A DNA stretch of 64,000 nucleotides. Source: Bacteroidota bacterium (GTDB lineage: Bacteria > Bacteroidota > Bacteroidia > B-17B0 > Aurantibacillaceae). Below, piece after piece: positions 1 through 64,000 of the stretch. Both the position numbers and the translations under genes were made by a program. The stretch spans positions 1 through 64,000 of the forward strand of contig JAFDYI010000013.1 in assembly GCA_018267475.1 (NCBI GenBank). The letters run 5' to 3'. Position 1 is the first letter of the stretch. Every line of letters starts with the position of its first letter. Under the pieces are notes generated by a model. That model was not told the DNA's origin, made no database searches, and saw only the letters and a program-made list of their open reading frames with translations.

Positions 1-172
1 TCCTTTTCGGGGGAGCTTACACCGAAGTATTCTTTCGCTTATACGACGTTTATTTGTTGGCTTGGCGAAGGTTTTGTTCGGCTTATTTACAAATACAAAT
101 ATATACATTTTTCTTACAAAAAACAAATTTTTAAAAAAACCTTCAACAAAAATATACAACCACAAAATATCG

Positions 173-180
173 TACTTTTG
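173..180 (+). promoter_or_regulatory. Promoter -7 element for fabG-like gene
   Basis: TACTTTTG matches the Bacteroidota -7 consensus TAnnTTTG and lies about 60 bp before the start codon at 240. I see no clear -33 TTTG at the expected spacing. Confidence 0.4.
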
Positions 181-239
181 CCTATTACTATAGAATAGTA
201 TTACAAAAGTATTTATCTCCATATAATTTAAAAGTATAT

Positions 240-968
240 ATGAAATTTGCATTGGTTACTGGGGGCTCGCGGGGTATTGGCAGGGCTGTGTGTTTAAAAC
301 TGGCCGACATGGGCTATCATATTTTAATAAACTACCAATCTAACCTAGAAGAAGCAAAAAAAACGAGCGCCTTAGTAGAAGAAAAGGGGGTAACCGCTCA
401 GCTACTAAAGTTTGACGTATCTAAAGAAAACGAAGTAAACGAAGTGCTGGCCGCCTGGCTTGATGCCAATAAAGATAAGGCAATAGAAGTATTAGTAAAC
501 AATGCCGGCATTCGCAAAGATAATTTGTTAATGTTTATGAGCGCCGACGAGTGGCACAAAGTAATGGATATTGCGGTAGATGGCTTTTTTAATGTTACTC
601 GTTTAGTGGTAAAAGATATGTTGGTAAAAAAATACGGGCGCATCATAAATATAACCTCACTTTCCGGCCTTAAAGGTTTACCCGGACAAACGAACTACTC
701 GGCATCAAAAGCAGCTGTTATAGGCGCTACCAAAGCTTTAGCCCAAGAGGTGGGCAGACGCGGCATTACGGTAAACGCGGTAGCTCCCGGCTTCATAAAA
801 ACAGACATGACGGAGGGAATAGATGAAAAAGCGTTTAGAACACTAATACCGGTGGCGCGCTTCGGAAGCGCAGACGAAGTGGCCGACACCGTAGCTTTTT
901 TAGCATCGCCTAAAGCTTCGTATATTTCGGCTCAAGTAATTTCAGTAAACGGAGGGCTTTATTCTTAA
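240..968 (+). CDS. 3-oxoacyl-ACP reductase (FabG-type SDR), pigment-type locus
   Basis: Short-chain dehydrogenase/reductase of 242 residues that would reduce a beta-ketoacyl-ACP with NADPH. The N-terminal Rossmann motif TGGSRGIG, the NNAG motif near residue 88, the catalytic Ser (ITSLSG), the YSASK Tyr/Lys pair and the VNAVAPGFIKTDM segment are all present, so the enzyme looks intact. The next gene, a ketosynthase, starts 2 bp after the stop, implying translational coupling. In Bacteroidota such KR-KS pairs are common in flexirubin and aryl-polyene clusters, and a flexirubin-type tyrosine ammonia-lyase lies 2 kb downstream; assignment to pigment rather than primary fatty acid synthesis is inference. 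The rest of any cluster would lie left of the window. Confidence 0.85.
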   Translation: MKFALVTGGSRGIGRAVCLKLADMGYHILINYQSNLEEAKKTSALVEEKGVTAQLLKFDVSKENEVNEVLAAWLDANKDKAIEVLVNNAGIRKDNLLMFMSADEWHKVMDIAVDGFFNVTRLVVKDMLVKKYGRIINITSLSGLKGLPGQTNYSASKAAVIGATKALAQEVGRRGITVNAVAPGFIKTDMTEGIDEKAFRTLIPVARFGSADEVADTVAFLASPKASYISAQVISVNGGLYS

Positions 969-970
969 CT

Positions 971-2191
971 ATGCAAAAACGAGTAGTCATAACCGGAATG
1001 GGTATTTGGTCTTGCTTAGGCACTACCTTAAACGAAGTTACACAATCTTTACACAAAGGCAAATCAGGCATTGTGTTTGATGCTCAACGCAAGCAGGCGG
1101 GCTTTCGCTCGGCTCTTACGGGCGCCGTACCCACTCCCGACTTAAAACCGCTGTTAGATCGTCGCTCACGCTTGCAAATGTCGGAACAAGCCGAGTATGC
1201 GTATATGAGTACCTCTCAAGCTTTACAACAAGCTAAAATGCAGCCCGATTATATTGCGCAAAACGAAATCGGTATTTTATTTGGTAATGATACTTCGGCA
1301 AAAGCCGTGATACAAAGTTGCGACATAGCGCGCGCCAAAAAAGACAACACGCTTATTGGTTCGGCCGCTATTTTTCAGTCGATGAATTGTACCATTACCA
1401 TGAACCTATCCACCATATTCAAATTGCGCGGTGTTAACTTTACTATAAGCGCCGCTTGTTCTAGCGGCTCGCACGCAGTGGGTATGGCTTACCTCATGGT
1501 AAAATGGGGCTTACAAAAAGCCGTTATATGCGGAGGCGGACAAGAATTAAACCCTTATGCTTTTGCCGCCTTTGATGCACTGAGTGCTTTTTCAATACAA
1601 GAAAAAAAACCCACCAAAGCGTCGCGCCCTTTTGATAAAAACAGAGACGGGTTGGTGCCCGGCGGTGGCGCTGCTACCTTGATAGTAGAAGAATACGAGA
1701 GCGCCGTAAAAAGAGGAGCGCCTATTTTGGCTGAAATAGTAGGCTACGGTTTTTCTTCTAACGGCGACCACATATCCGGATCTACCGCCGAGGGGCAAGC
1801 GCGAGCCATACACCACGCATTAAACGATGCCGGGGTTTTAGCTAAAGACATTGATTACATCAACGCGCACGCTACCTCTACGCAAGGAGGAGACTACGCC
1901 GAGGCCGAGGCTATTGATGCGGTTTTTAGCGCAAGCCGGCCCATAGTAAGCTCTACCAAATCCATGACCGGACACGAATGTTGGATGGCCGGAGCCAGCG
2001 AAATAGTATATTCTACCCTTATGATGCAAAACGATTTTGTGGCTCCTAATATAAATTTTGAAACCCCCGACGAAGCTTCTGCTAAACTGAATATAGCCAC
2101 ACAAACAACTGCAAAAAAAATAAATACATTTTTAAGCAACTCTTTTGGTTTTGGTGGCACCAACTCTTCTATTGTGGTAAAAAAAATATAG
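971..2191 (+). CDS. Beta-ketoacyl-ACP synthase (FabF-like), pigment-type locus
   Basis: Decarboxylating Claisen-condensing enzyme of 406 residues, the usual KAS II length. The full catalytic set is visible: Cys163 in SAACSSGS, His300 in NAHATST, Lys330 in SSTKSMTGH and His335. The C-terminal GFGGTNSS loop is also present. It sits 2 bp after the FabG-like gene and probably shares its transcript. Divergence from housekeeping FabF (for example LNPYAFAAFDALSAFS after the active site) and the nearby tyrosine ammonia-lyase suggest a role in flexirubin or aryl-polyene chain elongation; this is inferred from context. Nothing is truncated. Confidence 0.85.
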   Translation: MQKRVVITGMGIWSCLGTTLNEVTQSLHKGKSGIVFDAQRKQAGFRSALTGAVPTPDLKPLLDRRSRLQMSEQAEYAYMSTSQALQQAKMQPDYIAQNEIGILFGNDTSAKAVIQSCDIARAKKDNTLIGSAAIFQSMNCTITMNLSTIFKLRGVNFTISAACSSGSHAVGMAYLMVKWGLQKAVICGGGQELNPYAFAAFDALSAFSIQEKKPTKASRPFDKNRDGLVPGGGAATLIVEEYESAVKRGAPILAEIVGYGFSSNGDHISGSTAEGQARAIHHALNDAGVLAKDIDYINAHATSTQGGDYAEAEAIDAVFSASRPIVSSTKSMTGHECWMAGASEIVYSTLMMQNDFVAPNINFETPDEASAKLNIATQTTAKKINTFLSNSFGFGGTNSSIVVKKI

Positions 2192-2316
2192 ATTTTTAGC
2201 GGAGTAAATCGCGTTTTAATCCTATTAAATAAATAGCTTAGGCGAAAAACAAGGCTTTAACAACCAAATGTTTAAAAAAGGGCTGCCTACAAGATGTGTG
2301 TAGCCGTTTATTTTCC

Positions 2317-2324
2317 TAAATTTG
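2317..2324 (+). promoter_or_regulatory. -7 element abutting a GTG start
   Basis: TAAATTTG fits TAnnTTTG. Transcription would begin about position 2331, essentially at the GTG of the following ORF, so its mRNA would be leaderless or its start lies further in. Confidence 0.35.
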
Positions 2325-2328
2325 CATA

Positions 2329-2613
2329 GTGAATAGCCCCAACCACATAAAAAGTTTAACCGAGTTTTTTTCTAAAAAAACAATCGGCGGCGAACCCAGT
2401 ATTAATGATTTGCGCGATAAAGAATTTGCCGGAACGTTGCTTTCTAAAGAAGAAAAACAAGCCCTGCAAAACTTTGACGCATATCGTATTTCTTTATTAA
2501 ACGCCCAGCAAGACAGCGAAGAAAAATTTCATGCCGTATATCGCCAACTACAAGTAATTGCCAACTTGGGCGACTGGAAAGAATTTTTAAAAGCCGAGTA
2601 TATCGATAAATAA
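2329..2613 (+). CDS. Hypothetical small acidic protein
   Basis: A 94-residue open frame with a GTG start, no signal peptide and no membrane segment. The sequence is hydrophilic and probably helical: the first third contains LTEFFSKK and the central part (about residues 35-65) is rich in Lys, Glu and Gln. I do not recognise a family. Codon use resembles the upstream KR/KS genes rather than the AT-rich nadA tract that follows. The start codon falls almost on the predicted transcription start, so translation may begin there on a leaderless message. It precedes a 637-bp gene-free region and has no partner in the same operon. Confidence 0.55.
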   Translation: MNSPNHIKSLTEFFSKKTIGGEPSINDLRDKEFAGTLLSKEEKQALQNFDAYRISLLNAQQDSEEKFHAVYRQLQVIANLGDWKEFLKAEYIDK

Positions 2614-3250
2614 TTTTTTAGATAGCTTAAACCATCTTGTGTTATTGAAAGAGCAGCTTGCCCGATGCCATTATCTCGCCGTTGCTATATAATAGATAAA
2701 ACGCTGCTGCTTCTTTTAGCACCGAGACTTATCATATTATAGTAACTTTTATAATATAGTACATTATAAGTACTATTTTATTCAACATTACCCTTTTGAA
2801 AACCCTAAAACCTTGTTAAAAAATAACCATTACTTTTATTTTAATTATTCGTTAAATTGTATAGTGGTACTTTTTTCTTTCGTAACTTTAATTTTAATAA
2901 AAAGTAATCCTGTTTTATTAGGGTTTTAATGACACAAAAAACAATTATTAAACACACTATTTTATACACATAACCACTTATAAGCTATTTTTAATAACGA
3001 ACTTTATTTATTGTATATCAATAATATAGCCTTTTTTTATCGTTTATAAAATGTTTATATAGTTTTAATAAGCATATTTTAAAATTTTTGTACCGCAATT
3101 TATAAACGCAACTAACAGCTATAATAAAAATACTATTTTATTTTTAAAATTAATATATAGATAAAGGTAGTTAATGAAGTAAAATTATTTTACATAAAAA
3201 AGATAAAACAAAATTACCGAGTATATTTGTACTTGTAAAAATACTTAAAA
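2614..3250. other. AT-rich gene-free region
   Basis: No convincing ORF or RNA gene. The stretch is extremely AT-rich, clearly more so than the flanking KR/KS genes. It contains an inverted repeat TAGTAC-7 nt-GTACTA at 2757-2775, one DnaA-box-like TTATACACA at 2962-2970, and the nadA promoter near its right end. One DnaA box is not enough to call an origin. Confidence 0.6.
3222..3229 (+). promoter_or_regulatory. nadA promoter -7 element
   Basis: TATATTTG matches TAnnTTTG and lies 21 bp before the nadA ATG; no good -33 box is visible in this A-rich DNA. Confidence 0.45.
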
Positions 3251-4213
3251 ATGGCGCAAATAAAAAATGGTTTTGTAGATGAGCAGGTAGATGTAAGGCT
3301 TGATTTATTTTTAGAAATTGAAAAATTGAAAAAAGAAAAAAAAGCAGTTTTGTTAGCGCATTATTATCAAAATCCGGATATACAAGATGTAGCCGATTAT
3401 ATTGGAGATAGTTTAGGTTTGGCACAACAAGCACAAAAAACAGATGCCGACATTATTTTGTTTGCAGGAGTTCATTTTATGGCCGAAACGGCTAAAATTT
3501 TAAATCCCGCTAAAAAAGTACTGATACCGGATATGAATGCCGGCTGCTCTTTAGCTGATTCTTGCCCTCCTAAAAAATTTAGTGATTTTAAAAAACAACA
3601 CCCCAACCACATTGTTATTTCTTATATAAATTGCTCAGCAGAAATAAAAATACTTTCAGATGTTATTTGTACTTCTAGTAACGCAGTAAAAATAGTAGAA
3701 AGTTTTCCTAAAGAGCAAGCTATTATTTTTGCGCCTGATAAAAATTTAGGAGCATACATAAATAAAATTACAGGAAGAAATATGTTGCTTTGGAATGGAT
3801 CTTGTGAAGTACATGAAATTTTTTCGTTAGAAAAAATAGTAAAATTAAAAATACAACACCCTAATGCGTTACTAGTGGCGCACCCAGAATGTGAGGAACC
3901 TATATTAGAGCAAGCTGATTTTATAGGAAGTACATCCGCTATTTTAAATTTTACTAAAACAAACAATAAAAAAGAATTTATTGTAGCTACTGAAACAGGT
4001 ATTTTACATCAAATGATAAAAAACAGTCCGGATAAAATTTTTATACCGGCTCCGCCAAATAACAGTTGTGCTTGCAACGATTGCCCACACATGAAACTAA
4101 ATACATTAGAAAAAATATATTTAGCATTAAAACACGAGCAACCTGAAATTATTCTTTCAGAAACAGTAATAGAACAGGCTAAAAAGCCTATTTTGCGTAT
4201 GCTAGAATTTTAA
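3251..4213 (+). CDS. nadA: Quinolinate synthase NadA
   Basis: Condenses iminoaspartate (made by NadB, encoded at 29.9 kb) with dihydroxyacetone phosphate to quinolinate, the second step of de novo NAD synthesis; cytosolic, with an oxygen-sensitive 4Fe-4S cluster. At 320 residues it has the usual length. The three predicted cluster ligands are visible: Cys99 in MNAGCSLAD, Cys185 in WNGSCEVHE and Cys278 in [25 protein letters not shown] near residue 37 and HPECEEPI near 211 are family hallmarks. Its GC content is strikingly low (about 22-25 percent in lines sampled by eye, against 40-50 in neighbours). It ends 3 bp from the convergent ammonia-lyase gene with no terminator between. No nadC is seen in the window. 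Confidence 0.95.
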
Positions 4214-4216
4214 TTT

Positions 4217-5746
4217 TTATAATTCTTTTAATAAAGAAATTATTTTTTGTTGGCGTAAATAGGGTGTACTATCTTCTATAAACACAGGAATTGTCGCCCG
4301 TATTTTTTCGTATATTTTTTTTGAGGTAGTAGATAGTTTTTCTTTGTATTGTAAATAATCAATAGCCTGTACAATACTTATAAACTCAATAGCTAAAATT
4401 TCGTAGGTATTATTAATAATTTTTTGAGCCATTAAAGCAGCATTAGTTCCCATACTTACAATATCCTGATTATCATTATTACTAGATATACTGTGAATAT
4501 ACATAGGGTTAGCTAATGTTTGGTTTTCGGCAGTGGTTGATGTAGCTGTAAATTGAGTGCCTTGCATACCTAAATTTAAACCTAATTTTCCTAGATTTAC
4601 AAAAGGACTTAGTTTGTTATTTAGTTTATCATTCATTAAAAAATTTATTTGTCGTTCGCTAAGCATAGATAGTTTGGTAATCGCTATTTTTAATTTATCC
4701 ATTTCAAGTGCAGGGTAATCTCCATGAAAATTTCCCCCGTGAAAAACATTTTTATTTTTATAATCAATAATAGGATTATCGTTGGCTGAATTTATTTCGT
4801 CAATAATAATTTCTTCTGCAAAACAAATAGTGTCGTAAACAGGTCCGAGTATTTGCGGTACACAGCGTATAGAATAGTATTCTTGTACTTTTTCTTTTAC
4901 TACGCTTTCAGTAGTGGGTTTATCGTATAAATGTTCGGTTCGCTTTTTTATTAAAGCACTATCTGCTACATGAGTACGCATTATTTTTGCAACTTCAAGT
5001 TGCCCTTTATGTAGTTTTACGCTATTTAATTCATTAGAATAATGGTCGTCATAAGACTCTACCAGTTCGGTAATCATTACTGAGGTTTGTATGGATTTTT
5101 CTACTATGTTTTTTGCATGAAGTAAATTTATAATTCCAATACCACACATAGCAGAGGTTCCGTTCATTAAAGCTAAACCCTCGCGTATATAAATAGGTAA
5201 GGGTTTCAAATTTTCGTTTTCAAAAGCATTTTTAGTAGTAGTAAGCCTACCTTTGTAATACACATCGCCTTCGCCAATTAAAGAAAGAGCTAAGTGAGCT
5301 AATTGCACTAAATCGCCGCTGGCACCCAAACCACCATGTTCAAATATAACAGGGTTTATGTGCCGATTTATCATTTCTTTTAATAGTATAACAGCATCGG
5401 GGTGTATGCCCGAATAACCCAACAATAACATATTTAAACGGGCCAACATGGTAGCGCGCACGTTTATTTCGGGTATGGGGTTTCCGCTGCCGCTGCAATG
5501 GCTGCGAATTAAATTATATTGAAGTTCAATCTGGTCGTGATGATTTATTTTATACTGAGCCATTGGACCAAACCCGGTATTAATACCGTATATAAGTTTA
5601 TCTTTAATAAATTCTTTTAAAAAATAATGACTCTCATATACGCGGCGCAAAGCGGCCTCATCAATTTCAATAGGTATGTTGTCTATTAAAATCTTTTTAC
5701 AAGAAGAAAGGGTAAGCTTTTCGCTTCCTATTTTTAATACGTTCAT
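4217..5746 (-). CDS. Tyrosine ammonia-lyase, flexirubin type (HAL/PAL family)
   Basis: MIO-dependent aromatic amino acid lyase, about 509 residues. The MIO triad Ala-Ser-Gly lies in GLGASGDLVQLAH (residues 142-144). It strongly resembles, from memory, Flavobacterium johnsoniae TAL: shared segments include YGINTGFGPMAQY, YNLIRSH, FEHGG-GASGDLVQL, NSANDNPIID, VYHGGNFHGDY-like and TATSTTAENQ. That enzyme deaminates tyrosine to 4-coumarate, the flexirubin starter. No hutU, hutI or hutG is nearby, arguing against histidine degradation, though HAL activity cannot be excluded by reading. The start at 5746 (MNVLKIG) is preferred over 5776 because it matches family length and a -7-like TATCTTCG lies at 5762-5755. 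The 5-prime 400-500 bp is much richer in GC than the rest. Confidence 0.85.
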   Translation of the reverse strand: MNVLKIGSEKLTLSSCKKILIDNIPIEIDEAALRRVYESHYFLKEFIKDKLIYGINTGFGPMAQYKINHHDQIELQYNLIRSHCSGSGNPIPEINVRATMLARLNMLLLGYSGIHPDAVILLKEMINRHINPVIFEHGGLGASGDLVQLAHLALSLIGEGDVYYKGRLTTTKNAFENENLKPLPIYIREGLALMNGTSAMCGIGIINLLHAKNIVEKSIQTSVMITELVESYDDHYSNELNSVKLHKGQLEVAKIMRTHVADSALIKKRTEHLYDKPTTESVVKEKVQEYYSIRCVPQILGPVYDTICFAEEIIIDEINSANDNPIIDYKNKNVFHGGNFHGDYPALEMDKLKIAITKLSMLSERQINFLMNDKLNNKLSPFVNLGKLGLNLGMQGTQFTATSTTAENQTLANPMYIHSISSNNDNQDIVSMGTNAALMAQKIINNTYEILAIEFISIVQAIDYLQYKEKLSTTSKKIYEKIRATIPVFIEDSTPYLRQQKIISLLKEL

Positions 5747-5889
5747 AAGTTGCGAAGATACATAATCATAACACAAAACAAATAACCCGCCCTATAACCC
5801 TTTTTAAGGCATAAATTCACATAAACGAAAACACGAAGAATTATAGATGCAAACTAAAGCAGATAACCGCCTTGCTTTATTCTCTTTCT

Positions 5890-6510
5890 CTACCGCTTTC
5901 TTTTAAAATAGGCGCCTAGCACCGGCAAGGCAGTTAGCACGATTATGGCAAAAACAATATAACCTAAATAATTTTTTATTTGCGGCACTTTAATTCCTAA
6001 AAAATAACCCACACCACCCACAGACCCTATCCAACAAAAAGCCCCCAATACGTTGTACCACATAAATTTTTTAAAATCAACAGGTATCATGCCGGCTAAA
6101 ATGGGGGCAAACGTTCGTATAATGGGCAAAAACCGACCTATGAAAAGCGTTTTACCTCCATGCTTGTCATAAAAAACTTTGGTGGCTTCTATTCTGCTTT
6201 TTTTGAAGAAAAAAGAATCGGATTTTTGAAATAATTTTTCTCCTACTTTTTTGCCAAAAAAATATCCAAACACATTACCCAAAATAGCGGCGGCACTCAT
6301 TAAAAAAAACAAAGCAAAGACGCCAACATTTAATACCTCTGGGTTGGTAGCGCAAATAAGGCCGGCAATAAACACCAAATTATCTCCGGGTAAAAAAAAG
6401 CCAATAAACAAACCGGTTTCGGCAAATATAACCAACAGCAATAAGGGAAGCCCTAGTTTTACTATGGTTTCCGGGTTGGTAAGGGTGGCAAAAAAATCGG
6501 CAATAGGCAT
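5890..6510 (-). CDS. DedA family membrane protein
   Basis: Integral inner-membrane protein of about 206 residues. DedA proteins are implicated in phospholipid (undecaprenyl phosphate or phosphatidylethanolamine) translocation and envelope homeostasis; the substrate here is unknown. Hallmarks are the re-entrant segment ETGLFIGFFLPGDNLVFIAG and the second motif GRFLPIIRTFAPILAGMIPVDFKKF followed by NVLGAFCW. At least four hydrophobic helices are visible, and the tail ends in basic KRKR. An upstream in-frame start at 6546 would add 12 residues; the ATG at 6510 (MPIADFF) is preferred because the extension is not family-like. It is divergent from the ftsB-like gene. Confidence 0.9.
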   Translation of the reverse strand: MPIADFFATLTNPETIVKLGLPLLLLVIFAETGLFIGFFLPGDNLVFIAGLICATNPEVLNVGVFALFFLMSAAAILGNVFGYFFGKKVGEKLFQKSDSFFFKKSRIEATKVFYDKHGGKTLFIGRFLPIIRTFAPILAGMIPVDFKKFMWYNVLGAFCWIGSVGGVGYFLGIKVPQIKNYLGYIVFAIIVLTALPVLGAYFKRKR

Positions 6511-6638
6511 AGAATAAAAACGCACTAAAAGTATAAAATAATGCACTACTTAAAAGACTCCAAAAATTAACAATGTGTTTTTCATAAACCTTGTTTTTGT
6601 TGCTGCTGTTGCCTTTTGTTTCTGCGTATATTTACCCC

Positions 6639-6929
6639 GTGTTAAAAAAGATTTTTTTTATTTTTATCAATAAATACACGCTTACTACTGTAGGCATGGT
6701 GATATGGCTCACTTTTTTTGATAGAAACGATATTTTTACCCAATATGATTTGCGCCAGCAGGTGCTAAAATTAGAAAAAGAACGAAACTACTATCAAAAC
6801 GAAATAGCCGCCAACAACAAAGCCATTAACGAACTAAGTACAAATCAAAAAAGCTTAGAGAAATTTGCTCGCGAAACCTATTTGATGAAGCGCGACAACG
6901 AAGATGTTTTTGTGTTAGTAAAAAAATAA
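6639..6929 (+). CDS. FtsB/DivIC-like septum formation initiator
   Basis: Small bitopic cell-division protein, about 96 residues from the GTG at 6639. It has a short basic N-terminus, one transmembrane helix (about residues 13-27, TLTTVGMVIWLTFF), then a coiled coil (QVLKLEKERNYYQNEIAANNKAINEL), ending in EKFARETYLMKRDNEDVF, a tail characteristic of Bacteroidota DivIC/FtsB proteins. It would link FtsL and FtsQ at the septum. A longer frame from TTG at 6591 would add a second hydrophobic stretch; I consider this untranslated because TATATTTA at 6628-6635 looks like its promoter. The YkgJ-like gene follows 11 bp downstream. Confidence 0.85.
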   Translation: MLKKIFFIFINKYTLTTVGMVIWLTFFDRNDIFTQYDLRQQVLKLEKERNYYQNEIAANNKAINELSTNQKSLEKFARETYLMKRDNEDVFVLVKK

Positions 6930-6940
6930 AAACCGGGTGA

Positions 6941-7429
6941 ATGGATTTAAGCTCGTTTTATAAAAAGGCGCAAACGCAAGCAAGCATCAACCAGGCTTTT
7001 TTAAAGAAGATAAAGCAAAAAAAAATCCGGCATTTAGACGACGTGTTTCACGAAGCCCACGAGCGCGTTTTTGAAGAAACAGACTGCCTTGCTTGTGCCA
7101 ACTGCTGCAAAACCACCAGTCCTATTTTTTATGAAAAAGATATTGAGCGCGTAGCTAAACATTTGCGATTAAAACCGTCAGACTTTATAGAAAAATACTT
7201 ACGTATAGACGAAGACAACGATTATGTGTTGCAACAAGCCCCTTGTCCTTTTTTAGACTCCGACAACTATTGCACCGTTTATGAAAGCCGGCCTACGGCT
7301 TGCCGCGAGTACCCGCATACAGACAGAAAGAACATGCATCAAATTTTAGACTTGACCTACAAAAACACCCTAGTGTGCCCTGCTGTTTTAAAAATAGTGG
7401 AAGAGGTACGAAAAAAAATTAGGCCCTAA
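6941..7429 (+). CDS. YkgJ family cysteine cluster protein
   Basis: Soluble 162-residue protein with the YkgJ metal-binding pattern: CLACANCC near residues 47-54, CPFLDSDNYC near 97-106, and RPTACREYPH near 112-121. The cysteines are thought to bind zinc or an Fe-S cluster; no biochemical role is established that I know of. It lies 11 bp after the ftsB-like gene and likely shares the transcript. Its stop codon overlaps the stop of the convergent glycosyltransferase: positions 7426-7429 read CTAA, giving TAA on plus and TAG on minus. Confidence 0.85.
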   Translation: MDLSSFYKKAQTQASINQAFLKKIKQKKIRHLDDVFHEAHERVFEETDCLACANCCKTTSPIFYEKDIERVAKHLRLKPSDFIEKYLRIDEDNDYVLQQAPCPFLDSDNYCTVYESRPTACREYPHTDRKNMHQILDLTYKNTLVCPAVLKIVEEVRKKIRP

Positions 7430-8352
7430 CAGTTTGTTTCGTTAATAATATAAAGCGGCCTTTTACGAATATCGGTTTGTAACTTACTGATGTACTCGCC
7501 AATAATGCCTAAACAAATAAGTTGTACGCCCCCAATAAACGAAACGGCTATCATAAGCGAAGCCCAGCCTCTTGGCATTGCGCCTTTAAAAAATAAGTAA
7601 CCAAACAAAGCGTATAGGATAAGCAACATAGAAATACCCGAAACCACAAAACCCATAATGGTAGCTAAGCGTAAGGGCGCGTTAGAAAAGCCTGTAATGC
7701 CATCAAAAGCCAAGCGAAACAGTTTTTTATAGGTGTAGCCCGGCTCTCCGGCTGCGCGCACATCGCGGTCGTACTCTACAAAAGTTTGTTTAAAACCCAA
7801 CCAAGCTATTTGTCCGCGCAAAAACTTGTGCTGCTCAGGCATTTCTTTTAGCACCTCGGCTACCTTGCGCGTCATTACTCTAAAATCGCCGGTATCTAAG
7901 GGTACGTTTACATCTGAAATTTTAGCCAATAAACGATAGAAGGTTTTGTATGCTATTTTTTTTATCACACTTTTGTCTTTTCTGCTTTTACGCTGGGCAT
8001 ATACTACTTGGTTTCCTTGTTTTACCAAAGCCACCATTTCTTCTATCAGCTCCGGCGGGTCTTGCAGGTCGGCATCAATAATAGCAATAATGTTGCCTTT
8101 GCATAAATCAATGCCGGCGCTTACCGCCACCTGGTGTCCAAAGTTGCGACTAAAATCGATATAACGTACGCGGCTGTCTGCCAGCGCCAAGGCTTTTATA
8201 AGCGCCAACGAATGGTCTTTGCTGCCATCGTTTACAAAAAGCAACTCGTAGTTCATTTGCAGTTTTTCTACTACAGGGCGTAAGCGTGTAAGCAGATTGG
8301 GAATGTTTAACTCCTCGTTGTATATGGGTATGATAACGGAAAAATCAATCAT
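7426..8352 (-). CDS. Glycosyltransferase family 2 (polyprenyl-phosphate sugar transferase type)
   Basis: A 308-residue DPM1/GtrB-like enzyme that would transfer a sugar from a nucleotide sugar to a polyprenyl phosphate at the inner membrane. The GT-A domain covers residues 1-220: VIIPIYNEE at 6-14, FVNDGSKDHS for nucleotide binding, DADLQDPPE as the metal-binding DxD, and DTGDFRVM. Two transmembrane helices follow (about 227-255 and 262-288), ending in a short cytoplasmic tail containing RKRPLYI. Substrate sugar cannot be told. It is transcribed toward the YkgJ-like gene with a 4-bp overlap of stops. Confidence 0.9.
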   Translation of the reverse strand: MIDFSVIIPIYNEELNIPNLLTRLRPVVEKLQMNYELLFVNDGSKDHSLALIKALALADSRVRYIDFSRNFGHQVAVSAGIDLCKGNIIAIIDADLQDPPELIEEMVALVKQGNQVVYAQRKSRKDKSVIKKIAYKTFYRLLAKISDVNVPLDTGDFRVMTRKVAEVLKEMPEQHKFLRGQIAWLGFKQTFVEYDRDVRAAGEPGYTYKKLFRLAFDGITGFSNAPLRLATIMGFVVSGISMLLILYALFGYLFFKGAMPRGWASLMIAVSFIGGVQLICLGIIGEYISKLQTDIRKRPLYIINETNC

Positions 8353-8380
8353 AATGAATGTTTCAAAAATAGAAAAAATA

Positions 8381-9508
8381 TCAGTAACGAATAATTTGTT
8401 CTTCTATTTCTTCTGGCAATTCGCGGTAGTTGTATTGTTGCCCACGCAGTTGAGGAGTGTAGCCGGCTTCCCTTATAGCCTCTTGAATGGTTTTGTAAGT
8501 AAAGCGATGGGGGGCTCCCGCTGCCGAAACTACATTTTCCTCTATCATGATAGAACCAAAATCATTGGCGCCTGCTTGTAAGCATAGCTGTGCTGTTTCT
8601 TTTCCTACGGTAAGCCAAGAAGCCTGTATGTTTTCTATATTGGGCAGCATAATACGACTAAGCGCTACCATACGAACATACTCTTGGGCGCTGACGTGAT
8701 TTCGAATGTTTTTTAATCGTTGCAACAAAGTATCGTGGTCTTGAAAGGGCCAGGGAATGAAAGCTAAAAAACCTTTTGCTTCTTTGGGTTTTTGTTCTTG
8801 TACTTGGCGCAACCACACTAAGTGTTCAAAGCGTTCATATAGCGTTTCTACATGACCAAACATCATGGTGGCCGAGGTGGTTAGGTTTAGCTGATGTGCT
8901 GCCCGCATCACGTCAAGCCACTCGCCCCCTTTACACTTGCCCTTGGAGATGAGGCGTCTTACCCTATCGTTTAAAATTTCAGCTCCTGCGCCCGGCAAGC
9001 TGTCTAAACCTGCCTCCATCAAAGCTTTTAATACCTCTGTGTGAGTGCTGTTTTCTAATTTTGTAATATGTGCTATTTCCGGCGGGCCTAAGGCGTGTAG
9101 CTTTAGTTGGGGATATAGCGCCTTTAATTCTTTAAATAAGTTGGTATAAAAGCTAAGCCCCAATTCGGGATGGTGCCCCCCTTGCAAAAGGAGCTGGTCG
9201 CCCCCGTAACGGAACAGTTCTTCAATTTTCTTTTTATATTGCTCTATAGTGGTTATGTAGCTTTCTGCGTGGCCGGGTATGCGGTAAAAATTACAAAACT
9301 TGCAATTGGCAATACACACGTTGGTTGTGTTGGCGTTGCGGTCTATCTGCCAAGTTACTATGTTGTTGTCCCCCTTTTTTATTTTTCTAATTTCGTTGGC
9401 TACCAACATTAAATCCGGCAACGGAGCGCTTTCAAATAAAAAAATACCTTCTTCTATAGATAAAAAATCCAGTTTTAAGGCGCGTTCCAAAAGTGCAGCT
9501 ACTTGCAT
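8381..9508 (-). CDS. mqnC: Cyclic dehypoxanthine futalosine synthase MqnC
   Basis: Radical SAM enzyme of the futalosine route to menaquinone: cyclises dehypoxanthine futalosine. The CxxxCxxC cluster motif is CIANCKFC after DRNANTTNV (about residues 60-75), as in MqnC; GGDQLLLQGGHHPELGLSFY and LPGAGAEIL are further hallmarks distinguishing it from MqnE and CofH. Length of 375 residues is normal and the C-terminal SPASM-free half looks complete. No other mqn gene is in the window. A minus-strand -7 element TATATTTG at 9520-9513 sits only 4 bp from the ATG, so the message may be nearly leaderless. Confidence 0.9.
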   Translation of the reverse strand: MQVAALLERALKLDFLSIEEGIFLFESAPLPDLMLVANEIRKIKKGDNNIVTWQIDRNANTTNVCIANCKFCNFYRIPGHAESYITTIEQYKKKIEELFRYGGDQLLLQGGHHPELGLSFYTNLFKELKALYPQLKLHALGPPEIAHITKLENSTHTEVLKALMEAGLDSLPGAGAEILNDRVRRLISKGKCKGGEWLDVMRAAHQLNLTTSATMMFGHVETLYERFEHLVWLRQVQEQKPKEAKGFLAFIPWPFQDHDTLLQRLKNIRNHVSAQEYVRMVALSRIMLPNIENIQASWLTVGKETAQLCLQAGANDFGSIMIEENVVSAAGAPHRFTYKTIQEAIREAGYTPQLRGQQYNYRELPEEIEEQIIRY

Positions 9509-9566
9509 GGTACAAATATAAGCAGATATAATGTTGGCAAAAACCCAAGCGCATAAATAATTTAAG

Positions 9567-9574
9567 TATTTTTG
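9567..9574 (+). promoter_or_regulatory. -7 element for cyclase gene
   Basis: TATTTTTG matches TAnnTTTG, 35 bp before the ATG at 9610, in the divergent gap from mqnC. Confidence 0.4.
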
Positions 9575-9609
9575 AGTTTGAAAAACGAAGCGTTACCAAA
9601 ACTTATTTT

Positions 9610-10353
9610 ATGATAGCCAGCATTTCCTACAAGCAAAAAACATTTAAGGTAGATTTTTCTAAACCCATCGATATCTCTTTGCCCGTACAAGTAGGGGGGG
9701 TAAAGGCCTGGTACGTGCCCGAACCCTTGATAGAGCCGGTGCGCACGGGCAACTGGGTGGGCGAGGTGGCGCAAGGGGGTAGTGTCAATTTTAAAAACAT
9801 TACCTTTAATCCGCACGGGCACGGCACACACACCGAGTGCGTAGGGCATATTAGTAAAGAGTTTTATTCGGTAAATAAAAGTTTACAAAAATACCTGTTT
9901 TTAGCCGAGCTTATTACCGTGTTGCCCGAAGAGATAGAAGGTGATTTTGTGATAACAAAAAAAGCGCTGGAGTTATTTTTGCAGGATAAAAACCCCGAGG
10001 CGCTGGTTATTAGAACCCTTTCTAACGGCGAGGAAAAAACACATAAAAATTATTCAAATACCAACCCCATCTATATACAAGAAGATGCCACGCAATACTT
10101 GATAGAAAAAGGAGTTTTGCACTTGCTTTTTGATACCCCCAGTGTGGATAAAGAAGTAGATGGAGGCGCGCTGTTGGCACACAAAGCCTTTTGGGAATAT
10201 CCGCAAAACACCAACACGCAACGCACTATAACAGAGTTAATTTACGTACCTAATACCATTTACGACGGCTCGTATTTGTTGGATTTACAAATAGCCCCCA
10301 TAGAAAACGACGCCGCACCCTCTCGCCCCTTACTTTACAGAATTTTATTGTAA
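9610..10353 (+). CDS. Cyclase family protein (kynurenine formamidase-like)
   Basis: A 247-residue protein of the Cyclase (PF04199) fold, metal-dependent hydrolases such as kynurenine formamidase. The signature metal motif HxGTHxDxPxH appears here as HGTHTECVGH (about residues 73-82), with Glu in place of Asp and no Pro; the C-terminal DGGALLAH corresponds to the second half of the site. The altered motif leaves activity and substrate uncertain. No kyn genes are adjacent and the gene is divergent from mqnC, giving no pathway hint. No signal peptide, so probably cytosolic. Confidence 0.75.
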   Translation: MIASISYKQKTFKVDFSKPIDISLPVQVGGVKAWYVPEPLIEPVRTGNWVGEVAQGGSVNFKNITFNPHGHGTHTECVGHISKEFYSVNKSLQKYLFLAELITVLPEEIEGDFVITKKALELFLQDKNPEALVIRTLSNGEEKTHKNYSNTNPIYIQEDATQYLIEKGVLHLLFDTPSVDKEVDGGALLAHKAFWEYPQNTNTQRTITELIYVPNTIYDGSYLLDLQIAPIENDAAPSRPLLYRILL

Positions 10354-10376
10354 AAAATTACATACCTTCGTAGAAT

Positions 10377-10790
10377 ATGAAAAAACAGTTTCTTTTTTTT
10401 GGAATTTTATTTTGCGCAACGGGCATCTGTACCATACAAGCGCAAGCCACACAATACAACGGCTCTTGGGCTTTGTGTAAAGTAGTTACCCCACAAGGAG
10501 ATACTCAAAAAATAAGCACAAACGACGCTCGTTATATTACCTATGATTTTACTTACAACAATACATTTACGTCTTTTAGTAAAAAAAACAACGAAGAATG
10601 TACCGGGCGCTGGGGCTATGAATTTAAAACCAAAACGATAAAAATAAAAAAACCGGTACTATCCCTTAGTAAAAAACCCTTAAACGATTACGATTTAGTG
10701 ATCGAAAATGCGGCCCCCGCTTTTTTTGTAGAAACCCGCACCGAAAATAAAAAAGAAACCTGGCGCTACATTTATTGCCGAACCAAATAG
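10377..10790 (+). CDS. Secreted hypothetical protein (lipocalin-like size)
   Basis: A 137-residue protein with a clear signal peptide (MKKQFLFFGILFCATGICTIQAQA). The mature part starts YNGSWALCKVV, with GSW near the beginning and alternating hydrophobic strands, as in small lipocalin-like Bacteroidota proteins that begin with a G-x-W motif; this assignment is tentative. It contains three cysteines in the mature region (CKVV, ECTGRW, IYCRTK). A TACCTTCG -7-like box lies just upstream. It is 23 bp after the cyclase gene but likely independently transcribed. Function unknown. Confidence 0.6.
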   Translation: MKKQFLFFGILFCATGICTIQAQATQYNGSWALCKVVTPQGDTQKISTNDARYITYDFTYNNTFTSFSKKNNEECTGRWGYEFKTKTIKIKKPVLSLSKKPLNDYDLVIENAAPAFFVETRTENKKETWRYIYCRTK

Positions 10791-10873
10791 TTAAATAGCG
10801 TTAAAACACGATTGTTTTTTCTAACAAAAGTTAATCAAACGTTAAAGTGTTTTTTTTAAATACGAAAACGGTT

Positions 10874-10881
10874 TATTTTCG
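10874..10881 (+). promoter_or_regulatory. -7 element for OMP gene at 10904
   Basis: TATTTTCG resembles TAnnTTTG and lies 22 bp before the ATG at 10904, supporting that start over the in-frame upstream codon at 10847. Confidence 0.35.
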
Positions 10882-10903
10882 TTTTAACAGAAATTACAAT
10901 ACT

Positions 10904-11611
10904 ATGAAAAAAATAAGTTTTCTATTCGCGGCGCTTTGTTTATTTGCTTTGGCAACCAAAGCACAGGACAGCACTAAGGCTAAAGTAAAAGAAATGGGCA
11001 TAGGTTTGTATAACCTAAATAGTTTTTCGTTGCAATACCGCTGGGGCACCAAAAAAACACTGTATAGAGTAAATGCGGTATTGGGTTTTTCCCAAGCTTT
11101 TGGAAAAGGCAGCAACACGGTTACTACCAACGATTCACTGCCCCCCTACCCTGCCCTGTCTAACCAAAAAAGCGACCCCTTAAACTTTAGTGTAGGCGTA
11201 AATTTTAGTATTTTAAAATTTAAGCCTATTATAAAAAACTTTAATTTTATGTATGGAGGCATTATAGGTGTTTCTGCTAATTACAGAAGCAACACTACCA
11301 CTACTACCAGCGCGCCCTATAGCGGCAACTCCACCCTGGTGCAAAAAAACAACGCACAAGGCATAAGTCCTTTTATTGGTGCGGTGGTGGGCGTTTCTTA
11401 CCAAGTTAGCTCGCATTTTTTGGTGTATTTAGAAATAGCGCCTAACATTTATTATTCATACACAAACAACAGCGTTACTACAACCAATACTCAGCTATCC
11501 AATGGGTTTGAAAACACATCTACCTCAAAGGGACATTTTAATAGTTTTGGTTTAGCCAGCTTTAGCAACTCCGGCGCCATGCTTACTTTTGTATATAGGA
11601 TTACGAAGTAG
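10904..11611 (+). CDS. Outer membrane beta-barrel protein, hypothetical
   Basis: About 235 residues with a signal peptide (MKKISFLFAALCLFALATKAQ) followed by amphipathic strands and glycine turns typical of a small outer-membrane barrel, ending in a strand with terminal aromatic residues (MLTFVYRITK). The ATG at 10904 is chosen because it opens the signal peptide; the frame is open to 10847 but that extension is promoter-like DNA. Low-complexity Ser/Thr/Asn loops (NTTTTTSAPYSG; NNSVTTTNTQLS) look surface exposed. Its last 11 bp overlap the end of the convergent O-antigen ligase gene. No functional family recognised. Confidence 0.7.
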   Translation: MKKISFLFAALCLFALATKAQDSTKAKVKEMGIGLYNLNSFSLQYRWGTKKTLYRVNAVLGFSQAFGKGSNTVTTNDSLPPYPALSNQKSDPLNFSVGVNFSILKFKPIIKNFNFMYGGIIGVSANYRSNTTTTTSAPYSGNSTLVQKNNAQGISPFIGAVVGVSYQVSSHFLVYLEIAPNIYYSYTNNSVTTTNTQLSNGFENTSTSKGHFNSFGLASFSNSGAMLTFVYRITK

Positions 11612-12815
11612 CGGGCGGGTTTTTAAAACACAGCAAGCAATAAAAAAACACAAAAAAGATGGTGCCCGCCATGGTTTGCAGCATGCTTTCCGGCACGAAA
11701 TGAAAGAAAGTTAGCAATAGAAAAAAAACAATCATGGTGTTTTTATTTTTTAGCAAAGGCAATACAAACAGGCTAAGCAAACTGCATAAGCCCAACAAAC
11801 CCAAGCCCAATGTTGTTTGCAGGTATTGGTTATGCGCGTTGCGCTGAAACTCATAGCCGCTTACCAAATCGTGTTCCAAATATTTTTTTGTCAACTCCTC
11901 TTGCACGTCGCCCGGAGCTACCCCTGCAACAGGGTGTTCTTTTATAATATCAGCACTCAGCGCCCATATTTGCATGCGCAGCGAAGTGCTTTCTTTGGTG
12001 TCGGTTGCTGTGTTTTTGTTTTCTATTTCTTGCGAAAAAAGAGTAAGTCTCTTTTTTGTTTCGGGAAGTAAAAACAAAAGAGAAATAAAAATCAGCAGAA
12101 GCAAAAGGGCAATACCCGTGTTTTTTACTCTGTTTTTTTGGGTAACAAAACGACTAAAGAAAAAAGCGGTGAGCAAGGCTACGTGAATAAAAATACCGGC
12201 CTTAGACGACAATAAAATAACCATAAGCGTGGCAAAAAAAACAAAAAGAACAACGCTTCTTTTAGGAAACAAATTATAATACAAACAAACCAAGCAGCAA
12301 AAAGTAGCATACATAGATAGATAGGAGGGGTGCTGAAGCCAGGATACATCGGTATAAAAAAACCAATTTTCGTGTGCGGTAAATAAAAACCAAAAGGCCC
12401 GACACAAACACAACACATACAAAACCAGATTACCCAACACAAAACTCTGCATAAAAGAGCGGCGCTGCTTTTCGGAAAAACGCTCGGTATAAAACAACAA
12501 AGGAAACACCAAAAAACTCAATTTTATTTCTACGTTAGATGCGCCGCCGCTTGCATTTTTAGTGTAAAACAAGGCCACCACGTGTAAACAAAAAAACAAC
12601 AATAACGCAACAAGTATGGGGAAATTAGGGTTTTTTACGGCCGCTTTTTTAAAAGGATTGCCAAGCAACCAAACCAATATAGACAAAAAAATAAGGGGGT
12701 TGACAAACAAATAATCCTTAAACGGAAGCGAAAAACAAACCAAAACCAATAATGCCACCAATATCTTTTTTAGTCGCGTATCGTCTTCTGAAAAAATAGA
12801 AAGGCTCTGTATCAT
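11601..12815 (-). CDS. O-antigen ligase family protein (Wzy_C)
   Basis: A 404-residue multi-spanning inner membrane protein with 10 or more hydrophobic helices and one long periplasmic loop (about residues 260-325) before the final helices. The loop contains IIKEHPVAGVAPGDVQ and RNAHNQYLQTTLGLGLLG, the H-N-x-Y/F-L motif found in O-antigen ligase/polymerase (PF04932) proteins. It could ligate O-antigen or polymerise a polysaccharide; no surface-polysaccharide cluster surrounds it. Its ATG directly follows the stop of the aminotransferase gene with no gap (stop 12816-12818, ATG 12813-12815), so both are cotranscribed. Confidence 0.8.
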   Translation of the reverse strand: MIQSLSIFSEDDTRLKKILVALLVLVCFSLPFKDYLFVNPLIFLSILVWLLGNPFKKAAVKNPNFPILVALLLFFCLHVVALFYTKNASGGASNVEIKLSFLVFPLLFYTERFSEKQRRSFMQSFVLGNLVLYVLCLCRAFWFLFTAHENWFFYTDVSWLQHPSYLSMYATFCCLVCLYYNLFPKRSVVLFVFFATLMVILLSSKAGIFIHVALLTAFFFSRFVTQKNRVKNTGIALLLLLIFISLLFLLPETKKRLTLFSQEIENKNTATDTKESTSLRMQIWALSADIIKEHPVAGVAPGDVQEELTKKYLEHDLVSGYEFQRNAHNQYLQTTLGLGLLGLCSLLSLFVLPLLKNKNTMIVFFLLLTFFHFVPESMLQTMAGTIFFVFFYCLLCFKNPPATS

Positions 12816-14018
12816 TTATTCGTATTGGGTATGGGGGTAAACCCGCAGGGCTTCTTTTAAGCAAATAACCGCTTGTAACAAATCTTCTTTTTTTAGCACA
12901 TAAGCCAGGCGCACTTCGTTTTTCCCTTTGCCCGGTGTAGCATAAAAACCAGATGCGGGAGCCATCATGGTGGTGGCGCCCTGATACTGAAACTCTTTAA
13001 GTAACCATTCGCAAAAATCGTCGGTATCTTTTACCGGCAATTTGGCTATGCAATAAAACGCGCCTCCCGGCATGGGGCAATACACGCCTTTTATTTTGTT
13101 CAATTCGCTTACCAGTAAATTGCGGCGCTCGGTATATTCTTCTTTTACTTGCTTAAAATAAGAGGGGGGAGTATCTAAGGCGGCTTCTGCTCCAATTTGC
13201 TCATAAGTGGGGGGGCTTAGCCGCGCTTGCGCAAATTTTAAAGCGGCGGCATTTACTTCTTTATTTTTCGAAATAAAAGCGCCTATTCGCGCTCCGCAAG
13301 CGCTGTACCGTTTAGATATAGAATCTAACAGCACCACGTGATTATTCAAACCTTCTAAGTGCATTACTGAGGTATAAGCTTTCCCGTCGTAGCAAAATTC
13401 TCTATACACCTCGTCGGCCAACAGAAATAAATCGTGTTTTAGCACCAATTCTTTTAACGCCTCTAACTCGGCGCGAGAGTATAAATAACCGGTAGGATTT
13501 CCGGGATTACAAATTAAAATTCCTTTTGTTTTTGGTGTTATCAATTTTTCAAATTCGCTGATGGGGGGCAAGGCAAAACCACTTTCTATACTTGAAATAA
13601 CAGGCTTTACTACCACGTTGGCGCTTACCGCAAACCCATTGTAATTAGCATAAAAAGGCTCCGGAATAATAACTTCATCACCTGCGTTAAAGCAGGTATT
13701 AAAAGCAAAAAGCAAGGCCTCGGAGCCGCCGGTAGTGATTAGAATATCTTCGGCACTTACGTGTATTTGGTGCGATTGATAATAGTCCGCTAATTTTTTT
13801 CGGTAGCTTTCTATGCCTGCGCTGTTGCTGTATTCCAACACCTTTATATTTGCGTTTTTTATAGCGTTGAGCATAGAGGCGGGTGTTTCAATATCCGGCT
13901 GACCGATATTAAGATGATGAATTTTTACTCCACGTTTTTTGGCTGCATCAGCAAAGGGCACCAGCTTTCTAATAGGAGAAGCCGGCATGTGTTGTGCTTT
14001 TTCTGAAATTTTTGGCAT
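12816..14018 (-). CDS. Pyridoxal phosphate-dependent aminotransferase (class I/II)
   Basis: A 400-residue fold-type I aminotransferase of the aspartate/aromatic group. Visible features: LNIGQPDIETP near the start, TTGGSEALLFA for PLP phosphate contact, NPGNPTGYLYS, DEVYREFCYDG, the Schiff-base Lys in DSISKRYSACGARIGA, and a C-terminal Arg region NEVRLAYV. Substrate cannot be fixed by eye. Start at 14018 (MPKISEKAQ) is preferred over the open frame to 14147: a minus-strand -7 element TAGCTTTG lies at 14041-14034, and the longer form would overlap the divergent HTH gene. Zero spacing to the O-antigen ligase gene. Confidence 0.88.
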   Translation of the reverse strand: MPKISEKAQHMPASPIRKLVPFADAAKKRGVKIHHLNIGQPDIETPASMLNAIKNANIKVLEYSNSAGIESYRKKLADYYQSHQIHVSAEDILITTGGSEALLFAFNTCFNAGDEVIIPEPFYANYNGFAVSANVVVKPVISSIESGFALPPISEFEKLITPKTKGILICNPGNPTGYLYSRAELEALKELVLKHDLFLLADEVYREFCYDGKAYTSVMHLEGLNNHVVLLDSISKRYSACGARIGAFISKNKEVNAAALKFAQARLSPPTYEQIGAEAALDTPPSYFKQVKEEYTERRNLLVSELNKIKGVYCPMPGGAFYCIAKLPVKDTDDFCEWLLKEFQYQGATTMMAPASGFYATPGKGKNEVRLAYVLKKEDLLQAVICLKEALRVYPHTQYE

Positions 14019-14090
14019 ATCGCGTATTTGGGGCAAAGCTAAGGAAATATCTAAAATAAAACGCGTGTTTTGTATGACGAAGTCGCCATT

Positions 14091-14122
14091 TTTGTGTAAT
14101 GTAAAAATAAGTTTTACCTTTG
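14091..14122 (+). promoter_or_regulatory. Promoter of HTH/coiled-coil gene
   Basis: -33 TTTG at 14091-14094 and -7 TACCTTTG at 14115-14122, separated by 20 bp, a full match to the Bacteroidota promoter. It supports the ATG at 14154 as start. Confidence 0.6.
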
Positions 14123-14153
14123 ATGAACCAAACGCTTGCGGCAACACGCCAAA

Positions 14154-14540
14154 ATGAATTTAAAGAACAAAATAATTAGCCTGTTAGAGCAAAATCATTA
14201 CACCTACCAACAATTAGCTGCCCAGCTACAGGTAAGTGAGGCTGAGTTGGATCACGCCCTTGAAACCAAAACCTTAGAGGTGCGAACCCTAGAGCTTATC
14301 TCGAAAGAGCTGCGCATACCGTTATATAGTTTTTTTAGGGGCGATAATCCAAAACAACCTTCGGTTGATGAAGCTAACAAATACTATAACGTAAACATTT
14401 GGAGCGACCAAGAGGTAAAATACAAATCGGAGATAACCCGCTTAAAAGAAGATTTACAAAAATCATTAGCTGAGGTAAAAAACAAAGAGCTTTTAATAGA
14501 AGCCCTGGAAGAAGAGTTAAAAAAGGGCTGGACCAAGTAA
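14154..14540 (+). CDS. Helix-turn-helix protein with C-terminal coiled coil
   Basis: About 128 residues from ATG at 14154. The N-terminal half (residues 1-62) has the spacing of an XRE-like HTH: KIISLLEQNHYTYQQLAAQLQVSEAELDHAL, then LELISKELRIPLYSFF. The C-terminal half (about 80-125) is a charged heptad-repeat coiled coil (ITRLKEDLQKSLAEVKNKELLIEALEEEL). Such a design suggests a dimeric DNA-binding regulator, but no target is evident. The frame extends to a TTG at 14136; the ATG is preferred given the promoter. It ends 74 bp before tRNA-Glu. Confidence 0.7.
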   Translation: MNLKNKIISLLEQNHYTYQQLAAQLQVSEAELDHALETKTLEVRTLELISKELRIPLYSFFRGDNPKQPSVDEANKYYNVNIWSDQEVKYKSEITRLKEDLQKSLAEVKNKELLIEALEEELKKGWTK

Positions 14541-14588
14541 TTTTTATAGAACGGCACGGATATTTTTTTTGCAAAAAAAAATAATGCG

Positions 14589-14596
14589 TACATTTG
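14589..14596 (+). promoter_or_regulatory. tRNA-Glu promoter -7 element
   Basis: TACATTTG at 14589-14596, with TTTG at 14568-14571 upstream (17 bp spacing). Predicted start near 14603, ten bases before the mature tRNA. Confidence 0.5.
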
Positions 14597-14613
14597 CGCT
14601 CCGTTAAAAAAAC

Positions 14614-14688
14614 GGCCCGTTGGTCAAGGGGTTAAGACGCGTCCCTTTCACGGACGAATCAGGGGTTCGATTCCCCTACGGGCTACCA
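14614..14688 (+). tRNA. tRNA-Glu (UUC)
   Basis: Full cloverleaf: acceptor GGCCCGT pairs with ACGGGCT (one G-U at the first pair), D arm GTC...GAC, anticodon stem CGTCC/GGACG with loop CTTTCAC and anticodon TTC at 14647-14649, and T arm AGGGG TTCGATT CCCCT. Discriminator A at 14685 and CCA encoded at 14686-14688. The accessory region begins right after it; I found no duplicated tRNA 3-prime end that would prove integration. Confidence 0.95.
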
Positions 14689-14690
14689 AA

Positions 14691-14730
14691 GCGGCATAAT
14701 CTAAGTTCAACTCAGGTATGCCGCTTTTTT
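14691..14730 (+). terminator. Rho-independent terminator after tRNA-Glu
   Basis: Perfect stem GCGGCATA (14691-14698) with TATGCCGC (14717-14724), 18-nt loop, followed by six T. Confidence 0.85.
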
Positions 14731-14906
14731 GCGTTATTAATTACTTGTTCGTGTTCAAAAACAGGTAGATTATTTAGATGTTTGTGTCGTCTTTTTAGGG
14801 GAGCTTACACGCCTTGGCACGAGGGAGGAAAAGCCACCGAAGAAAATGGCCAAACGCTTTGCAAAGAGGATAACAGACGAAAATCGAGGAAATAAGCAAA
14901 AAACGC

Positions 14907-14987
14907 ACGAGAGTAAAATTTGCCCTTATATTTTGAACGAGGGTAAATTTTTAGTATTTTTGCCCTTGTATTAGAAACGAGAGTAAA
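14907..14987 (+). promoter_or_regulatory. Three-copy operator over the fic promoter
   Basis: Three direct repeats ACGAG(A/G)GTAAA at 14907-14917, 14937-14947 and 14977-14987, spaced 30 and 40 bp. Between them lie TTTGCCCTT segments (about 14920 and 14960), near inverted half-sites of the same motif. Embedded is a full promoter: -33 TTTG at 14932-14935, 19-bp spacer and -7 TATTTTTG at 14955-14962. The middle repeat fills the spacer and the third covers the transcribed start, so binding would repress. The Fic protein C-terminal winged helix is the likely binder. Confidence 0.65.
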
Positions 14988-15027
14988 ATGTACACTTAAA
15001 CAAAATTTATATTGAGCGCACCGAAAT

Positions 15028-16113
15028 ATGGGTAAATTCAACAAAAAAATACCGCATAACAACCTGCCATTGTTACCGCCAAAGGCAGATATTGAAACAA
15101 AAGAAATACTTCGTAAAACGATTTCGGCAGGTAGGGCTTTGGCTCAACTGAACGGAACTTTGCTCAATTTACCAAACCCAACTTTGTTTTTAGACACGAT
15201 TTATTTGCGGGAAGCAAAAGCGAGTTCGGAAGTTGAAAATATTATCACAACAAATGATGAACTTTATAAATCGTTAGTTGCCGACAGAAAAGTTGAAAAT
15301 TCAGCTACAAAAGAGGTTTTGGGTTACAAAGAAGCTCTTTGGTTAGGCTTGGAACGGTTAAAGAAAAAGCCGTTTATTACAACAAACCTTTGTATTAGCC
15401 TTGTTCAATGTATCAAGCAAAACACCGCTTCCATTCGGGTTACACCCGGAACTACATTAAGTAATACAAAAGGCGAAATAATTTACACGCCGCCAAGCGG
15501 AGAGTCAATAATTCGTGAGAAGTTGGCAAACTTGGAAAAGTTTATGAACGAAGATAAAAGTATTGACCCGCTTATTAAAATGGCTTTAATGCACTACCAA
15601 TTTGAAGCCATTCATCCTTTTGCAGATGGTAACGGAAGAACAGGAAGAATTTTATTGTTACTGTATCTCAAACTTTCGGGTTTACTTGACACACCAGCCA
15701 TTTATTTGAGCGAATACATTATCAAAAATAAAGCAGATTATTACAAAAGTTTGCGAAGTGTAACCGAAAATAACGATTGGGAAAATTACATTTTGTATAT
15801 GTTGAATATGATTGAAGAAACCTCAAATAAAGGCTTGGAACATTTGAATAAAATTACAACTACAATGGAAAAAACGGCGGGCGAAATAAAAGCAAAATTA
15901 CCCAAAATGTATTCAAAAGACTTGGTAGCGATTTTATTCCGTTTGCCTTACACCAAACGCCAACATTTGATTGATGAAAATATCGGAAACCCAAAAACAG
16001 CCGGAAACTATTTACAAACATTGGAAAAACACGGGTTTTTAAAATCGGTAAAAGTTGGGAAAGAAAAATTGTATTTGAATGAGCGGTTATTGAAAATTTT
16101 AGAAGAAAAATAA
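15028..16113 (+). CDS. Class II Fic protein with C-terminal winged helix
   Basis: Fic-domain adenylyltransferase of 361 residues that would transfer AMP (or another nucleotide moiety) from NTP to a protein hydroxyl. The core motif HPFADGNGRTGR is intact at residues 196-207 (catalytic His196). Upstream, SSEVEN at 66-71 fits the autoinhibitory (S/T)xxxE(G/N) helix, so it is class II: self-inhibited through an N-terminal helix. The flap region contains RVTPGTTLSN near 137. The last 70 residues look like a winged HTH (FRLPYTKRQHLIDE-IGNPKTAGNYLQTLEKHGFL), as in Fic proteins that bind their own promoter; three operator-like repeats lie just upstream. Target unknown. It opens the accessory region after tRNA-Glu and has its own promoter. 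Confidence 0.92.
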   Translation: MGKFNKKIPHNNLPLLPPKADIETKEILRKTISAGRALAQLNGTLLNLPNPTLFLDTIYLREAKASSEVENIITTNDELYKSLVADRKVENSATKEVLGYKEALWLGLERLKKKPFITTNLCISLVQCIKQNTASIRVTPGTTLSNTKGEIIYTPPSGESIIREKLANLEKFMNEDKSIDPLIKMALMHYQFEAIHPFADGNGRTGRILLLLYLKLSGLLDTPAIYLSEYIIKNKADYYKSLRSVTENNDWENYILYMLNMIEETSNKGLEHLNKITTTMEKTAGEIKAKLPKMYSKDLVAILFRLPYTKRQHLIDENIGNPKTAGNYLQTLEKHGFLKSVKVGKEKLYLNERLLKILEEK

Positions 16114-16168
16114 AATATACAAATAGAAACTTCAAATAATACTTAAACTATTCAGCTTTGTTGTTTTG

Positions 16169-16176
16169 TATTTTTG
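16169..16176 (+). promoter_or_regulatory. Candidate promoter of the helicase-retron unit
   Basis: TATTTTTG fits TAnnTTTG. Predicted start near 16183, giving an 80-nt leader that holds a perfect hairpin. No other such element lies between here and the retron ncRNA start that I could find. Confidence 0.45.
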
Positions 16177-16201
16177 CTGAACCGCAAGGGCTCAACACCT
16201 A

Positions 16202-16224
16202 TGTTGAAAAATTATTTTTCAACA
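16202..16224 (+). other. Perfect 10-bp hairpin in the leader of the DnaB-like gene
   Basis: TGTTGAAAAA (16202-16211), loop TTA, TTTTTCAACA (16215-16224). There is no T tract after it on the plus strand, so it is not a standard terminator for this direction. It could be an operator or an RNA leader structure. Confidence 0.55.
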
Positions 16225-16262
16225 ACGGAAAATAAACCGATACAAAAAGGTAATTTTATAGA

Positions 16263-17363
16263 ATGAAACAGGAACTAAAACATAAAATCGAAAATATTAT
16301 CAGCAACAACTCTAATGCCGACGAAAAAGAAATGGTGTTCCAGTTGAAGCAATTACTTTATGAAACCGAATGGCAGAGCAGCGTTAACAAAGATTCAAAA
16401 AGCATTGCCGACCTTGTTTCGAATAGCCTAAATCAGCTAAAAAGCAACGATGAAAATAACAACGCTATAAAAAGTGGCTTTGCTGATTTTGACAAAATGT
16501 ATGGTGGTTTTGAATTAGGTGAGCTTGTTGTAATTGGTGGGCGCCCCGCTATGGGAAAAACACAATTGCTTGTAAATTTATCCCTCCATATTTCACAAAC
16601 AATCCCCGTTCTTTATTTCACTTTTGATTTATCGGAACATCTTTTGACCAGCCGCTTTATTTCTTCGGTTTCGGGTATTCCCGCAAGTAAAATTTTACAG
16701 CGCAACCTTACAGAGGAAGAAAGAAACACATTGTTGTCTGTTGAAAGCAAATGGAGTAAATACAAATTATTTATCAACGACTGCTACAACAATTCGTTTA
16801 CAGCTTTTAAAGCACATTGTCAAAAGCAGATAGAAGAAAATGGAGTAAAAGTAATTTTTGTTGATTATTTGCAAATGATGAGTTCAAGCAAATACAGAAA
16901 CAACCGCGAACTTGAAATCAGCTACATTAGCAGAGAGTTAAAAAATATGGCCAAAAATTTTAATGTTTGCGTGATAGCAACAAGTCAACTGAGCAGAGCT
17001 GTTGAATCAAGAGGTGTTTCAAAACATCCTCAACTTTCTGATTTAAGAGAAAGCGGAGCTATTGAACAAGATGCCGACAAGGTACTGTTCCTGTATCGCC
17101 CTGAATATTATGGAATGGAATGCGACGAAGAGGGCAACAACACGGCCGGATTAGCAGAAATTATTTTGGCAAAGAACAGAAACGGAAGTTTAGGAAGTGT
17201 CAAACTTTTAAGAGACCAGTACTTTACTAATTTCAAAAATTTTGACAGATACAAAAATGAGTTCTCTTTTTCTCAAAGCAGGCTAAATGAAACGGCGGCT
17301 AACCCCCCGAATTTAAAAAACCGAATAGACAATTTAGATTTAGAATCAGAAGTGCCTTTTTAA
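16263..17363 (+). CDS. DnaB-like RecA-fold ATPase lacking the DnaB N-terminal domain
   Basis: A 366-residue protein whose residues 65-330 match the C-terminal motor domain of replicative helicase DnaB. Visible: Walker A GGRPAMGKT (92-100, Lys99), Walker B VIFVDYLQMM (Asp201), the motif SQLSRAVESR at 241 followed by PQLSDLRESGAIEQDAD, and the arginine-finger region AKNRNGSLGS at 303. The DnaB N-terminal collar is absent; residues 1-60 are a short helical segment with a linker-like SIADLVSNSLNQL. The Walker A-proximal FSLEM motif, carrying the catalytic Glu in DnaB, reads FDLSE (121-125). Its stop is 12 nt before the retron ncRNA. I infer it belongs to the retron as effector or accessory; an orphan phage-type helicase fragment is the alternative. 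Confidence 0.85.
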   Translation: MKQELKHKIENIISNNSNADEKEMVFQLKQLLYETEWQSSVNKDSKSIADLVSNSLNQLKSNDENNNAIKSGFADFDKMYGGFELGELVVIGGRPAMGKTQLLVNLSLHISQTIPVLYFTFDLSEHLLTSRFISSVSGIPASKILQRNLTEEERNTLLSVESKWSKYKLFINDCYNNSFTAFKAHCQKQIEENGVKVIFVDYLQMMSSSKYRNNRELEISYISRELKNMAKNFNVCVIATSQLSRAVESRGVSKHPQLSDLRESGAIEQDADKVLFLYRPEYYGMECDEEGNNTAGLAEIILAKNRNGSLGSVKLLRDQYFTNFKNFDRYKNEFSFSQSRLNETAANPPNLKNRIDNLDLESEVPF

Positions 17364-17375
17364 AATGAAGATATG

Positions 17376-17538
17376 GAGCCGTTGTTTTAAGAATTATGAT
17401 GTCAAACGTTTATGACATTGCGGTTGTGTTCCGCAACCCATGAAGCAGTGGAAAGAGTGAATGGCGCCTTTATTGCGATGCTCACTGCGTTCCGCTTCTC
17501 ATAAAGGCGATTAAGTCAAAGATAATTTACAACGGCTC
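17376..17538 (+). ncRNA. Retron msr-msd non-coding RNA
   Basis: The ends form the retron a1/a2 inverted repeat: GAGCCGTTGT (17376-17385) and ACAACGGCTC (17529-17538), 10 bp perfect. Inside are two hairpins suited to msr: ATGTCA/TGACAT (17399-17404 with 17413-17418, 8-nt loop) and TTGCGG/CCGCAA (17418-17423 with 17431-17436, 7-nt loop TTGTGTT). The 3-prime part, which would be msd, has an interrupted long stem: GAAGC (17442-17446) with GCTTC (17494-17498) and AGTGA (17456-17460) with TCACT (17482-17486). A competing 9-bp pairing CGCCTTTAT/ATAAAGGCG crosses it. It ends 9 nt before the RT start codon. Exact branching G and msd boundary not determined. Confidence 0.85.
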
Positions 17539-17547
17539 TTTTTTATT

Positions 17548-18678
17548 ATGCCAACAATAGAAGAAATAGTAACCTTTTCCAAGGCCCATAAAAGTAACAT
17601 TCAAAAATACTTTAATGGCGGACACCCCTATTCAACCCTCCCTAAACTAGTACAAAAAATAAAGAAGCACGAACGGAATGCCCTGTTCTTGCTTTCAACA
17701 GAAACGCCAACCGAACTTTGTACGTTTTTAAAAACTCCGTTTTTTCAATTGGAAGAAATCATAAATAACCCTATTTACAAACAGTACGAAATCAAAAAAA
17801 AGAGAGGGGGAAACAGACAAATTTATTCGCCAGAAAAGAAATTAAAGGCCATTCAAAGGCGGTTAAACTACTTCCTGCAAGCGTATTATTTATGGATAAG
17901 GCCAAACGAGGTTTTTGGTTTTGTTGTTAATCCGCATTATCAGGGAACATTCTGCAACATTGTTGAAAACGCGAAACCGCACACCGGAAAAAAACACATA
18001 TTGAATATGGACTTAAAAGATTTTTTTCCGAGTATATCAGCAAGCCGAATAAAGTCGGTTTTTGCATCTTCCTATTTTAATTTCAGCGAGCAAATAGCTA
18101 CAGCCTTAGCGCTTTTGACCACCTATGAAGGCAAGCTTCCTATTGGAGCGCCAACCTCGCCTGTTATATCCAACTTTGTTTGCTTTCAATTAGATGCCGA
18201 TTTAAAAAATTTTTGCGAAACAACCGGATTGCAATTTACACGCTATGCAGACGACTTGACTTTTTCGTCTAACCTTCTCATTTCAAACGAAACCGTTCTT
18301 GACATCATCAACCTGATAAAGAAAAACGGTTTTGAAATAAATGAAAAAAAACTTCGGTTGAAATCGTCAAACCGGAAACAAACCGTTACAGGTTTAACCG
18401 TAAACGAGAGGGTAAACATTGATAGAAAACTATTGAAGAAAGTAAGAGCCATGTTGCACGACCTCACCACAAACGGCATTGATGTTGCAGCTAAACGACA
18501 CTTTAATTGGAGTGGCGAAACGGACGCTAAACAGCGTAGTAAATTCATCCATCGTTTGGAAGGATATATCCATTTTGTTGGACAAGTGAGAGGAAAAAAC
18601 GATGCTGTTTACACTAAATTAAAACAACCGCTCGATAAGTTTTCAGCAACACAGCAGCGAGCGGAACAAATGTGGTAG
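17548..18678 (+). CDS. Retron reverse transcriptase
   Basis: A 376-residue RT that would copy the msd part of the upstream RNA into branched multicopy ssDNA (msDNA). Domain order: N-terminal helices 1-80; KKKRGGNRQIYSP fingers (84-95); retron signature NAxxH as NAKPH at 141-145; catalytic Asp155 in NMDLKDFFPSI; GAPTSP at 200-205; the YADD box at 233-236; and the second retron signature VTG at 280-282 within NRKQTVTGLTVN, followed by a basic thumb. All motifs of an active retron RT are present, and no fused effector domain follows. The ATG at 17548 lies 9 nt after the a2 repeat, as in other retrons. Partner gene is probably the DnaB-like ATPase upstream; nothing downstream is obviously an effector. 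Confidence 0.95.
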   Translation: MPTIEEIVTFSKAHKSNIQKYFNGGHPYSTLPKLVQKIKKHERNALFLLSTETPTELCTFLKTPFFQLEEIINNPIYKQYEIKKKRGGNRQIYSPEKKLKAIQRRLNYFLQAYYLWIRPNEVFGFVVNPHYQGTFCNIVENAKPHTGKKHILNMDLKDFFPSISASRIKSVFASSYFNFSEQIATALALLTTYEGKLPIGAPTSPVISNFVCFQLDADLKNFCETTGLQFTRYADDLTFSSNLLISNETVLDIINLIKKNGFEINEKKLRLKSSNRKQTVTGLTVNERVNIDRKLLKKVRAMLHDLTTNGIDVAAKRHFNWSGETDAKQRSKFIHRLEGYIHFVGQVRGKNDAVYTKLKQPLDKFSATQQRAEQMW

Positions 18679-18809
18679 CAACACAGCATCTCGCAGAGTA
18701 GTTTTTCGCCAAGCGCATAAATAAAAAGTTTTTTCCGGAGGGCTGAGCCTCTTATTTAAAATACCATTCATGGCCTGCTAATCAATCGTGTGGTTTTTTC
18801 ATATTCTGT

Positions 18810-18838
18810 GGTTACCTTTTTAATCCTTAATTATCAAT
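18810..18838 (+). promoter_or_regulatory. Predicted ECF sigma promoter, copy 1
   Basis: GGTTACC (18810-18816), 14 bp, TTATCAAT (18831-18838), then 6 bp and AACCAATTAA (18845-18854). The same blocks at the same spacings precede the gene at 21074. Likely -35/-10 for the ECF sigma encoded in this operon. Confidence 0.65.
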
Positions 18839-18866
18839 AGTTGTAACCAATTAAAAATGAGAAATC

Positions 18867-19154
18867 ATGAAAAGAGAAATCCTCACCATCGCAATTGCTT
18901 TAGCAGCCACGGTTGCGTTAGCCCAAAGCTCGGAATATGTTAGCGGCTACACAAAATCAAACGGCACTTATGTACAGGGGCATCGTCGTACCGTTGCTAA
19001 TAACACTCCGTATGACAATTACAGCACGGCGCCAAATATAAATCCGTACACCGGTAAAAGGGGGGCTAAGCATTATGATAACGTGCCCCCTTACAATACA
19101 AACTACGCTTCTACCCCTGTTCATACAGGTTGTGCCGGCCACAGAAAGAGATAA
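18867..19154 (+). CDS. Small secreted protein, hypothetical
   Basis: A 95-residue protein with a signal peptide (MKREILTIAIALAATVALAQ). The mature part contains VSGYTKSNGTYVQGHRRT, close to a V-x-G-Y-x-R/K-x-x-G-T-Y-V-x-x-H-x-R motif seen in many small exported bacterial proteins of unknown role; the rest is rich in Asn, Tyr, Thr and Pro. It is the first gene of a three-gene operon with an ECF sigma factor (33 bp downstream) and a membrane-bound candidate anti-sigma factor, under a promoter also found upstream of 21074. An envelope-stress sensor or regulon output is plausible but unproven. Confidence 0.75.
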   Translation: MKREILTIAIALAATVALAQSSEYVSGYTKSNGTYVQGHRRTVANNTPYDNYSTAPNINPYTGKRGAKHYDNVPPYNTNYASTPVHTGCAGHRKR

Positions 19155-19187
19155 ATCTTGTACAAAATAATTGCTTATTTTTAACCC

Positions 19188-19751
19188 ATGCCCAACAACC
19201 CATCAGACAAAGAAGTAATAGAATTACTTAAAGAAAGCAGCGACAATCTTGATGTTGTTTACAGAAAGCATCACGATTACTGTATGAATTTTATGAAAAA
19301 GATTAATTATAACGAAGAATTAAATCAAGATATTTTTCATGATTCTTTGATTGTTTTGTATGAAAAAATAGTAAAAGGAGATTTTGTGTTAAGCTGTTCT
19401 ATACAAACCTTTTTAAACTCTATTTGCAGAAACCAAATTCTTGTGCGGCTAAAGAAATCAGAAAAACACACTCCGTATTCCGAAGAATTTGATGCAAGAA
19501 TTACCGATTGGTATGAAACAGATGAGCTTGAAAACGCGACACGAACACAGGCAATAATTAAGGCGTTAGAAATGCTAAAGGAACTAGGAGGCAAATGCTA
19601 TGAAATTTTACGTCGTTATTTCTACGAAAATAATTCAATGGAAAAAATAGCGTACGATTTGGAATATACCAACGCGGATAATGTTAAGAATCAAAAATCC
19701 CGCTGTCAGAAAAAACTTAAAGAATTGGTCTTTCAATTATTAAACAAATAA
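19188..19751 (+). CDS. ECF-type RNA polymerase sigma factor
   Basis: A 187-residue sigma-70 family member. Region 2 spans about residues 20-90 (HDYCMNFMKK...DIFHDSLIVLYEKI...TFLNSICRNQILVRLKK) and region 4 about 120-180 (LEMLKELGGKCYEILRRYFYENNSMEKIAYDLEYTNADNVKNQ), the latter with the HTH that contacts the -35 box. No region 1 or 3, as expected for an ECF sigma. It lies between a secreted peptide gene and a single-pass membrane protein gene (6 bp downstream). The duplicated GGTTACC-14-TTATCAAT promoter before 18867 and 21074 is the probable target, implying autoregulation. Confidence 0.9.
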   Translation: MPNNPSDKEVIELLKESSDNLDVVYRKHHDYCMNFMKKINYNEELNQDIFHDSLIVLYEKIVKGDFVLSCSIQTFLNSICRNQILVRLKKSEKHTPYSEEFDARITDWYETDELENATRTQAIIKALEMLKELGGKCYEILRRYFYENNSMEKIAYDLEYTNADNVKNQKSRCQKKLKELVFQLLNK

Positions 19752-19757
19752 AATCCG

Positions 19758-20978
19758 GTGAAAGAAATTGATGTTATTAAAACTTTTGTTGCCGAATCCC
19801 TTAATGATAGCGAGAACCAAGCTTTAAAATCATTTCTGGGGTCAGAAGATTCATATACTAAGTTTTTAGACAAGCTTGTAAAAATACTTATTGAGCAGGA
19901 TAAAACAATTACGCTTAGTCGGTTTTTAGATTTGCACAACCTTTCGGGGTTGCATAGAAACCTTTCGCGGCGTAAGGAAGAAATTATAACGGAAATAGCG
20001 GAATTAAGCGCGGGCGGTTATGCCTCCGAAATAACCCAGTGGTTGCAACAATCGAAAAACGAAACGTATTTAAATCATCTTAATTTTATACGCGACACGA
20101 AAACCGGGATAAAAATAACAGAGCGAGAGGCCCTAAAAAAGAAGCTTGTTAACATGAATAAAATGGACGCTTTTCCATTATCTGAAACAGAAATAAAGGC
20201 GGGAATTAAAGCAATTGAAAGAAAAAAACTAAAAGAAAAACTACGCTCTTTTGAAAAACACAACCAAACAAATACTGCCGAAAAAGGTAAATTCAAATAT
20301 TCTGCCCTGTTTCTTTTCATCATAGCCAGTACATTTGTTTTAGCTATTTCAATTCCTACCGTAAGGAACTTTATTAAACAAGAATTCCATAAGGTTTTCT
20401 ATAAAGAACAACCCGCTGCTCTCGCAAACGAGATGATACCAAAAGAGAATAAACAAACGGCTATTGGTGATACGGCAAAACCAATTGTTTACGATACTTT
20501 GGCAAAACCCATTGACACTTCAAGCGCAATTAAAAAACAAAAGAGAGTATTTTTAGGGGGAACGAAAAGCAAGTCCATCACCGCATACAAAAACTATTTT
20601 ATTAAACATAAAGCCGACTTAGACTCTATAGAGGGCATCTGGACTATCAAAGAAAAAAACAGTAAAAATTATACTTGTGCCATCTTTAAAGTTAGTGAAC
20701 AAAAGTACGAACTGCGTTACTTTAGTCAGAACGGCACATGGGAAAAAGCTGACCATACGTATTATTTTAAAGCACAAGCAAACTCTAAAAATTATCGTTA
20801 CTCCGAATATTTAGAAAACAAATTGATTGGTAACGGCGTTTTAAGATTTGTTTCACCCGCTTCTTTTAGGTGCAAATATGACTATAGCGAGGAGTTTCTA
20901 CAAGCTTTAGGCGCAAAAAAAGGTGCTAAGGCTCATTTTATTTTAACCGCTCACAAGAATGAAAGGGAAGGTTTTTAA
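19758..20978 (+). CDS. Single-pass membrane protein, candidate anti-sigma factor
   Basis: A 406-residue protein with GTG start 6 bp after the sigma gene, so translation is probably coupled. The first 170 residues are charged and helical (cytoplasmic), one strong transmembrane helix lies at about 185-205 (SALFLFIIASTFVLAISI), and the remainder is outside. The periplasmic part has a Thr/Ala-rich linker and a C-terminal domain (about 290-390) with GIWTIKEKNSKNYTCAIFKV and LIGNGVLRFVSPASF, perhaps a small beta barrel. Topology and position fit an anti-sigma factor, but I see no recognisable ZAS or FecR domain, so this role is inferred from context. Confidence 0.6.
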   Translation: MKEIDVIKTFVAESLNDSENQALKSFLGSEDSYTKFLDKLVKILIEQDKTITLSRFLDLHNLSGLHRNLSRRKEEIITEIAELSAGGYASEITQWLQQSKNETYLNHLNFIRDTKTGIKITEREALKKKLVNMNKMDAFPLSETEIKAGIKAIERKKLKEKLRSFEKHNQTNTAEKGKFKYSALFLFIIASTFVLAISIPTVRNFIKQEFHKVFYKEQPAALANEMIPKENKQTAIGDTAKPIVYDTLAKPIDTSSAIKKQKRVFLGGTKSKSITAYKNYFIKHKADLDSIEGIWTIKEKNSKNYTCAIFKVSEQKYELRYFSQNGTWEKADHTYYFKAQANSKNYRYSEYLENKLIGNGVLRFVSPASFRCKYDYSEEFLQALGAKKGAKAHFILTAHKNEREGF

Positions 20979-21017
20979 CGGGTTTTTCAGCCTAATTTAA
21001 AATTCCTTTAAAATCAT

Positions 21018-21046
21018 GGTTACCTTTTAAAAGCTAGATTATCAAT
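21018..21046 (+). promoter_or_regulatory. Predicted ECF sigma promoter, copy 2
   Basis: GGTTACC (21018-21024), 14 bp, TTATCAAT (21039-21046), then 6 bp and AACCAATTAA (21053-21062). Identical architecture to copy 1, while the bases between differ. Confidence 0.65.
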
Positions 21047-21073
21047 TGATGAAACCAATTAATAATAACAGCC

Positions 21074-22243
21074 ATGAAAACACCACTTTTATTTTTACTA
21101 CTGGTAAGTTTATCATTAGTAAACGCACAAACAAGTATTAAGTCAAGTCTTGCAATCAAATCCGACACATTTAGTGTTCCTAAATACAAAGCGGCAGCCG
21201 GCACAGACCTGAGCACCAAGACTTTACTGTTAACGGTTAATTTCGGCGAGTTCGCTTTTAATGAAGTAAAGGAAATCGAAGGACTAAATACGTCTGTAAT
21301 CACAAACGTTGACTTAGTTTATACCAAATACCCCGAAGGGGAGGATTTCACCGAATTGAATAGAAAAAGAATAGAATACCTACACTTAATGTGCCCCGGT
21401 GTTTTTAGTAGTAATATGACCAAGTGGAGAATAATTGCCCAAACAGGGTGTAAAAACGTGAACACAGCCAAGAAATATTTTCATGGATTTGTAATCACAT
21501 ACAGGCCGGGACCAACTGCCGAAAGTTTTGCTGATGAAGTAAGCTATATTAAATCGGCATGGAAACATGCCCCAGCCTTCAAAGATTCCACGGTCATTAA
21601 AACTTTTCAAAGAAACAAGTGGAAACACGCAACTGTAGTTTGCGATTTTACCGGAAGCATGGCTCCGTACATTGCCCAAACATTAATATGGTATAAATTA
21701 ACCTTTCAGACAAAAGATATTTCAGAGTTTGTTTTCTTTAACGATGGCGATGAAACCCCCAACTACAAAAAAAAGATTGGTAAAACAGGTGGTGTTTATT
21801 ACAGCAACACTTTTTGTAAAGACAGTGTGCTGAAAACAGCATACAAATGCTTAAAGGGCGGTTACGGTGGCGATGTGCCTGAAAACAATATCGAAGCCTG
21901 TTTGTTTGCGATAAAAAATAATCCAAAAATAAAAGAAATTGTAATGATTGCAGATAATTGGGCGCCGATGCGCGACTACTCTATGTTATCCGCAATAAAA
22001 GTGCCGGTACATATTATTCTTTGTGGAATTAATTCGGAATTCGGCATCAATCCGCAGTATCTTGATCTCGCAAGACAAACCAACGGCACGGTACACACGT
22101 TAGAACAAGATATTTCAAAATTATCTAAAGTAGCCGAAGGCCAAACAATAGAAATAAATGGCGCTACATACAAAATATTAGCCGGCCGTTTTATAAAAGT
22201 TACAAAAAACCAAAATGCAGTTGCTACTGTAAGCTCCTCCTAA
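21074..22243 (+). CDS. Secreted vWA-like protein, ECF regulon member
   Basis: A 389-residue exported protein with a signal peptide (MKTPLLFLLLVSLSLVNAQ). A vWA-like domain begins near residue 190: VVCDFTGSMAPYI carries a DxTGS metal-site motif, followed by FVFFNDGDETPNYKK, a Gly-rich stretch (GGYGGDVPENN) and the core strand IKEIVMIADNWAPM, then VPVHIILCG. The N-terminal 170 residues are not recognised but include VDLVYTKYPEGEDFTELNR. The C-terminal portion (TIEINGATYKI) is short. The preceding promoter matches that of the sigma operon. Residues 151-240 are duplicated in a fragment just downstream. Function unknown. Confidence 0.75.
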   Translation: MKTPLLFLLLVSLSLVNAQTSIKSSLAIKSDTFSVPKYKAAAGTDLSTKTLLLTVNFGEFAFNEVKEIEGLNTSVITNVDLVYTKYPEGEDFTELNRKRIEYLHLMCPGVFSSNMTKWRIIAQTGCKNVNTAKKYFHGFVITYRPGPTAESFADEVSYIKSAWKHAPAFKDSTVIKTFQRNKWKHATVVCDFTGSMAPYIAQTLIWYKLTFQTKDISEFVFFNDGDETPNYKKKIGKTGGVYYSNTFCKDSVLKTAYKCLKGGYGGDVPENNIEACLFAIKNNPKIKEIVMIADNWAPMRDYSMLSAIKVPVHIILCGINSEFGINPQYLDLARQTNGTVHTLEQDISKLSKVAEGQTIEINGATYKILAGRFIKVTKNQNAVATVSSS

Positions 22244-22273
22244 AAGGATTGCTCAAAAGTAAGTTTTTTGTTT

Positions 22274-22624
22274 AGTTTTGCTGATGAAGTAAGCTATATT
22301 AAATCGGCATGGAAACATGCTCCAGCTTTCAAAGATTCCACGGTCATTAAAACTTTTCAAAGAAACAAGTGGAAACACGCAACTGTAGTTTGCGATTTTA
22401 CCGGAAGCATGGCTCCGTACATTGCCCAAACATTAATATGGTATAAATTAACCTTTCAGACAAAAGATATTTCAGAGTTTGTTTTCTTTAACGATGGCGA
22501 CGAAACTCCCAACTACAAAAAAAAGATTGGTAAAACAGGCGGTTTCAACGACAAAAAAGAATTGGAATTATTCCTTGTTGAAGAACTAAAAACAGGATAT
22601 AAAACAGAACTCAATTTTGACTGA
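22274..22624 (+). pseudogene. Truncated second copy of the vWA-like gene
   Basis: Positions 22274-22543 repeat 21524-21793 (offset 750 bp, 270 bp) with 5 differences, all third-codon-position C/T changes that leave the protein unchanged. The frame is kept and continues with 26 unrelated codons to a stop at 22624. There is no real start codon (the frame opens at a TTG without upstream region), no signal peptide and no C-terminal half of the domain. It is best read as the remains of a paralogue or recombination product, not a working gene. Confidence 0.75.
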
Positions 22625-22829
22625 AAACGGGGCGATCTGCTAACATTGGTTTTGTGTAATGGTGGGTGATGTGGCTAATGGACCATTCTATCTCGTATCA
22701 ACTTTTGTGGTGTATTGACAGTTTTATGCTCCAAAATCCGCCACTGCGCTAAGCGCAAGCGCATTTGGTAGTTAAGCCTACCTATTAAAAGAAAAACATA
22801 AAAAAATTGCTTTTATGGAAAAAACGGTT

Positions 22830-22837
22830 TAATTTTG
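22830..22837 (+). promoter_or_regulatory. -7 element before the 22868 ORF
   Basis: TAATTTTG fits TAnnTTTG; predicted start about 22844, which would place the short ORF at 22868 first on the message. Confidence 0.4.
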
Positions 22838-22867
22838 CACATGTTAACCCCTTAAAATTAAAAAATT

Positions 22868-22918
22868 ATGGCTTGTTTAGATGTAGAATCTGTAAGGGAA
22901 AAGGCGTCTTGTATCTAA
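22868..22918 (+). CDS. 16-codon leader ORF, or 5-prime part of an interrupted gene
   Basis: ATG at 22868 opens 16 codons (MACLDVESVREKASCI) ending in TAA at 22916-22918. The next gene, at 22922, is in the same frame with only one codon (AAT) between. Either this is an upstream leader peptide, or the gene originally began here and has acquired a nonsense codon. The promoter position favours translation from 22868. Confidence 0.35.
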   Translation: MACLDVESVREKASCI

Positions 22919-22921
22919 AAT

Positions 22922-23185
22922 ATGGAAGAAAATGCTTTAAAAAAAGGAGCGGCATTAATTGCAAAAGACTTTAAAGGATATATTTTTAATAACTTTATGG
23001 TTGATGTATTTCAAAGAAAATATCTTGATAGTTTGCCAACATCTGCATATGAAAAAATGGGAGCGAATTTGTTCGACGCTTTTTTAAATAGATATGTTGT
23101 AAATGTAGATCCCTCTGATATTGTTAAGTGTCCTAAAATTACAATTATAATTTGTTTGCTTTGTGCCATGCCTTTGGGAGACTAA
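22922..23185 (+). CDS. Hypothetical protein, possibly interrupted
   Basis: An 87-residue frame (MEENALKKGAALIAKDFKGY...) without signal peptide; mostly helical and hydrophilic, with a hydrophobic end (ITIIICLLCAMPLG). I recognise no family. It is in frame with the 16-codon ORF upstream, separated by TAA-AAT, so the true product may be longer or the gene broken. Its stop overlaps the next gene start by one base (TAATG at 23183-23187), which couples it to the aspartic-protease lipoprotein. Confidence 0.45.
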   Translation: MEENALKKGAALIAKDFKGYIFNNFMVDVFQRKYLDSLPTSAYEKMGANLFDAFLNRYVVNVDPSDIVKCPKITIIICLLCAMPLGD

Positions 23186-24345
23186 TGAAAAAGGGATATT
23201 TTTTATTTATATTTTTTACAGTAGCTTCGTGTAATACGGTTTTTATTACAAAGTCTGCCATTATAACATCTAAGGCACACGTATCTATTTTAGGAGAGAA
23301 ACAAGTTTTACCTTACGAAGATGTTTTTCGCACCATAGTATTAACCGTTAAAATAAAAGGACAACCATATCGCTTTATTTTTGATACCGGGGCGGGCGGC
23401 ACGGTTATATCAAAAGAGTTGGCTAAAGCGCTTAATTTAGAAACAGAAGGAGGTATTGCCACAAGTGATGCGCACGGCATTGTACAAAAATTGTCGGTTG
23501 GCTATATTGATACAATGTTTTTAGGCAAAATAGCTTATACCCACGTAGGGGTGTTGGTTAGCGATTTTAATAAGGGCGCTATTTTTTCGTGTTTTAAAAA
23601 TATAGACGGCATATTGGGTACGAATGTGATTAAGTTGAATAATTGGCAAATAAATTTTGACAGCGCAACAGTAAGTGTTTTTGATATAAACGCCCCACTC
23701 CCTACGCAAAACACAAAATCAGTTCCGTTTTCTATGATAAACAGAACGCCTTTTGTTGATTTTTCCCTTAATGGCGCCAAAGAGCGTTTTATGATTGATA
23801 TGGGAAAAACTGGGGGAATTTCGGTGTCGCCCCAAACAAAACTTCATTTAACCCCCTTTGCAACCATGGTTGGATATTCTGCTTTTGGTGCTTTTGGCGG
23901 CGCCTTTGATACCACCCAAATGTATAAAACAACACTTTCTAACCCCACGCTAACGGTTTCTAACGAAACCATCACGCAATCAAAAAAACTAGGCTCTTTA
24001 ATTGGAAAGGTGTTTTTAGAAACCCGTTGCTCTTCTGTTATTTTTGATTTCAAAAACAAGTCGCTTTTTTTAAACGAAAGGCCACAAAAAGAAAATAAAC
24101 ATTCCTCCTACGGCTTTAGTTGCGCTCCGCTTGGAAACGTGCTGATTTTAAGCACTAAGCTGCTTCATTTTTCTGACGAGGTAGATCAACTAAATATAGG
24201 CGATACTATTAAAGAAATAAACAACGCATCGGCAAACCCCTGCGATATGTTTACTGAGCTAAGTCGTGCTCAAAAGAATAAAGAAACTATTTTGCTTAAA
24301 TTTTCAAACAACAAAACCCTATCTTTATCGCCTAAACCTTTTTAG
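23185..24345 (+). CDS. Retropepsin-like aspartic protease lipoprotein with PDZ domain
   Basis: About 386 residues. The ATG at 23185 opens a lipoprotein signal (MKKGYFLFIFFTVASC, lipobox VASC), which is preferred over the open frame from 23152. A retropepsin-like half follows: FIFDTGAGGTVISKELA carries the D-T-G active-site motif near residue 63, with DGILGTNVI downstream. A second, similar half has FMIDMGKTGGISVSP, where D-M-G replaces D-T-G. The C-terminal 80 residues look like a PDZ domain (VDQLNIGDTIKEINNASA). Probably an envelope protease; substrate unknown. prmA starts 2 bp after its stop. Confidence 0.75.
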   Translation: MKKGYFLFIFFTVASCNTVFITKSAIITSKAHVSILGEKQVLPYEDVFRTIVLTVKIKGQPYRFIFDTGAGGTVISKELAKALNLETEGGIATSDAHGIVQKLSVGYIDTMFLGKIAYTHVGVLVSDFNKGAIFSCFKNIDGILGTNVIKLNNWQINFDSATVSVFDINAPLPTQNTKSVPFSMINRTPFVDFSLNGAKERFMIDMGKTGGISVSPQTKLHLTPFATMVGYSAFGAFGGAFDTTQMYKTTLSNPTLTVSNETITQSKKLGSLIGKVFLETRCSSVIFDFKNKSLFLNERPQKENKHSSYGFSCAPLGNVLILSTKLLHFSDEVDQLNIGDTIKEINNASANPCDMFTELSRAQKNKETILLKFSNNKTLSLSPKPF

Positions 24346-24347
24346 GC

Positions 24348-25181
24348 ATGAATTATACTTGCGTAACCTTTGTGGTACATCCGCCCGAGCCGGGCAGCGA
24401 AATTTTAGCCTCTGCCCTAGCCCAACACGCTTTTGAAAGTTTTGTTTTTACCGAAAACGGCTTTGATGCTTTTGTGTTGCAAAGCGAATATAACGAAGCT
24501 TGGGTGTTGGAGCTAAAAAGCGAATTTCCGAACCTGGCGTTTACTCACCAAACAAAAAGCATTGCTAAACAAAATTGGAACGAAGAGTGGGAGCGCAATT
24601 TTACACCGGTGCTTATAGAACCCCACGCGCAAATACGCGCCTCTTTTCACCCCGCCCCTGCCCCACCCCTTATGGATATTTTGATAGAGCCTAAAATGTC
24701 TTTTGGTACCGGCCACCACGCTACCACCAAACTGATGACGCAAGCCCTTTTTGAATACCCAATAAAAGGAAAAAACGTGTTAGACGTGGGTTGCGGCACC
24801 GGCATTTTATCTATAGCCGCAAAAAAATTGGAGGCAAGCAAGGTGCTTGGATTTGATATTGATGAGTGGAGCATAGAAAATGCGCGCGAAAACCGCCAAC
24901 TAAATGGTTTGGCAAAAACAGAAATTGATTTTTTTCAAGGCACTATACAAAAAATAGAAGGCAGCCTGTTTGATGTGGTTTTAGCCAATATAAATCGCAA
25001 CATTTTGCTAAAAGAAATGCCCCAATATGCAGCGGCTTTGAATAAAGGGGGCTTGCTTTTTTTAAGCGGCTTTTTTGTTGCCGATGCCCCTGATTTGATT
25101 GCGGCAGCAGAAACATGCGGACTTTCATTTTTAACACAAAATAGTGATAATGAATGGACTATGCTTGCATTTAATAAATAA
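24348..25181 (+). CDS. prmA: Ribosomal protein L11 methyltransferase PrmA
   Basis: SAM-dependent methyltransferase of 277 residues that trimethylates ribosomal protein L11. Hallmarks: PKMSFGTGHHATTKL before the SAM fold, SAM motif I LDVGCGTGILSIAA (about 147-160), motif II acidic end FDIDEWSIENA, and the catalytic-region VVLANINRNIL (an N-I-N motif, as in PrmA). The N-terminal 100 residues match the substrate-binding domain in size. It follows the aspartic-protease gene by 2 bp, so is probably cotranscribed with it. Confidence 0.92.
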   Translation: MNYTCVTFVVHPPEPGSEILASALAQHAFESFVFTENGFDAFVLQSEYNEAWVLELKSEFPNLAFTHQTKSIAKQNWNEEWERNFTPVLIEPHAQIRASFHPAPAPPLMDILIEPKMSFGTGHHATTKLMTQALFEYPIKGKNVLDVGCGTGILSIAAKKLEASKVLGFDIDEWSIENARENRQLNGLAKTEIDFFQGTIQKIEGSLFDVVLANINRNILLKEMPQYAAALNKGGLLFLSGFFVADAPDLIAAAETCGLSFLTQNSDNEWTMLAFNK

Positions 25182-25202
25182 TCAACTCAAAACCAAATAG
25201 AT

Positions 25203-25889
25203 ATGAAAAAAACAATACTATTTTTTCTAAGTGTAATTTCGCTACACGCTTTTTCGCAAGACAGCACCCGACTAAAACAACGCTTTTCTTTAGGTGTTGG
25301 CCCCTCTTGGGCTTCCCTTTGTTGGGGCGCCAACGCAAACCTTTCCTATGCTTTGTCTAAAAAATTTAACGTAAAAGTAAGGGGTGTTTTAACCGCAGGA
25401 AAAATGGATTACAGTCAAACAAGCTACGATAATTTTATTTCTTATAGCGGCAACACTATTTTTGATTTATCGGCTACGGCTAATTATTTCATCATAGGCA
25501 ATACTAAGCCGGATTGCAAGGCGGCTTTGTATGTAGGCTTGGGCTTGGGTTATTTACGAGTATCCAATACCAGCACGTACATTCTTATTTATAACGGCCC
25601 GGGAGGATTGTATTATGGCGCCGGCTATTCTTCAGGGCAAGAAAAATCTGTTTCTCAATCCGTTTCGGCAACTACCGGCTTAGGGGCTTTGTTTAAGCTA
25701 GGTCCCGGAAAAATTTATATCGAATCGTATATCTCTGTGGGTTTTGCGGGGGCTTATACCGGATACGATTACTTTTTAAACAATCAAATCCCGCCTCAAT
25801 TTCAGCAGAACACATATAGTGATAAATTTGGTGCTGGCCTTTTCGGCGGTATTTTGTGTGCTAATGTGGGCTACGCCGTTCCGTTTTAA
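25203..25889 (+). CDS. Outer membrane beta-barrel protein, hypothetical
   Basis: A 228-residue protein with a signal peptide (MKKTILFFLSVISLHAFSQ) and amphipathic strands with Gly/Tyr turns (LYVGLGLGYLRV; GPGGLYYGAGY), ending in a hydrophobic strand (LCANVGYAVPF) as in outer-membrane barrels. No specific family recognised. It lies 21 bp after prmA; a parS-like site begins 7 bp after its stop, so any terminator for this operon is not obvious. Confidence 0.7.
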   Translation: MKKTILFFLSVISLHAFSQDSTRLKQRFSLGVGPSWASLCWGANANLSYALSKKFNVKVRGVLTAGKMDYSQTSYDNFISYSGNTIFDLSATANYFIIGNTKPDCKAALYVGLGLGYLRVSNTSTYILIYNGPGGLYYGAGYSSGQEKSVSQSVSATTGLGALFKLGPGKIYIESYISVGFAGAYTGYDYFLNNQIPPQFQQNTYSDKFGAGLFGGILCANVGYAVPF

Positions 25890-25895
25890 TTTTTT

Positions 25896-25911
25896 TGTTC
25901 CACGTGAAACC
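25896..25911. other. parS-like site 1
   Basis: TGTTCCACGTGAAACC matches the ParB-binding consensus TGTTTCACGTGAAACA at 14 of 16 positions. First of three such sites within 2 kb. Confidence 0.75.
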
Positions 25912-25920
25912 TTTTAAATT

Positions 25921-26826
25921 ATGAATAAAGCACCTGTAAAAAGGCGGTATGCCGCGCTTTTCATTTTCATTTTAAAATGGGCTTTGCCTGCGCTTTCGCA
26001 GCCCTATGTAGATTTGCTAAACACCAGTGCCCAGGTAGTGCCCACCACTTACAACGACGCCCTAAAAAGCAAAAATCTTACCACCAATTATTTTGTAAAT
26101 CTAATGGCGCCCATTCGCTTAGATTCTAATAATACCATAATCATCCGTTTTTATGGGGAAAATCTGCAGTCCTCTATTTCCAATAGTTTGTACTCTAAAT
26201 CATACAGCGTGTATTCGGCCATTTTACCCATAGGTTATCAGTATCAAACCAAAAATAAAAAATGGAAACTCGCGGGTTTGGCTATGCCCAAACTAAGCAG
26301 CGATTTTAAAGACAAGCTAAGCGGTTACGACTTTCAAATGGGGGCTTATGCTTTGCTCACCTTTCAAAAATCGAAAACACTGGCGTTTAAGTTAGGGGGT
26401 TTTTACAATGCCGAGTATTTTGATAAGTATTATTTTTGGCCGCTTTTTAGCGTGGATTGGAAAGTGTCTAACCGCTGGCAAATGTACGGAGTGCTGCCCC
26501 AGTTTTATAGAATAGAATACGCCGCCATAAAAAAGAAAATATACACCGGCTTGGCTTTTAAGGCCTATACCCGCTCCTACCGTCTCAGCAGCGCCTACAA
26601 CCACGATTATGTAAAAAATTACGAAGCGCACATCAAACTCTTTGTAGATTTCTATCTAAAAAACAATTTTGTACTGTTTGCCGAGGCCGGCCACACCCTT
26701 TTTTATAGCCCAAAAGAGTATAATCAAAACAATATTTTAGCGAACAACGCAGGGGTTTTTAGCCCTATAAACAGCGGTTTTTTATTCAATGCAGGCTTGG
26801 CCTATCGCATTCGTTTCGATTATTAG
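25921..26826 (+). CDS. Outer membrane protein, DUF6268-like
   Basis: A 301-residue protein with a signal peptide (basic start, then ALFIFILKWALPALSQ) and a body of alternating strands with many aromatic residues (YQYQTKNKKWKLAG; YFWPLFSVDWKVSNRWQMYGVLPQFYRIEY), ending LFNAGLAYRIRFDY, a typical barrel C-terminus. It resembles DUF6268 proteins of Bacteroidota, but from memory only. It begins 9 bp after parS-like site 1, so ParB binding could affect its expression. It ends before a bidirectional terminator. Confidence 0.65.
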   Translation: MNKAPVKRRYAALFIFILKWALPALSQPYVDLLNTSAQVVPTTYNDALKSKNLTTNYFVNLMAPIRLDSNNTIIIRFYGENLQSSISNSLYSKSYSVYSAILPIGYQYQTKNKKWKLAGLAMPKLSSDFKDKLSGYDFQMGAYALLTFQKSKTLAFKLGGFYNAEYFDKYYFWPLFSVDWKVSNRWQMYGVLPQFYRIEYAAIKKKIYTGLAFKAYTRSYRLSSAYNHDYVKNYEAHIKLFVDFYLKNNFVLFAEAGHTLFYSPKEYNQNNILANNAGVFSPINSGFLFNAGLAYRIRFDY

Positions 26827-26830
26827 GGTG

Positions 26831-26897
26831 TTCCCGCTCACTTCGTTCGCGGTCGGGCTTTACGCGCTACATGGTAGCCGGCTGCAATCCCTAACAC
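26831..26897. repeat. REP-like intergenic element
   Basis: Contains CCCGCTCACTTCGTTCGCGGTCGGG, a partly self-complementary GC-rich block, followed by GTAGCCGGCTGCAATCCC. Similar blocks are, in my recollection, common between Bacteroidota genes. Only one copy occurs in this window. Confidence 0.3.
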
Positions 26898-26908
26898 AAA
26901 GCGGCAAC

Positions 26909-26938
26909 AAAAAAGCCCTCTTTTAGGAGGGCTTTTTC
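26909..26938. terminator. Bidirectional terminator
   Basis: AAAAGCCCTC (26911-26920), loop TTTTAG, GAGGGCTTTT (26927-26936), with T runs on both strands. It separates the convergent genes ending at 26826 and 26964. Confidence 0.9.
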
Positions 26939-26942
26939 TTTT

Positions 26943-26958
26943 TGTTTCACGTGGAACA
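26943..26958. other. parS-like site 2
   Basis: TGTTTCACGTGGAACA, 15 of 16 to the ParB-binding consensus; the best of the three sites. Lies in the convergent gap right after the terminator. Confidence 0.85.
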
Positions 26959-26963
26959 AATCT

Positions 26964-27860
26964 TTAGTTTTTTCTAAAAACGTATATCTGACTGGAAAAT
27001 TCTTTGCCTGTTTTATTGGCTTTAATGTTTGAAACAAGGCCGCGCCAAAAAGCGGCTACAAGCTTGTTGCTGCCTGTTTTATACTTCTCGCTAAGCATGG
27101 ATACATAAAAAGAATCAAACACCATGGGTAGGGTTTTTATTAAGCTAAAGCCTTGTTCTTTCATTAAAGCTTCCATATCTTTTGGTGCAAAGTGCCAAAG
27201 GTGGCGGGGTACATCATAAGCCGCCCAATGCTTTTTATAGTGTTTTGCGTCGTGGCTTTCGGGGTTGGGTACGGCTACAATAAAAATCCCTTTTTCTTTT
27301 AAAACGCATTTAAGGGTGTTAATGGTTTCTTTTAAATCGGGTACGTGTTCTAAAACATGCCAGGCGCTTATGCAATCAAAATTAGAAAAAGAAGGATTTT
27401 GTTGAGCTTCTTGTAAAGAAGAAAAAGAGCTAATGCCAAATTTGTCGGCCATAACTTTGCGCGCCACCTCATCAGGCTCTATTCCTATAGCCTCCCATTT
27501 GTTGGTTTTGCAGGTGTTTAAAAAAGCTCCCGTCCCGGCGCCATAATCTAAAATTTTCCCGTTTTTTTGTCGGGTATGTTGCATTACTAATTGCAATTTT
27601 TTTATAAGGGTATAACTGCGCACCCAGTGATAGGCTTTGTTTACCAAGCCTTTTTTGGTGTCGGAGTGCGAAATGTAATCTTCGGCTTTGTAGTAGTTTC
27701 CCAGGTCGGTGTCTTGGGGGCGGGGAGAGGTGAATTTAAAACCGCAATCCGAACATTTTCGAATGACAAATTCCGTTTGAGAAACGGTATAGTCTTTACA
27801 ACTTAAAAAGGCTTCTGATTTGCTTGAGCCGCAAACGAGGCAGGTATTAATTTCTTTCAT
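26964..27860 (-). CDS. Class I SAM-dependent methyltransferase with zinc-binding N-terminus
   Basis: A 298-residue protein. Residues 1-45 hold two Cys pairs (CLVCGSS and CSDCGF), a likely zinc knuckle, followed by TSPRPQ. The SAM fold (Methyltransf_23 type) has motif I LDYGAGTGAF near 104, an acidic loop GIEPDE, and SAWHVLEHVPD near 166. C-terminal residues include VPRHLWHFAP, common in sugar or polysaccharide-linked methyltransferases. Substrate unknown. It is flanked by parS-like sites on both sides (26943 and 27869), which may be the reason for its relatively open spacing. Confidence 0.85.
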   Translation of the reverse strand: MKEINTCLVCGSSKSEAFLSCKDYTVSQTEFVIRKCSDCGFKFTSPRPQDTDLGNYYKAEDYISHSDTKKGLVNKAYHWVRSYTLIKKLQLVMQHTRQKNGKILDYGAGTGAFLNTCKTNKWEAIGIEPDEVARKVMADKFGISSFSSLQEAQQNPSFSNFDCISAWHVLEHVPDLKETINTLKCVLKEKGIFIVAVPNPESHDAKHYKKHWAAYDVPRHLWHFAPKDMEALMKEQGFSLIKTLPMVFDSFYVSMLSEKYKTGSNKLVAAFWRGLVSNIKANKTGKEFSSQIYVFRKN

Positions 27861-27868
27861 ATTAAACT

Positions 27869-27884
27869 TGTTCCACGTGGAACT
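27869..27884. other. parS-like site 3
   Basis: TGTTCCACGTGGAACT, a near-perfect palindrome, 13 of 16 to the B. subtilis consensus and matching TGTTYCACGTGRAACW. Between the methyltransferase start and mnmG end. Confidence 0.8.
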
Positions 27885-27954
27885 ATTGGGTTGGTTTTTA
27901 AAATAGGGATATTCAAAAAATTTTCACAATACATTTATTATCAACAAGATATTC

Positions 27955-29841
27955 TCATCTACCCATAAAAATCATTAAAATAGAAACATCAGAGGGGTTG
28001 ATGCCCGAAATGCGCGAGGCCTGCCCCAGGGTTTGGGGTTTTATTTTTTTTAGTTTTTCACGGGCTTCGGCCGATAGGCTGTGCACAGCATCGTAGTTAA
28101 AATCGGGGCGTAGCTTTAGTTCTTCCAATCGTTTTAGTTTGTCCGCATTTTCGTTTTCGCGCTCAATGTAGCCTTCGTATTTCATTAAAATTTCGGCCTG
28201 TTCAATGGTTTCTTTATCAAAAGAAGAGATGTTTTTATCTAAATGGTTGCAGTAGCGCAGCATGTCGGGAATAGAGATGTTGGGGCGCGAAAGCACATTG
28301 TGATAGCGTACTTTTTGGTGAATGGGGGAGGAGTTGATGCTTTCTAAAAAAGGATTTATTTCGGAAGGCTCTATGCTGTTGTTTTTGAAGTAATCTATAA
28401 TTTTATTTGCGTTTGCTGTTTTTTTCTCCACGCATTGCAGGCGCTCGGCAGAGGCAAGTCCTAATTTATGCGAAATAGGGGTAAGGCGCACATCGGCATT
28501 ATCTTGTCGCAACAACAAACGATACTCCGAACGAGAGGTAAACATGCGGTAGGGTTCGTCGGTGCCTTTATTGACCAAATCGTCTATCAGTACACCAATA
28601 TAGGCTTCGTAGCGGTTTAAAACAAGGCTTTCTTTTTCGTTTATTTTCAGGTGTGCGTTTATTCCGGCCATAAGTCCTTGGCAGGCAGCCTCTTCGTAAC
28701 CGGTGGTGCCGTTTATTTGCCCTGCAAAATACAGATTGTCAGCAAGTTGCGTTTCTAGGGTTAATTTTAGTTGGGTAGGGGGGAAGTAGTCGTATTCAAT
28801 AGCGTATCCTGGGCGAAACATTTTTACTTTTTCTAAGCCCGGTATTAGTTGCAGGGCTTTTAATTGCACCTCTTCGGGCAAGGAGGTAGAAAAGCCGTTG
28901 AGGTAAATCTCAACGGTGTCCCAGCCTTCGGGTTCTATAAACAGTTGGTGGCGTTCTCTTTCAGAAAAACGGTTTATTTTATCTTCTATAGAGGGGCAGT
29001 ATCGGGGGCCCAGGCCTTGTATGCGCCCGGCAAACATGGGCGATTTTTCAAAACCTGTTTTTAAAATATCGTGTACTTGCGGGTTGGTGTAGGTAATGTG
29101 ACAAGGGGTTTGCTTTTTTGCTTTTTCGCCCATAAAAGGAGAGGTGTTTTCGAGATAAGAAAACTTATCAATAAACGCGTCGCCTTCTTGTATTTCGGTT
29201 TTGGTATAGTCAATACTACGGCCATCAAGGCGTGGCGGAGTGCCCGTTTTCATACGCCCGCTTTCAAAGCCTAGCTGCACCAATTGTTCGGTAATGCCGT
29301 ATGCGGCTTTTTCGCCGGTTCGCCCACCCGAAAAATTCTTTTCGCCGATGTGAATGATGCCGTTTAAAAAAGTACCATTGGTAAGCACCACTGCCTTAGA
29401 GTGAAAGGCAAGGCCCATGCCGGTAACAACCCCCTCTACTCTTTTTCCGTCTTTGCTGATGAGCAATGCGTTTACGGTATCTTGCCAAAAATCTACTTTT
29501 GGGGTTTGTTCCAACATTTTGCGCCATTCGGCTGCAAACATCATGCGATCGTTTTGCGTGCGGGGGCTCCACATGGCAGGTCCTTTGCTGCGGTTGAGCA
29601 TACGAAACTGTATGGCAGACCTATCCGATACAATACCCGAATAGCCACCCAGCGCATCTATCTCTCGCACAATTTGCCCTTTGGCAATGCCTCCCATAGC
29701 GGGGTTGCAGCTCATTTGTGCAATGGTTTGCATGTTCATGGTGATGAGTAATACCCGAGAACCCATATTGGCGGCGGCGGCAGCGGCTTCGCAGCCGGCG
29801 TGGCCGGCGCCTACAACAATAATATCGTAAGATGATTGCAC
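27955..29841 (-). CDS. mnmG: tRNA uridine 5-carboxymethylaminomethyl modification enzyme MnmG (GidA)
   Basis: FAD-dependent enzyme acting with MnmE to modify U34 of certain tRNAs. The FAD motif VGAGHAGCEAA is at the N-terminus; other hallmarks are NPAMGGIAKGQIVREIDALGG, TNGTFLNG, KTGTPPRLDGRS, YCPSIEDKI, GQINGTTGYEEAA and SRSEYRLLLRQDNAD. About 628 residues, full length. The frame opens with TTG at 29847, but a minus-strand -7 element TATTTTTG overlaps that codon (29852-29845) and a second lies at 29866-29859; GTG at 29841 (QSSYDIIVVGAG follows) is the likely start. mnmG is often origin-proximal, in keeping with the nearby parS-like sites. Confidence 0.95.
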   Translation of the reverse strand: MQSSYDIIVVGAGHAGCEAAAAAANMGSRVLLITMNMQTIAQMSCNPAMGGIAKGQIVREIDALGGYSGIVSDRSAIQFRMLNRSKGPAMWSPRTQNDRMMFAAEWRKMLEQTPKVDFWQDTVNALLISKDGKRVEGVVTGMGLAFHSKAVVLTNGTFLNGIIHIGEKNFSGGRTGEKAAYGITEQLVQLGFESGRMKTGTPPRLDGRSIDYTKTEIQEGDAFIDKFSYLENTSPFMGEKAKKQTPCHITYTNPQVHDILKTGFEKSPMFAGRIQGLGPRYCPSIEDKINRFSERERHQLFIEPEGWDTVEIYLNGFSTSLPEEVQLKALQLIPGLEKVKMFRPGYAIEYDYFPPTQLKLTLETQLADNLYFAGQINGTTGYEEAACQGLMAGINAHLKINEKESLVLNRYEAYIGVLIDDLVNKGTDEPYRMFTSRSEYRLLLRQDNADVRLTPISHKLGLASAERLQCVEKKTANANKIIDYFKNNSIEPSEINPFLESINSSPIHQKVRYHNVLSRPNISIPDMLRYCNHLDKNISSFDKETIEQAEILMKYEGYIERENENADKLKRLEELKLRPDFNYDAVHSLSAEAREKLKKIKPQTLGQASRISGINPSDVSILMIFMGR

Positions 29842-29923
29842 AAACAAAAATAAGGGAGCAAAAATACAAATTAAAAAGGAATTTGTTTTTAACGGAAGCT
29901 TCCCGGGGTTTTTTACAAAATAG

Positions 29924-31477
29924 TTACCTAAGCATATAATGCAGGCCTACACTTTCTTTACGACGCATGGCGTGTTTTATAATTAGGTAGCCCACACAAA
30001 TAAGGTTTCTAAGTTGGCACAGTTTGGGCGATATGGTGGTTTTGTCGTATAGGGTTTCGTTTTCTTTATATAAAATTTCTAGTCTGTCAAAGGCACGTTG
30101 CAGGCGTAAGGGCGAGCGCACAATGCCCACGTAGTTGCTCATAATTTGTTGCACTTCTTTTAGACTTTGTGTAATCAAAACCATTTCTTCGGGGTGTTCG
30201 GTTCCCTCGGCATTCCAGTTGGGTACAGCATCTTTAAAAGCGATGGTTTTCATTTTTTCTATAGCATCTTTAGAGCCGTTGTGGGCATATACTACGGCTT
30301 CTAACAACGAGTTGCTGGCTAAGCGGTTGGCTCCGTGCAGGCCGGTGCGCGAGCATTCGCCTACGGCGTATAAATGTTGTATGCTGGATTGCGCTTGTTT
30401 GTTTACCACAATGCCTCCGCACAAATAATGGGCGGCCGGTACTACCGGTATCATTTGTTTAAAGGGGTCTATACCCAAGCTCATGCACTTGTTGTATATA
30501 TTCGGAAAGTGTTCAATAAACCCTTTTCTATCCAGGTGTCGGCAATCTAAATATAAATAATCGTTCCCGGTTATTTTCATTTCGTTATCAATAGCTCGGG
30601 CTACGATATCCCTAGGAGCTAAAGAGCCTCGCTGGTCGTATTGCTGCATAAATTCAGTTCCATCTGCGTTGCGTAATACGGCTCCAAAGCCACGTACTGC
30701 TTCTGAAATTAAAAAGCTGGGCTGTTCGTTTGGGTTGTATAAAGAGGTGGGGTGAAACTGTACAAACTCCATGTCTTGCACGTATCCTTTGGCGCGATAT
30801 ACCATAGCGATGCCATCGCCGGTAGCAATAAGGGGGTTGGTAGTAGTGGCATACACTTGCCCTACACCTCCGGTAGCCATGCAGGTAATTTTTGATAAAA
30901 TGGTTTCTATTTTTTGACTGCGTATGTTTAACACATATACCCCATAGCAGGTAATATCTTTGGTGTTAGAAGTAACAATTTCTCCTAGGTGGTGTTGGGT
31001 AATAATATCAATAGCAAAATAGTGGTTGGCAATGGTAATGTTGGGGTGCTCGTGTACTTTTTTTAGGAGGGCGCGTTCTATTTCTTTTCCGGTGGCGTCT
31101 TTATAGTGCAAAATACGGTGTTCGCTATGGCCTCCCTCGCGGGCTAAATCAAAGCTCCCTTCGGCGGTTTTGTCAAAAGAGGTTCCTATATCCATCAGCT
31201 CTTGTATGCGTTCGGGGGCTTGTGTTACTACGGTTCGTACCGCTTCGTCGTCGTTTAGGTTGGCACCCGCATCAAAGGTGTCTTGTATGTGTTTTTCAAA
31301 GTTGTCGTGCTCATTCCATACGGCGGCAATACCCCCTTGGGCGTATTTGGTGTTGGTTTCGTCTTCGTTGGCTTTAGTAATAATTAAAACCTTGCCGTGT
31401 GCAGCTGTTTTAAGGGCAAAACTTAAACCCGCAATGCCCGAGCCTATAATTAAAAAATCAAACTTTTGTTGTGCCAT
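29924..31477 (-). CDS. nadB: L-aspartate oxidase NadB
   Basis: FAD enzyme that oxidises L-aspartate to iminoaspartate, the substrate of NadA (encoded at 3.25 kb). Motifs: FAD GSGIAGLSFAL at the N-terminus, KYAQGGIAAVW, REGGHSEHRILHYKDATG (active-site region), ATGGVGQVY, MEFVQFHPTSLY, HYLCGGIVV, GECSRTGLHGANRLASNSLLEAVVY. About 517 residues, normal. The ATG at 31477 (MAQQKFDFL) is preferred over the open frame to 31510 because it directly precedes the FAD motif as in the family. It is divergent from the Nfu-type gene, with 53 bp between starts. Confidence 0.95.
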   Translation of the reverse strand: MAQQKFDFLIIGSGIAGLSFALKTAAHGKVLIITKANEDETNTKYAQGGIAAVWNEHDNFEKHIQDTFDAGANLNDDEAVRTVVTQAPERIQELMDIGTSFDKTAEGSFDLAREGGHSEHRILHYKDATGKEIERALLKKVHEHPNITIANHYFAIDIITQHHLGEIVTSNTKDITCYGVYVLNIRSQKIETILSKITCMATGGVGQVYATTTNPLIATGDGIAMVYRAKGYVQDMEFVQFHPTSLYNPNEQPSFLISEAVRGFGAVLRNADGTEFMQQYDQRGSLAPRDIVARAIDNEMKITGNDYLYLDCRHLDRKGFIEHFPNIYNKCMSLGIDPFKQMIPVVPAAHYLCGGIVVNKQAQSSIQHLYAVGECSRTGLHGANRLASNSLLEAVVYAHNGSKDAIEKMKTIAFKDAVPNWNAEGTEHPEEMVLITQSLKEVQQIMSNYVGIVRSPLRLQRAFDRLEILYKENETLYDKTTISPKLCQLRNLICVGYLIIKHAMRRKESVGLHYMLR

Positions 31478-31493
31478 TCCATTAAAATCGTCG

Positions 31494-31501
31494 TACCTTT
31501 G
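31494..31501 (+). promoter_or_regulatory. -7 element for nfu
   Basis: TACCTTTG, 29 bp before the ATG at 31531, in the divergent nadB-nfu gap. Confidence 0.45.
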
Positions 31502-31530
31502 CAGGCACAAAGAAACAAAAAATCTTCACC

Positions 31531-32148
31531 ATGGATGCGCCCGAAGTTCCTTTTATGATATACGCCGAATCGACCCCCAACCCGGCATCAATGAAATTTG
31601 TAGCAAACAAAATGCTTTTAGAAGCAGGCGCTACCGTTCAATACGGCAGCATAGCCGAAACGAAGCAGGCCCCTTTGGCACAAAAATTATTTGAGTTTCC
31701 GTTTGTAAAGCAGGTTTTTATTTCGGCCAACTATGTTGTTGTAACCAAACATGATTTTATTGGTTGGGACGAGATTCTTTTGGAAACACGTAGTTTTATT
31801 AGCGAGTATTTGAATAAAAAAAACCCGGTAGTGTTGGCTCTGCCTACAAAAGAGGTGGCGGTAGATAATACGTTTAAAGAAACAAAAAGCGTGTTTACCG
31901 AGCATGCAGCCCCTAAAAACGAAACAGAAGCTAAAATTATAGAAACCTTAGAACAATACATTCGCCCGGCGGTAGAGCAAGATGGGGGCATGATTGTATT
32001 TGCGGGTTTTGACGAGGGGGTTGTAAAAGTACAAATGAAAGGCTCTTGCCAGGGCTGCCCCAGCAGTACGATGACTCTTAAAGCGGGGATAGAAGGCTTG
32101 TTAAAACGCCTGATGCCCGAAGAGGTAAAAGAAGTAGTATCTGTTTAA
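31531..32148 (+). CDS. Nfu-type Fe-S cluster carrier (NifU-like)
   Basis: A 205-residue scaffold/carrier that delivers 4Fe-4S clusters to apoproteins. The N-terminal Nfu_N domain (about residues 10-95) begins IYAESTPNPASMKFV; after a linker, the NifU C-terminal domain (about 130-200) has RPAVEQDGGMIVF and the CxxC pair in GSCQGCPSST, both cysteines present. Divergence from nadB places it beside NAD synthesis; NadA, which needs a 4Fe-4S cluster, would be a natural client, but this is inference. It ends 3 bp from the convergent gldC stop. Confidence 0.92.
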   Translation: MDAPEVPFMIYAESTPNPASMKFVANKMLLEAGATVQYGSIAETKQAPLAQKLFEFPFVKQVFISANYVVVTKHDFIGWDEILLETRSFISEYLNKKNPVVLALPTKEVAVDNTFKETKSVFTEHAAPKNETEAKIIETLEQYIRPAVEQDGGMIVFAGFDEGVVKVQMKGSCQGCPSSTMTLKAGIEGLLKRLMPEEVKEVVSV

Positions 32149-32151
32149 AAA

Positions 32152-32475
32152 CTACTGAAATACGCCTATTTTTTTTCCTACCTCAGCAAAAAAATCTTTT
32201 ACCAAAGCGGCTGTTTGGTTGTCGGCGGTGGCTTTTTGAAAGGTATCGGTAAGGGTAAGAATGTTTTGTATGTAAAATTTTTTCATTTCGTCCACCATCA
32301 TGTCTTTCGTCCACAGGTCAATGCGCAGGGTGTTGTTTTCTTTTTCGTCCCACAGTGCTATCATGATGCTTTTGCACGAGCTGTTTTGGCCTGCATCGGG
32401 GGCTTTCCACTCAATATTTACCGGCAGGTTGTTTTCGTTTAGACTTACTTTAAAAGTGATTTCGGTTTGTTTCAT
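32152..32475 (-). CDS. gldC: Gliding motility protein GldC
   Basis: A 107-residue cytosolic protein of the Bacteroidota gliding/type IX secretion associated set. Recognised by overall length and segments such as VNIEWKAPDAG, IMIALWDEKENNTLRIDLWTKDMMVDEMKKFY and the C-terminal DFFAEVGKKIG. Role in gliding is accessory and poorly defined. gldB lies 54 bp upstream on the same strand, the conserved gldB-gldC order. Confidence 0.9.
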   Translation of the reverse strand: MKQTEITFKVSLNENNLPVNIEWKAPDAGQNSSCKSIMIALWDEKENNTLRIDLWTKDMMVDEMKKFYIQNILTLTDTFQKATADNQTAALVKDFFAEVGKKIGVFQ

Positions 32476-32529
32476 ATTTTTAGCTATGTAGTTGTAGGGT
32501 TGATTGATTTTATTATTTTAAAAGGGCTG

Positions 32530-33543
32530 TTAGGGTTTGTATTTTGATTGAGCTAAAATGATTTGCGCATCGGTGCTCATCAGTTGTTCTACGTTTATTT
32601 TTTCATTTTTATTCATGTACGAGCGTACTATTTGCCAGCCTACATAAGCGGCTATGCGCGGCGGGCACTCTTTGCTGATGCTTGAGGTAAAGGGCCCATC
32701 CGATATGTAGGGGCTTAGTTCTTTTAAATCGGTGTTGTATAAGCGGTTTTTTTCGGTAAAGTAAGCCCATATATTTTTGGCGTATTTATGGCAATACTGC
32801 ATCTGCACCCCTGTATATTGTATTTTTATAGAGTCGGCGGTGTTGGGCAGGGCGGCATCTAAGGCATAATATAGCTTCCCGTAAAAAATCATGTGGTTTA
32901 GTAAATTATTTAATTGTTCGTTTTTATCGTAGCAATGAATAAGCCAACCTTTTATGGCATCGCTTACCACATATTCCTTGCTCATAAAACGGGTTTTGTA
33001 TTTTGGGTATTGTAGCATTTTGTAATACTTATTGTCGCCCCCTAAATACATATCCCAGCTTATACCCAGGGTGCTATCAATGGTGGTGATGTTATAGTTC
33101 CAACCCGAAATAAAGCACACGTATTGTTTAGGCAGGGGAAGCTGAGGCAGGTGGTATTTAATATGTTTAAAGGCGTCGGTAAGTTGTTGCTCTATCTGTT
33201 TTACTTCTTTTTCGGTATATATTTTTTGCGATTGCAAATACACGTCTTTTATGTAAGCATCTTGTACAAAATTTTTTAATGCTTTATATATTGAGTCGTG
33301 CTCTTCGCCGTGATTGATAATATGGTACATAAAGCTGTTGTAAAAAGTTCCGTATTTTTTTTGCCAAAGAGGCGCGGTGCTTTCAAACAACCGGGGTGGG
33401 GTAGAAAAAATATCGTTATCTAACCGCAATAAGTCCGTAGCCGGAACCTGCACCGAGGACACATCTACCCCCTTTAGTTTATCGCTTTGACAAGAAGCTA
33501 AAAAAAGACTCGCACCCACTATAAAACCCGCGAATTTTCGCAT
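32530..33543 (-). CDS. gldB: Gliding motility lipoprotein GldB
   Basis: A 337-residue lipoprotein: signal peptide with lipobox LASC at the N-terminus. GldB features include RLDNDIFSTP, a long helical middle, FISGWNYNITTIDSTLGISWDMYLGGDNKYY, and DAIKGWLIHCYDKNEQLNNLLNHMIFYGKLYY. GldB is reported as required for gliding in Flavobacterium. Its presence does not show that this organism glides: gldB and gldC also occur in non-gliders, and no gldK-N or sprA is in view. Followed by gldC. Confidence 0.92.
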   Translation of the reverse strand: MRKFAGFIVGASLFLASCQSDKLKGVDVSSVQVPATDLLRLDNDIFSTPPRLFESTAPLWQKKYGTFYNSFMYHIINHGEEHDSIYKALKNFVQDAYIKDVYLQSQKIYTEKEVKQIEQQLTDAFKHIKYHLPQLPLPKQYVCFISGWNYNITTIDSTLGISWDMYLGGDNKYYKMLQYPKYKTRFMSKEYVVSDAIKGWLIHCYDKNEQLNNLLNHMIFYGKLYYALDAALPNTADSIKIQYTGVQMQYCHKYAKNIWAYFTEKNRLYNTDLKELSPYISDGPFTSSISKECPPRIAAYVGWQIVRSYMNKNEKINVEQLMSTDAQIILAQSKYKP

Positions 33544-33557
33544 ATTAAAAAAAAGTA

Positions 33558-33565
33558 TATTTTTG
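33558..33565 (+). promoter_or_regulatory. -7 element for OMP gene at 33595
   Basis: TATTTTTG, 29 bp before the ATG at 33595. Confidence 0.4.
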
Positions 33566-33594
33566 CGTTACAAAATTCTAAAAATAAAATGATT

Positions 33595-34461
33595 ATGAAA
33601 AAAATACTTTGCATTACGTTAATCGGTCTTTTTGCCACCCAAACACAAGCACAAACCAATACCGGCAGCAGCACCGCTTCTTCTTCTACCTCCTCTACCG
33701 ATACGCGTAAAGTGCGTGTGGGCGTGTTTGTGCGCGGCACCCCCAGCTGGTACAGCGAAAACCAAAACAACTATTACAGCAAAGGCGGCGCCGTTTTCGG
33801 ACTGGGTTTTGGTTTAAATTTAGAGTTTAAATTAAACGAAGTGTTGGCCTTTAAAACCGGTATTGGCGGTGATTTTGATGGCGGAAAAATAAACTATGCC
33901 TTTAATCAAGCCGCAGGCATTTATACCGGGTATCTTTTAGATAAAACCCCGCAACTAATTGAGGTTAAAGGGCAAAATTTAAACAGCCTTGCAAGCAATG
34001 TAAGCACCACTAATGCTTTGAAAGACCGCCAAATACACACCACTTATGTTACCATTCCTTTAGTGCTAAAAATGATGACCAAAGAAATAAACGGCTTTAA
34101 ATACTACGTTGATTTTGGGGCTAACGTAGGGGTTTTGGTGGGCGCTAAGGCTACCGACGATGTGCTGCAGGCAAGTGTAACCACCAACGCTTTAACTACA
34201 ACCAAAAACAGCAGTTTGAATATGTACAGCGATTGCATTCCTGTGCGGGCAGGATTAAACTTGGGCATTGGCAGCGAGTACCGCTTGGCAGGTACCACGT
34301 CGGTATTTTTAGGGGTTAATTTTATCAACTCCTTTATACCTACTTTAAAATCAAACTCGGTATATAACTTTACTAATGTAGATGGCGCCGGCAATTTTAC
34401 CTATGCGCAACAAAGCGCTAAGTCTATGGGGGTGCAAATAAATATAGGGGTGATGTTTTAA
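33595..34461 (+). CDS. PorT-like outer membrane beta-barrel protein
   Basis: About 288 residues from ATG 33595 (the upstream in-frame ATG at 33589 would add two residues). Signal peptide MKKILCITLIGLFATQTQAQ, a Ser/Thr linker, then a barrel with GLGFGLNLEFKLNEVLAFKTGIG, YVTIPLVLKMM and INIGVMF at the C-terminus. The YVTIPLVLK segment is common in PorT-family barrels. No partner genes suggest its task; it is divergent from gldB. Confidence 0.75.
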   Translation: MKKILCITLIGLFATQTQAQTNTGSSTASSSTSSTDTRKVRVGVFVRGTPSWYSENQNNYYSKGGAVFGLGFGLNLEFKLNEVLAFKTGIGGDFDGGKINYAFNQAAGIYTGYLLDKTPQLIEVKGQNLNSLASNVSTTNALKDRQIHTTYVTIPLVLKMMTKEINGFKYYVDFGANVGVLVGAKATDDVLQASVTTNALTTTKNSSLNMYSDCIPVRAGLNLGIGSEYRLAGTTSVFLGVNFINSFIPTLKSNSVYNFTNVDGAGNFTYAQQSAKSMGVQINIGVMF

Positions 34462-34493
34462 ATAAAACACAGGCCCCTTTCAAAACAAGCGCC

Positions 34494-35054
34494 ATGAATG
34501 GGTATTTATTTAGTTTCTCTTTTTGGAAGCGAGTGGGCGAGTCGTACTATTTTAGAGTCATAAAAAATTCGTTTCTGTTTTTTTGTGTCGCCCTTTGTTG
34601 TATCTGGAATATAAGTACTGTAAAAAATTCCGGTATAGGGGTATCTCAATCGGTGGCCCCCTTTGTGTACGCCTTGCGTTTAGACCAAAGTTGGGGCATG
34701 TTTGCACCTACCGTGCTAAAAGAGGACGGTTGGTTGGTAATGGAGGGCACCACCTTCGATAAAAAAAAAATAGATATAAACAGAGAGGGGGCGGCTGTAA
34801 ATTACAGCAAGCCGCACTGTGTGCTGGATTACATCAAAAGCGACAGGCAGCGTAAATATCAAGAAAATCTTTTATTTGAGTGCAATCGTTTTATCCGCCC
34901 TTTTTATTGCACGTATTTGTTAAACGCATGGAATGAGCAACATCCCAACAAAAAAATTTCTTCTCTGCAACTGGTATATATGAAAGAAGTTACCATGCCC
35001 CCTTTTCAAAAACCTAAAATAAGTAAAGAAAGTGTGTGTGCGTGCAGCAAGTAG
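34494..35054 (+). CDS. Membrane protein resembling the C-terminal part of HTTM-type proteins
   Basis: A 186-residue protein with one or two hydrophobic helices in residues 20-55 and then LRLDQSWGMFAPTVLKEDGWLVMEG, a phrase seen near the C-terminus of Bacteroidota HTTM (vitamin K-dependent carboxylase-like) membrane proteins. The helical core of HTTM is missing, so this may be a truncated relative or a separate small family. The tail has FYCTYLLNAWNEQHPNKKISSLQLVYMK and ends CACSK. It starts 32 bp after the PorT-like gene. Function not assigned. Confidence 0.5.
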   Translation: MNGYLFSFSFWKRVGESYYFRVIKNSFLFFCVALCCIWNISTVKNSGIGVSQSVAPFVYALRLDQSWGMFAPTVLKEDGWLVMEGTTFDKKKIDINREGAAVNYSKPHCVLDYIKSDRQRKYQENLLFECNRFIRPFYCTYLLNAWNEQHPNKKISSLQLVYMKEVTMPPFQKPKISKESVCACSK

Positions 35055-35077
35055 CGCCGTTAAACCATACACAAACT

Positions 35078-35102
35078 AAAAAGCCCCGCGTTAGCGAGGC
35101 TT
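35078..35102 (-). terminator. Terminator of tRNA-Val
   Basis: On the minus strand AAGCC-T-CGC, loop TAAC, GCG-G-GGCTT (one mismatch) followed by TTTTT, just after the tRNA 3-prime end. Confidence 0.75.
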
Positions 35103-35105
35103 GTG

Positions 35106-35180
35106 TGGGAACTGCTGGGTTCGAACCAGCGACCCCCTGCTTGTAAGGCAGGTGCTCTGAACCAGCTGAGCTAAGCTCCC
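35106..35180 (-). tRNA. tRNA-Val (UAC)
   Basis: Minus-strand cloverleaf: acceptor GGGAGCT with AGTTCCC (one G-U), D arm AGCTCAGCTGG..., anticodon stem CTGCC/GGCAG-type with loop CTTACAA and anticodon TAC (plus positions 35143-35145), T arm CTGGG TTCGAAC. Discriminator A at 35106; CCA is not encoded. A tRNA-Glu elsewhere in the window does encode CCA. Confidence 0.95.
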
Positions 35181-35366
35181 GTTAGGTTCCTGTTTTTTTA
35201 AAAAGAACGGCTGCAAATATAGTAGTTTTTTATTATTCAAAACAAATGTGGTTTATTTTTTATTTTAATGCCTCTTTTTTTAAAATGCGCTTGCTGTACG
35301 CCAATACTTTATTACAAAAAAGCAAAATTCTCTATAAAGAGTAGTTGCTTGTACTATTTTTTATAC

Positions 35367-35374
35367 TATTTTTG
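35367..35374 (+). promoter_or_regulatory. -7 element for gene at 35400
   Basis: TATTTTTG, 25 bp before the ATG at 35400. Confidence 0.45.
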
Positions 35375-35399
35375 CTGAAAATTAACAAAAATAAAAATT

Positions 35400-36002
35400 A
35401 TGAAAAAACTAAACAACCTAATGGCAGCAGCTGTAATATTAGTTGCCACAGCCACACAAGCTCAAAAATGGAATCAGCCTATAAGCTTTTTAAAAGGTGA
35501 AAAAAACCTAAACATACAATATACCTATGATGGGCTTGTTGTAGGAAAAGACGGAACAGAAAAAGATTACATAGCCCGCAAAAAAGAAGATTATGCCAAA
35601 AAAGATCCCCAAAAAGCGGAAAAATTTGAAAAAGGTTGGTATGAGGCGCGCCCCAGTAATTATTTCCCAAAATTTGAAGGCCTTTTAAATAAGGGTTTAG
35701 GAAAAGTGGGCATAGCGGCCGCACAAAACCAAACCGGCGCCAAATATACCCTTGTTGTACACACCACTTTTATTGAACCCGGTTTTAATGTAGGAGTTAT
35801 GAAAAAACCTGCAGCCGCCAATTTTGAAATGAAATTGGTAGAAACGGCAAACCCGAACACCACTCTTTCGTCGGCTTTTGTAATGAATGTACCCGGCTCT
35901 CAATTTAGTGGTTACGATTTTGACGCTACTACTCGCATAAGCGAATGTTATGCAAAGGCCGCCAAAATGATTGCTAAAACCATGGCAAAAGGCTTGAAGT
36001 AA
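35400..36002 (+). CDS. Secreted conserved hypothetical protein
   Basis: A 200-residue exported protein: signal peptide MKKLNNLMAAAVILVATATQAQ, then ISFLKGEKNLNIQYTYDGLVVG, a charged Lys/Asp/Glu stretch (YIARKKEDYAKKDPQKAEKF), KYTLVVHTTFIEPGFNVG and SGYDFDATTRISECYAKAAKMIAK. The ordering resembles small Bacteroidota periplasmic proteins with a C-terminal amphipathic helix, but I cannot name the family. It has its own promoter and a strong terminator after it, so it is monocistronic. Confidence 0.7.
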   Translation: MKKLNNLMAAAVILVATATQAQKWNQPISFLKGEKNLNIQYTYDGLVVGKDGTEKDYIARKKEDYAKKDPQKAEKFEKGWYEARPSNYFPKFEGLLNKGLGKVGIAAAQNQTGAKYTLVVHTTFIEPGFNVGVMKKPAAANFEMKLVETANPNTTLSSAFVMNVPGSQFSGYDFDATTRISECYAKAAKMIAKTMAKGLK

Positions 36003-36030
36003 TACCGCTTTTGTGTCGTTGCTGTTATAG

Positions 36031-37653
<1,623 letters not shown>

Positions 37654-37718
37654 GATAGAGGGCGGGGCGCGTGTATTTCACGCCTCCATACCAATATATT
37701 CATACCAATATCTAAAAA

Positions 37719-37952
37719 ATGCAAGTAGAGATTATCACCCCCGATAAAAAATTGTTTGAAGGCGAAGCAAAGTCGCTTACGGTGCCGGGCTCTGAGGGTT
37801 CTTTGGGCATTTTAAACAATCACGCACCTATGATTGCCTCCTTAAAACAAGGAAAAGTAAAGGTAAGCACTGCTTCTGAAACCAAAAATTTTGAAATAAA
37901 AGGAGGCGTGATAGAGGTGCTGAAAAACAAAGTAGTAGTATTGGCTGAATAG
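37719..37952 (+). CDS. atpC: ATP synthase F1 subunit epsilon (short form)
   Basis: A 77-residue protein matching only the N-terminal beta-sandwich of epsilon (MQVEIITPDKKLFEGEAKSLTVPGSEGSLGILNNHAPMIASLKQG...). The C-terminal two-helix inhibitory domain present in E. coli epsilon (about 130-140 residues in all) is absent, and the frame closes cleanly, so this is a natural short form as in many Bacteroidota and not a frameshift. ATP-hydrolysis inhibition by the epsilon arm is therefore not expected. Confidence 0.92.
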   Translation: MQVEIITPDKKLFEGEAKSLTVPGSEGSLGILNNHAPMIASLKQGKVKVSTASETKNFEIKGGVIEVLKNKVVVLAE

Positions 37953-37980
37953 TATATTTAGCCGAGTAAGTTTCTCTTTT

Positions 37981-38826
37981 TTATCGCGCTGAAAAGTGGA
38001 TGCGCGCCCAAAAACTGTTGGTTTCGTAGCGCGGGTTGCTTTCTGAAGCGGGTCCCCGCATGGTATTCATACGGCCGTTGCCGCCCCCCATACTACCCAT
38101 GCCCATACCGTTGCCGCCCATGCCCCCGCCCATACCGCCAGAGCCCATGCTGTTGTTGGCGTTGCTGCTGTTATCATCTTCTTTTTTAGGCGCTGTAAAC
38201 CCATGTATGGTGATGGCAAAATCAAAATTTTTGATGCTGTCTTTAGGCTCTAAAGCGGGTTTGTAAAAAGTATTAAAAGGAATAACAGCCTCATAAATCA
38301 TAATGTTGTTTTTGTCCCAGTTAATGCTCACCCGCAAACCATATTCATTGTCGGCAGCTAAATAGTCGGGAATGTTTTTTTTAAATCCTATCAGTTGCAT
38401 TTGATTTACTTGATTTAAAAATTTTTCTTTTACCTCATCGTTATAGCTGCTGTTTTTTTTATTAGGGTGAACGGTGTTTTGCGTTGCTTCTTCGTTGGCT
38501 TTGTCGGGCACCGGAAATAAAATGCCGCTGCGTCGGGTTTTTTTAGCTAAGGTATCAATCCATATATTGAGGCCGCTGTGCATAATTTTTTCCTGAGATA
38601 GTTCGTCAACCACACGCACGCATAGATAGATGTTTTTGTTGTCGTTGGATAAGGTGTAGTTAAGTTTTGTATCAGAGTCGTAAAACCTAAGAGGCACAGC
38701 CCATTCAGAAGCGTTTCCATCGGCAGTAACAGGTGTTTTTTGCCAACCGGCTCTATACAAAGCTTTTGGGGCGCAAGCAAAAACAAAAAGCAAAGAGGCA
38801 AGAAACGCAAGAATTTTTATTCGCAT
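37981..38826 (-). CDS. Lipoprotein with CBM9/DOMON-like domain and Gly/Met-rich segment
   Basis: A 281-residue lipoprotein: signal with lipobox FACA at residues 15-18. Residues 30-210 resemble a family 9 carbohydrate-binding or DOMON-like beta sandwich (TADGNASEWAVPLRFYDSD, NIYLCVRVVDE, INWDKNNIMIYEAVIPF). Residues about 225-260 are a low-complexity run of Gly and Met with Asn, then RMNTMRGPASESNPRYETNSFWARIHF as a final strand. Ligand unknown. The Gly/Met run is GC-rich compared with the rest. It is convergent with atpC over 28 bp. Confidence 0.7.
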   Translation of the reverse strand: MRIKILAFLASLLFVFACAPKALYRAGWQKTPVTADGNASEWAVPLRFYDSDTKLNYTLSNDNKNIYLCVRVVDELSQEKIMHSGLNIWIDTLAKKTRRSGILFPVPDKANEEATQNTVHPNKKNSSYNDEVKEKFLNQVNQMQLIGFKKNIPDYLAADNEYGLRVSINWDKNNIMIYEAVIPFNTFYKPALEPKDSIKNFDFAITIHGFTAPKKEDDNSSNANNSMGSGGMGGGMGGNGMGMGSMGGGNGRMNTMRGPASESNPRYETNSFWARIHFSAR

Positions 38827-38862
38827 GAGAATTTTATTAAAGGCAAAAATACTTTTTTCTTT

Positions 38863-40782
38863 TTATCCCTGTATTTTTTCACTTATTTTTTCCCACTCCT
38901 GCAGGGTTGTTTCTAATTTCTTTTTTAATGCGTCGTATCGAACAAAAAAATCTTTTTCGGCGCTTAGCTGTTTGTATTTTTCGGGTATAGCAAGTTGTTC
39001 GTCTAACGATTTTAACTCCGTTTCTAGCTGGGCTATTTCTTTTTCTGTTTTTTGAAGTTGGGTTTTTAATTGCTTTTGTTGTTTTTCTTTTTCGTTTGGC
39101 TCGTTGTCTTTCGTTTTTTCTGCTTTAGGCTCCGGTTTTGTTTCGCTTATGTTTGTTTTTAGCTCGGCTAAGCGCTCTAATTTTCGTTTGTGCATAAACT
39201 CTTTAATATCGCATAGATGTTCTTTTACGTGCCCTTCTCTAAATTCAAACAAGCGATGGCACATGCCGTCTAAAAAATCGCGGTCGTGCGACACTAAAAT
39301 AACGGTGCCTTCGTAATCCATAATTGCTTTTTTCAAAATTTCTTTACTGCGAATGTCTAAATGGTTGGTGGGTTCGTCTAATAGCAATAAATTATAGGGC
39401 TCTAGCAACAGTTTGCACAGAGCCAAACGCCCTCGTTCACCACCGCTTAGTACGCGTACTTTTTTATCTATGTCATCTCCTCCAAATAAAAAAGAACCCA
39501 AAATATTTCGCACCTGTTTACGAACATCGCCCACGGCTAACTCATCAATGGTTTCAAACACGGTTTTGTTTGGGTCTAACTTTTCTTCTTGGTCTTGCTC
39601 AAACACACCGGCCATTACACTGTGCCCTAGTTGCACAGTTCCTTCGTATTTTGTTTTACCTCCAATCATTTTCATCATAGTAGATTTTCCCTCCCCGTTA
39701 CGCCCTACTAAAGCAATTTTTTCGCCTTTAGTAACGATAAAATTAGCGTCTTTAAAAATACGTTTTTCGCCATACTCTTTTGCTGCATTTTCTACGGTAA
39801 GCACTATTTTTCCTGAGTGAGCCGGAGGAGGAAAACGCATGTGCATAACCGAAGTGTCGTCTTCGTCCACCTCAACGCGCTCCATACGGTCTAGTTTTTT
39901 TATTAAGCTTTGGGCAAAGGAGGCTTTGTTGGCTTTAGCGCGGTATTTATCAATAAGTGCTTCGGTATGGTCAATAATTTTTTGTTGATTTTTTGCTGCG
40001 TTTTCTTGTGTTTCTTTGCGCTCTTTTCTCAGCACTAAGTATTTGCTGTAATTGGCTTTGTAATCGTATATTTTTTTACTTACTATTTCAATGGTTCTAT
40101 TGGTAACGTTGTCTAAAAATTGTTTGTCGTGGCTTATTAGCACTACGGCGCCGGTGTACGTGTCCATAAATTCTTCTAACCATTGAATGGCTTCAATATC
40201 CAAGTGGTTGGTGGGTTCATCTAGTAACAGCACATCGGGTTTTTGTAAAAGCAGTTTAGCTAATTCAATACGCATGCGCCAGCCGCCACTAAACTCGTTG
40301 GTTTGTCGGGTAAAATCTTTTCTTTCAAAACCCAGTCCGCGCAAAATTTTTTCAATCTCTTCATCGCGGTTGCCGGCTCCTAAAATGTCTAAACGCGCCG
40401 ACACGTCGGTTACTTCGGTAATAAGCCTGGCGTAGCTGTCGCTTTCGTAATCGGTGCGGGTTTCAAATTCTTTGTTGATGGCTTCTAAGCGGGTTTGCAA
40501 ATCCATAATTTCTTGATAAGCCGTTGCTGTTTCTTCAAACACGGTACGCCCGTGCTGATGTATCATATCTTGAGGCAGATACCCTATTTTAAAATCTTTT
40601 GGCTTAGAAATTTCTCCTTTGGTGGGGTTATCTATTCCGGCAATAAGTTTTAGCATGGTGCTTTTTCCCGCCCCATTTTTTCCGGCAAGGCCTATGCGGT
40701 CTTTTGGGTTTACTAAAAAACTAACATTATCAAAAAGAGTAAAACCTCCAAACGAAACGGTAACCGAGTTAACTGAAATCAT
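38863..40782 (-). CDS. ABC-F family ATPase
   Basis: A 639-residue cytosolic protein with two ABC ATPase domains and no membrane part, of the ABC-F translation-factor or resistance class. Domain 1: Walker A GKNGAGKST (about 34-42), signature LSGG-like FSGGWRMRIELAKLLL, Walker B DVLLLDEPTNHLD. The interdomain linker (about 235-310) is charged and helical. Domain 2: GRNGEGKST, LSGGERGRLALCKLL, LLLLDEPTNHLD. A C-terminal coiled coil (about 530-635) is rich in Lys/Glu. Whether it is housekeeping (EttA/Uup-like) or a resistance factor cannot be told; the context is unremarkable. Confidence 0.92.
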   Translation of the reverse strand: MISVNSVTVSFGGFTLFDNVSFLVNPKDRIGLAGKNGAGKSTMLKLIAGIDNPTKGEISKPKDFKIGYLPQDMIHQHGRTVFEETATAYQEIMDLQTRLEAINKEFETRTDYESDSYARLITEVTDVSARLDILGAGNRDEEIEKILRGLGFERKDFTRQTNEFSGGWRMRIELAKLLLQKPDVLLLDEPTNHLDIEAIQWLEEFMDTYTGAVVLISHDKQFLDNVTNRTIEIVSKKIYDYKANYSKYLVLRKERKETQENAAKNQQKIIDHTEALIDKYRAKANKASFAQSLIKKLDRMERVEVDEDDTSVMHMRFPPPAHSGKIVLTVENAAKEYGEKRIFKDANFIVTKGEKIALVGRNGEGKSTMMKMIGGKTKYEGTVQLGHSVMAGVFEQDQEEKLDPNKTVFETIDELAVGDVRKQVRNILGSFLFGGDDIDKKVRVLSGGERGRLALCKLLLEPYNLLLLDEPTNHLDIRSKEILKKAIMDYEGTVILVSHDRDFLDGMCHRLFEFREGHVKEHLCDIKEFMHKRKLERLAELKTNISETKPEPKAEKTKDNEPNEKEKQQKQLKTQLQKTEKEIAQLETELKSLDEQLAIPEKYKQLSAEKDFFVRYDALKKKLETTLQEWEKISEKIQG

Positions 40783-40812
40783 ATAAAAAAATTAAGGCAG
40801 CAAAAGTACGGA

Positions 40813-41805
40813 TTAAGAATGGTTTTTTTTAAGCAAAAGCCACAAAACAAAAGGAGCGCCAAACAAAGAGGTTATAACATTGATAGGGAGTACGGCTTCA
40901 AAAAAAGGCAAATTAGATAAGATATCGCACAGAAGCAAAAAGCAGGAGCCTCCTATTATGTTTCCTATTAGCTGGTGCAGGTGGTGCGTGGTTTTTAAAA
41001 AAATACGCACCACATGAGGCAAGGCTAAGCCCACAAAACCAATGGGGCCGCAGTAGGCGGTGGTTACGCCGCTTAAAACAGCGACTAAAACCAGGATGGC
41101 GTTTTTTACAAAACCAATGTTTACGCCCAGTAAGCGCGCTTGCTCATCGCCTAGCAACAAGGCGTTTAATGATTTTATTAAAAGAAAACAAGCTATGAAG
41201 CAAAGGCATAAAATCAAAAAGAAAAAAACCAAATGGCCTTGGGTAAGGTAGCTAAGAGAGGCTAAATTCCAAAGAACAAAATTTTTGAGGTGCTGTGCAT
41301 TTGCAAAATACTCCAACACCGATTGCCACGCGCCGGCAATAAAGCCAATCATCATTCCAATCAGCAAAATATAAGCTTGCTTGTATATTTTTTTTGCAAC
41401 GAGCATAATAAGAAGCAAGCCCGCTAAAGCCCCTAAAGCCGACACGAGAGGCACGCCCCACGCGCGAAAAAACACACCTAAAGCGCCGCTGCTCATCATA
41501 AATACGGCAACAAAAAGAGAGGATACCGCGTTTACCCCAAGTACATAGGGGCCTGCCAAAGGGTTTCTAAAAAAAGTTTGCATAAGCATGCCCGCTACCG
41601 CAAGCGCCGCACCTGCACCAACGGCTGTAAGTGCTTTGGGTAATCTAAAGTCAAAAAGAATAATATGATCTGTCGTGTTTTCTGAATCCCAAAAACAGCT
41701 TATTATTTTTTTTATAGGAATAAAAACAGAACCTAAGGCTATGTCCAGTACAAAAAGCAACAATAGCAACAAAAACAGCAAGCTGTATTTTTTAAAAAAA
41801 ATCAT
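40813..41805 (-). CDS. FecCD-type ABC transporter permease
   Basis: A 330-residue membrane subunit of a siderophore/haem/cobalamin importer: about nine hydrophobic helices, the segment RLPKALTAVGAGAALAVAGMLMQTFFRNPLAGPYVLGVN typical of BtuC/FecD, LLGDEQARLLGV and GPIGFVGLALPHVVRI. It overlaps the substrate-binding lipoprotein gene by 4 bp (ATGA at 41802-41805), so they are one operon. No ATP-binding subunit is found in this operon; an adjacent ABC-F gene is not a transporter ATPase. Substrate unknown. Confidence 0.92.
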   Translation of the reverse strand: MIFFKKYSLLFLLLLLLFVLDIALGSVFIPIKKIISCFWDSENTTDHIILFDFRLPKALTAVGAGAALAVAGMLMQTFFRNPLAGPYVLGVNAVSSLFVAVFMMSSGALGVFFRAWGVPLVSALGALAGLLLIMLVAKKIYKQAYILLIGMMIGFIAGAWQSVLEYFANAQHLKNFVLWNLASLSYLTQGHLVFFFLILCLCFIACFLLIKSLNALLLGDEQARLLGVNIGFVKNAILVLVAVLSGVTTAYCGPIGFVGLALPHVVRIFLKTTHHLHQLIGNIIGGSCFLLLCDILSNLPFFEAVLPINVITSLFGAPFVLWLLLKKNHS

Positions 41806-42941
41806 TTTAGTTGTTTGTAGTATTTGAGCGGATGATGGGGAGCTAGGCTTGGGTGAAAAATGGTAATTAAATCTTCCAGCAATTCATCGGGGCGGTTTAA
41901 TCCCTGTTCCCAATAGGCGTTAGCTCCTGCTGTTGTTTGTAGTGCGTTGTTGTTGTATAGTTTTTTATTTTTAAAGGCCGAAAAAACAGCATATCGTGCA
42001 TCTTGCTTTAGTACATCTGAAAGGGTTTCGGCTTCGTGCAGATGCAGCCAATACTGGGTTGCACGCGCTCTTGTTAGCACTTGTTCTATAGTATAAGAAA
42101 GGGCAGAAATTTGGTGGTTGTCGTCAAAAACATAATGTGCTCCTGCATCACGCAGCATTTGCGCCATATTGCTTTCTGAGCCTGCCACATACCACACATC
42201 GCCTGTTTTTAGTTCGGTAAAAACAGTGGGTTTATTGAGGCAGGTATCGGTTATGTGTTTTAATGTTTGGTATCTGTTTTTTATAAAACGAAACAGGCTA
42301 TCGGCTTTTTCTTCTTTATTAAAAAATAAAGCAAGGGCTTTTACCCACTCGGCACGTGCTAAAGGAGATGTTTCAAAATAATCGGCGCATACCACCGGAA
42401 TAATATCTGCTTTGATAAGTCGTTCATCAAAATCTTTTTTTGTGTCCCCTCCTGGGTTGGTAAAAAGCACGGCGGGTTTGCAAACCAGCGTTTGTTCTAT
42501 ATTTAAAGAGCCCGTTTTGCTTACTTGTTTTATTTGATTGACAGCGCATTTTTTTAAGATGTCGGCGTTGTATATAAAATCAGCGTTATCTACTGCTGTT
42601 ACACAATCAAGAACGTTAAGGTTGGCCAACGAGCCAATAAAAACAGAAGCTAAGCAAGCTACAGAGCGTACCGGTGTTTTTATATAAAAAGCTTGAAAAG
42701 AAAAATCGGGTTTTTCGTTTGGATATAACACATAAACAACCGAATCGGTTTTAGCGACATTAAGATACGTAACTAAAACGACCGCCTTTTTTTCTTTGTA
42801 AATTTTAAAGAAAGAAGCTTCTTCGTTTTTTATTTCTTGAAGAGAATAAGAATCTTTTTTTTGGGATTGCGGAGCTATTCGATCGCAGGCAATGCAAAAA
42901 ATAAAAAAACATACATATAGAAAACACCTTGATGCTTGCAC
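41802..42941 (-). CDS. ABC transporter substrate-binding lipoprotein (BtuF/FepB class)
   Basis: About 379 residues. The signal peptide ends in FCIAC (lipobox IAC), so the protein is a lipoprotein. The body is a helical-backbone binding protein (PF01497): VRSVACLASVFIGSLANLNVLDCVTAVDNADFIYN, NIEQTLVCKPAVLFTNPG, VVCADYFETSPLARAEWVKALALFF, and TGDVWYVAGSESNMAQMLRDAGAHYVF. The frame opens with TTG at 42956; GTG at 42941 is preferred as it yields a normal signal. Together with the permease it would import iron-siderophore, haem or cobalamin; the ATPase is not in the window. Confidence 0.88.
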   Translation of the reverse strand: MQASRCFLYVCFFIFCIACDRIAPQSQKKDSYSLQEIKNEEASFFKIYKEKKAVVLVTYLNVAKTDSVVYVLYPNEKPDFSFQAFYIKTPVRSVACLASVFIGSLANLNVLDCVTAVDNADFIYNADILKKCAVNQIKQVSKTGSLNIEQTLVCKPAVLFTNPGGDTKKDFDERLIKADIIPVVCADYFETSPLARAEWVKALALFFNKEEKADSLFRFIKNRYQTLKHITDTCLNKPTVFTELKTGDVWYVAGSESNMAQMLRDAGAHYVFDDNHQISALSYTIEQVLTRARATQYWLHLHEAETLSDVLKQDARYAVFSAFKNKKLYNNNALQTTAGANAYWEQGLNRPDELLEDLITIFHPSLAPHHPLKYYKQLK

Positions 42942-42993
42942 GAGGCAAAGTAACAAAGAATACCGTCTTTTTTATCGTTTTTTTAAAAAATTT

Positions 42994-44886
42994 TTAATCG
43001 ATTAAAGCTACTGAACGCTTGATAAATTGAGTAAGCTCTTCGCCTTTTAATAAACCTTGCGATAACAAGGCTAAATCGGCCGCTTGTTTGCTCATTGCTT
43101 TACGCTTTTCAGGGCTGTGCTCTTCTAATATTTTACTAATAAGCGGGTGGTTGGTGTTTACCACCAAGTTATACATGTCGGGCATGTCGCCATAAAAACT
43201 CATGCCGCCGCCCAGTGCGCTCATATCTTTCATGCGGCGCATAAACTCGGGGCGCGTGATAAGCATGGGCGCCTCTTTTTCGCTTAGGCTTTCAAGCACT
43301 ACGGTATATTTTTCTTTGCTTATGATATCTTCTATTATAGGTTGTAGTTCTTTTTTTTGTTCTTCGCTAAGTTTAGAAACGGGGGCATCCTCTTTTTTAA
43401 TCAGCTTGTCAACCGTATCCGAATCTACACGAACAAAGGCAACCTCTTTTAATGTACTTTCCAGCTTGCCTATAAAATGGGGGTCTAAGGGGGTGTCAAA
43501 CAAAAGCACATCATAGCCTCTGTCTTGAGCGGCTTGTATATAACTGTGCTGCTCGCTTACATTGTTGCTATACAGGTATATTAGTTTTTTATCTTTATCG
43601 GTTTGAGTGGGTTTTATTTTGGCTTCGTATTCTTCTAAGGTGAAGTGCGCTTTTTGCGTGTTGGTAAGGAGTACCAATTTTTGTGCTTTTTCATTAAATT
43701 TTTCATCGCTAAGAATACCGTATTCTACAAAAACTTTAATATCGTTCCACTTTTGTTCAAAATCGGCTCGGTCTTTTTTAAATAGTTCTTCTAATTTGTC
43801 AGCTACTTTTTTGGTGATGTGCGTTGATATTTTTTTTACGTTCCCATCGGCTTGTAAATAGCTACGCGATACATTTAGAGGGATATCCGGGCTATCGATA
43901 ACGCCGCGTAAGAGCATTAAAAAATCGGGCACAACATGCTCTACATTATCGGTTACAAAAACCTGATTGCTATATAATTGTATTTTATCTTTAGGGGCTT
44001 CAAAGTTGTTTTTTAGCTTAGGAAAGTACAATACGCCGGTAAGGTTAAAGGGGTAATCTACGTTAAGATGAATCCAGAAAAGGGGTTCTTCAAAATTCAT
44101 GGGGTACAACTCTCGATAAAAATTTTTGTAATCTTCATCGCTTAGTTCGGCCGGTTTTTTTGTCCACAAAGGTGTTGGGTTGCTGATGATGTTGTCCACC
44201 TCTATTTCTTTTTGTTCAGGATTTCCGTCTTTATCTTTTTTATCGCCATCGTTTACCCATTCTTTTTTAGTTCCAAATTTTATTTCTTCGGGTAAAAAGC
44301 GGCAATATTTTTTTAATAAGGTTTCTATGCGGGCATCTTCCAAAAATTCAGTACTATCATCGGCTATATGCAAAACAATGTCGGTACCCCTGCCTTCTTT
44401 TTTGGTCTCTTCTAATTTATATTCAGGGCTGCCATCGCAGGTCCACCGCGCGGCTTTGGCCCCTTCTTTAAAAGAAAGAGAAATAATTTCCACCTCTTTT
44501 GCTACCATAAAAGCCGAATAAAAACCCAAGCCAAAATGACCAATCATGGCGTTGGCATCTACTTTATCTTTATATTTTGTAATAAATTCTTCGGCTCCGC
44601 TAAAGGCGATTTGGGTAATGTATTTTACAATCTCGTCGGCGGTCATTCCAATACCTTTATCGCTGATGGTAAGGGTTTTGGCTTTTTTATCTAAAACAAC
44701 GTTTATGGTTGTTTTTCCTATTTCGCCTTTAAACTCGCCCATAGAGGAAAAGGCCTTTAGTTTTTTGGTGGCATCAACGGCGTTGCTTACCAGTTCGCGC
44801 AAAAATATCTCGTGGTCTGAATACAAGAATTTTTTGATGATGGGGAAAATGTTTTCGGTTTGTACGTTTATTTTACCTGTTTGCAT
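42994..44886 (-). CDS. htpG: Molecular chaperone HtpG (Hsp90)
   Basis: A 630-residue bacterial Hsp90. GHKL ATPase domain: ELVSNAVDATKKL, DKGIGMTADEI, GHFGLGFYSAFMVA. The middle domain has PLFWIHLNVDYPFNLTGVLYFP and DSPDIPLNVSRSYLQ, the last a strong HtpG signature, and a C-terminal dimerisation domain follows. Length is typical. It is flanked by the SBP gene and a TPR gene on the same strand, but with gaps that suggest separate transcription. Confidence 0.97.
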   Translation of the reverse strand: MQTGKINVQTENIFPIIKKFLYSDHEIFLRELVSNAVDATKKLKAFSSMGEFKGEIGKTTINVVLDKKAKTLTISDKGIGMTADEIVKYITQIAFSGAEEFITKYKDKVDANAMIGHFGLGFYSAFMVAKEVEIISLSFKEGAKAARWTCDGSPEYKLEETKKEGRGTDIVLHIADDSTEFLEDARIETLLKKYCRFLPEEIKFGTKKEWVNDGDKKDKDGNPEQKEIEVDNIISNPTPLWTKKPAELSDEDYKNFYRELYPMNFEEPLFWIHLNVDYPFNLTGVLYFPKLKNNFEAPKDKIQLYSNQVFVTDNVEHVVPDFLMLLRGVIDSPDIPLNVSRSYLQADGNVKKISTHITKKVADKLEELFKKDRADFEQKWNDIKVFVEYGILSDEKFNEKAQKLVLLTNTQKAHFTLEEYEAKIKPTQTDKDKKLIYLYSNNVSEQHSYIQAAQDRGYDVLLFDTPLDPHFIGKLESTLKEVAFVRVDSDTVDKLIKKEDAPVSKLSEEQKKELQPIIEDIISKEKYTVVLESLSEKEAPMLITRPEFMRRMKDMSALGGGMSFYGDMPDMYNLVVNTNHPLISKILEEHSPEKRKAMSKQAADLALLSQGLLKGEELTQFIKRSVALID

Positions 44887-45038
44887 GGTGTATTATTTTT
44901 TTAGGAGCTAATCAATTTTGTTGCCAAAGCAATGCTTTCTGACAAAGAGGCAGAAACCGTTTTATTATGTATTAAAAATAGCAAAAGAAACACAACGCTA
45001 AATATGCACATGGTTCGCCGTGTCTATTTAAATAACGT

Positions 45039-46661
45039 TTATTTGCCTACGCTTTTAAAGAAAGCTTTTGCTTTGTCGTTGGTGGGTTCTAGTTGTTGCA
45101 CTATTTCCCAGTATTCTTTTGCTTTGGTGTTGTCTTTATTTTTTACATAATAAAAACCCAAGTAGCTGCAAGCCTCAATAATGTTGGCTTTATACGACCC
45201 TCCTCGTTCTTCGGGTTTTACCAGCTCCAACCCTTTTTCATAGTCGGGTTTTGCTAACCAGGTTTCGTTTTTAGGGTCTAGTTGTGTTTTTACCCGGGCA
45301 CGCCAAAAATAACCTAAGGGGTAGCTGGGCGGACTAGCCAAAATAAGATGCGAAAAGGCCGTATCGGCTTTTACAAAATCTTTTGGACCGTAGTAATAAG
45401 CTCTTCCTAGTTCGTATAAATCTTGTGCGCTTTGTTTGGCACAGGCTCCTTTTTTTTCGTAGGCGCTAATAGCGTTGGTGTAGCGTTTTGCTTTCATCCA
45501 AACTTTACCCATATCGCTGTATAGGTCGCAATGTTTGCTGGGCTCCATATCAATAGCTTTTTGTAATTCTAAAGCGGCTAAAGAATCTTTTCCGGTTTTG
45601 GCAAGCAAAGAGGCTTTGTGTTTAAAATCTTCAGGCACATATTCAAATTTTTGGTTGGCTGTTTTGGTAAAAAAGGTATTGATGGCGCTTAATCCTTTTG
45701 TAAAAGCGGCGGTATCTGTTTTGTTCCCTAATTCATCATAGCTGTAGCCGGCATAGCGATACAGATATACATTACTAGCGTCTTGTTTTTGTATTTCGTT
45801 TATTTGTTGAATAACTTCGGCATATTGTTTGTTTTCAAGTAAAAAACCGGCGTATCGTTCTTTTGCGTGTAGGTTGTTTCCGTTAAGCTCTAAGTATTTT
45901 TTTGCAGATTCTACCGCGTTGTTATCTTGGTTTGCCATGTGGTACAATTCGGCCATTTCAATATAAGTGGGGGCAAAGTTGGGCTCTATTTTTACAGCCT
46001 CTTTGTACTTATCTAAGGCTAATTGGTAGTTGCGCGATCGTTTCCATAGTTTACCTTGGCGCAGTACTGCTTTTGCCGATTTTGGGTTTAGCTTTTGTGC
46101 TTCTTCGTACTCTTTTATGGCGGGAGCTCCTTCTGTAGGGTGCAACGCTAGTAAAGCATCGCCTTTAAAAATATGAGCATCGGCGTTTTTAGCGTCTATT
46201 TTTAGAGCGTTGTCTAGTAAGGCAACGGCTTCATTAAGGTTTTGTGTGCCTTGTGGAGCGTTGATGTAGGCATTGGCTAAAGCTACCAACACGCTTGCAT
46301 TTTTCGCACCCAGTGTTTTGGCTTTAAAAAGGTTGGCGTTGCCATCGGTAACATTGCCTTGTTGCAACTGTATCTTCCCTAAGCCTACGTAGTTTAACCC
46401 GTTGGTGGCTTGTAGGTCGGCTCCTTTTTTATACATCATCTGCGCCGAATCTAATTTATTACTGTAGTAAAAATTTTCTCCGTAATAAAAATAGGTTTCT
46501 GCTTTGGTAGCATCTTTTGCTAGCAATTTTCTAAAGCTAGCGCCGGCTAAATCAAAGCGTTCGTTTTCGGTTTGTGTAATAGCTTCCTGCAAACTTTGGC
46601 TCGTGGCGGGCAGTGCAATAGCCGAACCTACCAGTGTGTAAAAAAAGTGTTTTATCTTCAT
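45039..46661 (-). CDS. Tetratricopeptide repeat protein, exported
   Basis: A 540-residue protein with a signal peptide (MKIKHFFYTLVGSAIALPATSQ) and TPR-like helical pairs throughout: AGASFRKLLAKDATKAETYFYYGENFYY, SAQMMYKKGADLQATNGLNYVGLGKIQL, NAEAVALLDNALKIDAKNADAHIFKGDALLA-like segments and YEEAQKLNPKSAKAVLRQGKLW. Likely a periplasmic scaffold or assembly protein. Bacteroidota carry many such paralogues and I see no specific partner. The 5-prime neighbour (DinB-like) is separated by 48 bp. Confidence 0.85.
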   Translation of the reverse strand: MKIKHFFYTLVGSAIALPATSQSLQEAITQTENERFDLAGASFRKLLAKDATKAETYFYYGENFYYSNKLDSAQMMYKKGADLQATNGLNYVGLGKIQLQQGNVTDGNANLFKAKTLGAKNASVLVALANAYINAPQGTQNLNEAVALLDNALKIDAKNADAHIFKGDALLALHPTEGAPAIKEYEEAQKLNPKSAKAVLRQGKLWKRSRNYQLALDKYKEAVKIEPNFAPTYIEMAELYHMANQDNNAVESAKKYLELNGNNLHAKERYAGFLLENKQYAEVIQQINEIQKQDASNVYLYRYAGYSYDELGNKTDTAAFTKGLSAINTFFTKTANQKFEYVPEDFKHKASLLAKTGKDSLAALELQKAIDMEPSKHCDLYSDMGKVWMKAKRYTNAISAYEKKGACAKQSAQDLYELGRAYYYGPKDFVKADTAFSHLILASPPSYPLGYFWRARVKTQLDPKNETWLAKPDYEKGLELVKPEERGGSYKANIIEACSYLGFYYVKNKDNTKAKEYWEIVQQLEPTNDKAKAFFKSVGK

Positions 46662-46709
46662 AAATCTTGGTTTTTTAAGCGCAACAAAAGTAAAAAAATT
46701 AATTAAAGT

Positions 46710-47204
46710 TTATTTTTCATCGGCAGAAGGGCCGTAAATGCCGGGTAGGGGTATGTTTAGCATACGCAAATACACCGATAATTGTCCGCGGTGGTGTATA
46801 AGGTGGCTAATTCCTATGCGGCGTATGGCTGCCTGCTTGGACATAGTAGCTACAATATGTGTGCCGTGTTTCATGGTCCACGTTTGGCTTAGGTCTGCCT
46901 CATGGGCGGCTTCAAGCGCAGCCAATGCTTTGTTTAGTTGAGTGTGAAAGATATCCAGCAATTCGGCAGTAGATGAGGCTGTTTTTGGGGTAAATGCAGA
47001 GGCTGAAAAATCAAATTCGTTGGCCTCTAATATGCGGTACACCCAGCAGGTTGTTTCGGTTATATGAGTAGCCAGGCGTGCCAGTGTGCTCGACTTTTCA
47101 TGCGGCGTGTAATCGGCTTTTTCAAAAGGAACGCGCTCCAACACTTTGAGTGTGGTAGCCGATTCTGCTTTTAATTCGTTAAGTAAAGAGATTTTGACAG
47201 ACAT
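46710..47204 (-). CDS. DinB family protein
   Basis: A 164-residue four-helix-bundle protein of the DinB/YfiT type. Metal-ligand His positions typical of the family are visible: one in ARLATHITETTCW (near residue 43) and two in GISHLIHHRGQLSVYLR (near 139-143). Such proteins include thiol-dependent transferases, but most are uncharacterised. ATG at 47204 (MSVKISLL) is preferred over an in-frame extension to 47237. Function unknown. Confidence 0.85.
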   Translation of the reverse strand: MSVKISLLNELKAESATTLKVLERVPFEKADYTPHEKSSTLARLATHITETTCWVYRILEANEFDFSASAFTPKTASSTAELLDIFHTQLNKALAALEAAHEADLSQTWTMKHGTHIVATMSKQAAIRRIGISHLIHHRGQLSVYLRMLNIPLPGIYGPSADEK

Positions 47205-47326
47205 GCTGGTGTGTTTTTTTGTGGGCAAAAATAACACTTAGCAAACTTGCAGCAAATTTTGTTTGCTTCTTTTGGCGTTTAATAACGATTTTTAACTACT
47301 GCTTCGTTTTGTTGCCGATGCACATT

Positions 47327-48664
47327 TTACAAAATATCTTTTACTAAAATGTTCTGCTTGTTTTCTGCCAACACCTGGTCAAACTCTTGCATTATTTTAT
47401 GCACGTTTTCTACTTCTATATTAGAGTGTATAGGCATAATATTTACCCCTTTGTTATCTAAGGTATCTAAAATAAATTTTACAGTAAGTTTACTGTCTGA
47501 AATAGCCGGTTGATAAGCCACCTCTTTATCCTTTTCGGTTTTTATTTCACTAAAAATATGGGTTTCTATAAAATCAAAAAGAATCATACGCGCAAGGCGT
47601 ATAGGCATATCTAAATGCTCGGCAATTTGCACCGCCGTGAGGGCGGGCTTTCCTTCAGCAAAATTTTTAGTTACCAAATTGGCCACCAACAGCGATACTA
47701 CACGTTTGTAGCGGGTGCTTATGTTTTCTATTTCGGTTTCTAATTCGTATTGATCTACATTTTGATTGGCAAACGAAAGTTCGGCGCCAAACAGAATGAT
47801 ATACCAACTGTATTGTACCCATATTAAAAAAAGGGGCAAGGCGGCAAAACTCCCGTATATAGCATTGTATTTTACCGCGCCAATTTGAAAGGCTACATAG
47901 GCCCATTGCAACAAGTCAAAAGCCACCGCGGCTACGATGCCGGCAGAAAAGGCCGATTTGAATTTTACCCGGGTATTAGGCAGCGTTACATACATAAAAG
48001 TAAACATGCCGGAAAGCAGCAGCAAGGATATCATTTTTAGCGCCACTTTAAAAAAAACACCAAAATGTGCCAACCACGACAGGCTTTCTACCGAAGTTAT
48101 TTCTGTATTTAAAAAAAGAGTAACGCTACTGGATAAAAATAAAAGTATGGGCGAGAAGAAGCCAATAGCTAAATAATCGGTGATACGCCTAATGAGGGTG
48201 CGCCCCTTTTTTATTTCCCATATTTCATTAAAAAAGTTTTCGATGCTGCTCAATAAATTCAGCAAAGTATAAAATAGCAGTAAAATACCGATACCGGCAA
48301 TAAGCCCACCCTGTGTGGTTTTCAGCATCTTGTCGGCGTATTCAAAAGCCGGACTTAAAATGGATTGGTACTGGGCAAAATGCTCCAGCAAATAATGCTC
48401 TACATTTTGCTGCAAACCAAAACCTTGGGCTATAGCAAAGAGTAGGGCCAATAAAGGTACAATAGCAAACAGTAAATAAAAAGTGAGGGCAGAGGCCTTT
48501 ACTAAGCATTTCTTTTCGTTAAATCCCTTTACGGCTAAAGTAGTAATACGAAGTTGTTTTAAGAAAAAACCTTTGCTGCCGCTTAAATGGCTAAGGCGCA
48601 GCTGCCACATGGTTTGTGTAAAAAACACCCATATTTTTTTTATTACAAAGAATATCTGACGCAT
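47327..48664 (-). CDS. YihY/virulence factor BrkB family membrane protein
   Basis: A 445-residue inner membrane protein. The YihY core (about residues 40-310) has six hydrophobic segments: ASALTFYLLFAIVPLLALLFAIAQGF, an EIWEIKKGR loop, and ILFGAELSFANQN at the end of the last helix. A C-terminal extension of about 130 residues contains a helical, HTH-like part (ALTAVQIAEHLDMPIRLARMILFDFIETHIF), as in longer members of the family. Role unknown; despite the older name, RNase activity is not expected. Confidence 0.88.
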   Translation of the reverse strand: MRQIFFVIKKIWVFFTQTMWQLRLSHLSGSKGFFLKQLRITTLAVKGFNEKKCLVKASALTFYLLFAIVPLLALLFAIAQGFGLQQNVEHYLLEHFAQYQSILSPAFEYADKMLKTTQGGLIAGIGILLLFYTLLNLLSSIENFFNEIWEIKKGRTLIRRITDYLAIGFFSPILLFLSSSVTLFLNTEITSVESLSWLAHFGVFFKVALKMISLLLLSGMFTFMYVTLPNTRVKFKSAFSAGIVAAVAFDLLQWAYVAFQIGAVKYNAIYGSFAALPLFLIWVQYSWYIILFGAELSFANQNVDQYELETEIENISTRYKRVVSLLVANLVTKNFAEGKPALTAVQIAEHLDMPIRLARMILFDFIETHIFSEIKTEKDKEVAYQPAISDSKLTVKFILDTLDNKGVNIMPIHSNIEVENVHKIMQEFDQVLAENKQNILVKDIL

Positions 48665-48703
48665 AAATCAGCCCAAAAATAATTAATTCTACTTTTGTAC
48701 CAA

Positions 48704-50077
48704 ATGCTTATGAGTAGTTTTATACAAAAAAATACGTGGCTGGTAGCTGGTTTTTTGTATTTATTACTTATTATTTATTTTGCAAACATTCCTGTTTTTT
48801 GGGATATGTACGCGCAAGTACATACAGCGCATTATTTTTTGCAAACCCATTTTTCTGATTTGTTTCCTAACGGTGGCTTCTATACAGACAATGGATATTT
48901 TCCTCTTTATGCCGTATATTTAGCGGTTTGTTTTAAGTATTTAGGCTTTCAGTTGTGGGTGGCTCATCTCTCGGTTTTTCCTTTTGTGTTGGCTTTGTTT
49001 TTTCAGATACAGCGTTTTTGCGCTTCTTTTTTTTCTTTTAAAAAAACAGCGGCGGTACTGGGGTTGATGCTGATACACCCCATATTGCTTATGCAAAGTG
49101 TTTATTTTAGTAGCGAGATAGCGCTGGCTTTCGCTTGTTTTTGGTTGTTGAATTCTTTAATAAACAATAGAGCTTCACACATTGTATTGGCTTCGGTTTT
49201 TTTGTGCGCTCTTAATCTTCGCTCGCTTCCTTTTATTTTTTTATTAGGAGTTTATTTTTTATTTTTTAAAAAAAAGAAAGAGGCTTGGTATTTGGTTTTT
49301 TCTTTTTTATTAGCGGCTATTTGGCTGTTTTACCATTATTTACACACGGGTTGGCTTATTCAAAATCCAGAAAGCGTAGAGTACCGCAGGCTGATAGGCG
49401 TGCCTAAAATGCTACAAAATGTTTTTTGTTTTTTTATTCATTTTTTTAATTACGGAAATGGGGTGATTGTAGCGCTGCTTATGTTGTTTTTATTTTTTAA
49501 AAAACGCGGGCACGAGCTGGGTTTATTTGCAGCTTTGTTTGCTGTTTCGGTGCTTTTGTGTTGCATTCCTTTATCAAACCCCATTAACGCGCGCTATTTT
49601 CTACCTGTTTATCTTTTCTTTATTCCTTGTTTGGTATGGGCGATCGGTTTTTTATCGTTAAAAAAAAACAGTTTATTTCTTTTTGTATATCTGTTGGCGT
49701 TATGGCAAACGCAGTTTGTAACCCCTCCCGAAAAATACGGTTATTCGTGGGATTGTTCTTTTCAAAGTTTAGCATACTTTGAGGTGCAAAAACAGGTTGA
49801 TGCATATCTAACGGAACGGGATATAAAACCGAAAGAAGTAGATGCCGGATACCAGTTAAACTTTGACGACGCTTTTTATTTAATGAACAACAAGCCCAAA
49901 CAATATGCCTGGCTTAGCGATACGGATATGCCCACAAATAAATATGTGCTGCAAAGTAATATATGCAATAATTACAGCGCTGAGCGCAACGGGTACATAC
50001 AACAACAATACGTCATCCTCCAGTCCTTTAAGAAAGGATGGGTGTGCATTGATGTGTATAAAAAAAAGAGTTTTTAG
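48704..50077 (+). CDS. Multi-spanning membrane protein, glycosyltransferase-39-like
   Basis: About 457 residues with 10 or more transmembrane helices; an early extracytoplasmic loop contains [27 protein letters not shown], where the acidic position after the first helix resembles the active-site Asp of GT-C type (PMT/ArnT) glycosyltransferases; the assignment is tentative. C-terminal soluble part of about 120 residues ([22 protein letters not shown]). The TTG at 48695 overlaps a -7 element TACTTTTG (48690-48697), so the ATG at 48704 or 48710 is the start. It overlaps the ndk stop by 4 bp in convergent orientation. Confidence 0.6.
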
Positions 50078-50493
50078 CGCTCTAATCCCGAAAAGAAGAA
50101 GGCGGCTTCTATAGCGGCGTTTTCATCGCTATCGCTTCCATGTACTGCGTTGGCGGCTATGCTTTTAGCAAACAGTTTGCGTATGGTTCCCTCGTTGGCC
50201 TTTGTTGGATCGGTAGCTCCTATAAGGGTTCTAAAATCGGCCACGGCATTGTTTTTTTCTAATACAGCCGCCACAATAGGGCCGCTGCTCATATAATTTA
50301 CCAACTCTCCATAAAAAGGCCTTTCTTTATGTACGGCATAAAAATTACCGGCTTGCTCTTTGCTAAGGCGCAAATATCTCATGGCCTTAATAGTAAAGCC
50401 GGCTTTGTTTATCATAGCTAAAATAGGACCGATGTTATTGGCTTCTACCGCATCGGGTTTTATCATAGTAAAAGTGCTGTTTCCTGCTGACAT
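50074..50493 (-). CDS. ndk: Nucleoside diphosphate kinase
   Basis: A 139-residue enzyme that transfers gamma-phosphate between nucleoside tri- and diphosphates. Phosphate-accepting His in [12 protein letters not shown] (near residue 118), substrate contacts in [14 protein letters not shown], and [20 protein letters not shown]. Complete, with normal length. Its stop region overlaps the convergent membrane-protein gene by 4 bp. Confidence 0.97.
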
Positions 50494-50534
50494 AATTTAT
50501 TTTTTTGGAGTGCAAATATACAATTAAAATTTTT

Positions 50535-53138
50535 TTATTTTTTTGATGCGTCGTAAATTTCTTTTAGTTTTTGTTTGGTGGCTGATACCTCAGCTAATCG
50601 CTTTATAGAGGCGGCATCTTTTTTTTCTGATAAATCACTCTCTTTGTTTTGATACTCTTTTACTAACGATTTTATAGTGTTTTGTGCCGAAAATTTTACG
50701 AATGAGTTTTTACCTTTTTCGGTAAAGGTTTTTAATACTTCGGCACCGCTTAGTATGGTGTTATCTTCGGTACAATGTTTTAAAAACTGGCCGTAGTTTC
50801 CAATAAAGGTTACGGCATTAAAACCCGTGAAATGCTCTTTTTGTTTTACAAAATAATCGTTGTTGGCATCGGCGCCCAGGTTGGAATATAAATCCATAAT
50901 AGCGGAGCGAATGCTGTTGTTGTCTTCGTTTTCAAGCGCTTTGGCTTTTTGCATAGCAAGAGCGCTGTCTTGTTTTATTAAAGAGTTAATGCCTGCCGCC
51001 ATAATAGCATACGATTTATCGTTTAAGGCATCGCTGCATATTTTTTTTACGTCGGCGTCGTTTTTGTATCCATCGGCTAAAAATACAATGGCGCTTGCCC
51101 GCACTTTTGTTTTTTCATCGTTTTTTGCGGTGTTCATTAAAAGCGTTTTTATTTCGCCTGCGTATTTTTTATCGGCATCGCCCAGCAATTCAATAGCTTT
51201 TAGGCGCAAGCTGTGCCATTTGTCGTTTAGGGCTAATTTTGTGGCTTCATATACAGCGGGCTTATCAAGCTGGCCTTTAAAGTTTTGTAGAGCCTCCATG
51301 CGGTCTAAAAACAAGGGTGCGTTTTTGTATTGAAATACATATTCCTCTATTGTTTTATTTTCTGTTTTGCTGCATAGCAGTTGTTTTTCACCATCAAAAT
51401 TTACAAGGGCCGGCTTAGTGTCAGCCGGAATAGAAAATTCTTCGCTTACTTGGGTAATGGTTATTAGCTCGCGTTTTTTGGTACCATTGGCAAAATAGAC
51501 ATCTACATATACGGGCAGTTTGTATAGAGGCGTATTTTCAAAATCTTGTTTTTGTTCTACTTTTATTTTTACTTGTTTGCCGGCGGCATCGTAGTTGTAG
51601 TTTATATCCAGCACAGGGTGCCCGCCCTTGTAGTACCATTGGTTAAAAAACCAGTTTAGGTCTTGCCCGGTAGTTTCTTCAAAAGCCAAGCGCAGGTCGT
51701 TTACTTCGGCGTTTTTAAATTTATTTTTTTCAAGATATAGTTTTAGTGAGGCAAAAAAGGCATCATCGCCTACTTGTTTACGAAGCATGTGTAGTATTTG
51801 CCCGCCTTTGTTGTAGCTTATGGCGTCAAACATATCTTCTCTGCTTTCATAGGTAAAACGCAGTAATGGAGGGTCTTTTTGTCCTGCTTGCATCAGGTAT
51901 CCGGTGCGGCTTCCGTAGCTGTGAGCGGCGGCGGCATCGGCTCCGTGCTTGTATTCTTCCCATAAATACTCGCCGTAGGTAGCAAACGATTCGTTAAGAG
52001 TAAGGTTGCTCCAGCTTTTTGCTGTAACCAAGTCGCCAAACCATTGGTGAAACAGTTCGTGTGAGATAACGTCTTCGCCGCGGCTTCCGTCTAACAATTC
52101 TCTATCGGTTTGATATACAAACTCACCGTGTAGGGTGGCGGTGGTGTTTTCCATAGCGCCGCTTACATAATCTCTGGCTACAATTTGTGCGTATTTTTGC
52201 CAGGCAAAGGGAACGCCTAATTTGGTTGAGAAAAATTCAATCATTTCATGCGTCGCGCCAAAGATGGATTTTGCATAGGGTTCGTATTCTTTTTCTACGT
52301 AGTACGAAATTTCTTTTCCGCGCCAGGGCTTGTCGGTTACTTTTTTAAATTCGCCTACCCCCATCATTACTAAGTAGGTTGAGTGGGGCAAATCCATTTT
52401 CCAATGGTCGGTACGGGTGCCGTCGGCATTTTTTTTGCTATCGGTTAATATACCGTTTGACAGGGTGGTGTATTTGGCATCAACGGTCATGTATATTTCG
52501 TCTGTCATTTTTTCGTTAGGGCTATCTACGCACGGAAACCAGGCGGAGTTGCTTTGTGTTTCGCCTTGAGTCCATATTTGAGGCATTTTATTGGGTTCTT
52601 CCCCTTTTGGGTTGATAAAGTACAAACCTTTATCGTCGGTTATGGCGTTGCTTCCGCCCGATTTTAAATCATTAGGTTTGGCTTTGTAATCAATAAAAAC
52701 GGTGTATTTGTCTTTTGCGGTATATTCTTTATCTAAATCTATTTTTATAGAATCGTTTTCATACACATATTTTAAATCGGTGTTGCTTTTGGCGCCCACC
52801 AGTTGCACTTTATGGATGTCCATACCGCGGGCATTCAAGTACAATTTTTTTACCGGATAGAAGTAGGGCTTTACATCTAATGTTGCTTTGCCCAACAACC
52901 ATTGGTTTTCCCAGTCAAATCGCACCTCTAATTTGGTGTGCAGCACATCGTTGCTAATGGGGTTTGCTGCGCGGTATATAGCGGGTGTAGGAGGCTCTGG
53001 TTTTTTGTCTATAAAAACCGTATCTATTTTGGTTACGGTAACTACTTCTTTATCTTTTTTGTGTTTTTTTTGGGCTAAAGCGCTTTGCGAAACTAAAAGT
53101 AAGGCAACGGCTCCTACCACTAATGTGTTTTTAGACAT
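50535..53138 (-). CDS. M1 family metallopeptidase (aminopeptidase), exported
   Basis: An 867-residue zinc peptidase with a signal peptide (ends SQSALAQ). Catalytic elements: exopeptidase motif GAMENTTATL, zinc site HELFHQWFGDLV (HExxH) with downstream Glu in NESFATYGEYLWEEY, and the M1 N-terminal beta domain (LNARGMDIHKVQLVG). The C-terminal 250 residues form a HEAT/ARM-like helical array (SLRLKAIELLGDADKKYAG). Likely periplasmic or outer-membrane-associated peptide degradation. Confidence 0.93.
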   Translation of the reverse strand: MSKNTLVVGAVALLLVSQSALAQKKHKKDKEVVTVTKIDTVFIDKKPEPPTPAIYRAANPISNDVLHTKLEVRFDWENQWLLGKATLDVKPYFYPVKKLYLNARGMDIHKVQLVGAKSNTDLKYVYENDSIKIDLDKEYTAKDKYTVFIDYKAKPNDLKSGGSNAITDDKGLYFINPKGEEPNKMPQIWTQGETQSNSAWFPCVDSPNEKMTDEIYMTVDAKYTTLSNGILTDSKKNADGTRTDHWKMDLPHSTYLVMMGVGEFKKVTDKPWRGKEISYYVEKEYEPYAKSIFGATHEMIEFFSTKLGVPFAWQKYAQIVARDYVSGAMENTTATLHGEFVYQTDRELLDGSRGEDVISHELFHQWFGDLVTAKSWSNLTLNESFATYGEYLWEEYKHGADAAAAHSYGSRTGYLMQAGQKDPPLLRFTYESREDMFDAISYNKGGQILHMLRKQVGDDAFFASLKLYLEKNKFKNAEVNDLRLAFEETTGQDLNWFFNQWYYKGGHPVLDINYNYDAAGKQVKIKVEQKQDFENTPLYKLPVYVDVYFANGTKKRELITITQVSEEFSIPADTKPALVNFDGEKQLLCSKTENKTIEEYVFQYKNAPLFLDRMEALQNFKGQLDKPAVYEATKLALNDKWHSLRLKAIELLGDADKKYAGEIKTLLMNTAKNDEKTKVRASAIVFLADGYKNDADVKKICSDALNDKSYAIMAAGINSLIKQDSALAMQKAKALENEDNNSIRSAIMDLYSNLGADANNDYFVKQKEHFTGFNAVTFIGNYGQFLKHCTEDNTILSGAEVLKTFTEKGKNSFVKFSAQNTIKSLVKEYQNKESDLSEKKDAASIKRLAEVSATKQKLKEIYDASKK

Positions 53139-53339
53139 AATTATTTTTTAAATCGCCTGCAAAGGTGCATTTTTTTTACAAATTAAAGGCTTTTTTATAC
53201 CAACGGTAGGGTTTTGGGGTTTAGTGGGCGTTTTAACAAGGTAAAAAGATTCCACTATGCATCAGAGAAAATGCGCGGTGTGCGTTTTAACGCTCTTATC
53301 TCTATAGAAAACGCTTCTTTCGTTTTTGGTTAAAATTAG

Positions 53340-53347
53340 TATATTTG
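53340..53347 (+). promoter_or_regulatory. yidC promoter -7 element
   Basis: TATATTTG fits TAnnTTTG and precedes the ATG at 53368 by 20 bp; it lies inside the longer open frame from 53326, arguing for the later start. Confidence 0.5.
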
Positions 53348-53367
53348 CCGCCTTATTTTTAGTGGAT

Positions 53368-55275
53368 ATGGATAAAAATTCCTTATTAGGCTTGGTGCTT
53401 ATAGGTGGCATTTTGGTAGGTTGGCTTCTTTTAAATGGCCCCGACAAAGACGCTATAAAAAAACAAAAACACTTGCAAGATTCTATTGCTCAGGCTGATT
53501 TTTTAGCTCAGCAAACGGCTGAAGAGCAAACAGCCGCTTTATCTGTAAAAAAAATAGATAGCGTAGAAATACATTTAAATCAAGATTCTGTTGCGGAAAG
53601 TAAATTAAAAAGTACCTACAAAGATTTTGCGGTAGCAGCAAAAGGCAAAAACGAAACGATAGTACTAGAAAACAATAAAGTAAAAATTACCCTACAAACC
53701 AAAGGAGGCAACGTAGCTTCTGTAATACTAAAAGAATATACCCGCCCCGACAAAAAAACACCGGTAGAGTTGTTTAGCGCCGATTCCTCTTTTCAATCGT
53801 TGATTTTTTTAGCTTACAACAACACCCTGCAAGTACGTACCGATAGTTTGTACTTTGTAGCCGGCGACATAAAAAAAACAAGCGATGAGCAAACCATATC
53901 GTTGCGCCTGCCCACCGCCAACCCTGCCTCATACATAGAGTATGTTTATACTTTAAAAAACGATGCGTATATGCTAAACTACCAAATAAAAACGGTAGGT
54001 ATGCAAAACATTATTTCTACTAATACCGACCAATTTACATTTCAGTGGAGCGTGCTTAGTCCTTCGCAAGAAGAGCATATAGAAAAAGAAAAACAATCTT
54101 CTACCGTATATTGGAAGTTTACCGGAGATGAGGTGGATTACATAAACCCCGGCAAAGACGATGAAAAAAGCATTGCCGAAGAGCCCGTGCAATGGGTTGC
54201 TCTGAAACAGCAGTTTTTTACTTCGGCGGTAATATGCGATAAAGGCTTTTTAAAAGATGGAGCCTTTGTAAAAACAGCTTCTGATAAAAGCTCGTTGAGC
54301 TACGTAAAACGCATGAAAACCGAGCTGGGCATTCCGTTCAATCACGGGGCTAATGAAAGTTTTGAAATGCGCTATTTTTTTGGCCCAAACAAGTATTCTA
54401 CCCTCAAACAATACGATTTGGGTTTAGAAAAAATGATCAACATAGGTTGGCCTGTATTTAATTTAATAAATAAATGGCTGGTTATTCCGGTGTTTAATGC
54501 TTTTAGCAACACCACGGTAAGCTTTGGTATTATTATTTTGGTACTTACCATCATCATAAAAACCCTGTTGTTTCCCATTGCGTATAAAACGTATATGTCA
54601 TCTACCAAAATGCGCTTGCTAAAGCCCGAGATGGACGCCATCAGCAAACGTTTTTCGGATCCTGCCGATGCCATGAAAAAAAATCAAGAAAACATGGCGC
54701 TGTATCGTAAGGCGGGCGCTAGCCCTTTTAGCGGCTGTATTCCGGCACTTATCCAATTTCCTATTTTAATTGCGTTGTTAAACTTTTTTCCGGCTTCTAT
54801 TGAGCTGCGCCAAAAATCATTTTTGTGGGCGCAAGATTTATCTACTTATGATTCTGTTTGGACTTTTGGGCACGTGCCCATCATCAACAGCATTTATGGC
54901 GACCACGTGAGCCTGTTTGCCTTATTGATGTTCCTTTCAACGGTAGCTTACACCTGGGTAAACGCCAAATACCTAACACCCGATACACAAACGCAGATGC
55001 CCGGCATGAAGGTAATGATGTACTTAATGCCCCTTATCTTTTTAAGCTTTATGAACTCCTATTCATCAGGTTTGAGTTGGTACTATTTCTTAGCCAACAT
55101 CATTACCTTCGGACAAACCCTATTGATGCGCAACTTTATTGATGATAAAAAAATTCGTGCACAAATAGAAGAACACATGAAAAAACCGGTAAAAAAATCG
55201 GCTTTCCAACAACGGTTAGAAGACATGACTAAACAACAACAAGTTTCGGCTTCAAAATCTAAAAACAAAAAATAA
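53368..55275 (+). CDS. yidC: Membrane protein insertase YidC
   Basis: About 635 residues. N-terminal signal-anchor (LLGLVLIGGILVGWLLLNGP), a large periplasmic beta-super-sandwich domain (about 95-360; LQTKGGNVASVILKEY), then the conserved C-terminal five-helix insertase core: PVFNAFSNTTVSFGIIILVLTIIIKTLLFPI, YMSSTKMRLLKPEMDAISKRF, AGASPFSGCIPALIQFPILIALLNFFP with the hydrophilic-groove region, and a basic tail. It inserts membrane proteins with or without SecYEG. ATG at 53368 (MDKNSLLG) is chosen because the promoter lies within the extension to 53326. Confidence 0.96.
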   Translation: MDKNSLLGLVLIGGILVGWLLLNGPDKDAIKKQKHLQDSIAQADFLAQQTAEEQTAALSVKKIDSVEIHLNQDSVAESKLKSTYKDFAVAAKGKNETIVLENNKVKITLQTKGGNVASVILKEYTRPDKKTPVELFSADSSFQSLIFLAYNNTLQVRTDSLYFVAGDIKKTSDEQTISLRLPTANPASYIEYVYTLKNDAYMLNYQIKTVGMQNIISTNTDQFTFQWSVLSPSQEEHIEKEKQSSTVYWKFTGDEVDYINPGKDDEKSIAEEPVQWVALKQQFFTSAVICDKGFLKDGAFVKTASDKSSLSYVKRMKTELGIPFNHGANESFEMRYFFGPNKYSTLKQYDLGLEKMINIGWPVFNLINKWLVIPVFNAFSNTTVSFGIIILVLTIIIKTLLFPIAYKTYMSSTKMRLLKPEMDAISKRFSDPADAMKKNQENMALYRKAGASPFSGCIPALIQFPILIALLNFFPASIELRQKSFLWAQDLSTYDSVWTFGHVPIINSIYGDHVSLFALLMFLSTVAYTWVNAKYLTPDTQTQMPGMKVMMYLMPLIFLSFMNSYSSGLSWYYFLANIITFGQTLLMRNFIDDKKIRAQIEEHMKKPVKKSAFQQRLEDMTKQQQVSASKSKNKK

Positions 55276-55293
55276 CCTATAAAACCATATATC

Positions 55294-56283
55294 ATGAAAA
55301 AACCCAACCCGTTTTTATGTTTGCTTATTGTCCTTTTTACAATAAAAACGACCTATTTAAAAGCACAAGACACCAAAACAGATGCCAACACGCTAAAAGG
55401 CACTTCAGACGATATGAAAAAAATAATGGCTGATACTTCTAAAAAGCACTGGCAAAAAGGGGGAACCGTTTCTTTAAGCGGACAAGAAGTAACGCTTACT
55501 AATTGGGCCGCGGGCGGGCAAGGAGCCATATCCGTAGGAGGGCTTATCAATTTGTTTTTTTATTACCACAAAGAAAAATGGGTTTGGAATACCGATATAA
55601 ACATGGCCTACGGCGTTATTAAAAACGGTTCCAGCAAAGATTGGCTTAAAACCAACGACCGCATTCAGCTTACCTCTAAAGTAGGGCGCGAAGCCTTTAA
55701 AAACGCGTATTATTCAGCCCTTTTTGATTTTAAAACACAATTTGCGCCCGGGTACAATTACCCGAACGACTCGGTACGCATCTCTAACTTTTTGGCACCG
55801 GCCTATGGCATTTTAGCTTTAGGGTTAGATTGGCAACCCAAACCCTATCTGTCTTTTTTTATTGCGCCGGCCACTACCCGCCTAACTTATGTAGGCGATA
55901 ACACACTGGCACGAGCAGGCGCTTATGGCGTACAAGCACAAGTGCTAAACCCGTTAACAGGCGCGGTTATTACTCCTTACAACAACATGCTGTGGCAGTT
56001 TGGGGGCTATGCACGCATGCAGTTTCAAAAAGATATTATGACTAATGTAAACTTTGCCACTATGGTAGAGGTGTTTTCTAACTATTTAAAAAATCCACAA
56101 AACATTTATGTAAACTGGACTACCCTTACCAGCATGAAAGTAAATAAATTTATTAGTGCTACCTTTAGCACACAACTTATTTACGATCCCTTGGTAAAAT
56201 ACATTGCTTCAGATGGCTCTGCCCACGGGCCTCGCATACAATTTAAACAGGTGTTGGCGGTAGGCTTTACCTACAAGTTTTAG
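55294..56283 (+). CDS. DUF3078 outer membrane protein
   Basis: A 329-residue exported protein (signal MKKPNPFLCLLIVLFTIKTTYLKAQ). DUF3078 hallmarks: WQKGGTVSLSGQEVTLTNWAAGGQGAISVGG near residue 55, WNTDINMAYGVIK, LKTNDRIQLTSKVGREA, and a C-terminal strand KQVLAVGFTYKF. Predicted porin-like barrel; function unknown. It follows yidC by 18 bp and may share its transcript. Confidence 0.88.
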   Translation: MKKPNPFLCLLIVLFTIKTTYLKAQDTKTDANTLKGTSDDMKKIMADTSKKHWQKGGTVSLSGQEVTLTNWAAGGQGAISVGGLINLFFYYHKEKWVWNTDINMAYGVIKNGSSKDWLKTNDRIQLTSKVGREAFKNAYYSALFDFKTQFAPGYNYPNDSVRISNFLAPAYGILALGLDWQPKPYLSFFIAPATTRLTYVGDNTLARAGAYGVQAQVLNPLTGAVITPYNNMLWQFGGYARMQFQKDIMTNVNFATMVEVFSNYLKNPQNIYVNWTTLTSMKVNKFISATFSTQLIYDPLVKYIASDGSAHGPRIQFKQVLAVGFTYKF

Positions 56284-56328
56284 TTGTTGGTTACCGGTTT
56301 TAGTTGTTAATGTAAATAAGCCAAAAAC

Positions 56329-57195
56329 TTGATTTTTTCTTTTTTTAAATCGGTTTTTAGGGGTATAGGGCAAATCATGTTGCAAGAAAATGCCCTTACT
56401 GGTCTGCTCTTTTTAATTGGTATTTTTTATGGTTCGGCGTGGATGGGTTTTGCTACTCTGTTGGCCGCTCTTGTAGGAACAAGCACTGCTTATTTGTTTA
56501 AATTTAGCCCAACAGAAATAGAAAAAGGCGGGTATGGTTTTAATGCCGCTTTGGTGGGGGCTTTTGGAGCTTTCTTTTTGCAAATGAATGTGTGGGCTGT
56601 TTTTATTATTGGTGTAGGAGCGGTATTGGCAACATGCTTGCATTATGTTTTTATCCGAATAAAAATACCTGCTTTTACTTTTGCTTTTGTGTTGATTTCT
56701 TGGGCTCTTGTTTTTATAGTGCGAGCTTTTTTTCCTTCACTTGCGCTTCAAAGTATTGCTGGAAATGCATCTACGGATAACGCTTTTCTTTTCGTTGTTA
56801 AAGGCTTTGGGCAGGTAATTTTTCAAAACAATCTTTTATCGTGTGTGCTTTTTGTGTTAGCGGTAAGCATCAGTTCTCCTATAGCCTCTTTGTATGGTTT
56901 GTTAGGAGCTGCGCTGTGTGGCTTTTTGTCTTGGTATTTTTCTTTAGCAGCCGCAGAAGAAATAACGCAAGGCTTAATGAGTTATAATGCGGTGTTGTGT
57001 GCTATTGCTTTTTCAGGACTTAAAACACAAAATGTATGGTTGGCCTTGTCAGCTGTGTTGCTATCTTATGCCATACAACTTATTATGCTGCGATGCGATA
57101 TGATGGTGCTTACCTTTCCTTTTGTTTTAGCATCAGGCTTAGTGGTTTTTTTAAAAGATGTGTGGCAAAAGAAAAACAGAGCCACTTTGTTTTAG
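56329..57195 (+). CDS. Urea transporter (UT family)
   Basis: A 288-residue channel-type membrane protein. It has the two-fold UT repeat: first half RGIGQIMLQENALTGLLFLIGIFYG with YGFNAALVGAFG, second half GFGQVIFQNNLLSCVLFVLAV with LMSYNAVLCAIAFSGL. About ten helices. Starts at TTG 56329 (IFSFFKSVFRGIG), since the next Met is inside the first repeat. No urease or amidase genes are nearby. Solute specificity is inferred from the family. Confidence 0.88.
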   Translation: MIFSFFKSVFRGIGQIMLQENALTGLLFLIGIFYGSAWMGFATLLAALVGTSTAYLFKFSPTEIEKGGYGFNAALVGAFGAFFLQMNVWAVFIIGVGAVLATCLHYVFIRIKIPAFTFAFVLISWALVFIVRAFFPSLALQSIAGNASTDNAFLFVVKGFGQVIFQNNLLSCVLFVLAVSISSPIASLYGLLGAALCGFLSWYFSLAAAEEITQGLMSYNAVLCAIAFSGLKTQNVWLALSAVLLSYAIQLIMLRCDMMVLTFPFVLASGLVVFLKDVWQKKNRATLF

Positions 57196-57228
57196 CTTTA
57201 AGTATTTGCAAACAAAAGAACCTAAAAA

Positions 57229-58122
57229 CTACCTTGCTATTACGCTTTTTCCCTTCACTAAACCGGTGTTAAACCAACCAATGGCGGTAAGGGTGCCGCT
57301 GTTTTGCTTGATGTTGGTTTTTACGTTTTCGGGGGTTACGGCAAATAAGCCGCTTTGCGCATTGGTAAGCTGGGTTTGCAATTGGGTTAAAAATTCGTAG
57401 GTATCTTCGTTTATAGAAAGAATTTTTACGGTGCAGGTATCGTATCGGTGAATGGGATTTTGGTCGGAGGTAAGCCCAAAAAAAGAAACGCTCCAAAACA
57501 AAGGCTTTCCATCCATGCCTTGCACCCCATCATCTTGAAAGGCAATAAGCTGTCGTGGTTGGCTGTAGTACACACCGTTGTTATACACTTTTTCCCAGTA
57601 ATAATCGGGGCCTATGCTGTCAAAAGCCAATATCATAGGAAAAAATCGTTTGGGGTTTGTGGTATCGTTCGGATATTTATTTTCTACATCGCTTTGCCGG
57701 CTTCTAAACACAATAGTATCAACAGCAATGGTGCGGTGTGCCGTAGAGGTGGCGTAGTAGGTGTTGCCATTATATAAAATGTTTAATTGGTAGTTGTGCC
57801 TGTATTTTATCATGGTATCATGTGCTATGGATCCCACTTGGTAATAGTTGCCTTTACCATCGTCGGTTAAGGTATATGTTTTAGAAGAGGTGAGATCTTG
57901 CAGCAGTACAGTAGCCCCACTAACACCGGGTGTGGGCTGGTTGCTAAAATAAGGTGCGGTAGTGGTAAGTCGTACCTTTTGGGTATCGGCGCCGTTGTCT
58001 AAAAAAGCATCTACAACCAAATAAGTAGAGCCGTTAGGTACCGAAACTTGCACCACCTGAGTGCAAGAGCTTAGCAAAGCAAGGCAAGCTACAACAAAAG
58101 AAAGAAGGATTGTTTTTTTCAT
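57229..58122 (-). CDS. DUF4249 lipoprotein
   Basis: A 297-residue lipoprotein: lipobox LSSC at the end of the N-terminal signal. DUF4249 features include LVVDAFLDNGADTQKVRLTTTAPYF, a VSGATVLLQDLTSSKTYTLT strand pair and YQLNILYNGNTYYA. DUF4249 genes frequently lie next to a TonB-dependent receptor, and here the receptor starts 6 bp upstream on the same strand. A SusD-like or surface accessory role is plausible; cargo unknown. Confidence 0.9.
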   Translation of the reverse strand: MKKTILLSFVVACLALLSSCTQVVQVSVPNGSTYLVVDAFLDNGADTQKVRLTTTAPYFSNQPTPGVSGATVLLQDLTSSKTYTLTDDGKGNYYQVGSIAHDTMIKYRHNYQLNILYNGNTYYATSTAHRTIAVDTIVFRSRQSDVENKYPNDTTNPKRFFPMILAFDSIGPDYYWEKVYNNGVYYSQPRQLIAFQDDGVQGMDGKPLFWSVSFFGLTSDQNPIHRYDTCTVKILSINEDTYEFLTQLQTQLTNAQSGLFAVTPENVKTNIKQNSGTLTAIGWFNTGLVKGKSVIAR

Positions 58123-58128
58123 CTGTTT

Positions 58129-60492
58129 TTAAAATTTAAAATTGTATGTAATGGCCGGAATGACGGTGGATATAACAGAGTACTGCAGGGCCTGGGTTTG
58201 AGTGGGCATACTGGGGTTTGCCTGAAAGTAGAGCGCAAACGTATTGCGATGTGCATAAGCGTTGTAAATACTAAATACCAAGCTGCTTTTCCAGCGGCGC
58301 TTATCGTTCTTTTTAAAATTGTAAGTAGCCGAAAAATCTAAACGATGATAGGCGGGGTTTCTAAAATTATTACGCATATTAGAGGTATTATACCCTTGCA
58401 CATAGCCTTGTATTTCAAACCGCGAATCGGGAAAAGTATTGGGTGTGCCGCTTATGTATATAAAATTACAGGATACATTCCAGTATTTATTAAAATCGTA
58501 ATTAAGCACTACGGCTAAATTGTTGGGGCGGTCGTATTTGCTAGGGAACCACTTATCGTTGCTTAACCCATTTACTTGCCTTAGTGTACGAGAGTACGTA
58601 TAACTTACCCAGCCTGTAAATTTGCCTTTGGTTTTTTTAAAATAAAACTCGGCGCCGTAAGCTCTTCCTTTTCCTTGCAGTAAATCGCCTTCATAAAATT
58701 TATTTAATAACAAGTTAGCGTTGTCTATATAATCCAATTGATTTTGCATCACTTTGTAATATACTTCTACCGAGCTTTCGAACATGTTTTCTTTAAAATT
58801 TCTAAAGTAACCCAAAGCCACCTGGTCTGACAGCTGAGGTAAGATGTTGTTGGTAGAGGGGGTCCAAATATCTAAGGGAGTAGAGGCCGCCGTATTGGAT
58901 ACTAATTGTAAGTATTGTGCGGTGCGGTTGTAACTGGCTTTTATGGAGCTTGCATCATTCAAATCAAATTTGGCTGAAAAGCGCGGCTCAAAATTTCCGT
59001 ATTGGGCAATTGTTTTTAGGGTGCCGTAGTAGCTGCTGTCTTTTAGGCGACGCGAATTATTGGGTATGGTATCGTAATAATTATAGCGCTCTCCTTTACC
59101 CATGTAGTTAAACAAAGAATAGCGCAGGCCGGCTTGTACCACAAACCGAGAATTTATTTTTAGCTCGTCGTCTATATACAAGGCATTTTCAAAACTAAAT
59201 TTATTAGGCAGTATGACCGTATTGCTGCTTCCGTTTGATGTTACAGAAGATTGGCCCGGGTTGAACTGAATAAAAATGCTTTGTCCACCGGCGTGCATGG
59301 TGTTTTTGTTGTTGATATAATAAGTAAAATCGGGTTTTACGCTGTAGTTAATAATGTTTGAAGTCCAATCGAAAGCAGTGCCTGTACCCTGGTTTGTAAA
59401 CCCAATACCGTAATGATAGTTGCTATAGAAGGCGGTGGTATTTAAAAAAAGTTTATCGTTAAACAAATGGTTCCAACGCATGCTGGCCGTGCTGTTTCCG
59501 TATTTAAAACTAAAGCCCGCGCCAAACACATCTTGCCCGAAATAGCCGCTCAGAAATAAATTGTTTTTTTCGTTAATGTGATAGTTGAGCTTAGTGGTTA
59601 AGTCGTAAAAATAAAATTGAAGATTGCCCAAGGCCGGATTTCTTTTTTTGATAACAGGCCCCGCCAATATATCTATATAGCTACGGCGCACCGCTACAAT
59701 AAACGACATTTTATCTTTTATGAGGGGTGCCTCTATGGATAAGCGGCTAAAAATAGTGCCAATGCCTCCGTTTATTTGTAGTTTTTTACTGTTCCCTTCT
59801 TTCATACGAATATCTAAGATAGAAGAGAGCCTGCCACCGTATTGTGCAGGAATGCCGCCTTTAATAATTTTTACATCTTTTACCGCGTCGGGATTAAAAA
59901 TAGAAAAAAAGCCAAACAGATGCGAAGCATTATACACGGGCGCTTCGTCCAAAAGAATGAGGTTTTGGTCTATATTGCCTCCGCGTACATTGATGCCGCT
60001 GGCGCCTTCGCCCATAGTAGTAACGCCCGGCAAAAGCTGCACCGCACGTATAATGTCTATTTCGCCTAACAGAGCGGGTATGCGGCTTATTTGTTTCATA
60101 TCCAGCTTGGCTACGCTCATCTCGGTTGATTTTACGTTTTGGTCTTCGCGCTCCGAAGAAACGACTACCTCGTTTAATGCGTTGCTCGCATCGCTCAACT
60201 CAAAATTTTGAACTACGTTTTTTTCCGACAAGCTTATTTTTTTTTCTTGAGTAGCGTAGCCCAGGTAAGAAGCTACAATAAGGTGCGTATCAGCGCTAAG
60301 GGTTAATGAGTAAAAGCCGTAAGCGTTGGTGCTTACGCCGTTGGTAGTTCCCTTTTCATATACGTTTACCCCAATTAAAACTTCTCCATTTTTTCCGTCT
60401 TTTACATAGCCGCTTATGGTGTGTTTTTGTGCCCATAGCGTATGGCAGCACACACATAGAAAAACAAAAAATAATCGTTTGGTTTTTTTCAC
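58129..60492 (-). CDS. TonB-dependent receptor with CarboxypepD_reg-like N-terminus
   Basis: About 787 residues. Signal peptide ending LWAQ, then a carboxypeptidase regulatory-like domain (HTISGYVKDGKNGEVLIGVNVYEKGTTNG...), plug domain (LLGEIDIIRAVQLLPGVTTMGEGASGINVRGGNIDQNLILLDEAPVY) and a 22-strand barrel. The frame is open to a TTG at 60513, but a minus-strand -7 element TAACTTTG lies at 60518-60511, so GTG at 60492 (KKTKRLFF follows) is the likely start. Pairs with the DUF4249 lipoprotein 6 bp downstream; substrate unknown, energy from TonB-ExbBD not encoded here. Confidence 0.92.
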   Translation of the reverse strand: MKKTKRLFFVFLCVCCHTLWAQKHTISGYVKDGKNGEVLIGVNVYEKGTTNGVSTNAYGFYSLTLSADTHLIVASYLGYATQEKKISLSEKNVVQNFELSDASNALNEVVVSSEREDQNVKSTEMSVAKLDMKQISRIPALLGEIDIIRAVQLLPGVTTMGEGASGINVRGGNIDQNLILLDEAPVYNASHLFGFFSIFNPDAVKDVKIIKGGIPAQYGGRLSSILDIRMKEGNSKKLQINGGIGTIFSRLSIEAPLIKDKMSFIVAVRRSYIDILAGPVIKKRNPALGNLQFYFYDLTTKLNYHINEKNNLFLSGYFGQDVFGAGFSFKYGNSTASMRWNHLFNDKLFLNTTAFYSNYHYGIGFTNQGTGTAFDWTSNIINYSVKPDFTYYINNKNTMHAGGQSIFIQFNPGQSSVTSNGSSNTVILPNKFSFENALYIDDELKINSRFVVQAGLRYSLFNYMGKGERYNYYDTIPNNSRRLKDSSYYGTLKTIAQYGNFEPRFSAKFDLNDASSIKASYNRTAQYLQLVSNTAASTPLDIWTPSTNNILPQLSDQVALGYFRNFKENMFESSVEVYYKVMQNQLDYIDNANLLLNKFYEGDLLQGKGRAYGAEFYFKKTKGKFTGWVSYTYSRTLRQVNGLSNDKWFPSKYDRPNNLAVVLNYDFNKYWNVSCNFIYISGTPNTFPDSRFEIQGYVQGYNTSNMRNNFRNPAYHRLDFSATYNFKKNDKRRWKSSLVFSIYNAYAHRNTFALYFQANPSMPTQTQALQYSVISTVIPAITYNFKF

Positions 60493-60662
60493 TTGTTTTT
60501 TAAAAGAGGGCAAAGTTACAGAAACTTTTAGGACAGAAGCATCTGTTTAAAATAAGGCACCACACTATGAGGAGTTTTGCTTTAAAGCCCAACGTATTAT
60601 CATAACAGAAAAGGCCTATCTCATAATTTATCCGTACCTTTAAGGCGTATTTTTAAGTTGTT

Positions 60663-62150
60663 ATGAAAAAAATTTTAGTTGCCAATAGAGGAGAGATTGC
60701 GCTACGCGTCATGCGCAGTGCTAAAGAAATGGGTATAAAAACAGTAGCCGTTTTTAGCGAAGCCGATAGAAACGCACCTTTTGTACGTTATGCCGATGAG
60801 GCCGTGTGTATTGGTCCCCCACCAAGCAATCAAAGCTATTTGCTGGGTAATAAAATTATAGAAGTAGCCCAAAAGCTGCAGGTAGAAGGCATTCATCCGG
60901 GTTATGGTTTTTTGTCTGAAAATGCCGACTTTGCGGCTGCGGTAAAAAAAGCCGGGCTTGTATTTATTGGCCCAAGTCCTGAAGCCATGGACATTATGGG
61001 CGATAAACTATCGGCCAAGGCTGCTGCCAAAAAATTTAATGTACCCATGATACCCGGTAGCGCCGGAGCTATTAAAGACCTAAATGAGGCTATTAGCGTA
61101 GCTAAAACAGTAGGCTTCCCTTTATTGATAAAAGCATCTGCGGGTGGCGGCGGAAAAGGCATGCGCTTAGTAGAGCGTATAGAAGATATTGAAGAGCAAA
61201 TGAAAATGGCCATGAGCGAAGCCAAATCAGCCTTTGGAGACGACGCGGTGTTTATAGAGAAATTTGCTTCCGGTCCACGCCATATAGAAATTCAAATTAT
61301 GGCCGACAACCACGGCAATGTAGTGTATCTGTTTGAGCGCGAGTGCAGCATACAACGCAGGCACCAAAAGGTAATAGAAGAGGCTCCCTCCTCCATATTA
61401 AGTCCGGAGATGCGTAAAAAAATGGGAGAATGTGCGGTAAGCGTAGCTAAAGCCTGTAACTACAGCGGCGCCGGCACGGTAGAGTTTTTGGTGGACGACC
61501 AAATGAATTTTTACTTCTTAGAGATGAACACCAGGTTGCAAGTAGAACACCCCGTTACCGAAATGATTACCGGCATAGATTTAGTGAAAGAACAAATACG
61601 AGTAGCAAGAGGAGAGAAATTATCTTTTACACAAAACGACTTGAAGATTAACGGCCATGCGCTTGAAGTGCGCGTGTGTGCCGAAGATCCTAAAAATAAT
61701 TTTTTACCCGATATAGGAAAACTAACCACATATCGCATTCCAAAAGGAACCGGGGTGCGGGTGGACGATGGCTTTGAAGAAGGCATGGACATTCCTATAT
61801 TTTACGACCCCATGATTGCTAAACTTATTGTACACGCTCAAACCCGGCAAGAAGCCATCAACCGAATGCTGCGGGCAATTGATGAATATCAAATAACGGG
61901 CGTATCTACCACGCTGCCTTTTTGCTCATTTGTGCTAAAACACCAGGCTTTTACCAGCGGAAAATTTGATACCAACTTCATAAAAAATTACTTTAAACCC
62001 GAGATGCTGGATACCCAAAAAGAACAAGAGGCGGCAATAGCTGCTTTGTTTGGCACAATTTTGGTAAATAAAGACGCAAAGGTTGTAAAACAAGACCAAA
62101 ACAAAACGGTAAGCAAAGCCTCTAAATGGAAAACCAATCGTGTGAATTAA
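60663..62150 (+). CDS. accC: Biotin carboxylase subunit AccC
   Basis: ATP-grasp enzyme of 495 residues that carboxylates the biotin of the carrier protein, first half-reaction of acetyl-CoA carboxylase. N-terminal VANRGEIALRVMRSA, the IHPGYGFLSENADFA region, ATP-binding loop ASAGGGGKGMRLV (about 160), KVIEEAPSS, and EMNTRLQVEHPVTE near the catalytic Arg. A C-terminal extension of about 45 residues is Lys-rich and not part of the fold. accB is not adjacent, so a role with another acyl-CoA carboxylase cannot be excluded. Confidence 0.92.
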   Translation: MKKILVANRGEIALRVMRSAKEMGIKTVAVFSEADRNAPFVRYADEAVCIGPPPSNQSYLLGNKIIEVAQKLQVEGIHPGYGFLSENADFAAAVKKAGLVFIGPSPEAMDIMGDKLSAKAAAKKFNVPMIPGSAGAIKDLNEAISVAKTVGFPLLIKASAGGGGKGMRLVERIEDIEEQMKMAMSEAKSAFGDDAVFIEKFASGPRHIEIQIMADNHGNVVYLFERECSIQRRHQKVIEEAPSSILSPEMRKKMGECAVSVAKACNYSGAGTVEFLVDDQMNFYFLEMNTRLQVEHPVTEMITGIDLVKEQIRVARGEKLSFTQNDLKINGHALEVRVCAEDPKNNFLPDIGKLTTYRIPKGTGVRVDDGFEEGMDIPIFYDPMIAKLIVHAQTRQEAINRMLRAIDEYQITGVSTTLPFCSFVLKHQAFTSGKFDTNFIKNYFKPEMLDTQKEQEAAIAALFGTILVNKDAKVVKQDQNKTVSKASKWKTNRVN

Positions 62151-62197
62151 AACAAAAACACGAGATTCTTTTTGTTTGAGAGCGTAAAAATAACAGA

Positions 62198-62854
62198 ATG
62201 AACACTGTTGCCACCATACAAAAAAAAAATCATTTCGCGTGTTTGGGGTTGATAGGTCTTTTTTTTATTTTTCAAAAAACACAAGCGCAAAGCACGGCTA
62301 ATCCTTACGTAAACACAATACAGGTGCCCGATGGGGGCTATAGAGTTACCGCTACGGTAATAGACGGGAAAGACACCGTGCCTTATATCTGGCTTAATTG
62401 GATTTATGTGATAGATAAAATGTCGCCCCGAGCCTACAAAAAATGGCTGGAGTGGAACCGCATGCGATATAATGTAAAAAAAGTGTATCCATACGCTATT
62501 TTGGCTGCCGCCAAACTAAAAGAAATTGATGTCGAAATGGCTAAAATACCAAGTGAAAAAGCACGTAAAAAATACCTGAAACAACAAGAAAAAGAATTGC
62601 AAAAACAATTTGGCACCGAATTAAAAGAACTTACTATTACACAAGGAAAAATTTTAATGAAATTAATAGACCGCGAAACAGGAAAGACTACTTTTTCGAT
62701 TGTAAAAGAAATGCGCGGCGGCTTTAATGCTTTTATGTGGCAAAGCTTAGCTGTGTTGGTAGGCTCTTCTATGAAATATGAATATAATATAAAAGACCCC
62801 TACGACCAACAAATAGAGTTAGCGGTTCGGCAAATAGAAGCCGGACAATTTTAG
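62198..62854 (+). CDS. DUF4294 exported protein
   Basis: A 218-residue exported protein with signal (basic N-terminus, CLGLIGLFFIFQKTQAQ). DUF4294 signatures: DGKDTVPYIWLNWIYV, MSPRAYKKWLEWNRMRYNVKKVYPYAILAAAKLKEID, LTITQGKILMKLIDRETGKTTFSIVKEMRGGFNAFMWQSLA. Role unknown; conserved in Bacteroidota. It lies between accC and eno on the same strand but with spacing of about 130 bp to eno, which has its own promoter. Confidence 0.88.
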   Translation: MNTVATIQKKNHFACLGLIGLFFIFQKTQAQSTANPYVNTIQVPDGGYRVTATVIDGKDTVPYIWLNWIYVIDKMSPRAYKKWLEWNRMRYNVKKVYPYAILAAAKLKEIDVEMAKIPSEKARKKYLKQQEKELQKQFGTELKELTITQGKILMKLIDRETGKTTFSIVKEMRGGFNAFMWQSLAVLVGSSMKYEYNIKDPYDQQIELAVRQIEAGQF

Positions 62855-62955
62855 AAGGTAAAAAACCTAAAAACGATTTTTTTGAAGTCCAATCTATTCA
62901 TACGTTAAGGCAAAAAAAGAATGCCGACTTTTTCGTATTCTTTGCGAGGGTTTTT

Positions 62956-62963
62956 TATCTTTG
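62956..62963 (+). promoter_or_regulatory. eno promoter -7 element
   Basis: TATCTTTG fits TAnnTTTG, 20 bp before the eno ATG at 62984. Confidence 0.55.
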
Positions 62964-62983
62964 CCTCAAAATTTTTATAATTT

Positions 62984-64000
62984 ATGTCATACATATATCA
63001 CATACAAGCACGGCAAATACTGGATTCGCGCGGAAACCCAACCGTAGAGGTAGATGTTTATACCGATAATGGAATTATGGGTAGGGCAGCCGTTCCTTCC
63101 GGCGCTTCTACCGGGGCCCACGAAGCAGTAGAGCTGCGCGACGGCGACAAAACACAATATCTTGGCAAAACCGTATATAAAGCCGTAGAAAAAATAAATA
63201 CCTTGCTGCTGGAACAACTAAAAGGCATGAACATCTTTAATCAAAGCGGCATTGATGCAAAAATGATTGAGATAGATGGCACCGAAAATAAAGCCAGCTT
63301 GGGCGCTAATGCTATTTTAGGTGTTTCACTGGCGGTGGCCAAAGCGGCTGCCGAGGAGTTAAAACAACCTTTATATCGCTACATAGGCGGGGTAAACGCC
63401 AACTTACTGCCCATACCTATGATGAATATCTTAAACGGAGGTGCACACGCCGATAACGGAATCGATTTTCAGGAGTTTATGGTAATGCCCGTAGGCGCAG
63501 AAAGTTTTTCAGAAGCCTTGCGTATGGGCACCGAAGTGTTTCACCACCTAAAAGCGGTTTTAAAAAAACAAGGGCTCTCTACCAACGTAGGAGATGAAGG
63601 CGGCTTTGCGCCCAACATTAAATCAAATGAAGAGGCGCTAAAATACGTAATACAAGCGGTAGAAACGGCGGGCTACAAGCCCGGGCAGGATATTTATATC
63701 GCCATAGATGCAGCCTCTTCCGAATTTTACGACGCCGAAAAAAACATATATAAATTTAAAAAATCAAGCGGCGACGAACTCACTCCCGACCAAATGGTAA
63801 GCTACTGGGCCGATTGGTGTAAAAAATACCCCATCATTTCTATTGAAGACGGTTGCGCTGAAGACGATTGGAAAGGCTGGCAAGCACTTACCGAAAAGGT
63901 AGGAAGCGAGGTGCAGTTGGTAGGCGATGATTTATTCGTAACCAATGTAAACCGCCTGGCGCAAGGTATTAATCAAGGAGTAGCGAACTCTATCTTAGTA
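62984..64000 (+). CDS. eno: Enolase, partial (C-terminus off window)
   Basis: Glycolytic enzyme converting 2-phosphoglycerate to phosphoenolpyruvate; first 339 codons of about 430. Begins [25 protein letters not shown]. Key regions: [20 protein letters not shown], the catalytic-loop GGFAPNI after STNVGDEGG, Mg2+ ligand Asp in [12 protein letters not shown], Glu in [14 protein letters not shown] and Asp in [10 protein letters not shown]. The frame runs through the window end with no stop. ATG at 62984 is the only sensible start. Confidence 0.97.

Follow-up and report, generated by a model that had tools for sequence, protein, structure and literature searches.

In the RpoE/RseA system of Escherichia coli, a sigma2-sigma4 protein and an adjacent single-TM partner are encoded by a self-regulated operon, and the targets are envelope and secreted proteins. 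The -35 box of RpoE-like ECF systems is of the GGAAC type. The locus described here, located in a 64-kb window (the whole stretch of DNA that was analysed, from genome G000), has the same general arrangement, with predicted self-regulation and predicted secreted targets; however, no anti-sigma domain can be recognised in its TM partner, it is carried on islands and rarely found, and its -35 box is GGTTACC instead of the GGAAC type.

The locus can also be compared with the CASP-sigma circuit of type III-E CRISPR, in which the sigma inhibitor is Csx30, a protein cleaved by the TPR-CHAT protease Csx29 (PMC10028731). The likeness consists of an ECF sigma factor with a partner and predicted self-regulated sites within the locus, and TPR-CHAT proteases are encoded nearby in two relatives (G034 and L064); however, the relatives' TPR-CHAT proteins have signal peptides and are probably periplasmic, and the island partner is a TM protein whose profile matched no solved-structure sequence. 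Neither a CRISPR effector such as Cas7-11 nor a CRISPR array turned up in the genes read at the locus, and a Craspase-type system in G000 was rejected after a PF12770 search of the genome returned zero matches; because G000 has no CHAT protein, we do not claim type III-E membership.

We consider it highly probable that the locus encodes an autoregulated accessory-island ECF sigma factor that drives its own operon and genes for secreted proteins and is presumably restrained by its single-TM neighbor. The regulon probably exists, although its general kind is already known: it is an ordinary circuit in an interesting setting.

The sigma operon and its promoter frameworks

The genes and candidate promoter elements, all on the + strand, are as follows.

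18810..18838, +, promoter 1, upstream of the sigma operon: GGTTACC (-35-like, 18810-18816), N14, TTATCAAT (-10-like, 18831-18838)
18845..18854, +, AACCAATTAA of promoter 1, probably inside the 5' leader
18867..19154, +, 95-aa protein with a signal peptide, 'SNGTYVQGH.RT' family, first gene of the operon; its L060 and L064 homologs have the motif upstream
19188..19751, +, ECF sigma factor, 187 aa, island clade
19758..20978, +, 406-aa protein with a GTG start, one TM segment (~179-206) and a helical N-terminal half; candidate anti-sigma factor
21018..21046, +, promoter 2, upstream of the vWA-like gene: GGTTACC (21018-21024), N14, TTATCAAT (21039-21046)
21053..21062, +, AACCAATTAA of promoter 2
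21074..22243, +, 389-aa secreted protein with a weak vWA match (PF25106, 20.3 bits, cut-off 27)

The sigma gene belongs to the first operon, as the earlier note had proposed: the genes at 18867-19154, 19188-19751 and 19758-20978 are separated by 33 and 6 nt. The 187-aa protein is an ECF (group IV) sigma factor with sigma2 and sigma4 domains only; it matches TIGR02937 with 48.6 bits (above the cut-off of 42.9), and a profile search finds ECF chains. Its AlphaFold2 model (six input sequences) has a mean pLDDT of 80, and the best Foldseek matches of this model are AlgU, SigH, RpoE and SigW (probability 1.00, E ~0.002, low TM-scores). A FecI-like identity was rejected (TIGR02985, the Bacteroidetes sigma model, gave 53.3 bits vs a cut-off of 126.4), as was a FecI/FecR type of locus, with no Pfam match to a FecR-type anti-sigma factor or a TonB-dependent receptor among the neighbors in 15028-24342.

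The gene next to sigma encodes a single-TM protein in all five orthologous loci, with 155-195 residues in the N-terminal part that precedes the TM segment; anti-sigma factors are laid out in this way. The 406-aa protein has no match to any anti-sigma family, and its structure model has low confidence and is too poor for use. It is likely the anti-sigma factor of the island sigma; because it matches no known family, this is a role that we infer.

The two frameworks reported by the earlier note are exact: GGTTACC-N14-TTATCAAT-N6-AACCAATTAA occurs at 18810 and at 21018 with spacings of 14 and 6 in both. The bases between the boxes were said to have diverged, which is correct for the spacers as a whole but not for their first four bases; because this TTTT is common to both, the upstream box is better written as TGGTTACCTTTT. 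In the 64-kb window, the 29-bp pattern with 0-2 mismatches is found at 18810 and 21018 alone, and the third match has three mismatches (chance level). Scored with a position matrix trained on the island sites, these sites reach 23-39 (36.5 for both 18810 and 21018) and the remainder of the 64 kb scores no higher than 14.5; the training set includes the two window sites, so the gap to background is informative and the score itself is not. With an AACCA-extended pattern, the reversed-pattern control gave zero matches in the 87 family genomes. On the window mismatch scan, the reversed-pattern control and the matrix gap, we rejected a chance motif. An Rfam scan of 16000-23500 gave no match, and we found no description of a GGTTACC sigma-factor promoter in the titles and abstracts retrieved by a literature search.

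The secreted vWA-like gene had been proposed as a direct target. Promoter 2 is indeed located upstream of it; the vWA assignment, in contrast, is weak, with PF25106 below its cut-off. Separately, a 270-nt piece of this gene (21524-21793) recurs 750 nt downstream (22274-22543) with 98% identity in a 118-aa ORF, representing either a recent partial duplication or an assembly artefact.

The downstream element AACCAATTAA is exact in both window sites, but it is not a required part of the framework: its AACCA part, located where the transcript start is expected, is present in 8 of the 17 island sites and missing in the other 9, so we rejected it as a necessary element. Judged by conservation, recognition does not depend on AACCAATTAA, which could be an element of the leader or reflect shared ancestry. 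AACCA also bears on the possibility that the sites are operators for some other DNA-binding regulator, read as a TGGTT...AACCA dyad, and not sigma promoters: the inverted repeat is found at several sites and reaches 10 bp in the C5 copies described below. However, the 9 sites that have lost the AACCA half keep both promoter boxes, and a paralogous sigma family has the same two boxes upstream of itself, making an operator extremely unlikely.

Co-occurrence of the motif and the sigma factor

We searched 395 genomes of the class with the fixed pattern GGTTACC-N14-TTATnAAT-TGATGAAACCA, allowing up to two mismatches, and the same 395 genomes for the sigma factor at a threshold of E <= 1e-35. Both searches retrieved G000, G034 and G220 only, that is, the genomes that hold the motif and those that encode a close sigma are an identical set (3/3; hypergeometric p ~1e-7). 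The pattern was designed from sites in G000, G034 and G029, so G220 is an independent case: this genome, from a different family, was picked up by the motif alone and then shown to encode a 61% identical sigma ortholog. The contig with this ortholog also has six sites in a stretch of ~14 kb, and one site lies 154 nt upstream of the sigma start. Thus, the motif is not widespread in genomes without the sigma; the exception is an orphan in G029, which lacks a close sigma but has one perfect island-type site (L061 7783, equal to C15:53782) at a distance of ~2.6 kb from a tRNA-Ser gene. The order-level sample consists of the same 87 genomes as the family sample, its sole addition being a two-mismatch match in G060.

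Orthologs of the island sigma are rare and are 49-73% identical (L062, on the same contig as G034:C46; L063; L064; G220); with it they form one clade that excludes the core paralogs (support: ultrafast bootstrap 89, SH-aLRT 94). A viral or plasmid origin was rejected: plasmid and phage relatives are just 25-31% identical, and the lone exact motif among viral sequences belongs to a prophage, is not close to any gene start and was judged to be chance.

Autoregulation, as proposed in the earlier note, is supported at the sequence level by the presence of the motif upstream of the sigma operon in four of the five orthologous loci (G000, G034, G220 and L064); the independence of these comparisons is limited because just five such loci are known. 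The fifth, L063, contains the sigma and three sites, none pointing at it. Homologs of the 95-aa protein (59% identical in G034, 52% in L064) are encoded elsewhere on the opposite strand in those genomes instead of heading the sigma operon as in G000, and yet the motif is upstream of this gene family in 3/3 genomes despite relocation.

The 2.76-Mb G000 assembly contains three additional sites, each with one mismatch; the genome-wide scans that found them were fixed-pattern searches.

C1:23034, - strand, TTATAAAT, 38-40 nt upstream of a 267-aa secreted protein gene start
C5:47458, - strand, TTATAAAT, 38-40 nt upstream of a 267-aa secreted protein gene start
C5:48523, - strand, TTATAAAT, 38-40 nt upstream of a 267-aa secreted protein gene start

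The regulon is thus larger than the two promoters first described, with at least five candidate promoters in G000 (one for the sigma operon, one for the vWA-like gene and one for each of the 267-aa paralogs). All five sites precede either secreted-protein genes or the sigma operon, and the first genes behind all five encode apparent N-terminal signal peptides. The 267-aa gene copies are 94-97% identical, and one has an in-frame stop; two are in tandem and one is dispersed (L017 4397-6535; L018 5157-6035). GGTTACC is precisely where similarity begins in the dispersed copy, as would be expected had promoter and gene moved together.

Recent copying of a promoter-gene unit could by itself explain the similarity of the sites, with no common regulator; the 267-aa copies are recent duplicates, two of them in tandem, and G220 has two near-identical promoter-gene copies. 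However, the two window sites are located before unrelated genes and have different spacers, the sites in G220, L063, L064 and G034 keep both boxes and the fixed spacing before unrelated genes, and motif and sigma co-occur across families. Copying alone is very unlikely.

A core sister sigma family as control

Nearly every family genome encodes one core sigma that is ~31-36% identical to the island sigma. The core sigma of G000 (C21:21479; L019 5357-7067) resembles the island sigma in its -35 box, the 22-nt offset to TAT, its autoregulatory position and the TM partner encoded by the next gene; it differs in its -10 (GTATTAA vs TTATnAAT), in its partner, a membrane protein with a Trypsin_2 domain, and in its presence in nearly all family genomes. 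In 30/31 loci, the core sigma is preceded by GGTTAC-N15 and then by at least six of the seven bases of GTATTAA (including L019, L021-L048, L071 and L072; these loci are related, so the 31 are not independent cases), ~59-112 nt before the matched sigma start; in shuffled controls, a core-type site occurred in 8 of 20000 350-base stretches. Five more distant ECF factors (L015, L016, L073, L074 and L075) have no core-type site upstream. Because the core paralogs carry such a site and the distant ECF factors do not, the -35 box GGTTACC and the 22-nt offset to TAT are, to judge from these sequences, properties of the sigma lineage, with a predicted -10 of TAT-n-AA.

The two families differ in single bases: directly before TAT, all 31 core sites have G and all 17 island sites have T, A or C, and directly before GGTTAC, core sites have G/A and island sites T/C. 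The base before TAT is a candidate specificity switch between the island and core sigmas. These bases also bear on whether the core paralog (C21) mainly reads the island sites, with the island sigma redundant or cross-talking. The core promoters (GGTTAC-N15-GTATTAA) are highly similar, and G029 has its perfect island-type site with the core sigma alone; however, no island site has the G before TAT that all core sites have, the base before GGTTAC differs as well, and genomes with only the core sigma have no island-type sites, except G029. We judge reading by the core sigma to be improbable. Direct control by the island sigma, the reading of the earlier note, is supported by the motif/sigma co-occurrence (3/3 in 395 genomes), the sites at 4/5 operons and the 30/31 loci in the core family.

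Predicted circuit and island setting

In the circuit that we propose, the island-borne ECF sigma (19188-19751) would recognise TGGTTACCTTTT-N10-TTATnAAT promoters and so would drive its own operon (95-aa secreted protein, sigma and single-TM protein) through the promoter at 18810, the secreted vWA-like gene through that at 21018, and the 267-aa secreted protein gene in its three dispersed copies. In the cytoplasm, sigma may be bound by the N-terminal half of the 406-aa protein; the other, periplasmic half of this protein may sense a signal or be cleaved; release of sigma would then result in positive feedback and an envelope loaded with secreted proteins. The purpose might be envelope stress or defence.

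The setting of the sigma differs among the relatives. In G034, genes for a TPR-CHAT, an M48-like TPR and a papain-like protein follow in the sigma operon, and each of these proteins has an apparent signal peptide; in L064, the order is sigma, TM protein, M48-like and TPR-CHAT. Taken together, the genes for TPR-CHAT, M48-like TPR and papain-like proteins with signal peptides in the relatives' sigma islands occupy the following stretches.

L062 9753-15545
L060 1726-5931
L064 2139-6876

Defence models (SoFic, retron RT, FRG type and AbiL) are matched by neighboring genes at several of the loci, which suggests that the sigma module travels in defence-type islands. A tentative extension, which we think unlikely, is a CRISPR-free envelope-sensing defence switch: the secreted proteases of the islands (TPR-CHAT, M48-type and papain-like in G034; TPR-CHAT and M48-type in L064) would cut the TM protein in its periplasmic part upon envelope attack, free the dedicated sigma and thereby switch on the entire island. 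Such a switch would be the periplasmic equivalent of Craspase-sigma; in G000, other secreted proteins would replace the proteases.

Several features of the region are recorded as observations. A SoFic-type Fic gene (15028-16113) is located just past tRNA-Glu (14614-14688), where the accessory region may have integrated. A DnaB-like helicase gene is followed, after ~185 bp, by the gene for a retron-clade reverse transcriptase without a fused effector (16263-18678 in the window; L069 11945-14259); the two members of this pair are 39% and 46% identical between G000 and G220. Two hairpins lie in the helicase-RT gap, a shared one of the form GGUUGUGU-CC-GCAACC and a longer one; together they are a candidate retron RNA, for which the overall folding z-scores are weak (-0.9 and -2.1). 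A literature search found no description of a retron with a DnaB partner.

The analysis assigns a predicted promoter to a rare, mobile ECF sigma of uncultured Bacteroidota and another to its widespread core sister, and the one-base difference in the -10 makes these a testable pair for the insulation of duplicated sigma factors. The promoter would also provide a handle on what the islands, which are found among defence-type genes and in two cases encode probably periplasmic TPR-CHAT proteases, respond to.
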